Below are positions 1 to 37,421 of a stretch of DNA of 37,421 bases, in pieces. Positions within the stretch are counted from its first letter, which is position 1. The number at the start of each line of letters is the position of its first letter. Made by a program: the position numbers and the translations under genes. The notes under the pieces are model-generated. The model saw only the letters and a program-made list of their open reading frames with translations, had not been told where the DNA came from and searched no databases. Source of the DNA: Streptomyces sp. SID4985 (GTDB taxonomy: Bacteria > Actinomycetota > Actinomycetes > Streptomycetales > Streptomycetaceae); NCBI RefSeq assembly GCF_009863025.1, contig NZ_WWIR01000163.1, forward strand, positions 1-37,421, written 5' to 3'.

Positions 1-726
1 GCTCAGCAGCCGCCCGCCGACACGGCCGCCGCCGAGCAGCGCGCCGCCGGGGCGGAACGCCGGATGCGCGAGGCCGCCTCCGCCCGCGACGCCGCCCAGC
101 GGGCCACCGCCGAGCTGGACCGCCTCTCCGCCCACGCGGAGGACGGCGCCCGCCGTCTCGCCCCGCTGCGCGAGGAGTACGACCGGGTGGCCCGGCTCGC
201 CGGTCTCACCGCGGGCACCTCCGCCGACAACGAGCGGAAGATGCGGCTGGAGTCGTACGTCCTCGCCGCCCGCCTGGAGCAGGTCGCCGCCGCCGCGACC
301 GCCCGGCTGCGGATGATGTCCTCGGGGCGCTACACCCTCGTCCACTCCGACGACCGCAGCGGACGCGGGCGCAGCGGGCTCGGGCTGCACGTCGTGGACG
401 CCTGGACCGGTCGCGAGCGGGACACCGCGACCCTGTCAGGCGGCGAGACCTTCTTCGCCTCCCTCGCCCTCGCCCTCGGCCTCGCCGACGTGGTCACCGA
501 CGAGGCGGGCGGGGTCCGTCTGGACACCCTCTTCATCGACGAGGGCTTCGGCAGCCTCGACGACCAGACCCTGGACGAGGTCCTGGACGTCCTGGACTCC
601 CTGCGCGAACGCGACCGCAGCGTCGGCATCGTGAGCCATGTGGCCGACCTGCGGCGCCGTGTCCACGCCCAACTGGAGGTCGTGAAGGGGAGGTCGGGGT
701 CCACGCTGCGGCAGCGGGGCGCGTGA
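1..726 (+). CDS. sbcC: SbcC-like nuclease ATPase subunit, C-terminal end (5' truncated)
   Basis: The frame is open from base 1 and ends at TGA 724-726, so only the last ~241 residues of a protein of about 1000 residues are here. Seen: an Ala/Arg/Glu-rich coiled-coil stretch, then the ABC signature LSGGETFFASLALALGLAD, a Walker B/D-loop LDTLFIDEGFGSLDD and a switch histidine in IVSHVADL. This order is diagnostic of the C-terminal lobe of SbcC/Rad50-type SMC-like ATPases. With SbcD the family forms a nuclease that opens DNA hairpins and trims double-strand ends. The partner sbcD would normally lie just upstream, outside the window. The gene converges on the P450 gene with only 13 bases between their stops and no obvious terminator hairpin. 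Confidence 0.93.
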   Translation, partial: AQQPPADTAAAEQRAAGAERRMREAASARDAAQRATAELDRLSAHAEDGARRLAPLREEYDRVARLAGLTAGTSADNERKMRLESYVLAARLEQVAAAATARLRMMSSGRYTLVHSDDRSGRGRSGLGLHVVDAWTGRERDTATLSGGETFFASLALALGLADVVTDEAGGVRLDTLFIDEGFGSLDDQTLDEVLDVLDSLRERDRSVGIVSHVADLRRRVHAQLEVVKGRSGSTLRQRGA

Positions 727-739
727 GGAGCCCGGTCCC

Positions 740-1978
740 TCAGGACCGTACGCCCTCGAAGGCGATCGGCAGATGGCGCGGCCCGCGCAGCACCGCGTTC
801 GGCCGGTACGGCGGCGGGTCCTCCACCAGCCGGGGCTCCACCAGGCGCCGTGCCAGCTCGGCCAGCGCGATCTGGGTCTCCAGCCGGGCCAGCGGGGCGC
901 CGAAGCAGCTGTGGATGCCGCTGCCGAAGCCCAGATGCTGGAGATCCTCGCGGTCCGGGTCGAAGCGCTCGGGGTCCTTGAACCGCTCGGGGTCGCGATT
1001 GCCCGCCGCCAGCATCAGCCAGATCCGCGAGCCCGCCGGAATCCGCACCCCGCGCACCTCGATGTCGGTGATGCAGGTGCGCTGGGGCACGAGCTGCACG
1101 GGCGGCTCGTAGCGCAGCAGTTCCTCCACGATGTTGGGGGCCAGGTCCGGGTCCTCGCGCAGCCGGTGCAGGAACTCGGGGTGGCGCAGCAGGGTCAGCA
1201 TGCCGTTGGTGATCAGGTTGACCGTGGTCTCGTGGCCCGCGATCAGCAGCAGCACGGCGGTGCTGAGGATCTCCATCATGGTCATGGTGCCGTCCGGCCC
1301 CCGGTGGGTGGCCAGGTCGGACAGCATGTCGTCGCGCGGCTCCTTGGTCCGCTCCTCCACCAGCCCGGCCAGATACATGCCGAGCTGCATCCGCGCCTCC
1401 TGCGCGGTCTTCACGAACTCCGGGTCCGCGCCCTGCCGGGTGTCCGGGTCCAGGCTCGCCACCAGCGGGTCCACCCAGGCCCGGAAGCGCGGCTCGTCCT
1501 CGCGGGGCACCCCGAGCAGCCGGCAGATCACCGTCACCGGGAAGGGGTACGCGAACTGGTCCACCAGGTCGATCTCCCGGGCGTCCCCGAACCCGTCGAT
1601 CAACTCGCGCACGATCTCGTGGAGTTCGGGCCGCATGTCGTCGATCCTGCGCGGCTTGTCCGGCGGTCCGAAGGCGCTGTTGGTCATGCGCCGCAGCCGG
1701 TCGTGCTCCGGCGGGTCCAGCCGGATGAAGGACGGCGGCAGTCCCGTGTTCTCCGCCTGGTTCAGTTCGTCGGCCCCCGCCGCCGTGAGATTGGCCGCGT
1801 CGGAGCTGATCCGGGGATCGTGCAGCAGGCTCTCGATGTCCCAGTACGAGCTGATGACATAGGGGTCGCCCTCCTCCTCGTGCAGCACCGGGGTGCGGCG
1901 CAGCTCCGCGTAGAGGGGGTACGGGTTCGCGCGGTTGGCGAAGTCGGTGATCTGGCGCACCAGCGAGGCTCGCGTCAT
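740..1978 (-). CDS. Cytochrome P450
   Basis: A soluble 412-residue class I bacterial P450 of normal length with all hallmark motifs. The I-helix oxygen-activation motif AGHETT is at 247-252, the K-helix ExxR at E286-R289, and the haem-binding loop FGSGIHSCFG has its ligand at Cys358. The C-helix HDRLRR region is at 92-97. The ATG is preceded by AAGGACC at a good distance. It is the last gene of a three-gene minus-strand operon, 31 bases after the ferredoxin reductase stop, so its electron supply is encoded with it. The substrate cannot be told from sequence. The linked ferredoxin and reductase recall CYP147-type loci, but I am not sure of the family. There is no nearby biosynthetic cluster, which favours a stand-alone hydroxylase. 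Confidence 0.95.
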   Translation of the reverse strand: MTRASLVRQITDFANRANPYPLYAELRRTPVLHEEEGDPYVISSYWDIESLLHDPRISSDAANLTAAGADELNQAENTGLPPSFIRLDPPEHDRLRRMTNSAFGPPDKPRRIDDMRPELHEIVRELIDGFGDAREIDLVDQFAYPFPVTVICRLLGVPREDEPRFRAWVDPLVASLDPDTRQGADPEFVKTAQEARMQLGMYLAGLVEERTKEPRDDMLSDLATHRGPDGTMTMMEILSTAVLLLIAGHETTVNLITNGMLTLLRHPEFLHRLREDPDLAPNIVEELLRYEPPVQLVPQRTCITDIEVRGVRIPAGSRIWLMLAAGNRDPERFKDPERFDPDREDLQHLGFGSGIHSCFGAPLARLETQIALAELARRLVEPRLVEDPPPYRPNAVLRGPRHLPIAFEGVRS

Positions 1979-2009
1979 GACAGGTCCTTGGGGCGTCGTC
2001 GTGCGGCGG

Positions 2010-3401
2010 TCAGTGGTGGCCGGGGGTGAAGACCAGGCGGCGGTCGGCCGGGGAGTAGCCGCTGAGGGTCACGGTCGGGCCGTGGGTCGGCAGCGAGGGG
2101 TCGGGGAAGTCGGAGGGCACCGCCCGCCGCCCCTCGGGACGCCGGTCCATCGTCGGATAGTCGGCCGGGAAGGGGGCGCCCTGCTCGATCTGCCGCTGGT
2201 AGTACTCCAGCCAGCGCGCGTTGTCGAAGGACACCGCCGCCACGATCCGCCCCTTGTAGCCGTAGACGCCGACGAACCGGCGCTCCGCCGTCGACCCCTG
2301 GGTGATCATCAGTTGGTCGCTCATGGGCGGCACGCCCACCGACTTGATGTTCACCCCGAACTGGGAGGACCAGAAGGCGGGCATCCACATGTGGGGGCGC
2401 CGGTCGTACGGCTGGCAGATCATGTTGTGCGCGGCTGTCTCCGCCTGTGCGACCGCGTTGCCCCAGTGTTCGAGGGACAGGAACTGGTAGCCGAACAGCG
2501 GATGCGGGGAGCGGGCCACGTCACCGGCCACGAACACGTCGTCGGTGACGATGCCCCGGAAGTCGAAGGCACGGCAGCCCGCGTCGCTCGCGATGCCGCG
2601 CGGTCCCGCGCCGATCCCGGACCCGGTCAGCCACTCGGTGTTGCGCAGCGAGCCCAGCGAGACGACCACGACATCCGCCTCGACCACGCTCTCGTCCGAC
2701 AGATGCACCGCACGGACCCGGCCGACCGAGTCGCCCTCCAGCGCGGTCACGGTGACATGGGTGCGCAGATCCACGCCGTTCTCCTGGTGGAGCTCGGCGG
2801 CGACGGCCCCGATCACCCCGCCGAGCGCGCCCACGAGCGGACCTCCCGCGCGTTCGGCGACGGTCACCTCCAGGCCCATCTCCCGGCAGGCCGAGGCGAC
2901 TTCGGACCCGGCGAACCCGGCGCCGATCACCACGACCCGGCGGGCCCCGGCGCGCAGCCGGTCGTACAGCGCGGTCGCGTCGTCCCGGGTGCGCAGCACG
3001 AACACCCCGTCCAGCTCGGCCTCGTCCTCCTTGGGCCAGGGCCGGGCGCGCACACCGGTCGCGATCAGCAGCCGGTCGTACTCCACCTCCTCGCCGTCGG
3101 CGAGGAGCACCCGCTTGCCGGTCAGGTCGAGACCGGCCGCCGGGACACCGAGCCGCCACTCGGCGTCCAGGTCCCGCCGCCGGGGCAGCTCGGTGTGCTG
3201 CGGGGACGCCTTGCCGAGCAGCACCGACTTCGACAGAGGCGGCCGGTCGTAGGGCTCGTACGGCTCGTCACCGATCAGGGTCAGCGCGCCGGTGAAGCCC
3301 TCCTCGCGCAGCGTCTCGGCCGCGTGCAGCCCGGCCAGCGAGGCGCCGACGATGACGATGCGGCCCTCGCGGCGCAGCCAGTCCACGTGGTCAGCGGCCA
3401 T
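2010..3401 (-). CDS. FAD-dependent NAD(P)H-ferredoxin reductase
   Basis: A 463-residue flavoprotein of the rubredoxin/putidaredoxin-reductase type. Seen: an N-terminal FAD dinucleotide fold with VGASLAG at 18-24, YDRPPLSK at 51-58, a second dinucleotide fold for NAD(P)H with IGAGFAG at 159-165, and the FAD-closing motif TDDVFVAGDVA at 285-295. A C-terminal reductase domain follows. It is longer than the ~400 residues usual for this family because of a Pro/Arg-rich tail. The start overlaps the ferredoxin stop by 11 bases, implying translational coupling. Expected role: pass electrons from NAD(P)H to the [3Fe-4S]/[4Fe-4S] ferredoxin encoded just upstream and so to the P450 encoded just downstream. 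Confidence 0.93.
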   Translation of the reverse strand: MAADHVDWLRREGRIVIVGASLAGLHAAETLREEGFTGALTLIGDEPYEPYDRPPLSKSVLLGKASPQHTELPRRRDLDAEWRLGVPAAGLDLTGKRVLLADGEEVEYDRLLIATGVRARPWPKEDEAELDGVFVLRTRDDATALYDRLRAGARRVVVIGAGFAGSEVASACREMGLEVTVAERAGGPLVGALGGVIGAVAAELHQENGVDLRTHVTVTALEGDSVGRVRAVHLSDESVVEADVVVVSLGSLRNTEWLTGSGIGAGPRGIASDAGCRAFDFRGIVTDDVFVAGDVARSPHPLFGYQFLSLEHWGNAVAQAETAAHNMICQPYDRRPHMWMPAFWSSQFGVNIKSVGVPPMSDQLMITQGSTAERRFVGVYGYKGRIVAAVSFDNARWLEYYQRQIEQGAPFPADYPTMDRRPEGRRAVPSDFPDPSLPTHGPTVTLSGYSPADRRLVFTPGHH

Positions 3402-3651
3402 CGGACAGCTCCCGGGCGGCTCCGGCGGCCACCCACGCGTCCTCGGCGGGGGCGCCCTGGTACAGCCCCTCCACGGTGATCGCCTTGACCGGGCAGGCGG
3501 CGGCCGCCCGCGCGACCGCGTCCCGTTCCTCGTCGGCGGGGCGCGGGTTGTAGAGCAGCGCCTCGTTGCCGTGCATGGTGAAGACGTCGGGGGCCAGGAA
3601 GGCGCACTGGGCGTATCCCTGGCACTTGTTGAGATCGACGACGATCCTCAT
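3391..3651 (-). CDS. Ferredoxin with CxxYxxC cluster motif
   Basis: A short (86-residue) acidic ferredoxin. Cluster cysteines are C10, C16 and C53 (followed by Pro54), and the position where a second CxxC cysteine would sit holds Tyr13. This gives the pattern CxxYxxC-x36-CP of the single-cluster ferredoxins that serve actinobacterial P450s. Such proteins usually carry a [3Fe-4S] cluster, or a [4Fe-4S] when the variable residue can ligate. The ATG at 3651 has GGAG six bases upstream; an ATG 96 bases further up would add an Arg-rich stretch foreign to the family and was rejected. First gene of the ferredoxin-reductase-P450 operon. Confidence 0.92.
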   Translation of the reverse strand: MRIVVDLNKCQGYAQCAFLAPDVFTMHGNEALLYNPRPADEERDAVARAAAACPVKAITVEGLYQGAPAEDAWVAAGAARELSDGR

Positions 3652-3802
3652 CGACGCTCCGCTCTCTCCGGTGGCCAGGTCCGGTGTGCCCCGCCTTCTC
3701 GCACGGCACGCGGTCCCGGACGGCGGTGGTCCCCCGCCCGCCAGCATGGAAGCGGAGCCTGCTCCGCCGCGCGCGGGGAGCCGCCGATCGGGTGAACGGA
3801 TC

Positions 3803-3843
3803 CCTAGGGGGAGACGCCCCTAGGGGGAGACGCTCCTAGGGGG
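3803..3843. repeat. Three direct repeats of CCTAGGGGG, period 16 bp
   Basis: CCTAGGGGG occurs at 3803-3811, 3819-3827 and 3835-3843, exactly 16 bases apart, separated by near-identical GAGACGC/T spacers. Each copy is itself palindromic to some degree; the middle one is the perfect CCCCTAGGGG. The array lies 150-190 bases upstream of the ferredoxin start and overlaps the stop codon of the membrane-protein gene. Regular spacing of small palindromes upstream of an operon suggests a cooperative regulator-binding array for the P450 operon. The regulator is unknown. Confidence 0.7.
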
Positions 3844-4522
3844 CGCCCGCGGCCCCGGCCCGCCCCCGCCCGCTCGCCATCAGGATGTGCCCGCTGAGCA
3901 CCAGCGACCAGGCCGGGAAGACCAGCTCCGCCCAGGGCACGTTCGAGGAGACGAAGAGCAGGACCAGCGCGGTCAGTGAACTCAGCACGGTCAGCCAGCG
4001 CGGCAGTACGCCCAGCCGCTTGCCGATCACGGACATGGACGACACGAAGACGGCCGCCATCCGCATCGCGTACTCGGTCATCAGCCCGTAGGCGAAGTGC
4101 CGGCCGAAGTCCCAGGTCGCGGGCGACGGCGTGCTGCCCGCCGGGTGCGAGACCGTCAGTACGGCGGACGCCGCCGCGGCCGCGCCGAACAAGGTCGCGG
4201 TGAAGACCAGACCGCTGCCGAGCAGCACGGTCGCGAGGAACCGGTCCTCGACCTCACCCACATGGGCGCGCACCGCGCCGAGGAACCACAGGAAGAAGAT
4301 GCCCGCGAAGGGGATCAGTGCGAGCGCCGTCCGCACCGCACTGCGCCGCGCCGGGTCGGTGAACCCCTGCGCGGACGTCGCGTCGGCGCCCTCGGGGATG
4401 CCGAGCCGCATCAGCACGATCGTCGCCGCGAGGAGCAGCGCGAACACCACCCCGGCGAGCCCGGCCGCGCGCGGGGTCTCCAGCGCCTCCCGGCCCGGCC
4501 CCCTGCGCCCCTTGACCTGCAT
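3836..4522 (-). CDS. Six-helix membrane protein, unknown function
   Basis: A 228-residue integral membrane protein. Hydrophobic segments lie at about 20-41, 64-86, 95-120, 148-168, 177-193 and 196-215, with a basic N-terminus (KGRRGPGR) and a basic C-terminus. GGGAGGT about nine bases before the ATG supports the start. I do not recognise a named family; no catalytic motif is visible. It lies upstream of the P450 operon in the same direction but is separated by 184 bases and by the CCTAGGGGG array, so it is probably a separate transcription unit that ends within the array. Confidence 0.85.
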   Translation of the reverse strand: MQVKGRRGPGREALETPRAAGLAGVVFALLLAATIVLMRLGIPEGADATSAQGFTDPARRSAVRTALALIPFAGIFFLWFLGAVRAHVGEVEDRFLATVLLGSGLVFTATLFGAAAAASAVLTVSHPAGSTPSPATWDFGRHFAYGLMTEYAMRMAAVFVSSMSVIGKRLGVLPRWLTVLSSLTALVLLFVSSNVPWAELVFPAWSLVLSGHILMASGRGRAGAAGAP

Positions 4523-4651
4523 GAGCGGCCCACCTCCCGAGCGACGGCCCCCGCACCAGCAAGCAGCCGGTGCGCGGGACCGCGCCAGCGGGAGGGGGCC
4601 GTATGGCCGAGCGTGATGCCCGCGCCCGTACGGCCGCCCGCCCCCGCGAGG

Positions 4652-6340
4652 TCAGAGCTGGGACAGCTCCTCCAGCAGGTCGTCCAGACCCAGCGAGCCG
4701 AGCGACAGCGCCGCCATGTGCCACGCCTTCAGGTCGAAGGAGTCGCCGTGCCGCTCGCGCGCCCGCTCCCGGCCGAGCAGCCACACGCGCTCGCCGAGCT
4801 TGTAGCCGATGGCCTGGCCCGGCATGGTCAGATACCGGGTCAACTCGCTCGCCACGAAGTCCGCCGGACGGCTGTTGTGGGCGACGAAGAACTCCTCGGC
4901 CAGCCCCGGGGTCCACCGCTCACCCGGGTGGAACGGCGAGTCGGCCGGGATCTCCAGCTCCAGGTGCATACCGATGTCGACGATCACCCGCAGCGCGCGC
5001 ATCATCTGCGCGTCCAGATAGCCGAGCCGCTGCTCCGCGTCCGTGAGGTAGCCCAGCTCGTCCATCAGCCGCTCCGCGTACAGCGCCCAGCCCTCGGCGT
5101 TGGCGCTCACGATGCCGACCGTGGCCTGGTAGCGGGAGAGACGGTCCGCCACGTACGTCCACTGCGCCAGCTGGAGGTGGTGGCCGGGCACGCCCTCGTG
5201 GTACCAGGTGGACACCAGGTCGTAGACCGGGAACCGGGTCGCGCCCATGGTCGGCAGCCAGGTCCGGCCCGGACGGGAGAAGTCCTCCGACGGCTCGGTG
5301 TAGTAGGGGGCCGCCGCGCTGCCGGGCGGGGCGATGCGCGACTCCACATTCCTTACCGGCTCGGCCAGTTCGAAGTGCGTGCCGTCCAGGTCGGCGATGG
5401 CCCGGTCCATCAGGTCCTGGAGCCACTGCCGGGTCTCCTCGACCCCCTCGATGTGCCGGCCGTGCTCGTCCAGGTGCTTGAGCGCCGCCCAGGGCGTCCT
5501 GGCACCCGGGAGGATCTTCTCCGCCTCCTTCACCATCTCGGCGTACAGACGGTGGAACTCCGCCCAGCCGTAGGCGTACGCCTCGTCCAGGTCGAGGTCG
5601 GTGCCGTTGAAGTGGCGGGACGTACGGGCGTAGCGCTCCCGGCCGACCACGTTCGGGGCGCCCTCGACCGCCGGGGCGTACACGTCCCGCATCCAGTCGC
5701 GCAGTTCCGCGACGGAGGCGGTCGCCGCGCGGGCGGCCTCGTCGAGTTCGGTGCGCAGCGCGTCGGGACCGGCGACGGCGAAGTCCTCGAACCAGCCCCG
5801 GCCCTCGCCGGTGTCCGCCCACTCGGTCAGCTGCTCGACGAAGACGCCGGTCGGCCGGGGTGCCGCGAACAGCTTGCGTTCCAGGCCCAGTTCGAGCGAG
5901 GCGCGGTAGCCCGCGTAGGCGGCCGGGACCGCGCGCAGCCGCTCCACGATCGCCGCCCAGTCCTCCTCGGTCTCCGACGGGGTCAGCGTGAAGGCGTGCC
6001 GCACCGAGTGCCCCGGGGTGTGCATGTTGCCGACGGCGCGCAGGTGCTCCTCCGCGTCGTGCATGGCGAGTTCGGCGGTCAGCCGCTCGCGCAGCAGCCG
6101 CGCGCACCGGCGCTCGGCGTCGCTGTCCGCGCCGGGCAGCCGCTCGGCCTCGTCCAGGCGCGCGAGGGTGGTGCGCGCCAGTTCCGCCACGGCCTCCTGG
6201 CCGGCGGGGGAGTAGTCGGGGAGCCTGCTGGAGCTCTCGGCGACACCGAGGTAGGTGCCGGTGACCGGGTCGAGGGCGATGAGTTCGTCGACGTACGCGT
6301 CGGCGATCTGACGGGGCAGTGCGCTCTTCGTCTCAGACAT
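4652..6340 (-). CDS. DUF885 family, putative zinc metallopeptidase
   Basis: A 562-residue soluble protein with the DUF885 layout. The zinc motif HEGVPGHH is at 381-388 (an HExxPGHH variant of HExxH), the likely third ligand Glu416 is in NAEGWALY (414-421), and conserved RVIVDIGMH (451-459) and MPGQAIGYKLG (506-516) follow. Members are assumed to be peptidases, but few have been characterised. Start: the ATG at 6340 (MSETKS...) has GAGG nine bases upstream; two further in-frame ATGs at 6349 and 6361 would add only MGARMGA. No signal peptide, so cytoplasmic. It follows the Lrp regulator on the same strand with a 48-base gap, so they could be co-transcribed. Confidence 0.88.
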   Translation of the reverse strand: MSETKSALPRQIADAYVDELIALDPVTGTYLGVAESSSRLPDYSPAGQEAVAELARTTLARLDEAERLPGADSDAERRCARLLRERLTAELAMHDAEEHLRAVGNMHTPGHSVRHAFTLTPSETEEDWAAIVERLRAVPAAYAGYRASLELGLERKLFAAPRPTGVFVEQLTEWADTGEGRGWFEDFAVAGPDALRTELDEAARAATASVAELRDWMRDVYAPAVEGAPNVVGRERYARTSRHFNGTDLDLDEAYAYGWAEFHRLYAEMVKEAEKILPGARTPWAALKHLDEHGRHIEGVEETRQWLQDLMDRAIADLDGTHFELAEPVRNVESRIAPPGSAAAPYYTEPSEDFSRPGRTWLPTMGATRFPVYDLVSTWYHEGVPGHHLQLAQWTYVADRLSRYQATVGIVSANAEGWALYAERLMDELGYLTDAEQRLGYLDAQMMRALRVIVDIGMHLELEIPADSPFHPGERWTPGLAEEFFVAHNSRPADFVASELTRYLTMPGQAIGYKLGERVWLLGRERARERHGDSFDLKAWHMAALSLGSLGLDDLLEELSQL

Positions 6341-6388
6341 GGCGCCCATCCTCGCGCCCACGACGTGCCCACGTCACCCCGTTTCGGA

Positions 6389-6868
6389 TCACGGCGTGCC
6401 GGGCGGCAACAGGGGACCGCAGTCCCACTGCTGGAAGATCAACCGGGTCTCCACCCGCGCCACTTCACGCTGTGAGGTGAACTCGTCCAGCACCAGCCGC
6501 TGAAGATCGGCCATGTCCGCCACCGCGACATGGATCACGTAGTCGTCGGGGCCGGTGAGATGGAAGACGGTCCGCGACTCGGGCAGCGCGCGCACCCGTT
6601 CCACGAACGGTCCGACCAACTCCCGGCGATGCGGCCTGACCTGGACGGACAGCAGCGCCTGGAGCCCGCGCCCCAGCTTCGCCGGGTCCAGACGCAGTTC
6701 GTGCCCGAGGATCACCCCCGAACGGCGCAGCCGCGCCACCCGGTCCAGACATGTCGACGGCGCCACCCCGGCCTGGGCGGCGAGGTCGCGGTACGTCGTC
6801 CGGGCGTCGTTCTGCAGCAGCCGCAGCAGAAGCAGATCCACCGGGTCCAGTACGACGGAATCGGCCAT
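6389..6868 (-). CDS. Lrp/AsnC family transcriptional regulator
   Basis: A 159-residue protein of exact family length. An N-terminal winged helix-turn-helix (about residues 8-60, with DLAAQAGVAPSTCLDRVARL as recognition unit) is followed by the C-terminal ligand-sensing RAM domain (about 70-150, with LTGPDDYVIHV). Family members bind amino acids and control amino-acid metabolism genes, often divergent neighbours. Here the divergent neighbour, 59 bases away, is a Cys/Met-metabolism PLP enzyme. The inference is that this regulator controls that gene and itself from the shared promoter region in response to a sulfur amino acid or a related ligand. Confidence 0.92.
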   Translation of the reverse strand: MADSVVLDPVDLLLLRLLQNDARTTYRDLAAQAGVAPSTCLDRVARLRRSGVILGHELRLDPAKLGRGLQALLSVQVRPHRRELVGPFVERVRALPESRTVFHLTGPDDYVIHVAVADMADLQRLVLDEFTSQREVARVETRLIFQQWDCGPLLPPGTP

Positions 6869-6927
6869 GGGCCGAACGTAACACGGCCTTTGGCCATCCG
6901 AACCCGGCCGGTGTTCACCCTGACGCC
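6869..6927. promoter_or_regulatory. Divergent promoter region, Lrp regulator / PLP enzyme
   Basis: Only 59 bases separate the two start codons. The segment holds the short inverted repeat GGCC-TTT-GGCC at 6885-6895, and the string GGCCAT(G)GGCCGAAC at 6864-6878 is echoed by GGCCATCCGAAC starting at 6892. These half-site-like repeats fit the multi-site binding of Lrp-type octamers, but no consensus can be proven from one example. Confidence 0.45.
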
Positions 6928-8121
6928 ATGGACTCAGCGAGCAACGGCGCTTCTGACTACGCCCCTTCCCGTGCCCTGGCCACCGAGGCCGTGCACGCCG
7001 GCCGCGACGACCTCGCCCGCCAGGGCCTGCACACCCCGCCCATCGACCTGTCCACCACGTATCCGTCTTACGACAGCCGCGCCGAGGCGGCCCGCATCGA
7101 CGCCTTCGCCGCCGACGGCGCCGATCCGGTGGGACCGCCGGTCTACGGCCGCCTGGGCAACCCGACCACGGCCCGCTTCGAGACCGCGCTCGCCCGGCTC
7201 GAAGGCACCGAGTCCGCCGTGGCGTTCGCCAGCGGCATGGCCGCCCTCAGCGCGGTGCTGCTCGCCCGCTCGACGGCGGGCCTGCGCCATGTCGTCGCGG
7301 TACGGCCGCTGTACGGCTGCAGCGACCATCTGCTGACCGCCGGGCTGCTCGGCACCGAGGTCACCTGGACCGACCCGGCGGGCATCGCGGACGCGCTGCG
7401 CCCCGACACCGGCCTGGTGATGGTCGAGTCCCCGGCCAACCCCACCCTCGCCGAGACCGACCTGCGGGCCGTCGCCCACGCCTGCGGCACGGTCCCGCTG
7501 CTCGCCGACAACACCTTCGCGACCCCCGTGCTGCAACGCCCCGCGGAACTCGGCGCCCGTCTGGTGCTGCACAGCGCCACCAAGTACCTCGGCGGCCACG
7601 GGGACGTGCTCGCCGGGGTGGTGGCCTGCGACGAGGAGTTCGCCGGACAGCTGCGCCGGATACGGTTCGCGACCGGCGGGGTGCTGCATCCGCTCGCCGG
7701 GTATCTGCTGCTCAGAGGCCTGGCCACGCTGCCCGTACGCGTCCGGGCCGCCTCCGCGACCGCCGCCGAGCTGGCCCGCAGACTCGCCGCCGACCCGCGC
7801 GTGGACCGCGTCCGCTATCCGCGCCTGGGCGGCGCGATGATCGCCTTCGAGACGCACGGCGACCCGCACGAGGTGATCTCCCGCGTCCGCCTGATCACCC
7901 CGGCCGTCAGCCTGGGCAGCGTGGACACCCTCATCCAGCACCCCGCGTCCATCAGCCACCGCATCGTCGACGCCGACGACCGGCGCGGCGCCGGGGTGAG
8001 CGACCGGCTGCTGCGGCTCTCGGTCGGCCTGGAGGACGTGGACGACCTGTGGGCGGACCTGGACGGCGCGCTGGGGACGGCCGTGCGTACGCCGGTGCCG
8101 TTGAGCGAGGCGGTGGGGTGA
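6928..8121 (+). CDS. Trans-sulfuration family PLP enzyme (cystathionine/methionine gamma-lyase-like)
   Basis: A 397-residue fold-type I PLP enzyme of the Cys/Met metabolism family. The Schiff-base Lys219 lies in HSATKYLGGHGD, Asp194 contacts the cofactor ring nitrogen (LADNTFATP), VYGRLGNPT (72-80) supplies the Tyr/Arg that bind phosphate of the neighbouring subunit, SGMAA (102-106) follows, and Arg363 (LLRLSVG) holds the substrate carboxylate. Odd point: between RVRYPRL and GGAMIAFE (about residue 300) the usual ~20-residue loop (YPGLxSHPxHxxA...GFGGM) is missing. This could alter active-site access. Whether it is a cystathionine gamma-lyase, a methionine gamma-lyase or a synthase cannot be fixed from sequence. 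Divergent from an Lrp regulator. Confidence 0.88.
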   Translation: MDSASNGASDYAPSRALATEAVHAGRDDLARQGLHTPPIDLSTTYPSYDSRAEAARIDAFAADGADPVGPPVYGRLGNPTTARFETALARLEGTESAVAFASGMAALSAVLLARSTAGLRHVVAVRPLYGCSDHLLTAGLLGTEVTWTDPAGIADALRPDTGLVMVESPANPTLAETDLRAVAHACGTVPLLADNTFATPVLQRPAELGARLVLHSATKYLGGHGDVLAGVVACDEEFAGQLRRIRFATGGVLHPLAGYLLLRGLATLPVRVRAASATAAELARRLAADPRVDRVRYPRLGGAMIAFETHGDPHEVISRVRLITPAVSLGSVDTLIQHPASISHRIVDADDRRGAGVSDRLLRLSVGLEDVDDLWADLDGALGTAVRTPVPLSEAVG

Positions 8122-8126
8122 ACGTC

Positions 8127-8171
8127 GTACGGTCCGAACTGCGCCTGGATACAGGTGCGTTCGGGCCGTAC
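8127..8171. terminator. Bidirectional hairpin between convergent genes
   Basis: A long imperfect inverted repeat: GTACGGTCCGAACTGCGCC pairs with GGTGCGTTCGGGCCGTAC around an eight-base loop. It lies between the stops of the PLP enzyme (8121) and the ACT-GNAT protein (8192), the expected place for a shared terminator. No clear T-run follows, as is common in Streptomyces. Confidence 0.65.
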
Positions 8172-8191
8172 TCTACGTGGATCAGCCGAGG

Positions 8192-9619
8192 TCAGCCGTG
8201 CTCAGACGCGCCGCCGAGCCGTACCCGGCCGCTCTCCTGCGCGACCGGCACCGGCACCGCGTCCAGCCGGGCCGTGATGACGAGGGTGCCCTCCTCGACC
8301 TGGTAGTCGAGGGGGAGTCCGAGACCGCGCATCGCCGCGACCATGCCGGTGTTGGAGGAGCGGGTCACGGCGTAGACGCTCTCGCAGCCCGCCTCGACCG
8401 CCAACGCGACCAGGCGGCCCAGCAGTTCGGCGCCGATGCCGCGCCGCTGCCAGTCGTCCTCGACCAGCAGGGCGACCTCGGTCTCGTCGCCGTCCCACAG
8501 CAGATGGCCGAGTCCGACGACGCGCCCCGAGGTGGTCTGCGCGGCCAGGGTGCGGCCGAAGCGGGGGCTGAGCAGGTGGTTGAGATAGCGGTCGGCGTCG
8601 GCGACGGGACCGTGGTAGCGCAGCGCGAGGGTGTCCGGCGAGCACCGCTCGTGCATCGCGCGGGCGGCCTCCAGGTCACCGGTGTCCACCCGGCGCACGG
8701 TGATGTCGTTGCCCTCCGGCAGCGTCAGCACGTCACGGCCGCGCGGAATGCGCGGACCCAGCCTGCCGTCCAGCTCGACCAGCGCCCGCGCCCGCGCGAA
8801 CTCGGTGGGCGTGAAGGGCAGATACGGCCGCTCCACGCTCAACACCCCGCCGCCCGGGGCCCGCAGCCGCAGCACCGTGTCCTCCAGCACCCCTTCGACG
8901 GGGACCGTCTCGTCGTCCACCGGTCGGCCCGGCAGCGAACGCACGGTGCACCGCCCCAGCAACTGGCGTAGCGCGAGCGGAAGTTCGGCGGTGTCGAGGG
9001 CGGTGCGGGTGGCCAGGCCGAGGACGCGGGTGGGGGCGTCCACCAGGTCGTGGGCGTCGGCCCGCTCCACCCAGGTGGCGGAGCCGCCCGCCCGGGCGAC
9101 CGTCCGTGTCAGCTCGGTCGCCGTCAGCGGCTCCGGCGCCCGCAGCAGGAACTCGTCCACGGTGCCGTCGGCCAGCGGGTGCGTCTGGAGGCTCACGATG
9201 TCGACCCGGGCCTCGGCCAGCGCCGTGCACAGCACGGCCAGCGAACCCGGCTCGTCCCGCACGGTCGTCCGCATCCGCCACAGCGCGCCCGGTCCGCCCA
9301 CCGGAGCGCCCTCGTCGTCGGACTGCCCGGCCGGCCGCACCTCGGCGGCGGACCGGGCGCCGGTATCGCTGCCGGGCACCGGGGGTGCGTGCCCGTGTCG
9401 TCGGGACCACCAGGTGTGGAAACCGGCGGTCGCGGCCAGCGCGATCGCCGAGACCATGAGCAGCGCGGGACCGTCGGGGCCGTGCCCGACCAGGTTCGCC
9501 ACCGCGTCCGCGACGGCGACGGCCGTGAACAGCGCGGCCAGTTCCACGAGATCGCGCCGCCAGTGGTGCACCGGGCGCCCGTGCCGGGCGCGCATCGTCC
9601 GAGAATTCTCTGGTGTCAT
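8192..9619 (-). CDS. Membrane-anchored ACT-domain GNAT acetyltransferase
   Basis: 475 residues in three parts. Two hydrophobic helices lie at about 24-45 and 51-70. An ACT-type amino-acid-binding domain at about 116-187 begins MRTTVRDEPGSLAVL and is followed by a linker that may hold a second, degenerate ACT fold. A C-terminal GNAT domain spans about 306-452, with the acetyl-CoA loop QRRGIGAELL at 391-400. Actinobacterial ACT-GNAT proteins are known as protein lysine acetyltransferases switched by amino acids; an N-terminal two-helix membrane anchor is not part of the characterised ones that I recall. Start uncertain: ATG 9619 (chosen) and ATG 9595 both keep the helices, and neither has a strong ribosome-binding site; longer starts read through an AT-rich, promoter-like stretch. 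Confidence 0.85.
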   Translation of the reverse strand: MTPENSRTMRARHGRPVHHWRRDLVELAALFTAVAVADAVANLVGHGPDGPALLMVSAIALAATAGFHTWWSRRHGHAPPVPGSDTGARSAAEVRPAGQSDDEGAPVGGPGALWRMRTTVRDEPGSLAVLCTALAEARVDIVSLQTHPLADGTVDEFLLRAPEPLTATELTRTVARAGGSATWVERADAHDLVDAPTRVLGLATRTALDTAELPLALRQLLGRCTVRSLPGRPVDDETVPVEGVLEDTVLRLRAPGGGVLSVERPYLPFTPTEFARARALVELDGRLGPRIPRGRDVLTLPEGNDITVRRVDTGDLEAARAMHERCSPDTLALRYHGPVADADRYLNHLLSPRFGRTLAAQTTSGRVVGLGHLLWDGDETEVALLVEDDWQRRGIGAELLGRLVALAVEAGCESVYAVTRSSNTGMVAAMRGLGLPLDYQVEEGTLVITARLDAVPVPVAQESGRVRLGGASEHG

Positions 9620-9720
9620 GCGGCCACTGTGGCGCAGCGGTGTTGCGTGATCACGAACGCTCTGTGACCGATGGGTAAAGGCTGATTGGGTCGATTTCAT
9701 TGCATTTTCTACGGCCGTGA
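9620..9720 (-). promoter_or_regulatory. AT-rich leader/promoter with CGTGATCACG palindrome
   Basis: Upstream of the ACT-GNAT start the sequence becomes AT-rich (about 9670-9715), unusual for this DNA. It holds the perfect palindrome CGTGATCACG at 9646-9655, about 27 bases from the ATG at 9619. A second perfect palindrome, GAGAATTCTC, lies at 9601-9610 inside the first codons. This looks like promoter plus operator, but no clear -35/-10 pair was identified. Confidence 0.4.
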
Positions 9721-9861
9721 TCGACCGCGCCGCCCTGGGTGCCGCCCCATCAGCCACGCAACGTGCTCACCCCGCAGGCGAGTTGACCCGTACGGCGGAG
9801 TGCCGCGCTCCGGGGGATGACGCCGGTGCGCGGCACTGCCGAGGGTACGGGACGCGGGCGG

Positions 9862-10692
9862 TCAGCGGCTGCCGTCCAGCAGGACGCGGGCCACGAGCGC
9901 CGGGTCGTCGTTCATCGGACAGTGCCCGCAGCCGGGCAGCCGCACCAGGCGGGCGTGCGGAATCGTCTGCTTCGCGCGCACGCCCTGCCTGCGCAGCAGC
10001 ACCCGGTCCCGGGTGCCCCACGCCACCGTGACGGGCGTACCGGGCACCGTGTCCGTGAACCGCACGGTGGTGCCCGTGCGCAGCGTCGCCTCGAACCCGG
10101 TCGCCCCGGCCAGCGCCAGTGTCTCGGCGACCACCGCCTCGGGCGAACGGCGCGCCGGGCGGGCGTAGATGGTGCTGGTCAGCGCCGTACGTCCGACCGC
10201 GTTGCCCGCGAGTCGCTCCACCAGGGGCAGCGGGAGGTGCTGGGCGATGCCCCGCATGGTGAGCAGCAACCCGAAGGCGTAGCGCCGCTCGGCCTCGGTC
10301 CAGAACCCGGCCGGGGACAGGGCGGTGACCGAACGGACCAGCCCCGCGCTGCCCAGCTCCAGGGCGAGGAGGCCGCCGAGCGAGTTGCCCGCCACGTGCG
10401 GCCGGTCCAGGCCCAGTTCGCGGAAGAACGCGCCGAGCACGGCATTCGTCGTCGGCAGGTCGTAGTCCAGACCGGTCGGCAGTCCGGGGGAGGCGCCGAA
10501 GCCCGGCAGGTCCACGGCGATCACCTCGCGCTCGGTCGCCAGGATGTCGATCACCGGGCTCCACGCCTGCCGGTGGTGCCCGATGCCGTGCAGCAGGACC
10601 AGTGGCTCGCCGCGTCCCACGCGCTCGTAGGAGACGGTCACGTCCCCCGCGGCGTGCGGGCCGGTGACCGTGAAGGAGGCGGTGGCGGACAT
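9862..10692 (-). CDS. Alpha/beta hydrolase
   Basis: A 276-residue cytoplasmic alpha/beta-hydrolase of normal size. Catalytic triad: Ser104 in the nucleophile elbow GNSLGG, Asp229 in WGTRDRV and His257 in GCGHCPMNDDP. The oxyanion-hole HG is at 35-36 (LLHGIGHH). The ATG is preceded by GAGGAG six bases upstream. No lid signature gives a substrate; esterase, epoxide-hydrolase-like or C-C hydrolase activity are all possible. It is divergent from an ECF41 sigma factor gene across a 206-base region with a perfect operator-like palindrome. It may therefore belong to that sigma factor's regulon, but I found no clear ECF41 promoter in front of it. Confidence 0.9.
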   Translation of the reverse strand: MSATASFTVTGPHAAGDVTVSYERVGRGEPLVLLHGIGHHRQAWSPVIDILATEREVIAVDLPGFGASPGLPTGLDYDLPTTNAVLGAFFRELGLDRPHVAGNSLGGLLALELGSAGLVRSVTALSPAGFWTEAERRYAFGLLLTMRGIAQHLPLPLVERLAGNAVGRTALTSTIYARPARRSPEAVVAETLALAGATGFEATLRTGTTVRFTDTVPGTPVTVAWGTRDRVLLRRQGVRAKQTIPHARLVRLPGCGHCPMNDDPALVARVLLDGSR

Positions 10693-10754
10693 GAAGAGCT
10701 CCTCGGGTGGACTGCGGACGGACGCGGTGGACAGCTTGTCAGCAATGGCTACCG

Positions 10755-10769
10755 GCGGGTAGTACCCGC
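10755..10769. promoter_or_regulatory. 15-bp perfect palindrome in divergent region
   Basis: GCGGGTAGTACCCGC has 7-bp arms with one central base. It sits in the region between the hydrolase start (10692) and the ECF41 sigma start (10899) and is flanked by further CCGGC/GCCGG symmetry. Probably an operator for a dimeric regulator; which one is not known. Confidence 0.5.
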
Positions 10770-10898
10770 GCCGCCGGACCGCGAACGCGCCTGCCCCGCA
10801 CGCCCGTCGGCACCGGACGGGCCGATTCCGTACGGACCACGGGGCGTGTCGGGCGATACCGTCTGGACACCGGCGGACGGGTCGGCTGGGATGTGGCG

Positions 10899-11789
10899 GT
10901 GACCACCGACATCGCGACCGACGTCTTCGAAGAGAACCGCCCTCTCCTCATGGGAGTCGCCTACCGGATGCTCGGCCGGGTCGCCGACGCCGAGGACGTG
11001 GTCCAGGACGCCTGGCTGCGCTGGGCGGGCGCCGACCGCGACAAGGTCCGCGAGCCGCGTGCCTACCTGGTGCGCGTCACCACCCGGCTCGCCATCGACC
11101 GGCTGCGCCAGGTCAAGGCGCGTGACGAGGCGTACGTCGGCCCCTGGCTGCCCGAGCCGTACGTCACCGACTTCGGCGACAACGTCCCCGACACCGCCGA
11201 CCGCGCGCTGCTCGCCGACTCCGTCTCCTTCGCCGTCCTCGTCGTCCTGGAGTCGCTCTCCCCGCTGGAGCGCGCGGTGTTCGTGCTGCGCGAGGCGTTC
11301 GGCTATCCGTACGCCGAGATCGCGGAACTCCTCGACCGCGGCGAGGCGGCCGTGCGCCAGCTCGCCGGACGCGCCCGCCACCACGTCGAGGAGCGGCGCC
11401 CGCGCTACGACGTCGACCCCGCCCAGCGCCGCGACCTCACCCGGCGCTTCCTCGCCGCCGCGACCGAGGGCGACCTCGAAGGACTGATGTCGCTGCTCGC
11501 GCCCGAGGCCCGGCTCGTCGGCGACAGCGGCGGCAAGTCGAAGGCGCCACTCCGGGAGCTGTACACCGCCGACAAGGTCGGCCGCTTCCTCGTGGGCGCC
11601 ACCGGCAAGGGCGTCGTACCCGGCATGTCGTACGAGTTCATCGAGGTCAACGGCGCGGTCGCGGTGCTCGTCCTGCTCGACGGCAAGCCCGACACCGTGT
11701 TCCAGGTGGACGTCGTCGACGGCCTCGTCAGCACGGTCTACATCGTTCGCAACCCGGACAAGCTGCGTTCTCTCGCGAACACCGTGTGA
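10899..11789 (+). CDS. ECF41-family (SigJ-like) RNA polymerase sigma factor
   Basis: 296 residues from GTG 10899, which has GGGA seven bases upstream. Sigma region 2 (about 8-75, AEDVVQDAWLRW) and region 4 (about 112-165, SPLERAVFVLREAFGYPYAEIAELL) are followed by the ECF41-specific C-terminal SnoaL-like domain. The three hallmarks of ECF41 are visible: the linker motif WLPEP (83-87), a GDSGGK variant of DGGGK (208-213) and NPDKL (285-289). In this group the fused C-terminal domain tunes sigma activity in place of a separate anti-sigma factor. The usual partner gene (carboxymuconolactone decarboxylase, oxidoreductase or epimerase) is not adjacent; the neighbour is a divergent alpha/beta hydrolase. 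Longer in-frame starts exist back to 10707 but would add non-conserved residues. Confidence 0.92.
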   Translation: MTTDIATDVFEENRPLLMGVAYRMLGRVADAEDVVQDAWLRWAGADRDKVREPRAYLVRVTTRLAIDRLRQVKARDEAYVGPWLPEPYVTDFGDNVPDTADRALLADSVSFAVLVVLESLSPLERAVFVLREAFGYPYAEIAELLDRGEAAVRQLAGRARHHVEERRPRYDVDPAQRRDLTRRFLAAATEGDLEGLMSLLAPEARLVGDSGGKSKAPLRELYTADKVGRFLVGATGKGVVPGMSYEFIEVNGAVAVLVLLDGKPDTVFQVDVVDGLVSTVYIVRNPDKLRSLANTV

Positions 11790-11801
11790 ACGCCGGGTTG
11801 T

Positions 11802-11827
11802 CCGGGGCCCGCCGATATGGGCCCTGG
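11802..11827 (+). terminator. Hairpin after the sigma factor gene
   Basis: CCGGGGCCC (11802-11810) pairs with GGGCCCTGG (11819-11827), one mismatch, loop of eight bases, 13 bases past the sigma factor stop. Possible terminator without a T-run. Confidence 0.5.
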
Positions 11828-11835
11828 AGGGAGGA

Positions 11836-11870
11836 TTGGTCTTGACCAAGGGTCAGGCCCGTTTTATGGT
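11836..11870 (+). promoter_or_regulatory. GntR promoter overlapped by a dre-like palindrome
   Basis: TTGACC (11842-11847), 17 bases, TATGGT (11865-11870) is a good vegetative-type promoter 73 bases upstream of the GntR start. The palindrome TTGGTC-TT-GACCAA (11836-11849) covers its -35 box. It matches the DasR box core TGGTCTAGACCA at 11 of 12 positions. Because the gene behind it encodes a HutC-type GntR protein like DasR, autoregulation is the simplest reading; control by DasR itself is the alternative. Confidence 0.65.
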
Positions 11871-11942
11871 CACTGATAACTGCAACAACCTTTAATAAAC
11901 AAGGGCGCCAAAACCGCCGGACAACGGCTTGCGGAGGACAGG

Positions 11943-12701
11943 GTGGGGACCACGCAACTGGAATCGGTGCCGGAACCGAAGTACTGGCATCTCAAGACCG
12001 TGCTCACCGAGGCACTCGACTCGGAGTTCTCGGTCGGGGAGATCCTGCCGAACGAACGCGATCTCGCGGCCCGTTACGGCGTGGCCCGCGCCACGCTGCG
12101 CCAGGCCCTGGAGCAGCTGGAGCTGGAGGGCCGCCTCCAGCGCCGCCGGGGGGTCGGCACCACGGTCGCGCCGCCGCGCATGGGCGTCGCCGTCGGCACC
12201 TCGCGGCACACCTGGCCGGGCGCCGGGGACGACGTCTGGCAGCCCGTGGACTGTGTACGGTCCGTGCCGCCCGCCTCTGTCGCGGCCGCGCTGGAGACCG
12301 GCGGGGAAGAAGTGCACATCGTGCGCCGCTCCCGCACCTCGCACGGCCGCAGCGTCGCGACCGAACTGCTCTACGTCCCGGCCGCCTCGGTGCCCGACCT
12401 CACCGCGATCGACGCGCCCTCGGGCCCGTCCCGCGCGCGTGCGGTGCTGCGCGAGCTGCACCGGCTGGAGCTCGACGGGCAGGACCGCGCCGTCGAACTC
12501 GGCTCCGCCGGGGCGGACGACGCCCGCGCACTCGACCGGCTGCCGGGTTCCCCGGTCCTGGTCCTCACGACCCGCTTCCACGCGGCGGGGCGTACGGCCG
12601 CGCTCTCGGTGGCGACCTACCGTGCGGACACGTGCCGGCTGACGTTCGGCGACTCCCCGGACGTCGAGATACACGACGATCCGGCGCGCCGGGCGTCCTG
12701 A
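11943..12701 (+). CDS. GntR-family (HutC subfamily) transcriptional regulator
   Basis: 252 residues from GTG 11943, with GGAGG five bases upstream. An N-terminal winged helix-turn-helix (about 12-78; LPNERDLAARYGVARATLRQAL) is followed by a UTRA effector domain (about 90-245). This is the architecture of DasR and other HutC-type sensors of sugar phosphates or amino-acid derivatives. Its promoter carries a dre-like palindrome. It converges on a ROK repressor gene across a strong terminator; no transporter or sugar enzyme is nearby, so its targets are probably elsewhere as well as itself. Confidence 0.92.
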   Translation: MGTTQLESVPEPKYWHLKTVLTEALDSEFSVGEILPNERDLAARYGVARATLRQALEQLELEGRLQRRRGVGTTVAPPRMGVAVGTSRHTWPGAGDDVWQPVDCVRSVPPASVAAALETGGEEVHIVRRSRTSHGRSVATELLYVPAASVPDLTAIDAPSGPSRARAVLRELHRLELDGQDRAVELGSAGADDARALDRLPGSPVLVLTTRFHAAGRTAALSVATYRADTCRLTFGDSPDVEIHDDPARRAS

Positions 12702-12718
12702 CGGGTGCTGTGAACCGA

Positions 12719-12758
12719 CCGCACGCTCCGCCTATTTGGCGGGGCGTGCGGTGTTTTC
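12719..12758. terminator. Strong bidirectional terminator
   Basis: CCGCACGCTCCGCC (12719-12732) pairs with GGCGGGGCGTGCGG (12738-12751) around TATTT, with a single mismatch, followed on the plus strand by TGTTTTC. It separates the convergent GntR and ROK genes. Confidence 0.85.
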
Positions 12759-12771
12759 TGCCGGGGGCGGC

Positions 12772-13929
12772 TCAGTCGGCCGCGCCCACCGTCCCCTCCA
12801 CCGCGAACAGTTGCCGTTCCACATGCGCCAACGCCAGCCGCAGCGCGCCCATGGCGACGACCGCCTCGCCCAGGAGGGAGAGGGCGACGCCCGGGGGCCG
12901 CAGACAGTAGCGGGAGAGTTCACGGCGCAGGGGGTCCAGGACACCGTCCAGGCCCGCGGCCCAGCCGCCTATGACGACCAGTTCGGGGTCGAGGGCCAGG
13001 ACCAGCGCGGCCACGTCGTGCACCAGCCGCTGGATGAAGCGCTCCACGGCCGCCCGCGCCGCCCGGTCGCCCTCGCGGGCCAGCGCGAACACCTCCGTGA
13101 CCGCCTGCTCGTCCAGCGGGGGCAGCGGCTCGCCCGTCGTGGACAGCAGCGTCTCGGGCGTGGCCTCGCGGCCCAGCAGATGCAGCGCCCCGATCTCCCC
13201 GGCCGCCCCGCCGAACCCCCGGTGCAGCCGCCCGCCGATCAGCGCGCCCGCGCCCGGACTCAGCCCGGCCAGCACGAACACCACGTCGTCGCTCTTGACC
13301 GCCGCACCCTTCCAACGCTCGGCGACGGCGGCCGCGTTGGCGTCGTTCTCCACCAGGACCGGGCACTTGAAGGAGCGGCTCAGCCGGTCACCGAGCCGCA
13401 GCCCCGTCCAGCCCGGCAGCGCCGTACCCAGCCGAACCGTTCCGTCGGCCTCCACGATGCCCGGGGTACCCACCCCGACCGCGCGCAGCGAGCCACGCGC
13501 GACCCCGGCCCGGCGCAGCAGCTCGGCGACCGTGCCGCGCAGCCGCTCCAGGCGCTCGTCGGCCGGGGCCTTCTCGTCGACGGGTCTGGTCTGGGTGCCG
13601 AGGACCCGTCCGTCCAGGTCGGACAGGGTCGCCACCACCCGGTGCGCCCCTATCTCCAGGCCCAGCAGATGCCCCGCCTCGGCCCGGAACCTGAACCGCC
13701 GCGCCGGGCGCCCCTGCCTTCTGGCCGTCCCCTCCTCGGCCGCCGTCTCCACCACGAGCCCCGCCTCGGCCAGCCCCTCCACGACCCCCTCGACGGTGGG
13801 CCGGGACAGCCCGGTCACCCGGGTGATCTCGGTGAGCGTCGCGCACTCCGCGTCACGCAGCGCGCGCAGCACCACCGCGGAGTTGATCCTCCGCAGCAGC
13901 GAGGGATCGCCACCGGTCAGCTGCCCCAC
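12772..13929 (-). CDS. ROK-family transcriptional repressor
   Basis: 385 residues from GTG 13929 (GGAGG eight bases upstream). An N-terminal helix-turn-helix (about 15-62; TLTEITRVTGLSRPTVEGVV) is fused to an actin-like ROK domain with VGVGTPGIVEADG (151-163) and ENDANAAA (194-201). The metal-binding motif of classical ROK proteins (His in GEIGH plus CxCGxxGCxE) is absent: after GAAGEIGALH (241-250) there are no cysteines. It is therefore unlikely to be a zinc-dependent sugar kinase and may sense its ligand differently. Convergent with a HutC regulator, so two carbon-type sensors lie back to back. Upstream, TACGAT at about 35-40 bases before the start is a possible -10. Confidence 0.92.
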   Translation of the reverse strand: MGQLTGGDPSLLRRINSAVVLRALRDAECATLTEITRVTGLSRPTVEGVVEGLAEAGLVVETAAEEGTARRQGRPARRFRFRAEAGHLLGLEIGAHRVVATLSDLDGRVLGTQTRPVDEKAPADERLERLRGTVAELLRRAGVARGSLRAVGVGTPGIVEADGTVRLGTALPGWTGLRLGDRLSRSFKCPVLVENDANAAAVAERWKGAAVKSDDVVFVLAGLSPGAGALIGGRLHRGFGGAAGEIGALHLLGREATPETLLSTTGEPLPPLDEQAVTEVFALAREGDRAARAAVERFIQRLVHDVAALVLALDPELVVIGGWAAGLDGVLDPLRRELSRYCLRPPGVALSLLGEAVVAMGALRLALAHVERQLFAVEGTVGAAD

Positions 13930-14008
13930 GGTCCGTCCTCCCAGCTCGCGGGCGTCGTGGGGCGGATCGTACTCGGCCCCGCACGCCCCGGCGAGGGCCG
14001 GGCAGGAG

Positions 14009-14662
14009 TCATCCCGGCGCGACGAACCCCGACTCGTACGCGGCGATGACCGCCTGCGTGCGGTCGCGCGCCCCGAGCTTGGCCAGCACCGCGCTCACAT
14101 GCGACTTCACCGTCTCGGCGCCGACCACCAGCCGGGCGGCGATCTCCGCGTTGGTCAGACCCCGTGCCATCAGCCGCAGCACCTCCGCCTCCCGCTCCGT
14201 CAGCCGGGCCGCCGACAGGGGATCGGAGGCGGCCCGTTCCCCGCCGTAACGCGCGGCCAACTGCCGTACGGACGCCGGGAACAGCAGCGAGTCGCCCGCC
14301 GCGACCAGCCGTATCGCGTGCGCGATCTCCTCCGGACGGGCCCGCTTCAGCAGAAAGCCGTCCGCGCCCGCGCGCAGCGCCTCGTAGACGTACTCGTCCT
14401 CCTCGAAGGTCGTCACCACGACGATCTTGGGCGGATCGGTCACCGTACGCAGCACCGCGCGGGTGGCCTCGATGCCGTCGAGGAGGGGCATCCGCACGTC
14501 CATCGCCACGACGTCCGGCCGGAGTTGGCGCACCAGCGGGATGACGGCCGCACCGTCGGCGGCCTCGCCGACCACCTCGATGTCGGGCTGGGCGTCGAGC
14601 ACGGCCCGCAGACCGGCGCGGACCAGGGGTTCGTCGTCGACGAGCAGTACGGTGACCGGCAT
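14009..14662 (-). CDS. NarL/LuxR-type response regulator
   Basis: 217 residues. Receiver domain: acidic pair D9-D10, phospho-acceptor Asp55 (VVAMDVRMP), Thr84/85 and Lys106. C-terminal LuxR helix-turn-helix at about 148-205 (LTEREAEVLRLMARGLTNAEIAARL). Its partner is the histidine kinase ending at 14892, upstream on the same strand, but 229 bases separate them and 169 of these are a palindromic element. Only nine native bases remain between that element and the ATG, so there is no normal ribosome-binding site; the best match is AGG formed at the element's CTAG edge. Expected target: the ABC-2 exporter divergent from the kinase. Confidence 0.94.
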   Translation of the reverse strand: MPVTVLLVDDEPLVRAGLRAVLDAQPDIEVVGEAADGAAVIPLVRQLRPDVVAMDVRMPLLDGIEATRAVLRTVTDPPKIVVVTTFEEDEYVYEALRAGADGFLLKRARPEEIAHAIRLVAAGDSLLFPASVRQLAARYGGERAASDPLSAARLTEREAEVLRLMARGLTNAEIAARLVVGAETVKSHVSAVLAKLGARDRTQAVIAAYESGFVAPG

Positions 14663-14671
14663 CCGGCCAGC

Positions 14672-14840
14672 CTAGTGCCGCAACAGGCAACGTTCGCCCC
14701 GTCGCGACGCCCGGCACGCACTCTCGCCGCACCGGCCGAAAGCCCGAGTACGCCCAGTACGAGGGCTTCCGGCCGGCACGCCGAGAGCACGCACCGGACA
14801 CCGCTCCTTGACGGGCAAACGTTGCCTGCCGCGGCACTAG
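14672..14840. mobile_element. 169-bp palindromic MITE-like element
   Basis: The ends are near-perfect inverted repeats: the left 28 bases, starting CTAGTGCCGCAACAGGCAAC, match the reverse complement of the right end at about 25 of 28 positions. The inner part continues as one long imperfect palindrome, with CCGGCCGAAAGCCCGAGTAC facing GTACGAGGGCTTCCGGCCGG at the centre. There is no open frame of its own. Both edges are CTAG. A small, non-coding, terminally repeated element is by definition MITE-like; insertion at CTAG with TA duplication would fit an IS630/Tc1-type transposase acting in trans (inference). It lies between the kinase and regulator genes of a two-component system. Confidence 0.75.
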
Positions 14841-14891
14841 ATCAGTACGGACCGCCGTCGTCACCGGTGGAGCCGTCGCCCCCACCTCGCC

Positions 14892-16046
14892 TCAGCCGAG
14901 CGGGAGTTCCGCCCGTACCCGCCACTCGCCCTCGTCCGGCCCCGTCAGGGCGCTGCCGCCGAGCAGCGCCGCCCGCTCGCGGATGCCGCGCAGTCCGCTG
15001 CCGCCACGGCTCTCGGCGAGTCCCGCCGGGAGGGGATTGCGTATCTCCAGCGTGAGCCCTTGCCCGGCGACGGCCACCCGGACCCGCACGGGGACCGGGC
15101 CCGCGTGCCGCAGGACGTTGGTCAGCGCCTCCTGGAGGATGCGGTAACCCTCACGGGACACCGGCCCCGGCACCGCCTCCACCGGGCCCGTCACCTCGGA
15201 GTCCACCTTGGCGCCCGAGGCCCGCGCCGACTCCAGCAGCCTGCCCGCGTCCGTCAGCGTGGGGCGCGCGCCCACCGGCCGCTCCGTCTCGCGCAACACC
15301 CCGAGCACCCGCTCCAGGTCTTCCAGGGCGGCCCGGCCGGTCTCCTCGATGGCGGTCAGCGCCCGTCCGGTGAACTCCGCGTCGCCCGCCGCCCGTGCGG
15401 CGCCCGCCTGGATCACGGCCACGGTCAGCGCGTGCCCGATCGAGTCGTGCAACTCCCGGGCGATCCGGGTCCGTTCGAGCAGCAGCTCGGTGCGCTCCTC
15501 CAGCGCGGCCAGGCGTTCGGCGGCCGAAGGACCGAGCAACTGCCGTGCGCACACCGTGACGAGCGTGCCGAGCCCGACCACCGTGCCGTACAGCGCGAGC
15601 AGCGGAAGCGGGGCCAGCAGCGCGTACGCCGGGTGCGGCGGCAGCCGGTCCAGGAGAGGGACACCCGAAGACGGCTTGCCCCAGGCGTACTTGACGAGAT
15701 CGAAGGTCAGCGTCGGCAGCCATACGCAGGCGAACGTCGCGGCCGCCCCGAGGCCCATCCGCACCTCCAGCCACAGCACGGTGCGCCACCGGTCCCGCCA
15801 GGAGGCCGCCGGGACCGCGGAGATGCCCGGTTCCTTCTCGCCGGGCGTCAGCAGCAGCCGCGCCTGCACGCCCTCGCCCATCCGCACCCCGGCCACGAGA
15901 CCGGCCGGTGCGATCAGGAGCGCGGGTATCCAGGGCGTACCGGGGCTGATGAAGAGCCAGACGCTGACGATCAGCATCGGCACCCACAGATGCACCAGGC
16001 GTGTGTACGTCGTCCCGCGCAGCAGCGGGCGCAGGAAGCGGACCAT
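14892..16046 (-). CDS. NarL-type sensor histidine kinase
   Basis: 384 residues from ATG 16046. Four hydrophobic segments (about 18-33, 36-53, 95-115, 140-166) form an intramembrane-sensing N-terminus with no large outer domain. The HisKA_3 dimerisation helix carries phospho-acceptor His200 (IARELHDSIGHAL), and the ATPase domain has the N-box EALTNVLRHAG and G-box GSGLRGIRERAALLGG. Such kinases often sit next to ABC exporters and respond to cell-envelope stress or a transported compound. The ABC pair here is divergent across 108 bases. Longer in-frame starts reach far upstream but would overlap the ABC gene. Confidence 0.93.
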   Translation of the reverse strand: MVRFLRPLLRGTTYTRLVHLWVPMLIVSVWLFISPGTPWIPALLIAPAGLVAGVRMGEGVQARLLLTPGEKEPGISAVPAASWRDRWRTVLWLEVRMGLGAAATFACVWLPTLTFDLVKYAWGKPSSGVPLLDRLPPHPAYALLAPLPLLALYGTVVGLGTLVTVCARQLLGPSAAERLAALEERTELLLERTRIARELHDSIGHALTVAVIQAGAARAAGDAEFTGRALTAIEETGRAALEDLERVLGVLRETERPVGARPTLTDAGRLLESARASGAKVDSEVTGPVEAVPGPVSREGYRILQEALTNVLRHAGPVPVRVRVAVAGQGLTLEIRNPLPAGLAESRGGSGLRGIRERAALLGGSALTGPDEGEWRVRAELPLG

Positions 16047-16078
16047 GGAGCCATCGTCGCAGGCCGCACCGGTGGCCG

Positions 16079-16122
16079 ACCTCCCCCGCACGGGGGAGCG
16101 GATCCCCACGCCAGGGGGAGGT
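16079..16122. promoter_or_regulatory. Nested inverted repeats between kinase and ABC exporter
   Basis: ACCTCCCCC (16079-16087) pairs perfectly with GGGGGAGGT (16114-16122). Inside it CTCCCCC (16081-16087) also pairs with GGGGGAG (16092-16098). Thus three copies of the same C-run/G-run half-site lie in the short divergent region. This is a likely binding site for the NarL-type regulator of this module, though a pure secondary-structure role is possible. Confidence 0.5.
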
Positions 16123-16154
16123 GCCGGGGCGCGCGTCCGGCGAGGCTCGTTGCC

Positions 16155-17075
16155 ATGACCAGCATCGAACTGCGCGACCTCACCAAGGAGTACGGCGGCA
16201 GACGCGCCGTCGACGGACTGACCCTCACCGTGCGCCCCGGCCGCGTCACCGGCTTCCTCGGCCCCAACGGCGCGGGCAAGTCCACCACCATGCGGCTCGT
16301 CCTCGGCCTCGACCGCCCCACCTCCGGCACCGCCACCCTCGACGGCCGCCCCTACGACCAACTCACCGAGCCACTGCGCCGGGTGGGCTCCCTGCTGGAC
16401 GCCCGCGCCGCCCACGGCGCCCGCACGGCCTACGACCACCTCAGGGTCCTCGCGGCGGCCAACCGCATCCCCGTGGCGCGGGTCGGCACCGTCCTGGAGC
16501 GGACCGGGCTCGCCTCCGTGGCCCGGCGCCGGGTGCGGACCTTCTCCCTCGGGATGCGCCAGCGGCTCGGCATCGCCGCCGCGCTGCTCGGCGACCCGGG
16601 GGTGATCCTGCTCGACGAACCCGCCAACGGGCTCGACCCCGAGGGCATCGTCTGGGTCCGCTCGCTGCTGCGCGAACTGGCCGCCGAGGGCCGTACCGTC
16701 CTGGTGTCCAGCCATCTCATGGGCGAGACGGCCGTGTTCGCGGACCATCTGGTGATCCTCGGCCGGGGCCGCCTCCTCGCGGATACCTCGGTACGGGAGT
16801 TCATCGACGCCCGGGTGCGTCCCCGGGTACGGGTGCGCACCGCCGACGCCGACGCCCTCGGCGCGCTGCTCCTGCGTCACGGCCACGAGGCAGAGCGGGA
16901 CGCGGACGGCGCCTGGACCGTACGGCAGGCCCACGCCGAGGAGTTGGGGCGACTGATGTCCGAGGCGGGGCTGCCCGTCCTCGAACTCGCCGCCCAGGAA
17001 GCCAGCTTGGAAGAGGCGTACTTCGACCTCACGGCCACCGAGGCCGAGTTCACCGCACAGCCCCAGGAGGTCTGA
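16155..17075 (+). CDS. ABC transporter ATP-binding protein (DrrA/ABC-2 type)
   Basis: 306 residues. Walker A GPNGAGKST (36-44), signature FSLGMRQRLG (130-139), Walker B ILLDEPANGLDP (151-162) and switch His in VSSHLMGE. The C-terminal extension (about 215-306) is usual in exporter ATPases of the DrrA/BcrA group. The stop is two bases before the permease start, so the two are co-translated. Together with the divergent kinase and the regulator beyond it, this makes a two-component-system/exporter module of the kind used for drug or peptide resistance. Confidence 0.94.
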   Translation: MTSIELRDLTKEYGGRRAVDGLTLTVRPGRVTGFLGPNGAGKSTTMRLVLGLDRPTSGTATLDGRPYDQLTEPLRRVGSLLDARAAHGARTAYDHLRVLAAANRIPVARVGTVLERTGLASVARRRVRTFSLGMRQRLGIAAALLGDPGVILLDEPANGLDPEGIVWVRSLLRELAAEGRTVLVSSHLMGETAVFADHLVILGRGRLLADTSVREFIDARVRPRVRVRTADADALGALLLRHGHEAERDADGAWTVRQAHAEELGRLMSEAGLPVLELAAQEASLEEAYFDLTATEAEFTAQPQEV

Positions 17076-17077
17076 CC

Positions 17078-17788
17078 ATGCCGTTCGTCCCCGTCCTGCA
17101 CGCCGAGTGGCTCAAGATCCGTACGCTGCGGTCGCTCGTCGGCGGTCTGACCGCCATCCTCCTTGTCACCGTGGGCTTTTCGGCGGTCGCCGCAGCTGAT
17201 CCCGACCATTCCGACGCGCTGTTCTCGGTGTTCTTCGGCGTCAGCCTCGGCCAGATCGCGGCGGTTTCCTTCGGCGCCATGGCGGTGGCGGGGGAGTACC
17301 GGGGCGGTGCGCTGCGGCTGACGCTGGCCGCCGTACCGGACCGCACGCGCTGGTTCGCCGCCAAGGCGACCGCCGTCGCCCTGCCGGTGTTCGCGGTCGG
17401 CCTGCTCACGGGCCTGCTGACCCTGGTGCTGGGCCGTATCAACCTCGGTGCGGACGAGCCCACTTGGGGTGAGGGGCTGCGGGGCGCCGTCGGCTGCGCG
17501 CTGTATCTCACGCTGATGGCGCTCCTCGCCGCCGGACTCGCGGCCGTCCTGCGCAGCGGCGTCACCTCGCTCTCCCTGCTGATCCCCTTCCTGCTGATCG
17601 TGTCCTTCGTCGTCGGAGACCTCTCCGCAGGCGCGGCCGACTATCTGCCCGACCGGGCCGGCCAGATCGCCCTGCACAGCACCTGGGACGGCGCCCTCGG
17701 CCCCTGGACCGGGCTCGCGGTCACCTCGCTGTGGACCGCGGCGGCACTCCTCGCGGGGGCGTGGTGCGTACGGCGACGGGACGCCTGA
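17078..17788 (+). CDS. ABC-2 type permease
   Basis: 236 residues, six hydrophobic segments: about 21-40, 48-72 (with the conserved VAGEYRGGALRLTL after it), 98-118, 140-160, 165-186 and 208-228. The short amphipathic N-terminus (HAEWLKIRTLRS) is typical of ABC-2 permeases. Forms the transmembrane half of the exporter with the ATPase immediately upstream. Cargo unknown. Confidence 0.9.
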   Translation: MPFVPVLHAEWLKIRTLRSLVGGLTAILLVTVGFSAVAAADPDHSDALFSVFFGVSLGQIAAVSFGAMAVAGEYRGGALRLTLAAVPDRTRWFAAKATAVALPVFAVGLLTGLLTLVLGRINLGADEPTWGEGLRGAVGCALYLTLMALLAAGLAAVLRSGVTSLSLLIPFLLIVSFVVGDLSAGAADYLPDRAGQIALHSTWDGALGPWTGLAVTSLWTAAALLAGAWCVRRRDA

Positions 17789-17819
17789 GCGAGTGGCACC
17801 AGTTCGGTCCCGGGAGTCC

Positions 17820-17859
17820 CACTGACGCCCCGCCAATTGTCAGTGCCCCCGGCTTTACT
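17820..17859 (+). promoter_or_regulatory. PafBC-like (RecA-independent DNA damage) promoter motif
   Basis: TTGTCAGTG at 17837-17845 is an exact match to the left half of the RecA-NDp/PafBC consensus TTGTCRGTG-N8-TANNNT. After eight bases comes TTTACT (17854-17859), matching the right half except for its A. It ends seven bases before the ATG at 17866. In addition CACTGAC (17820-17826) and GTCAGTG (17839-17845) form a perfect 7-bp inverted repeat, so a second, outward-facing half is present. Confidence 0.6.
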
Positions 17860-17865
17860 GGACTC

Positions 17866-18285
17866 ATGGACGTCGTCGCCCGGCATCTCGCCGCCATCGA
17901 CCGGCTCCGCACCCTGGATCTCCGGGAGGGCGGGGCCGGGTATCGCACTGTGGCCCTGGAGACCAGTCAGGGGCTCGGGGCGAGCGACGCGGGGGCGCGG
18001 GGACGTGCGGCCGAGGACTTCCACGCCCTGCGCGAGGCGATCGCCGCGCGGCTCGACGCCCGCTGGGGCGGCGGCCCGGCCTGGGGCCAGCTCACCCTCC
18101 GGGTCCGGCTCGCACACGGGGAGTCCATACCCCAGCCCTGGGCCACGCTCTGTCTGCGCACGGACGAACTGGACGTGTGGCAGGCGGGGGAGGGCGGGGC
18201 GTGGGTGGCGCTGGGGGTGGCCGACCGCGACGCGGACGACGAGATCGAGCTGCTGGCGGCGGTGACGTGGACGGCTCCGCCGTAG
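17866..18285 (+). CDS. Conserved-looking hypothetical protein behind a PafBC-like promoter
   Basis: 139 residues, soluble, acidic, no membrane segment or signal. I do not recognise the family. Visible: an N-terminal helical half rich in Arg/Ala/Glu (LRTLDLREGGAGYRTVALETSQGLG) and a beta-rich C-terminal half (WGQLTLRVRLAHGE...WATLCLRTDELDVW...WVALGVADRD). The start lies very close to the promoter motif, so the transcript is nearly leaderless. It converges on a mismatch DNA glycosylase gene with five bases between the stops. The promoter motif and neighbour suggest a DNA-damage-linked role, but nothing in the protein itself shows this. Confidence 0.75.
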   Translation: MDVVARHLAAIDRLRTLDLREGGAGYRTVALETSQGLGASDAGARGRAAEDFHALREAIAARLDARWGGGPAWGQLTLRVRLAHGESIPQPWATLCLRTDELDVWQAGEGGAWVALGVADRDADDEIELLAAVTWTAPP

Positions 18286-18290
18286 AGACG

Positions 18291-18782
18291 CTACGCCCCG
18301 TCCGCCGCTTCCCGCAGCCGCGCGTACTCCTCCGCCATGGTCTCCAGTGTCCAATGGGCGTTCAGGCCACTGGGGTTGGGCAGCACCCACACCCGGGTGT
18401 CGCCGAAGGTCCGCTCCTGGGGGCCGATGCGGGCGGCTCGGTCGCCGAAGGCCGACCGGTAGGCCGTCACCCCGACCACGGCCAGCCAGCGCGGCGCGTA
18501 CCGCTCGACCCTGGCGGCCAGCAGCCGACCGCCCTCGCGGTACTCCTCGGGCTTCAGCTCGTCGGCGCGGGCGGTCGCGCGGGCGACGACGTTGGTGATG
18601 CCGAGACCGTAGGAGAGGAGGTCGCGTTCCTCGGCGGGCTTCAGCTGCCGGGGGGTGAAGCCGGAGCGGTGGAGCACCGGCCAGAAGCGGTTGCCGGGGC
18701 GGGCGAAGTGGTGGCCCGTCGCGGCGGACATCAGGCCGGGGTTGATGCCACAGAACAGGACGTGGAGGCCGTCCGCGATCAC
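18291..18782 (-). CDS. mug: Mismatch-specific uracil/thymine DNA glycosylase (MUG type)
   Basis: 163 residues from GTG 18782. A MUG/TDG-family uracil-DNA glycosylase: GINPG (motif A, active-site loop), ARPGNRFWPVL, and the C-terminal NPSGLNAHW (motif B, base flipping). Removes U or T opposite G and other damaged bases. Start problem: the frame is open further upstream and encodes LTQAELEAARDRLVPD, which looks like the normal N-terminus of this family, but offers no ATG, GTG or TTG; the best candidates are CTG at 18830 or 18836, overlapping the purB stop (18833-18835). The true N-terminus may therefore use a CTG start coupled to purB translation. Confidence 0.9.
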   Translation of the reverse strand: MIADGLHVLFCGINPGLMSAATGHHFARPGNRFWPVLHRSGFTPRQLKPAEERDLLSYGLGITNVVARATARADELKPEEYREGGRLLAARVERYAPRWLAVVGVTAYRSAFGDRAARIGPQERTFGDTRVWVLPNPSGLNAHWTLETMAEEYARLREAADGA

Positions 18783-18832
18783 GTCGGGGACGAGACGGTC
18801 GCGGGCGGCCTCCAGCTCCGCCTGGGTCAGGC

Positions 18833-20275
18833 TCAGAGGATCGCCCCGGGGGTGTAGCGGGCGGCCTCCGGGTGCTTGGCGGCGATCTCGTCGATGCGGC
18901 GGACGAGGACGCCGACCTGGTCGGCGGCGGCACCGGTGAACGACAGCTTGTCGGCCATCAGGGATTCGAGCTGCGCGCGGTCCAGCGGCAGGCGCTCGTC
19001 GGCCGCCAGCTTGTCCAGCAGGTCGTTGCGGTCGGCGCCCTGCTCGCGCATGGCGAGCGCGGTGGCGACGGCGTTCTCCTTGATCGCCTCGTGCGCGACC
19101 TCGCGGCCGACCCCGGCCCGCACCGCGGCCATGAGGACCTTGGTGGTGGCAAGGAACGGCAGGTAGCGGTCCAGCTCGCGGGCGACGACCGCCGGGAACG
19201 CGCCGAACTCGTCGAGCACGGTCAGGAACGTCTCAAGGAGGCCGTCCAGCGCGAAGAACGCGTCCGGCAGCGCGACCCGGCGCACCACCGAGCAGGACAC
19301 GTCGCCCTCGTTCCACTGGTCGCCCGCCAGCTCGCCGGTCATCGAGGCGTAGCCGCGCAGGATCACCATCAGGCCGTTGACGCGCTCGCAGGAGCGGGTG
19401 TTCATCTTGTGCGGCATCGCGGAGGAGCCGACCTGACCCGGCTTGAAGCCCTCGGTGACCAGCTCGTGGCCCGCCATGAGCCGGATCGTCTTCGCGATCG
19501 AGGACGGCGCCGCCGCCAGCTGGACCAGCGTCGTGACGACCTCGTAGTCCAGCGAGCGCGGGTAGACCTGGCCGACCGAGGTGAACGCCCGCGAGAAGCC
19601 GAGGTGGGCGGCGATCCGCTGCTCCAGCTCGTCCAGCTTGGCGGCGTCCCCGCCGAGCAGGTCCAGCATGTCCTGGGCGGTGCCGACCGGTCCCTTGACG
19701 CCGCGCAGCGGGTAGCGGCCGAGCAGCTCCTCCACACGCTCGTACGCCACCAGCAGCTCGTCGGCCGCCGTGGCGAAGCGCTTGCCGAGGGTGGTGGCCT
19801 GCGCGGCCACGTTGTGCGACCGTCCGGCCATGACCAGCTCGCCGTACTCCGCCGCGAGCCTGCCCAGACGGGCCAGGACGGCCACCGTACGGTCGCGCAT
19901 CAGCTCCAGCGAGACGCGGATCTGGAGCTGCTCGACGTTCTCCGTGAGGTCGCGCGAGGTCATGCCCTTGTGCACGTGCTCGTGACCGGCGAGGGCGTTG
20001 AACTCCTCGATCCGGGCCTTCACGTCGTGCCGCGTGACCTTCTCGCGCTCGGCGATCGAGGCCAGGTCCACGGTGTCGAGCACCCGCTCGTAGTCGGCGA
20101 TGGCCTCGTCGGGCACATCGATGCCGAGGTCCTTCTGCGCCCGCAGCACGGCGAGCCAGAGCTGCCGCTCCATCCTCACCTTCTGCTCGGGCGACCAGAG
20201 CGAGGCGAGCTCGGTGGAGGCGTAGCGTCCGGCGAGGACGTTCGGGATGCGGGGCTTGGCGGGCGCTGAAGTCAC
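18833..20275 (-). CDS. purB: Adenylosuccinate lyase
   Basis: 480 residues from GTG 20275 (VTSAPAKPRIPNV...). Cleaves SAICAR to AICAR and adenylosuccinate to AMP in purine synthesis. Seen: MTSRDLTENVEQLQ (105-118), catalytic-base region GRSHNVAAQATTLGKR (151-166, His154), and the fumarase/ASL superfamily signature GSSAMPHKMNT (283-293) holding the mobile-loop serine. Length is normal. Other starts (GTG 20281, TTG 20296) lengthen it by only 2-7 residues. TAAACT lies about 12 bases before the GTG, suggesting a short or missing leader. Followed by mug with a probable stop/start overlap. Confidence 0.95.
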   Translation of the reverse strand: MTSAPAKPRIPNVLAGRYASTELASLWSPEQKVRMERQLWLAVLRAQKDLGIDVPDEAIADYERVLDTVDLASIAEREKVTRHDVKARIEEFNALAGHEHVHKGMTSRDLTENVEQLQIRVSLELMRDRTVAVLARLGRLAAEYGELVMAGRSHNVAAQATTLGKRFATAADELLVAYERVEELLGRYPLRGVKGPVGTAQDMLDLLGGDAAKLDELEQRIAAHLGFSRAFTSVGQVYPRSLDYEVVTTLVQLAAAPSSIAKTIRLMAGHELVTEGFKPGQVGSSAMPHKMNTRSCERVNGLMVILRGYASMTGELAGDQWNEGDVSCSVVRRVALPDAFFALDGLLETFLTVLDEFGAFPAVVARELDRYLPFLATTKVLMAAVRAGVGREVAHEAIKENAVATALAMREQGADRNDLLDKLAADERLPLDRAQLESLMADKLSFTGAAADQVGVLVRRIDEIAAKHPEAARYTPGAIL

Positions 20276-20495
20276 GTGCACCGAGTTTACTGGCAATTCG
20301 TGCAGGCCAGCGCCTCGGGGTTGATTGGAGGAAGCTACGAAGGGCTTGCGGGGTGCTTGTGCGGCGGCGGCTGTGGCAGCTCGGGCGGGGGGTACCGCTG
20401 GTGTGGCACCCGGCCGGGAGCGCCGTACGTAGCGTAGACGGCGCGTACTCGCCGACGGGTGGGAGGCCTCCGGGCGCCGCCGGTCAGGGGGCCGG
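20276..20495. other. Non-coding region upstream of purB
   Basis: 220 bases without a convincing gene. It holds the purB promoter side (TAAACT on the minus strand at about 20285) and one clear hairpin, GCGCCGT (20420-20426) with ACGGCGC (20438-20444). A 61-codon plus-strand frame at 20353-20538 starts after GGAGG but is Arg/Gly-rich, has no recognisable feature and runs antisense to the gene remnant next to it; I do not call it. Confidence 0.5.
20420..20444 (-). terminator. Hairpin downstream of the membrane-gene remnant
   Basis: GCGCCGT and ACGGCGC form perfect 7-bp arms around an 11-base loop, 52 bases past the stop of the minus-strand remnant. Could be the old terminator of that gene; no T-run. 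Confidence 0.35.
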
Positions 20496-20651
20496 TCAGG
20501 GGCTGGTCCGGCCGGTTGCGGCGACGGCCTCGCGGTAGAGAGAGGTGCGGTAGATGCCGGACGCGGCGGAATTCACGACCGTCACCAGCAGCATGACGGC
20601 TACGACCGCCGCGAAGGCCGCGAACAGGACGGCCAGGCTGTCCGACTCCAC
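20496..20651 (-). pseudogene. Remnant (C-terminal piece) of a membrane protein gene, or 51-residue single-helix protein
   Basis: From GTG 20651 to TGA at 20496-20498 the minus strand encodes 51 residues. An acidic lead (VESDSLAVLFAAF), one long hydrophobic helix (VVAVMLLVTVV) and then NSAASGIYRTSLYREAVAATG follow. The segment after the helix resembles the C-terminal end of multi-pass Streptomyces membrane proteins (SGIxxTALYRYA-like). In frame, a TAA blocks extension past about 20700, just where the accessory SUKH gene ends, so the rest of the gene appears to be lost. TTGACA lies on the minus strand at about 20683 and could also drive it as a small independent gene. Confidence 0.45.
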
Positions 20652-20696
20652 CGCGAGGATCAGAATTCGGACCTCTGGTGTGTCAAGGGGCGCAGG

Positions 20697-21389
20697 TTAC
20701 CCACCGTCAGGTGTTCCGCCGGGAATCACTTCCTCGGTGCCGTCAGGGTGCCACATGATCAGAAGGCCGTCGTCAGCGTCGTAGTCGTCGGCCTCGTTGG
20801 CTTCGTAGAGCTCCTCCAAGTACTCCCATGGGTCGGTCCCCTCGCTCTTGAGGCGCCTCTGCTCCGTGGCGCTCAGGAAGCGGGAGTTGGGCGCACCGTA
20901 GAGCGTGGGACTTTCCAGGGGACGCTCTGCGGACGGGCCGAGCATCCGTACGACGAACTCCGCGAATCCGCAGTCGTGACGGGTGAAGTCCCCTTCGCGG
21001 CTGCGGACGATCACAGGCCACCGGTCGGGGTCGGCATCGGAGGTGTCCCAGTGGAGAGCGGCCGCGTCGACCGTCGCTCCCCAGCAGATCAGCCCGCCCG
21101 GCTCCGGCCACACCGGGTAGGGCCGGTCATCATCCTCGCTTGCAGTCACACGACTGGCAACGGACGTGAGGTCACCCAGCGTGGTTTCCCCGAGGTCCGG
21201 AGACGCTGTCGCGATGAGCAGGTGGTCGTCGATCGTTCCGGCACCGTATACGGCCAGGAAGTCCCGGTAGTCACTGGGGAACGCGGTACCCCAGGACTCG
21301 GCCACGCGTGACCAGTCGTCCGTCCGGCCGACGGGCTCGGACGGTGGGGGCAGCAGTCTCGTCAGGAGGTCCACAGCAGGATGCGGCAT
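20697..21389 (-). CDS. SMI1/KNR4 (SUKH) family protein
   Basis: 230 residues from ATG 21389 (a TTG at 21404 would add five). The SUKH core is visible at about 25-65: DDWSRVAESWGTAFPSDYRDFLAVYGAG, with the Trp/Phe-Pro-x-D-Y-R-x-F pattern, and the LICWG stretch near residue 100. The C-terminus is very acidic (NEADDYDADDG). SUKH proteins are mostly immunity proteins against polymorphic or contact-dependent toxins, often kept as orphans. No toxin gene lies alongside here. Base composition is visibly less GC-rich than the neighbours, supporting acquisition by transfer. Confidence 0.85.
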   Translation of the reverse strand: MPHPAVDLLTRLLPPPSEPVGRTDDWSRVAESWGTAFPSDYRDFLAVYGAGTIDDHLLIATASPDLGETTLGDLTSVASRVTASEDDDRPYPVWPEPGGLICWGATVDAAALHWDTSDADPDRWPVIVRSREGDFTRHDCGFAEFVVRMLGPSAERPLESPTLYGAPNSRFLSATEQRRLKSEGTDPWEYLEELYEANEADDYDADDGLLIMWHPDGTEEVIPGGTPDGG

Positions 21390-21461
21390 CCGTGTCACTC
21401 TCAAGTCGCTTGACGCCTGCCGTCGGCAGAGCGCGTTCTCTGGGTATGACGCGAGGCCCGC

Positions 21462-21896
21462 TCAGAAGTCGGGGCAGAGGTTCTTGTGCACCGCTTCGAG
21501 GATCTTCTCGGCTACGGGCAGGGTGCGTCCCTCGGGGTGTGTCGGGCTGGACCAGCGGATGGTGGTCTGCTTGATCTGCTTGGTCCGATCGCCGGGGAAG
21601 CTCTTGAAGGTGCCGCAGGTGCTGGTGGCTCGCGAGAGGGCTTTCTCGGTCTTGCCGTGGACGATGTCCGGGTCGATGGCGTTGAGGTCCTTCACGAGCG
21701 CGGCGGCCTGTGCGGCAGTCGGCTCGGGTGGGAGGCCGGCGGCTTTCCTGGCTTTGGCCATGTCCTCCGCGCTGATGCCGCTGGCCTTGCTCGGACTGGC
21801 CTTGGCGTCGGGTTCGGGCCTCGCTTCGAGGCCGCAGCCGGTGAGGACGACGGCAAGTGCCGCTGTGGCTGCGGCGATGACGGTGCGGGTGCGCAT
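21462..21896 (-). CDS. Small lipoprotein, unknown function
   Basis: 144 residues with a clear lipoprotein signal: basic MRTRT, hydrophobic core, lipobox LTGC with Cys21 as the lipidated residue. The mature part starts with a Pro/Ser/Ala linker, then a helical domain with two further cysteines (in TSTCGTF and the C-terminal NLCPDF) that could form a disulfide. The layout loosely recalls DUF732-like secreted proteins, but I cannot assign it. GGGGGA precedes the ATG. It is next to the SUKH gene in the same direction (72 bases apart) and shares its lower GC, so they probably arrived together. Confidence 0.8.
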   Translation of the reverse strand: MRTRTVIAAATAALAVVLTGCGLEARPEPDAKASPSKASGISAEDMAKARKAAGLPPEPTAAQAAALVKDLNAIDPDIVHGKTEKALSRATSTCGTFKSFPGDRTKQIKQTTIRWSSPTHPEGRTLPVAEKILEAVHKNLCPDF

Positions 21897-22037
21897 GGTT
21901 CCCCCGGTGCTGTGTGGTGCTGAGGGAGCATCATGCGGCAGCGGGACGGAACGTGTGGCGGCTGTGGCTGTCCTGTGACACAGCGTGCCGGGTTCATCGG
22001 CCGAGCTACGACGCCGACCGTGGATCGGCGGGTGATG

Positions 22038-22061
22038 GCGGGGCGAGCGGCAGCGCCCCGC
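22038..22061. terminator. GC-rich hairpin between lipoprotein and SGNH genes
   Basis: GCGGGGC (22038-22044) pairs with GCCCCGC (22055-22061), loop of ten bases, 38 bases beyond the SGNH hydrolase stop on the minus strand. Possible terminator of that gene. Confidence 0.4.
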
Positions 22062-22098
22062 GCTCAGGCTGCGCGTAGCCGCCGGGCGGGGCCCCCGC

Positions 22099-22947
22099 TC
22101 AGGGCGCCACCCGTCGCCAGTCCGTCACAGGACCGGGGTCCGTGTGGTCCGCAGGGGTGATCCAGAAGGCCTTGCCCAGCTCGGCGCTGAACTGGGCGCC
22201 TGTGCGGCCGTCGCCCGAGGAGCGGCCGGTCAGGCGGCGGCCTATCCAGGGGAGCAGGTACTGGCGGGTGAAGCGGGCGTCCGCCACGCGGCGGTCCATC
22301 CAGCCCGGCGGCGGGGTGGGCGGCATCGCGGTGCGCCACTCGGTGTCCTCGGGCTCGTAGCCGAGCGACTGCCACACCGCCTCCGCGACCCGGCGGTGGC
22401 CCTCGTGGGTCAGGTGGAGGCGGTCCACGTCCCACAGGCGGGGGTCGGACAGGGAGGGCGCGGCGTACAGGTCGACGACGACCGCGCCGTGCTTCTCCGC
22501 CAGCCCGTCCACGCAGTCGAACAGCTCCTCCATGCGCGGCCGGAACCGTTCGAGCACCGGGCCCTGTCGGCCGGGGCTGCGCATCAGCACGAGCTGTCCG
22601 CAGTGCGGCGTCAGCCGCTCGACCGCCTCGGTGAGCAGGTCCTTGACCCGGCCCATGTCGCACTTGGGCCGCAGGGTGTCGTTCAGCCCGCCGACCAGCG
22701 TGACCACGTCCGGCCGCATCGCCGCCGCGACATCCACCTGCTCGTCGACGATCTGCTTGATCAGCTTCCCCCGCACCGCGAGGTTGGCGTACCGGAATCC
22801 CGGCGTACGCGCCGCCATCCGCGTGGCGAGAAGGTCGGCCCAGCCCCGATAGGAACCGTCGGGCAACAGGTCCGACATCCCCTCGGTGAAGGAGTCACCG
22901 AGGGCGACGAGGCTGGCGTGCGCGGGAGGCGTGGAGTTCGTGTGCAT
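22099..22947 (-). CDS. SGNH/GDSL-type hydrolase
   Basis: 282 residues from ATG 22947. SGNH blocks: catalytic Ser19 in GDSFTEG (17-23), oxyanion Asn89 in GGLNDTLRP (87-94), and the Asp175/His178 pair in DRLHLTHEGH (175-184). No signal peptide from the chosen start, so a cytoplasmic esterase/acylhydrolase is expected; a longer start at 23016 would not create one. The C-terminal ~90 residues (MDRRVADARFTRQYLLPWIGRRLTG...) are an extension seen in Streptomyces homologues. A TACCAT-like box close to the ATG suggests a short leader. Confidence 0.9.
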   Translation of the reverse strand: MHTNSTPPAHASLVALGDSFTEGMSDLLPDGSYRGWADLLATRMAARTPGFRYANLAVRGKLIKQIVDEQVDVAAAMRPDVVTLVGGLNDTLRPKCDMGRVKDLLTEAVERLTPHCGQLVLMRSPGRQGPVLERFRPRMEELFDCVDGLAEKHGAVVVDLYAAPSLSDPRLWDVDRLHLTHEGHRRVAEAVWQSLGYEPEDTEWRTAMPPTPPPGWMDRRVADARFTRQYLLPWIGRRLTGRSSGDGRTGAQFSAELGKAFWITPADHTDPGPVTDWRRVAP

Positions 22948-23055
22948 GGCGACAGAGATGGTATCCCTGCCGCCATACCCGTCGGTCGGTGCCCCCGGCC
23001 CGGCCGTAAGCAGCATCGCCCGCCCCCGTGGCGCGCCCGCCCACCGCCGGAGGCA

Positions 23056-24069
23056 TCACGCCGTCTGTCCGAACAGCTCCCGCAGCACGTCCTCCATGGT
23101 CACCAGCCCGGCCAGCCGCCCGTCCTCTCCGATCACCGCCGCCACATGCGTCCGGCTTCCGCGCATCGCCGTGAGCACGTCGTCCAGCGGGCCGCTCTCG
23201 CGGACGCGGGCGATCGGGCGCATGTCGGTCAGCTGGAAGGGCACGTCGCGGGGGGAGGCGTCGAGGGCGTCCTTGACGTGGAGGTAGCCGACGATGCGGC
23301 GGCCGTCGTCCACGACGGGGAAGCGGGAGAAGCCCGACTCGGCGGAGAGGCGTTCGAGTTGTTCGGGGGTGATGCCGACGCGGGCGTAGACGACGCGTTC
23401 CAGGGGGACGACGACGTCGCGGACCGGGCGGCTGCCGAGTTCGAGGGCGTCGTTGAGGCGTTCCTGGGCGCGGTTGTCGATCAGGCCCGCCTCGCTCGCG
23501 TCCTTGACGATCTCGGCGAGTTCAATGTCGGTGAAGGTGGCCGACACCTCGTCCTTGGCCTCGACGCGGAGGAGTTTCAGCAGGCCGTTGGCGAAGGCGT
23601 TGATGGTGAAGATCACCGGGCGGAGCGCCTTGGACAGCGCCACCAGGGGCGGGCCGAGGAGCAGCGCCGAGCGCACCGGCTCCGCGAGCGCGATGTTCTT
23701 CGGGACCATCTCGCCGAGGAGCATGTGCAGATACGTCGCCAGGCTCAGCGCGATCACGAAGGACACCACGTGCCCCGCGCTCGACGGCACCCCGATCGCG
23801 TGGAACACCGGCTCCAGGAGGTGCGCGATCGCGGGCTCGGCGACCACACCGAGGACCAGCGTGCACAGGGTGATGCCGAGCTGGGCCGCCGCGAGCAGCG
23901 CGGAGACGTGTTCCAGGCCCCACAGCACCCGCTTGGCCCGCTTGTCGCCCTCCTGGGCCAGCGGCTCGACCTGCGAGCGCCGCACCGAGATCAGCGCGAA
24001 CTCGGCGCCGACGAAGAAGGCGTTGACGACCAGGGTCGCCAGTCCGATCAACAGCTGTACGGCGGTCAT
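23056..24069 (-). CDS. CNNM/hemolysin-C-like membrane protein with CBS pair (no CorC domain)
   Basis: 337 residues. An N-terminal DUF21 transmembrane domain (about 1-190; helices near 3-25, 55-80, 95-120 and 130-150, with MVPKNIALAEP) is followed by two CBS repeats (about 210-330; FSRFPVVDDGRRIVGYLHVKDAL and HVAAVIGEDGRLAGLVTMEDVL). It ends right after the CBS pair and lacks the C-terminal transporter-associated CorC/HlyC domain present in its upstream partner. This family is linked to Mg2+/Co2+ handling. Its start overlaps the stop of the partner by ATGA, so the two are co-translated. Confidence 0.93.
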   Translation of the reverse strand: MTAVQLLIGLATLVVNAFFVGAEFALISVRRSQVEPLAQEGDKRAKRVLWGLEHVSALLAAAQLGITLCTLVLGVVAEPAIAHLLEPVFHAIGVPSSAGHVVSFVIALSLATYLHMLLGEMVPKNIALAEPVRSALLLGPPLVALSKALRPVIFTINAFANGLLKLLRVEAKDEVSATFTDIELAEIVKDASEAGLIDNRAQERLNDALELGSRPVRDVVVPLERVVYARVGITPEQLERLSAESGFSRFPVVDDGRRIVGYLHVKDALDASPRDVPFQLTDMRPIARVRESGPLDDVLTAMRGSRTHVAAVIGEDGRLAGLVTMEDVLRELFGQTA

Positions 24070-25466
24070 CGCGCCCCCTCCGTCCGCTCACCGTGCTCCG
24101 TGCCGCCGGGCTTCGCCCCGCCGTGCCCCGCGCCGTCCTGTCCCGTCCCGTCCCGGACCGTGCCCCACGGTGCGTGCAGCCGTACCCGTGCGGCCCGGTG
24201 CCCGGAGGCGTCCGTGACCTCCAGCCGCCAGCCGGCCACCTCGACCCGGTCCCCGGCCTCGGGTATCCGGCCGAGCCGGGTCGCGACGAGCCCGGCCAGC
24301 GTCTCGTACGGCCCGTCGGGCACCCGTAGTCCGACGCTCGCGAGCTGGTCGGTGCGGGCGGCGCCGTCGGCCGCGTACAGCAGGCGCCCCTCGGCGTCGG
24401 TGCCGTCGGGCGCGAGGTCGGGCGTCTCGTGCGGGTCGTGCTCGTCGCGGACCTCGCCGACGACCTCCTCCACGATGTCCTCCAGTGTCGCGACGCCCGC
24501 GGTGCCGCCGTACTCGTCGATGACGACGGCCATCGTGCGCCTGTCGGAGAGCCGGTCGAGGAGCCGGTCCACGGTCAGGGACTCCGGTACGAGCAGGGGG
24601 TCGCGCATGATCTGGGTGACCGAGCGCACCGGCCGGTCCTCGGCGGGCACCGCGAGCACGTCCTTGATGTGCGCGACGCCGACCACCGCGTCAAGACCGC
24701 CCCGGTACACCGGGAACCGCGAAAGGCCGGTCGCGCGGGTCGCGTTGGCCACGTCCTCGCAGGTCGCCTGGGTGTCCAGGGCGACGACCTGGACGCGGGG
24801 GGTCATCACGTTCTCCGCGGTGAGGTCGGCCAGGTTCAGCGTGCGGACGAACAGCTCGGCGGTGTCCGCCTCCAGCGCGCCCTGCTTCGCGGAGTGCCGG
24901 GCGAGCGCCACCAGTTCCTGCGGCCCGCGCGCCGAGGCCAGCTCCTCCGCGGGTTCCAGGCCGAAGCGGCGCACCACGTGGTTGGCGGTGTTGTTCAGAT
25001 GGGTGATGAACGGGCGGAAGGCATTGCTGAACCAGCGCTGCGGCGTACCCACCCGCTTGGCCACGGTCAGCGGCGAGGAGATCGCCCAGTTCTTCGGCAC
25101 CAGCTCGCCGACGACCATCAGGAACACCGTCGAGAGGGCCGTGCCGAGCACCAGCGCGGCCGAACTCGCGGTGGTCGCCGACAGGCCCATCGCCCGGAAC
25201 GGCCCCGAAAGCAGCTTGGCGATCGACGGCTCGGCGAGCATGCCGACCACCAGGTTGGTCACGGTGATGCCGAGCTGCGCGCCGGAGAGCTGGAAGGTCA
25301 GACTGCGTACGGCCTTCAGCGCGCCCGGGGCGCCGCGTTCGCCGCGCGCGGCGGCCCGCTCCAGCTCGCCGCGCTCGACCGTGGTCAGCGAGAACTCGGC
25401 CGCCACGAAGGCACCGCAGGCGAGCGACAGCAGGACCGCCACCAGAAGGAGCAGCACTTCGGTCAT
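24066..25466 (-). CDS. CNNM/hemolysin-C-like membrane protein with CBS pair and CorC domain
   Basis: 466 residues. DUF21 transmembrane domain (about 1-200, with GELVPKNWAIS), two CBS repeats (about 215-335; RFPVYRGGLDAVVGVAHIKDVL, MAVVIDEYGGTAGVATLEDIVEEVVGE) and the transporter-associated CorC/HlyC domain (about 345-440; YETLAGLVATRLGRIPEAGDRVEV). The last ~30 residues are a Gly/Asp/Thr-rich low-complexity tail. First of a two-gene operon with the shorter paralogue; the pair may form a heteromeric Mg2+/Co2+ transporter. Confidence 0.93.
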   Translation of the reverse strand: MTEVLLLLVAVLLSLACGAFVAAEFSLTTVERGELERAAARGERGAPGALKAVRSLTFQLSGAQLGITVTNLVVGMLAEPSIAKLLSGPFRAMGLSATTASSAALVLGTALSTVFLMVVGELVPKNWAISSPLTVAKRVGTPQRWFSNAFRPFITHLNNTANHVVRRFGLEPAEELASARGPQELVALARHSAKQGALEADTAELFVRTLNLADLTAENVMTPRVQVVALDTQATCEDVANATRATGLSRFPVYRGGLDAVVGVAHIKDVLAVPAEDRPVRSVTQIMRDPLLVPESLTVDRLLDRLSDRRTMAVVIDEYGGTAGVATLEDIVEEVVGEVRDEHDPHETPDLAPDGTDAEGRLLYAADGAARTDQLASVGLRVPDGPYETLAGLVATRLGRIPEAGDRVEVAGWRLEVTDASGHRAARVRLHAPWGTVRDGTGQDGAGHGGAKPGGTEHGERTEGAR

Positions 25467-25629
25467 CGGGTCACCCCCGTCCCATGATCGGGCACGGGGG
25501 CGCGGAACGCGCGATGTCGCGTACGGGGACGTCGCGTACTGGGAGGCTCGCCCATGGGCGGACGCTCACAACCTTTCGTCGAGGACCGGATGACACCTCA
25601 ATGGTAAAGGAAACGCAAAGCGTCCGTGT

Positions 25630-25647
25630 GGCCGGGCCTCGCCGGCC
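25630..25647 (-). terminator. Hairpin at the 3' end of the GNAT gene
   Basis: GGCCGG (25630-25635) pairs with CCGGCC (25642-25647), immediately after the GNAT stop at 25648. Short GC-rich stem without T-run. Confidence 0.4.
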
Positions 25648-26073
25648 TCAGGACGTCAGCGGCTTCACCCAGCGGCGCCAGTGCTCCTCCGGCGCGTACC
25701 CCGCCGCGCCCCAGGCATGGTGCGCCGTCTCGTTGCGCACCAGCACCATCGCGTCCGCCCGGCGCCCGCCGAGCGCGGCGAACCGCCGCTCCGCCGCTTC
25801 GAGCAGCGCGCTCGCGACGCCCTGACGGCGGTGGTCCGGGTGTACGGCGAGGCGGTACGCGGAGCAGCGCCAGCCGTCGAAACCGGCGATGACCGTCCCG
25901 ACCAGCACCCCCGCGCGCTCCGCGAGCAGCAGCGCCTCGGGGTCCGTCGCGATGAGCCGGGCCACTCCGTCCCGGTCGTCACTGATGCTCGTGCCCTCCG
26001 CCGCCTCCCGCCAGAACTCCAGGACGGAGTCGATGTCGGGGACGGCGGCGGACCTGATCTGAAGATCGCTCAT
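25648..26073 (-). CDS. GNAT-family N-acetyltransferase
   Basis: 141 residues, a single GNAT domain. The acetyl-CoA-binding segment is LAVHPDHRRQGVASALLEAAE, followed by a conserved beta-alpha unit and ETAHHAWGAAGY near the end. GGGGGA just before the ATG supports the start. Substrate unknown; the RimI-like layout allows small molecules or protein N-termini. It follows the DEAD-box helicase gene on the same strand at 65 bases, so it could be co-transcribed. Confidence 0.88.
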   Translation of the reverse strand: MSDLQIRSAAVPDIDSVLEFWREAAEGTSISDDRDGVARLIATDPEALLLAERAGVLVGTVIAGFDGWRCSAYRLAVHPDHRRQGVASALLEAAERRFAALGGRRADAMVLVRNETAHHAWGAAGYAPEEHWRRWVKPLTS

Positions 26074-26138
26074 GTCCCCCGACCCAACCAGAACGCCGTC
26101 CGGCCGGGCCAGGGAATTTCCCCACCGCTCCTTTCAGC

Positions 26139-27830
26139 TCAGCGCTGCGGCTCCCGCTCCCGCCGCACCTGCGCCCGCCGCCCCTTGATCGAGGCACCGC
26201 GCAGCGCGTGGATCACGTCCTCCGCCGCGTCGTCGGGGACCTCCACCAGCGAGAAACGGTCGGCGATCTCGATCGAGCCGATATCCCGCCCGCTCAGCCG
26301 CGACTCACCCGCGATGGCGCCCACCAGGTCCTGCGGCCGGATGCCCGCACTGCGCCCGGCGCCCACGAACAGCCGCGTCATGCCCGGCGAGGAACGCCGG
26401 GGGCCCCGGGGGCCGCGCGCGCCCCGGTCGCGGCCGCGGTCCCGGCCGCGGTCCCGGTCGTCCCTCGGCGCCAGCTCGGGGATCTCCTCCTCGTCGAACG
26501 CGGCCCCGCTCGACTCGTGCGCCAGTTTCACCGCCGCCAGCGCCACGTCCATCACGTCGAACTCGTCCCCGAGGGTCTCCACGACCACCCGGAACCGCTC
26601 CAGGTCCTCGTCGTCCAGCAGACTCTCGTGCAGCGCCGCCCGCGTCAGCTCCAGGCGCCGGGCCCGCAGGTCCGCCACCGACGGCACCTTCTCCAGGGGG
26701 ACCTTCCGCCCGGTCACCCGCTCGATCGTCTTGAGCATCCGGGACTCGCGCGGCTCCGCCAGCGTGATCGCCACGCCCTCGCGGCCCGCGCGGCCGACCC
26801 GCCCGATCCGGTGGACGTACGACTCCGGCGCCGACGGCACGTCGTAGTTGATCACGTGCGTCAGATGCTCCACGTCGATGCCGCGCGCCGCGACATCGGT
26901 GGCGACCAGCAGATCCGCCGTACCGCTGCGCAGCCGCCCCATCACCCGGTCCCGCTGCTCCTGGCTGAGGCCGCCGTGCAGCGCCTCGGCCCGGTAGCCG
27001 CGGCCGTTCAGCGTCTCGGAGAGCTGGTCCACCTGGTCACGGGTGCGGCAGAACACGATCGCCGCCTCCGGCGACTCCACGTCCAGCAGCCGTCCCAGCG
27101 CGGCCGCCTTCTGGTTGCGCGACACGACGTACGCCGACTCGCGCACCCGGGGTGCCTCGCCCGGCGCGGGCGCCTCCCGCTCGATGCGCACCCGGACCGG
27201 ATCGCTGAGGTGCTTGCGCGCCATGGAGTCGATCCGCGCGGGCATCGTCGCCGAGAACAGCACCGTCTGCCGCTCCTCGGGCATGTTCTCCAGGATCGCG
27301 TCGATGTCCTCCGCGAAGCCCATGTCCAGCATCTCGTCGGCCTCGTCCAGCACGACCGTGCGCAGGTCGTCCAGCTTCAGCGTGCCCCGCGCGATGTGGT
27401 CGAGGGCCCGGCCCGGGGTGGCCACCACCACGTCCGCGCCGCGCTGGAGTTCGCGCAGCTGGCGCCCGATGGGCTGGCCGCCGTACACCGGCAGGACGCG
27501 TACGCCCAGGTCGGTGCCGTAGCGGTGGACCGCCTCCGAGACCTGGATGGCCAGCTCGCGGGTCGGCGTCAGCACCAGTGCGGAGGGCCCCGCGCCGCGC
27601 TTGCCGTCGCGCGCGATGCGCTGGATCAGCGGCAGCGCGAACGCGGCGGTCTTGCCGGTGCCCGTGGCCGCCTGCCCCAGCAGGTCGTGCCCCGCCAGCA
27701 TGGGCGGGATCGCCTCCTGCTGGATCGGGGTGGGCTCCTCGTAGCCGAGCGCGGTCAGCGCCCGCAGGATCTCGGGGGCCAGTTCGAGATCGGCGAAGCC
27801 GACCTGCCCGTCGCCGGTGTCTGTCGTCAT
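26139..27830 (-). CDS. DEAD-box RNA helicase, CsdA/DbpA-like
   Basis: 563 residues from ATG 27830 (GAGGGA nine bases upstream). Q-motif around GYEEPTPIQ (29-37), motif I ATGTGKT (55-61), PTREL (89-93), DEAD (162-165), SAT (193-195), and motif VI HRIGRVGRAGR. Then a linker and an Arg-rich repeat segment at about 456-479 (RDRGRDRGRDRG...), encoded by 12-bp repeats at about 26394-26465. It ends with a DbpA-type RNA-binding domain (about 484-557). This matches cold-shock/ribosome-assembly helicases. The ~195-base upstream region holds a TATACA -10 box and a GC-rich hairpin, implying a long leader. Confidence 0.94.
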   Translation of the reverse strand: MTTDTGDGQVGFADLELAPEILRALTALGYEEPTPIQQEAIPPMLAGHDLLGQAATGTGKTAAFALPLIQRIARDGKRGAGPSALVLTPTRELAIQVSEAVHRYGTDLGVRVLPVYGGQPIGRQLRELQRGADVVVATPGRALDHIARGTLKLDDLRTVVLDEADEMLDMGFAEDIDAILENMPEERQTVLFSATMPARIDSMARKHLSDPVRVRIEREAPAPGEAPRVRESAYVVSRNQKAAALGRLLDVESPEAAIVFCRTRDQVDQLSETLNGRGYRAEALHGGLSQEQRDRVMGRLRSGTADLLVATDVAARGIDVEHLTHVINYDVPSAPESYVHRIGRVGRAGREGVAITLAEPRESRMLKTIERVTGRKVPLEKVPSVADLRARRLELTRAALHESLLDDEDLERFRVVVETLGDEFDVMDVALAAVKLAHESSGAAFDEEEIPELAPRDDRDRGRDRGRDRGARGPRGPRRSSPGMTRLFVGAGRSAGIRPQDLVGAIAGESRLSGRDIGSIEIADRFSLVEVPDDAAEDVIHALRGASIKGRRAQVRREREPQR

Positions 27831-27869
27831 GGCGCATCCCTCTTCCGGAAGGCGGTCGCGGGGGCGCCC

Positions 27870-27993
27870 GGCGGCCTCTCGACGCGCGTGCGCCGGGCCG
27901 CCCGCAGGACGTACGGCCGCGTCCGGGCCATACGGGCTCCACACCGCGCCCGGGGGCACCCCGTGCGGGTCACGCGGTACGGAAGCATGTATA
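27870..27993 (-). promoter_or_regulatory. Helicase promoter and structured 5' leader
   Basis: On the minus strand TATACA (27988-27993) is a good -10 box; a start site near 27980 would give a leader of about 150 bases to the ATG at 27830. In the leader GGCGGCC (27870-27876) pairs with GGCCGCC (27896-27902) around a 19-base loop that itself has GC-rich symmetry. Long structured leaders are typical of cold-shock helicase genes; regulation here is inferred only. Confidence 0.45.
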
Positions 27994-28026
27994 CCGTCCC
28001 GAATCGGAAGGAAAACCCCGAATGGT

Positions 28027-28908
28027 CTAAGCGTTCGCTGTCCTCAGCCGCTCCAGCACCGGCGCGAACACCTCCAGATACGGGTCCAGCACGGTCAGAT
28101 ACGAGAACCCGTACCGCTCCCGCAGCGCGAGCACCTTCGCCACGACCTCGTCCAGCGATCCGACCAGGACGACGGGCAGCTCCAGCGCCTCCTCCAGGGT
28201 CAGCTGCGGCTGCCGCTCCAGCAGCGGGGCGAGCGCGGCGGCGGGATCGTCGGTGACGGCGACGGTCTGGATCAGCAGGTTCCGCTCCGCCGGTACGGCA
28301 CGGTCCGCCGCCAGCTCCTCGTAGCGGGCCACCCGCTCGGCCACCTCCTTCGCCGGGAGCGGGCGCAGCTGCCCGCCCACCATCCGTGCCCCGGTGAAGC
28401 CGATGGTGTCCGCGTGCGCCACGCCCAGCGGCAGTGTGCGCTCGCCGTCGCCGCCGATCAGCAGCGGCACCCGCTCCTGCGCGGGCCGGAAACCCGCCTC
28501 GCCGGAACCGAGCAGCCGTTCCAGCTCCTCCACCGTCCGGCGCAGCTGGTCCGCCCGCTCCCGCGGGGCACCGAACGGCAGCCCGGCCCGCTCGTGCTCG
28601 GCACGGACGTACCCGGTGCCGAGGCCCAGCTCCAGGCGCCCGTCGGTGAGCGCGTCCGTGGTGGCGACCTCGCGGGCCAGCAGGGTCGGGTTCCACAGTC
28701 CCGCGTTGAGCACCAGCGTGCCGAGCCGGGGCCGCTCGGTCACCGCCGCGGCCGCCACCAGCGCCGGGAACGGCGCGACCATGCCCAGATGGTCCGGGAC
28801 CAGGATCACGTCGTACCCCAGCTCCTCGGCCAGCCGGCACCTCGCCCGCCACTCGGCGGCGGGCGACGGGGTGAGCATGTTGACTCCGAACCGGAACGGG
28901 CGCGGCAT
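28027..28908 (-). CDS. LLM-class (F420-type) oxidoreductase
   Basis: 293 residues, luciferase-like TIM-barrel. Seen: N-terminal RFGVNML, AEELGYDVILVPDH, GTLVLNAGLWNP, LGLGTGYVRAEHERAG, PLLIGGDGERTL, and C-terminal GSLDEVVAKVLALRERYGFSYLTV. This pattern matches actinobacterial F420-dependent oxidoreductases of the MSMEG_2516 type. AGGAG six bases before the ATG fixes the start. Cofactor F420 rather than FMN is inferred from family. Substrate unknown. Confidence 0.9.
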   Translation of the reverse strand: MPRPFRFGVNMLTPSPAAEWRARCRLAEELGYDVILVPDHLGMVAPFPALVAAAAVTERPRLGTLVLNAGLWNPTLLAREVATTDALTDGRLELGLGTGYVRAEHERAGLPFGAPRERADQLRRTVEELERLLGSGEAGFRPAQERVPLLIGGDGERTLPLGVAHADTIGFTGARMVGGQLRPLPAKEVAERVARYEELAADRAVPAERNLLIQTVAVTDDPAAALAPLLERQPQLTLEEALELPVVLVGSLDEVVAKVLALRERYGFSYLTVLDPYLEVFAPVLERLRTANA

Positions 28909-28990
28909 GAACTCTCCTGTCCCCGGGGCAAGTTGAGCTGACCCCGCGATTCCACCACGCCCCGCGCCCGGCCGGGGCCGAACGCGTGGC

Positions 28991-31558
28991 TCACTCGTGC
29001 GCGATGGCTGCCAGCACGTTCATCCGCGACGCCCGCAGCGCCGGGAGCAGGGCCGCGACCACGCCGACCACCGCCGCGCCGATCACCACCGCGACGATCG
29101 TGCCCCAGGGGACGGCCAGTTCCTTCAGGCCGCGCAGGGCCAGGACCTGCTGGCCGCACACGCCCCAGACCAGACCGAGGGCGAGCCCGAGGACCGCGCC
29201 GAAGACCGCGATCACCACGGACTCGAGGCGGATCATCCGGCGCAGCTGCCGACGGCTGAGCCCGATCGCGCGCAGCAGGCCGATCTCGCGGGTGCGCTCC
29301 ACCACCGAGAGCGCGAGCGTGTTCACCACACCGAGCACGGCGATGACGATGGCGAGGCCGAGCAGGGCGTAGACCAGGTAGAGCAGGACGGCGATCTGGT
29401 CGTGCACCAGCTTCTTGTAGTCGGCCTGGTCGCGCACCTGGACCTGCGGGAACGGCTTCAGGGAGGAGTCCAGTGCGCCGCGCAGCTCGCCCGCGTCGGT
29501 GCCGGGGGAGGCGTTGACGTAGAGGGAGGAGTCCTGGCCGCCGGGCGCGTACTTCTCCAGGGTGCCCAGGCCGAAGAAGACGCCGCCCTGGGTGCCGAAG
29601 CCCTCGCCCGTGTCCAGGTTGGTGAGCGCGCCGACCGTCAGCGCGGCCCTCCTGCCGCCCGGGAACTCCACCGGGAGCACACTGCCGACCTTCACCCGGT
29701 GGTCCTTCGCGAACCCGGCGTCCATCGCCAGCTTCCCGTCCGCCAGCGCGGCCGCCGTCCCGCCCTGGGTGTAGGTCAGATGGGCGACCTGGTCGAGGTG
29801 CGGGCCGTAGCCCGCGGCCGCCGTCTCCACCCGCTTGCCGTCCGGCAGCCGCAGCGCGAGCGGGGTGAGCCGCTGCGCCACGACCAGGCCGACGCCCGGC
29901 GTGCCCTCCACCGCGCGGGTGACCTCCTTGGTGAACGGCGTGAAGTTCTGGCTCTGCACGACGTAGTCCGCGCCCAGTGTCCGGTCGATCTGCCGGTCGA
30001 ACGAGGCCGACATCGACGCGCTCGCCACCGACATCCCGCCGACCAGTGCCAGGCCCACCATCAGCGCGGCCGCCGTGGCGCCCGTACGGCGCGGGTTGCG
30101 CAGCGCGTTGCGCTGGCTCATCCGGCCCACCGAGCCGAACAGCGCCGGGAAGGCCGCGCCGAGCACCCGGATCACCGGGCGCACCAGGAGCGGCCCGGCG
30201 ACCACCGTCGCGATCAGCGTCAGCACCACACCGAGACCGAGCAGCGAGGCCGCCGTACCGGCCTTGTCCGACGCCACGCAGCCGGCCAGCGCGGCCGCAC
30301 CGGCCACGCCGATGACACCGCCCGCGACGGCCCGCGCGGTCAGCGGCTTGTCGATGCCCGCGATCTCGGCGTCCGAGAGCGCGGCCATCGGGGAGACGGT
30401 CGCCGCGCGCCGGGCGGGCAGATACGCGGCGACGAAGGTGACGCCCACGCCGACCGCGTACGCCGCGACCGGGGTGCCCCAGCCGATCACCATCTCCGTG
30501 GCCTTCAGGTTCATCCCGAACGCGCTCATCAGCCGGATCAGCCCGAAGGCCAGCCCGATCCCGGCCGCGAGACCCAGCGTCGAGCCGACCGCGCCGAGCA
30601 GCAGCGCCTCCAGGAGCACCGAGCGGCGCACCTGCCGCCGGTCGGCGCCCAGCGCGCGCAGCAGACCCAGCTCACGGGTGCGCTGCGCGATCAGCATCGA
30701 GAAGGTGTTGACGATGAGGAAGATGCCCACCAGGACGGCGATCCCGGCGAAGCCCAGCATCACGTACTTGATCACGTCGAGGAAGCCGCCGAGGTTCGCC
30801 GCGGCCGACTTCGCCTGCTCACCGGCGGTCTTCAGATCGTAGTTCCCGGGCCCGACCGCCGTCGCCACCCGGCTCTTGAGCACCTTGTCGTCGACGCCCG
30901 GTGCCGCGTCCACGGAGATGGCGGTGGCCCGGTCGGCCGAGCCCAGCAGTTGGCGCCCGGCCACCGCCGGGTCCAGGAAGACCAGGGCCGCACCGGGGTT
31001 GGTCGTGGTGAACGTGGCGATGCCGACGACCCGCACCTTGAAGGTGCCCGGCTGCGCCTGCACGGTGAGCGTGTCCCCGACCCGTACGTGCTTCTTGCTC
31101 GCGGTGTCCGCGTCGAGCAGCGCCTCGCCCGCGCCGCGCGGGGCGTGACCCGAGGTCAGCTCGACCGGGCTGCGGTCGGTGACGTACCAGGACGTGGCGA
31201 TGGTGGGGGCGCCGGTCGTCGGACCGACGGACTTGTTGTGGCTGTCGACCACGACGACGTTCTGCACGGACACGTCGGCGTGGACCGACGCCACCCCGGG
31301 CACCTTGGCCACGCGGTCCCGCAGCGCGGCCGGGACGGTCTGCACGGTGCCGCCCGGCACCGGGGAGCGCAGATCCTCCTTCGGGCTCACCGTCACATCG
31401 GCCGCCGTCGACGCGAAGAGCCGGTCGAAGGTCCGGCTCACCGTGTCGGAGAAGATCAGGCTGCCCGCGACGAACGCCACGGACAGCAGCACGGCCAGCG
31501 CGGACAGCGCGAGGCGTCCCTTGTGCGCGAGGAAGCTTCTCAGCGTCGCCTTGAGCAC
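28991..31558 (-). CDS. ABC transporter permease, FtsX/MacB type (double)
   Basis: 855 residues from GTG 31558 with GGAGG nine bases upstream. N-terminal helix (about 15-37), a large extracellular MacB-like domain (about 40-240), three helices of a first FtsX domain (about 258-400), a middle pair of helices, a second extracellular domain (about 520-700) and a second FtsX helix set at the C-terminus ending ALRASRMNVLAAIAHE. The duplicated ~850-residue layout is the LolC/E-like type common in actinobacteria, thought to export or extract envelope lipids, peptides or drugs. Starts four bases after the stop of its ATPase gene. Confidence 0.94.
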   Translation of the reverse strand: MLKATLRSFLAHKGRLALSALAVLLSVAFVAGSLIFSDTVSRTFDRLFASTAADVTVSPKEDLRSPVPGGTVQTVPAALRDRVAKVPGVASVHADVSVQNVVVVDSHNKSVGPTTGAPTIATSWYVTDRSPVELTSGHAPRGAGEALLDADTASKKHVRVGDTLTVQAQPGTFKVRVVGIATFTTTNPGAALVFLDPAVAGRQLLGSADRATAISVDAAPGVDDKVLKSRVATAVGPGNYDLKTAGEQAKSAAANLGGFLDVIKYVMLGFAGIAVLVGIFLIVNTFSMLIAQRTRELGLLRALGADRRQVRRSVLLEALLLGAVGSTLGLAAGIGLAFGLIRLMSAFGMNLKATEMVIGWGTPVAAYAVGVGVTFVAAYLPARRAATVSPMAALSDAEIAGIDKPLTARAVAGGVIGVAGAAALAGCVASDKAGTAASLLGLGVVLTLIATVVAGPLLVRPVIRVLGAAFPALFGSVGRMSQRNALRNPRRTGATAAALMVGLALVGGMSVASASMSASFDRQIDRTLGADYVVQSQNFTPFTKEVTRAVEGTPGVGLVVAQRLTPLALRLPDGKRVETAAAGYGPHLDQVAHLTYTQGGTAAALADGKLAMDAGFAKDHRVKVGSVLPVEFPGGRRAALTVGALTNLDTGEGFGTQGGVFFGLGTLEKYAPGGQDSSLYVNASPGTDAGELRGALDSSLKPFPQVQVRDQADYKKLVHDQIAVLLYLVYALLGLAIVIAVLGVVNTLALSVVERTREIGLLRAIGLSRRQLRRMIRLESVVIAVFGAVLGLALGLVWGVCGQQVLALRGLKELAVPWGTIVAVVIGAAVVGVVAALLPALRASRMNVLAAIAHE

Positions 31559-31562
31559 CGGA

Positions 31563-32375
31563 TCAGTCCTCCTGCGCCACGGCGTCGCCGCCGATCCGGC
31601 CCCGCACGATGTCGAACGCCTTCATCCGCTCCAGCACCGCGTCCGCCGTGGGCCGCTCCATCCGGTCCACGATCCGGCCGTCGGCGAGGAAGAGCACCTG
31701 GTCGGAGTGGGCGGCGGCGCCCGGGTCGTGGGTGACCATCACGACGGTCTGCCCCAGCTCGTCCACCGCCCTGCGCAGAAAGCCGAGCACCTCCAGACCG
31801 GCCCGCGAGTCCAGGTTTCCGGTCGGCTCGTCGGCGAAGATCAGCTCCGGCTGGGACGCCAGCGCCCGCGCACAGGCCACCCGCTGCTGCTGACCGCCCG
31901 AGAGCTGCGAGGGCCGGTGCTTGAGGCGGCCACGCAGCCCCAGGGTGTCGATCACCTGGTCCAGCCACTTCTCGTCCGGCTTACGGCCCGCGATGTCCAT
32001 GGGGAGCGTGATGTTCTCGGCCGCGTTCAGCGTCGGGATCAGATTGAACGACTGGAACATGAACCCGATCCGGTCGCGCCGCAGCCGGGTCAGCTCCTTG
32101 TCCTTCAGCCCCGTGATCTCGGTGTCCCCGAGCCACACCTGACCGGCCGAGACGGTGTCAAGGCCTGCCAGGCAGTGCATCAGCGTGGACTTGCCCGAGC
32201 CCGAGGGGCCCATCACGGCGGTGAAACGGCCGCGTGCGATGTCCACGTCGACCGAGTCCAGGGCGATCACGGCGGTCTCGCCCGAGCCGTACGCCTTGGT
32301 CAGCCCGCGCGCCCGGGCCGCGGTGCCCCGCCCCGGCTCGGCCCCCGGCACGTTCTCCTCGGCAGATGTGAACAA
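31563..32375 (-). CDS. ABC transporter ATPase (MacB/LolD type)
   Basis: 270 residues from TTG 32375, which has GGGAGG five to six bases upstream. A second candidate, GTG 32354 with GAGGAG before it, would shorten it by seven residues. Walker A GPSGSGKST (56-64), Q-loop FMFQSFNLIP (106-115), signature LSGGQQQR (158-165), Walker B with FADEPTGNLDS (180-190), switch His in VMVTHDP. The QSFNLIP and TGNLDS patterns are typical of LolD/MacB ATPases. Operon with the large permease downstream. Confidence 0.93.
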   Translation of the reverse strand: MFTSAEENVPGAEPGRGTAARARGLTKAYGSGETAVIALDSVDVDIARGRFTAVMGPSGSGKSTLMHCLAGLDTVSAGQVWLGDTEITGLKDKELTRLRRDRIGFMFQSFNLIPTLNAAENITLPMDIAGRKPDEKWLDQVIDTLGLRGRLKHRPSQLSGGQQQRVACARALASQPELIFADEPTGNLDSRAGLEVLGFLRRAVDELGQTVVMVTHDPGAAAHSDQVLFLADGRIVDRMERPTADAVLERMKAFDIVRGRIGGDAVAQED

Positions 32376-32561
32376 GACCGCCTCCCGGTCACCTGGATGT
32401 CCCGACTTCCTGCCCAGGGCGAGCCTAGTGTGACCCGCCCCACATCCGCTCCGCTTCACGGCAGCCGGGACAGGGAAGATCGGAGGGGGTCTCCGCGCGG
32501 GGTGCCCGCCGGACCGCCCGCCACGGGAGTCGGGGACGCTGATCCTTCCGGGTGGGCCGCG

Positions 32562-33251
32562 CTACGCCATGGGCCCCGGACGCCGCGCCGTCCCCAGCAC
32601 CCCGTACGACCACGGCAGCCTCGGGCCCCGGTCCGGGAGGCTCACCCGCTGGTACGGCCCGACGGTGAAGCCCGCCTCGCGCAGCTCCGTCAGCGGGGCC
32701 CGGGACAGATGGCAGCCGCCGGCCAGGTGGGGCCACACCGTGCGGTCCAGGGCGCGCTGGGCCGACCGCATCACACGCCCACCGCCCCGGCCGTGCTCCA
32801 GGAAGCGGACCTCGCCGCCGGGCTTGAGCACCCGCCGCACCTCCGCCAGCGCCCGCCGCACGTCCCGCACACTGCACAGCACCAGGCACAGCACGGCCGC
32901 GTCGAACGACTCGCTCTTGACCGGCAGCGCCTCCGCCGTCCCCGGCACGACGTCCACGGGCACGTCCGCCCGCAGCGCCGCCTGGAGGGCCAACCGCCTG
33001 AGCAGCGGCTCCGGTTCGATCGCCACGACCTCCGAGACGGCCGCCGGGTAGCGGGCGAAGTTCAGCCCGTTGCCCGCGCCGATCTCGATCACCCGCCCGG
33101 ACAGCCCCGCGAGCAGCCGCTCCCGCAGCGCGGCCAGACCCAGCCGCGTGTCCGCGCTCTCGCTGAGGTGGGCGTAGCAACGGGCGAACAAGGGGTGGTG
33201 GACACCGCCGGGCTTCGCCGCCCGGCCGGAGCGGGTCGAGGACAGTCGCAT
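32562..33251 (-). CDS. METTL7-like SAM-dependent methyltransferase
   Basis: 229 residues from ATG 33251 (GGGAGG five bases upstream). Class I methyltransferase fold: motif I VIEIGAGNGLNF (54-65), acidic loop EPEP, LCLVLCSVRD after strand 4, RVLKPGGEVRFLEHG (post-motif), and GCHLSRAPLTELREAGF near the end. The combination NFARYP, LVLCSV, FLEH and GC-LSR closely resembles METTL7-type (thiol) methyltransferases rather than BioC, although it lies downstream of the biotin genes. Between it and bioD is a strong hairpin, so it is probably transcribed separately. Confidence 0.87.
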   Translation of the reverse strand: MRLSSTRSGRAAKPGGVHHPLFARCYAHLSESADTRLGLAALRERLLAGLSGRVIEIGAGNGLNFARYPAAVSEVVAIEPEPLLRRLALQAALRADVPVDVVPGTAEALPVKSESFDAAVLCLVLCSVRDVRRALAEVRRVLKPGGEVRFLEHGRGGGRVMRSAQRALDRTVWPHLAGGCHLSRAPLTELREAGFTVGPYQRVSLPDRGPRLPWSYGVLGTARRPGPMA

Positions 33252-33325
33252 GGCAGCCTCCCGGGGGAACGGTCCCGCCTCTACGCCGATTCTTCCCGAG
33301 GACACGCGGAATGTCCCCTCCTCGC

Positions 33326-33360
33326 GGACGCGCGGCCGGATACGAGCCCGCCGCGCGTCC
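33326..33360. terminator. Strong hairpin downstream of bioD
   Basis: GGACGCGCGGC (33326-33336) and GCCGCGCGTCC (33350-33360) are perfect 11-bp arms around a 13-base loop, 20 bases past the bioD stop. It should end the bioB-bioA-bioD transcript. The smaller inverted repeat GGACA-N7-TGTCC (33300-33316) just beyond lies in the promoter region of the methyltransferase. Confidence 0.75.
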
Positions 33361-33380
33361 GTCCATGCGACACCGGCCCG

Positions 33381-34100
33381 CTAGAACGCCGCCTGCCGCT
33401 CCCGGAAGGCCCCCGCGTCCCACTCCCCGCCCAGCCGTGCCGACAGCCAACTCGGCGCGTTGGCACGGAAGTCGGCGGGCTTCAGTGCACCCGCCCCGGC
33501 CGGGATCGCGCCGAGCAGTGGAGCCCCGGACACCTCCGGCAGGTCGGCCACATTGCAACGCGCGGCCAGATCGGGGTCGTTCGGCCAGGAGCCGATCACC
33601 ACACCGATCAACTCAAGCTGACGCAGTCGCAGTTCACGTGCCGTCAGCTCCGTGGAGTTGAGCGTCCCCAGCCCCGCCGGAGCCACCACCAGCACGGGCG
33701 CGCCCAGCAGCACCGCCGCGTCCGCCAGCGTGCCGCCCGCCGCGTCGAACCGTACGAGCAGCCCGCCCGCGCCCTCCACCAGCACCAGATCGTGCGCGGT
33801 GGCCAGTTTGGCCGCCGCCTCGGCCACCTCCTGCGGCCGCACCGGCGCCATACCGGCCCGCCGGGCCGCGGTCCCCGGCGCCAACGGCTCGGGATAGCGG
33901 GCGAGTTCGGCCGTCGTGAGCGGGCCCGCGAGCCGGGCCACCTCGTCGGCGTCCCCGCGCTCACCGGGCCGTACGCCCGTCTGCGCGGCCTTGAGCACGG
34001 CCACCGAACGCCCCGCCGCGAGCGCGGTAGCGGCGACGGCGGCGGTCGTGACCGTCTTGCCGACCTCCGTGCCCGTGCCCGTGATCACCAGTACCGGCAT
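33381..34100 (-). CDS. bioD: Dethiobiotin synthetase
   Basis: 239 residues. ATP-dependent ring closure of 7,8-diaminopelargonate with CO2 to dethiobiotin. P-loop GTGTEVGKT (8-16), AVLKAAQTG with the catalytic lysine (about 38), LVEGAGGLLV, and conserved VVAPAGLGTLNST. The ATG lies one base after the bioA stop codon, so the two are translated together. Last gene of the bioB-bioA-bioD operon. Confidence 0.95.
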   Translation of the reverse strand: MPVLVITGTGTEVGKTVTTAAVAATALAAGRSVAVLKAAQTGVRPGERGDADEVARLAGPLTTAELARYPEPLAPGTAARRAGMAPVRPQEVAEAAAKLATAHDLVLVEGAGGLLVRFDAAGGTLADAAVLLGAPVLVVAPAGLGTLNSTELTARELRLRQLELIGVVIGSWPNDPDLAARCNVADLPEVSGAPLLGAIPAGAGALKPADFRANAPSWLSARLGGEWDAGAFRERQAAF

Positions 34101-34101
34101 G

Positions 34102-35418
34102 TCATCCCTCCCGCGCGGCGGCGCACACCGCGCGCGCGATCCGTGCCACGTCCGCGTCGTCCGTGACGTACGGCGGCATCGTGTAGACCAGATCGCGGAA
34201 CGGGCGCAGCCACACGCCCTCCCGCACGGCGGCCCGGCCGGCCGCCGCCATGTCCACCTCGTGGTCGAGCTGGACCACCCCGATGGCGCCGAGCACACGC
34301 ACGTCCCGTACGCCGGGCAGCTCGGCCGCCTCCGCCAGGCCCTCCGTCAGCCCCGCCTCGATCCGCTTGACCTCCGCCCGCCAGTCCTGGCCGAGCAGCA
34401 GTCCGACGGAGGCGCAGGCCACGTGGGCGGCCAGCGGATTGCCCATGAAGGTCGGCCCGTGCGCGAGCACCGGCACCTCGCCGCGCGAGATGCCGTCGGC
34501 CACCCGCGCGGTGCACAGCGTCGCCGCCATCGTCAGGTAACCGCCGGTCAGCGCCTTGCCCACGCACATCACATCCGGGGTCACCCCCGCGTGCTCCGCC
34601 GCGAACAGCGCGCCCGTGCGGCCGAACCCGGTGGCGATCTCGTCGAACACCAGCAGCACGCCGTGCGCGTCGCACGCCTCGCGCAGCACGCGCAGATACG
34701 CGGGGGAGTGGAACCGCATCCCGCCCGCGCCCTGCACCACCGGCTCCACGATCACGGCGGCCAGTTCGTCCGCGTGCCGCTCGATCAGCGCGCGCAGATG
34801 GTCGGCGTACGACTCCTCGTACGCGGCGGGCGGCGCGTCCGCGAACACCTGCCGGGGCAGGGCACCCGACCACAGCCCGTGCATCCCGCCCTCCGGGTCG
34901 CACACCGACATCGGGTGCCAGGTGTCGCCGTGGTAGCCGCCGCGCCAGGTCAGCAGGCGCCGCTTGGCCGGGCGGCCGAGCGAGCGCCAGTACTGGAGGC
35001 ACATCTTCACGGCGACCTCGACGGACACCGAGCCGGAGTCCGCGAGGAAGACGTGCTCGAGGCCCTCGGGGGACATGTCGACAAGGAGCTTCGCCAGTCG
35101 TACGGCGGGCTCGTGCGTGAGCCCGCCGAACATCACATGGCTCATCCGGCCCAGCTGCTCCCGCGCCGCCGCGTCCAGCACCGGGTGCCGGTAACCGTGG
35201 ATCGCGGACCACCAGGACGACATCCCGTCGACCAACTCGCCCCCGCCGTCGGCCAGTTGCAGCCGGACCCCGCTCGCCGACTCCACGACGAGCGGTTCGG
35301 CGCGGCCGGGCATCGGGCCGTACGGGTGCCACACATGCCGCCGGTCGAGGTCGAGCAGCCCGGCCGTGTCGAGGTCGGGCATAAGGCCGGGCATGAGGTC
35401 GGGCATGAGGTCAGGCAT
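34102..35418 (-). CDS. bioA: Adenosylmethionine-8-amino-7-oxononanoate aminotransferase
   Basis: 438 residues from ATG 35418. Class III PLP aminotransferase that converts KAPA to DAPA with SAM as amino donor. Seen: HVWHPYGPM (28-36), SSWW (67-70), RGGYHGDT (159-166), [12 protein letters not shown] (258-269) and Schiff-base Lys288 in VGKALTGGY. Four in-frame ATGs follow each other every 12 bases (35418, 35406, 35394, 35382), giving an N-terminal [17 protein letters not shown]; none has a normal ribosome-binding site. The first ATG overlaps the bioB stop by eight bases, so re-initiation after bioB is likely, and the true start among the four is open. Confidence 0.94.
35382..35418 (-). repeat. 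Tandem 12-bp repeat carrying four start codons of bioA
   Basis: On the minus strand ATGCCTGACCTC, ATGCCCGACCTC and ATGCCCGGCCTT are followed by a fourth ATG of a copy ATGCCCGACCTC that runs on to 35371. Each unit encodes Met-Pro-(Asp/Gly)-Leu. The array covers the bioB stop/bioA start junction. Confidence 0.85.
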
Positions 35419-36661
35419 TGGGCGCGAGGTCCGTTCCGGCGCCACGGCGGCGTACGGCGACGAGGTCGGTGCGGGGGGTGTCTCCGGCGGGCTTGGCGTC
35501 GGCCGGGGTTTCCGCCTCGTCCGGGGCGGTCGCCTGCGCCGGGGTCTTCGCCTGTGCCGGGGTCGTCGCCGGTGCGGAGTCCGCCGTACCGCACACACCG
35601 TGCGACCCGCAGCCAGCTTCCCCGGCGGCGCCCGACCCGCAGCCGCCCCCGCCCGCCGCCCGGTGCTCCGGCAGCGTCACCTCGTCCGCGCCCTCCACCT
35701 CGAACCCGGCGTCCGCGATCATCTCCAGGTCGGCCCTGCCCGCCTGGCCCTCGCTGGTGAGGTAGTCGCCGAGGAAGATCGAGTTGGCGAGGTGCAGCGC
35801 GAGCGGCTGGAGCGTGCGCAGATGGACCTCGCGGCCGCCCGCGATACGGACCTCCACGTCCGGGCAGACGAAGCGGACCATGGCGAGGATGCGCAGACAG
35901 CGCTGCGGGGTGAGGTTCCACTCCTTGGCCAGCGGGGTGCCCTCGAACGGGATCAGGAAGTTCACCGGAACGGAGTCCGGGTCCAGCTCGCGCAGCGCGA
36001 ACACCACGTCCACCAGGTCCGCGTCGCTCTCGCCCATGCCCGCGATCAGCCCCGAGCAGGCGGAGAGCCCGGCCGCGTGCGCCTTGTGCACCGTGTCCAC
36101 CCGGTCGGCGTACGTGTGGGTGGTGGTGATGTCGCCGTAGGTCGCCTCGGAGGTGTTGAGGTTGTGGTTGTAGGCGTCGGCGCCCGCCGCGCGCAGCCGC
36201 TCCGCCTGGCCGTCGGAGAGCAGGCCCAGACAGGCGCACACCTCCACGCCCTCGTTCTGGTCCTTGATCGCCTTGATGGTCTCCGAGACGCGGTCCACGT
36301 CCCGGTCCGTCGGCCCGCGCCCCGAAGCCACCAGGCACACCCGTTTGGCGCCCCCGGCGAGCCCCGCCGCTGCCGCCTCGGACGCCTGGTCCGGCTTCAG
36401 CCAGCTGTACTTGAGGATGCCCGCCGTGGAGCCGAGCCGCTGCGAGCAGTAGGAGCAGTCCTCGGGGCACAGGCCCGACTTGAGGTTGACCAGATAGTTG
36501 AGTTTCACCCGTCGCCCGAACCAGTGGCGGCGCACCTTGCCGGCCGCGGCCACCACGTCGAGCAGTTCGTCGTCGGAGGTGGCCAGCACGGCGAGCGCCT
36601 CGGCCCGCGTCGGCTGCTCGCGTCGAAGTCCCTTGTCCACCAGCGTGTTCAGGAGGTCCAT
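35411..36661 (-). CDS. bioB: Biotin synthase with Cys-containing C-terminal tail
   Basis: 416 residues. Radical SAM enzyme that inserts sulfur into dethiobiotin. The [4Fe-4S] SAM cluster motif CPEDCSYC has Cys65, Cys69 and Cys72; the sacrificial [2Fe-2S] cluster ligands correspond to Cys109, Cys142, Cys202 and Arg272. YNHNLNT (165-171) and the substrate loop [11 protein letters not shown] (234-244) are present. The catalytic core ends near residue 333. A ~80-residue tail follows, with a Gly/Cys stretch (Cys341, Cys351, Cys357), an Ala/Pro/Thr/Glu low-complexity repeat ([14 protein letters not shown]) and a basic end [19 protein letters not shown]. The ATG has AGGA nine bases upstream. First gene of the operon, divergent from bioF. 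Confidence 0.95.
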
Positions 36662-36808
36662 GGGGCCCGATCCTGTCCTACGGCACCGCTCCGGGCCAAG
36701 GAGACTTCACACAACAGAAGCCGTTCGGAGTGTGGGTATTGCCACATCATGGGCGGCGACACGGACCGCTAGTGTCTGTCCGCTACCTACAAAAGCACCG
36801 GAGGACCC
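36662..36808. promoter_or_regulatory. Divergent bioB/bioF promoter region with two inverted repeats
   Basis: 147 bases between the two biotin transcription units. TGTGG (36731-36735) and CCACA (36742-36746) form a 16-bp pseudo-palindrome, TGTGGGTATTGCCACA. GACAC (36758-36762) and GTGTC (36772-36776) form a second inverted repeat that overlaps TAGTGT (36770-36775), a possible -10 for bioF. A biotin-responsive repressor site is expected here; I did not find a match to an operator I know. Confidence 0.5.
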
Positions 36809-37421
36809 ATGGCGTTCGGCTGGATCGACGAGGAGGCCGGGGCCCGCCGCCGCGCCGGACTGGTACGCACCCTGCGCCCCCGCCCGTCCGACTCCCCGCT
36901 CCTGGACCTCGCGAGCAACGACTACCTGGGCCTCGCCCGCCACCCCGAGACCACCGAGGGCGCCGCGCGCGCCGCCCGCGCCTGGGGCGGCGGTTCCACC
37001 GGCTCCCGGCTGGTCACCGGCACCACCGAGCTGCACACCGAGCTGGAGCGCGAACTCGCCGACTTCTGCGGCTTCGAGGCCGCCCTGGTCTTCTCCTCCG
37101 GGTACGCCGCCAACCTCGCCGCCGTCACCGCGCTCGCCCCGCACGGCTCGCTGATCGTCTCCGACGCGGGCAACCACGCCTCGCTCATCGACGGCTGCCG
37201 ACTCGCCCGGGGCACCACCCAGGTCGTCGGCCACGCCGACCCGGAGGCCGTGGACAAGGCGCTCGGCACCCACCGGGGAGCCGCCGTCGCCGTCTCCGAC
37301 ACGGTGTTCTCCGTGGACGGCGACGCGGCCCCCCTCGGCGCGCTCGCGGCCGCGTGCCGGGCGCACGGCGCGGGCCTGGTGGTGGACGACGCCCACGGCC
37401 TCGGCGTCCTGGGCGACGCCG
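36809..37421 (+). CDS. bioF: 8-amino-7-oxononanoate synthase, N-terminal part (3' truncated)
   Basis: 204 residues are visible; the gene runs off the window. PLP enzyme joining pimeloyl thioester and alanine to KAPA. Seen: LDLASNDYLGLARHP (with SNDYLGL), GGGSTGSRLVTGTTELHTELE, the acyl-pocket region FSSGYAANL, SDAGNHASLIDGCRLA (with the His that stacks on PLP) and DDAHGLGVLG (the Asp/His pair contacting PLP). The Schiff-base lysine lies beyond the end. ATG 36809 has GGAGG five bases upstream. Divergent from bioB-bioA-bioD. Confidence 0.94.
   Translation, partial: MAFGWIDEEAGARRRAGLVRTLRPRPSDSPLLDLASNDYLGLARHPETTEGAARAARAWGGGSTGSRLVTGTTELHTELERELADFCGFEAALVFSSGYAANLAAVTALAPHGSLIVSDAGNHASLIDGCRLARGTTQVVGHADPEAVDKALGTHRGAAVAVSDTVFSVDGDAAPLGALAAACRAHGAGLVVDDAHGLGVLGDA

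Follow-up and report, generated by a model that had tools for sequence, protein, structure and literature searches.

The window analysed here, a 37,421-nucleotide stretch of DNA from Streptomyces sp. SID4985, carries a two-component gene pair on its minus strand, with a histidine kinase (HisKA_3; 14892–16190, start approximate) upstream and a response regulator (Response_reg and GerE; 14009–14662) downstream. Between the two lies a 169-bp palindrome (14672–14840, minus strand), now confirmed as a MITE, which only the nine bases 14663–14671 separate from the regulator ATG. The original prediction of a palindromic MITE-like element with CTAG ends and inner symmetry, set between a histidine kinase and a NarL-type regulator nine bases from the regulator start, is thus borne out. 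The minus strand is both the well-folding RNA strand of the element and the mRNA strand of the kinase and regulator. The element is bounded by 28-bp terminal inverted repeats of the IS630 type (end class A below; 14672–14699, plus, and 14813–14840, minus) that are 89% complementary and include a copy of the CTAG target at each extremity (14672–14675 and 14837–14840), where empty sites have a single CTAG. Its interior holds a conserved 102-nt hairpin core common to elements with other ends (14703–14804, minus), whose apical loop (14752–14756, minus) is flanked by GUAC on either side, and an AAGGA bulge in the 5' arm of the RNA between end and core (14805–14809, minus).

The palindrome is far beyond chance, with a DNA fold z-score of -8.71 against shuffles and RNA fold z-scores of -14.82 (minus) and -10.45 (plus), 0 of 200 shuffles being as good on either strand. 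A point absent from the original prediction is that the minus strand folds to -147.1 kcal/mol as RNA, against -109.8 kcal/mol for the plus strand. As expected of a MITE, the element is short and apparently non-coding, has terminal inverted repeats and dispersed copies, and shows a target duplication together with an empty site; whether 2 bp (TA) or 4 bp (CTAG) were duplicated is indistinguishable for it. A known Rfam family was rejected, as the Rfam 15 covariance models gave 0 matches at gathering score in the window; one match far below that score partly overlaps the element. A phage origin was likewise rejected, with no match among 50,697 phage records.

Kinase–regulator matches were found in 85 of 150 genomes (own included), and the best 30 loci were read, 29 of them besides the window. 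The two genes had been expected to lie close together normally, and they do: 24 of these 29 other loci (the best of a longer match list) have a gap of at most 15 nt, compared with 229 nt in the window. A CTAG without any insertion is present in the gap of 13 of the 29, and TCTACGC takes its place in eight. Six loci (L227, L229, L230, L232, L233 and L236) carry the exact empty site, TGATCTAGGCTGGCCGG-ATG with one CTAG, and the window junction has the same flank as these relatives with a CTAG at each side of the element. The absence of an empty site in relatives, which had been named as an outcome that would speak against mobility, therefore did not hold. The 51 nt from the kinase stop to the CTAG (14841–14891) lie outside the element and amount to about 50 nt more than most of the relatives read have there, so that the spacing was loosened by two separate changes. 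At the other side of the insertion, the 13 bases that precede the ATG (CTAGGCTGGCCGG) recur unchanged in 6 of the 29 other loci, and no Shine–Dalgarno sequence was seen by eye in the short gaps of the relatives (29 loci). Because of these two observations, the proposal that the element replaces the usual ribosome-binding site is not supported, and loss of such a site by insertion was rejected on the 29-locus comparison. At one further locus (L231, 1313–1500) a different palindrome with ends TAGGGGGTGTCTTGTCGATC occupies the same junction, and its centre resembles the core of end class H (below) by eye; the spot has thus been hit twice.

The repeat is not unique in its host genome. Four full copies with 97–100% identity and different flanks are present, accompanied by six partial matches at contig ends, as expected of an assembly broken at repeats, and by three further diverged cores (C262, C394 and C554) recovered with a core covariance model. 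Together with the empty sites, these copies support a mobile origin. The IS630-type transposase suggested by the CTAG edges also found its counterpart. On contig C450 of the same genome a broken IS630-like gene is flanked by ends that differ at 1 base over 25 from one end of the element, and intact IS630 versions with the same ends occur in relatives (L187 and L188), the L188 protein matching DDE_3 and HTH_32. Relatives of the L188-type transposase at E ≤1e-80 were found in 29 of 199 genomes (own included), the sole match of the own genome being the broken copy. Class A ends, called with at most 6 mismatches in 24 bases, accompany all 20 IS630 loci scanned (L255–L274), on both sides in 14 and nearly always after CTA. 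From these matching ends we infer that the element was moved in trans by an IS630-family transposase. The decayed IS630 copy (L058, 1842–3146, on contig C450) further contains a small 88-codon open frame ahead of the transposase.

Searches with the element matched many genomes over only its ~100 inner bases. Reading of the copies revealed one core common to different terminal repeats, a point that goes beyond the original prediction. The 102-bp core is contained in 119 collected copies (set 1), which fall into 15 terminal-repeat classes: A (22 copies), B (17), E (16), C (15), F (10), B2 (10), G (8), C3 (7), I (4), K (3), H (2), D (2), and J, L and M, each defined by its single copy. Classes were assigned by the nearest consensus at 14 of 20 bases, one assignable end being used where the other was not assignable, and no copy with two recognisably different ends was seen among the 119. 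A second set from named genomes (set 2) comprises at least 80 loci of 115 stretches found by a 23-base pattern, which biases the columns under it, and overlaps set 1 by at least one genome. Of its 81 matches in 80 loci, four are partial and were left unclassed; the other 77 were sorted into the same classes, two of them remaining unassigned. All hosts in set 2 are Streptomyces but for one Kitasatospora and an unclassified actinobacterium represented by two contigs. A further end type (GAGGAGGTTCCCGGCC...) surrounds the same core at L321 and L330 and falls outside the 15 classes.

A covariance model trained on 50 cores, run with stricter filters and with 20 candidates scored in each genome, detected the core at E ≤1e-4 in 84 of 199 genomes, 81 of which belong to the genus of the window (own included) and three to two other genera of the same order. 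In relatives the number of core matches reaches the ceiling of 20 scored candidates, and the three genomes of other genera have 22, 13 and 3 core matches at E 0.001. Twelve loci from these other genera were fetched, and nine of the ten read have IS5-like ends, mostly at CTAG. The core is also present in 30 plasmid records, 28 from Streptomyces and two from Embleya.

A third module lies in the 5' arm between end and core. As judged by motif, and hence approximately, AAGGA accompanies classes A, B and B2, a mini-hairpin stands at the same position in most of C, C3, D, E, G and I, and a GUGCGGUGC stem does so in many F and three G copies, class G being found with two module types. Palindromes of 50–79 bp with the same ends (L175–L182, L186 and L191) are missing most of the core, with varied breakpoints, and look like deletions of the element. 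Some cores or ends (L183, L184, L185, L134 and L013) contain a second palindromic repeat of ~30–45 bases, of the CTCCCCCAGCC...GGGGGGACCCCC type.

Candidate partners for several of the other ends are found among DUF4096 elements of relatives (IS4/5 family in Pfam). In L195, L198, L200, L202 and L212, which have TA or CTAG flanks, 14–17 of the outer 18 bases agree with class C3, E or G (counted by hand for L195, L200 and L202). Some seven of the 24 DUF4096 loci scanned have convincing TA- or CTAG-flanked ends, five of which resemble a MITE end class; for class B and class C, five genomes each were scanned, and no pair of ends spaced like those of an IS was seen. On a tree of 95 cores, built from 102 columns and poorly resolved at many forks, at least 31 changes of end class are needed, compared with a minimum of 14 and a mean of 68.9 for shuffled labels. 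The clearest case is genome G103, in which one class E copy (L086) and two class G copies (L087 and L088) are identical over the inner 96 nt. As a pattern in the sequences, the ends around the core thus appear to have been exchanged repeatedly, IS630-type and IS5/DUF4096-like ends both taking part, perhaps by replacement of one arm followed by arm-to-arm copying within the palindrome.

An alternative account would be an ordinary single-family MITE derived from IS630, with a functionless core that is alike by recent descent and a hairpin that is a by-product of the palindromic origin. The matching IS630 ends, the near-identical copies and the CTAG target all agree with it, and the accessible portions of two papers report that transcripts of MITEs in general form long stem-loops (PMC2229807, PMC10969869). 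However, it does not anticipate the same core with other ends, some of them IS5-like, nor the pattern of change within the core. In 50 of 50 distinct copies of the core, the RNA of one and the same strand, the minus strand of the window, has the better fold, by a mean of -32 kcal/mol. In alignment A1, from which the incomplete cores L013/L064, L045 and L053 are omitted, 97.2% of cells are paired and two-sided changes occur in 21 of 45 pairs, compared with 8.1 in shuffles, and no slid register comes close. In 7 of 50 aligned cores GUAC is changed to GUAG, creating a TAG in one frame that the window copy keeps open throughout; these changes follow the pairs. Some of this compensatory change could be mimicked by arm-to-arm copying of the palindrome.

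Across 154 distinct cores the paired cells comprise 5227 Watson–Crick, 1371 G-U, 31 A-C and 301 other combinations. At pairs that are mostly Watson–Crick, G-U and A-C appear as minority types 29 and 20 times, respectively, and among those present in at least three cores the numbers are 18 and 1, which we read as A-C changes arising but not lasting. A DNA palindrome alone would make G-U and A-C about equally frequent owing to mutation symmetry. These counts are not corrected for kinship, and since related copies share ancestry the conserved G-U pairs partly reflect inheritance. In set 2, the free columns give 202 G-U, 9 A-C and 107 other cells. The outer 15 bp of the ends, near-perfect repeats at the DNA level, show 732 Watson–Crick pairs out of 765, with 18 G-U, 5 A-C and 10 others (51 copies; set aside were 47 copies lacking recognisable TAG ends and duplicates of identical end pairs). 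Further, the strand of the model gives the better fold in all 10 diverged cores read from the three genomes outside the genus (two genera), a partly circular result as the model chose the strand. Given the compensatory changes, the lasting excess of G-U over A-C and the exchange of ends, a functionless single-family MITE seems unlikely. The covariation and the lasting departures to G-U rather than A-C indicate instead that selection maintains the core as a one-strand hairpin, most likely at the RNA level.

Selection on one strand could also act at the level of DNA. The structured strand might be active in single-stranded DNA form, for instance during extrusion or movement linked to replication, with G-T merely tolerated better than A-C. 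With DNA parameters, too, that strand is the better one in all 50 cores, and the core-deleted derivatives suggest replication-type deletions of a palindrome. Yet the advantage calculated for DNA is half that for RNA (-15 versus -32 kcal/mol), and the matched IS families move by double-strand DDE chemistry. Nor do the copies in genome G038 keep to one replication strand: the 16 listed of its 20 matches are divided 10 to 6 between the two (read by eye, taking the origin to lie mid-contig). We regard the single-stranded DNA explanation as unlikely and prefer a hairpin kept as RNA.

What such an RNA might do can be approached through the position of the copies, for which gene context was taken from a simple in-house gene caller and 23 copies of set 1 and 18 of set 2 were left out as their flanks were too short. 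The 96 remaining copies of set 1 lie between convergent genes (42), between tandem genes in antisense (23) or sense (11) orientation, between divergent genes (15), inside a called gene (4) or in an undetermined context (1). In 55 of 91 intergenic copies a gene stop lies within 20 bp of the copy edge. The convergent share (42/91) exceeds that of native intergenic CTAG sites in the same DNA (5/32, p 0.003) and that of intergenic regions (23/152, p 2e-7; Fisher tests). Among the matches listed for set 2, 28 copies are convergent, 12 tandem antisense, 11 tandem sense, 10 divergent and two inside genes, and the convergent share is 28/61 compared with 71/387 background intergenic regions. Taken together, the two sets, which overlap slightly, give 70 convergent, 25 divergent, 22 tandem sense and 35 tandem antisense copies, and the last two numbers show no preference for the sense orientation (p 0.11).

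This concentration at gene ends would suit a cis-acting regulatory hairpin, such as a terminator or mRNA stabiliser, recruited by host genes and kept by host selection, as both the proximity of gene stops and the convergent excess in both sets agree with that idea. Four observations weaken it. The sense orientation is not preferred, and a function in sense-oriented mRNA was rejected as the cause of conservation for lack of any orientation bias. The CTAG target contains a stop codon (gene stops account for 8 of 32 native intergenic CTAG sites), which itself draws insertions to gene ends and partly explains the copies there. The hairpin ends in CUAG and, by eye, is not followed by the U run of an intrinsic terminator. 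Finally, the existence of near-identical copies in separate places suggests that the element has spread recently. Recruitment by host genes is therefore a possibility to which we give rather little credit. Concentration at gene ends without a sense preference suggests that the structure probably serves the element and not its neighbours. An insulator-like role at gene ends is weakly favoured for the core, although the lack of sense bias combined with the preference for one strand fits a pure gene-end insulator poorly.

Collectively, we consider it quite probable that the element is an IS630-mobilised MITE representing one end-type of a larger family with an RNA-hairpin core and exchanged ends. 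An IS630-family transposase acting in trans would have inserted it at the CTAG between the histidine kinase and the response regulator. The 102-nt core would be kept as a one-strand hairpin, most likely of RNA, while ends are swapped around it, and copies are kept mostly at the 3' ends of genes. There the core may help the element by making insertions tolerable or even useful, acting as a hairpin of the 3'-end, RNase III or insulator type. The window copy, in sense orientation between two genes of an operon, belongs to a minority kind. RNase III prefers long double-stranded RNA, and the hairpin in the kinase–regulator mRNA could be a substrate for it while pressing against the regulator start codon. 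For cleavage or pausing between the kinase and the regulator with lowered translation of the latter we see an even chance. An uncoupling of the two protein levels, as originally proposed, is plausible, and the hairpin probably reduces the output of the regulator or sets it apart from that of the kinase.

The usual description of a MITE is of a reduced relative of a single transposon, with an interior that can decay freely. The core family reverses this picture in that the interior is conserved and the ends change. In a bolder version of our reading, to which we give slightly less than an even chance, the core itself would be the replicating unit, a selfish RNA-structured module persisting across actinomycetes by adopting the recognition ends of one unrelated transposase after another (IS630, several IS5 types and others), while its hairpin RNA would perform a task required by every vehicle. 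The family makes it possible to test whether selection acts on a mobile non-coding RNA in bacteria and, with up to 20 or more copies per genome, provides a system for studying how inverted-repeat elements change transposase, and the window locus is a natural experiment in splitting a two-component operon.

We know of no sequence relation between the core family and the Correia/NEMIS or ERIC elements. The IS630 (DDE_3) transposons at L188, L187 and C450 have nearly the same 25-bp ends and insert at CTAG, but encode a transposase, and the copies read are without the core. The IS5/DUF4096 transposons (L195, L198, L200, L202 and L212) agree with end class C3, E or G in 14–17 of 18 outer bases and have TA or CTAG flanks, but likewise encode a transposase, and their ends are only partly identical to MITE ends. 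The titles and abstract openings searched, in which subscription journals are thinly covered, yielded no description of the core family, and its sequence words were absent from the papers searched, with the same thin coverage of subscription journals. Nor is the family described in the accessible portions of PMC2229807, PMC10969869 and PMC4681348. Correia/NEMIS and ERIC are likewise MITEs whose transcripts form long hairpins; these affect neighbouring mRNA, and RNase III cuts Correia, according to the accessible text of two of these papers (PMC2229807, PMC10969869). They differ in their hosts, and that text makes no mention of end exchange around a constant core. RUP of Streptococcus pneumoniae, a 107-bp MITE thought to be moved by IS630-Spn1, resembles the element in its IS630-type ends, TA-containing target, small size and lack of coding capacity, as far as the accessible part of PMC2229807 describes it. 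However, one end type is described there for RUP, whereas the core family found here combines other ends with a structure conserved on one strand.
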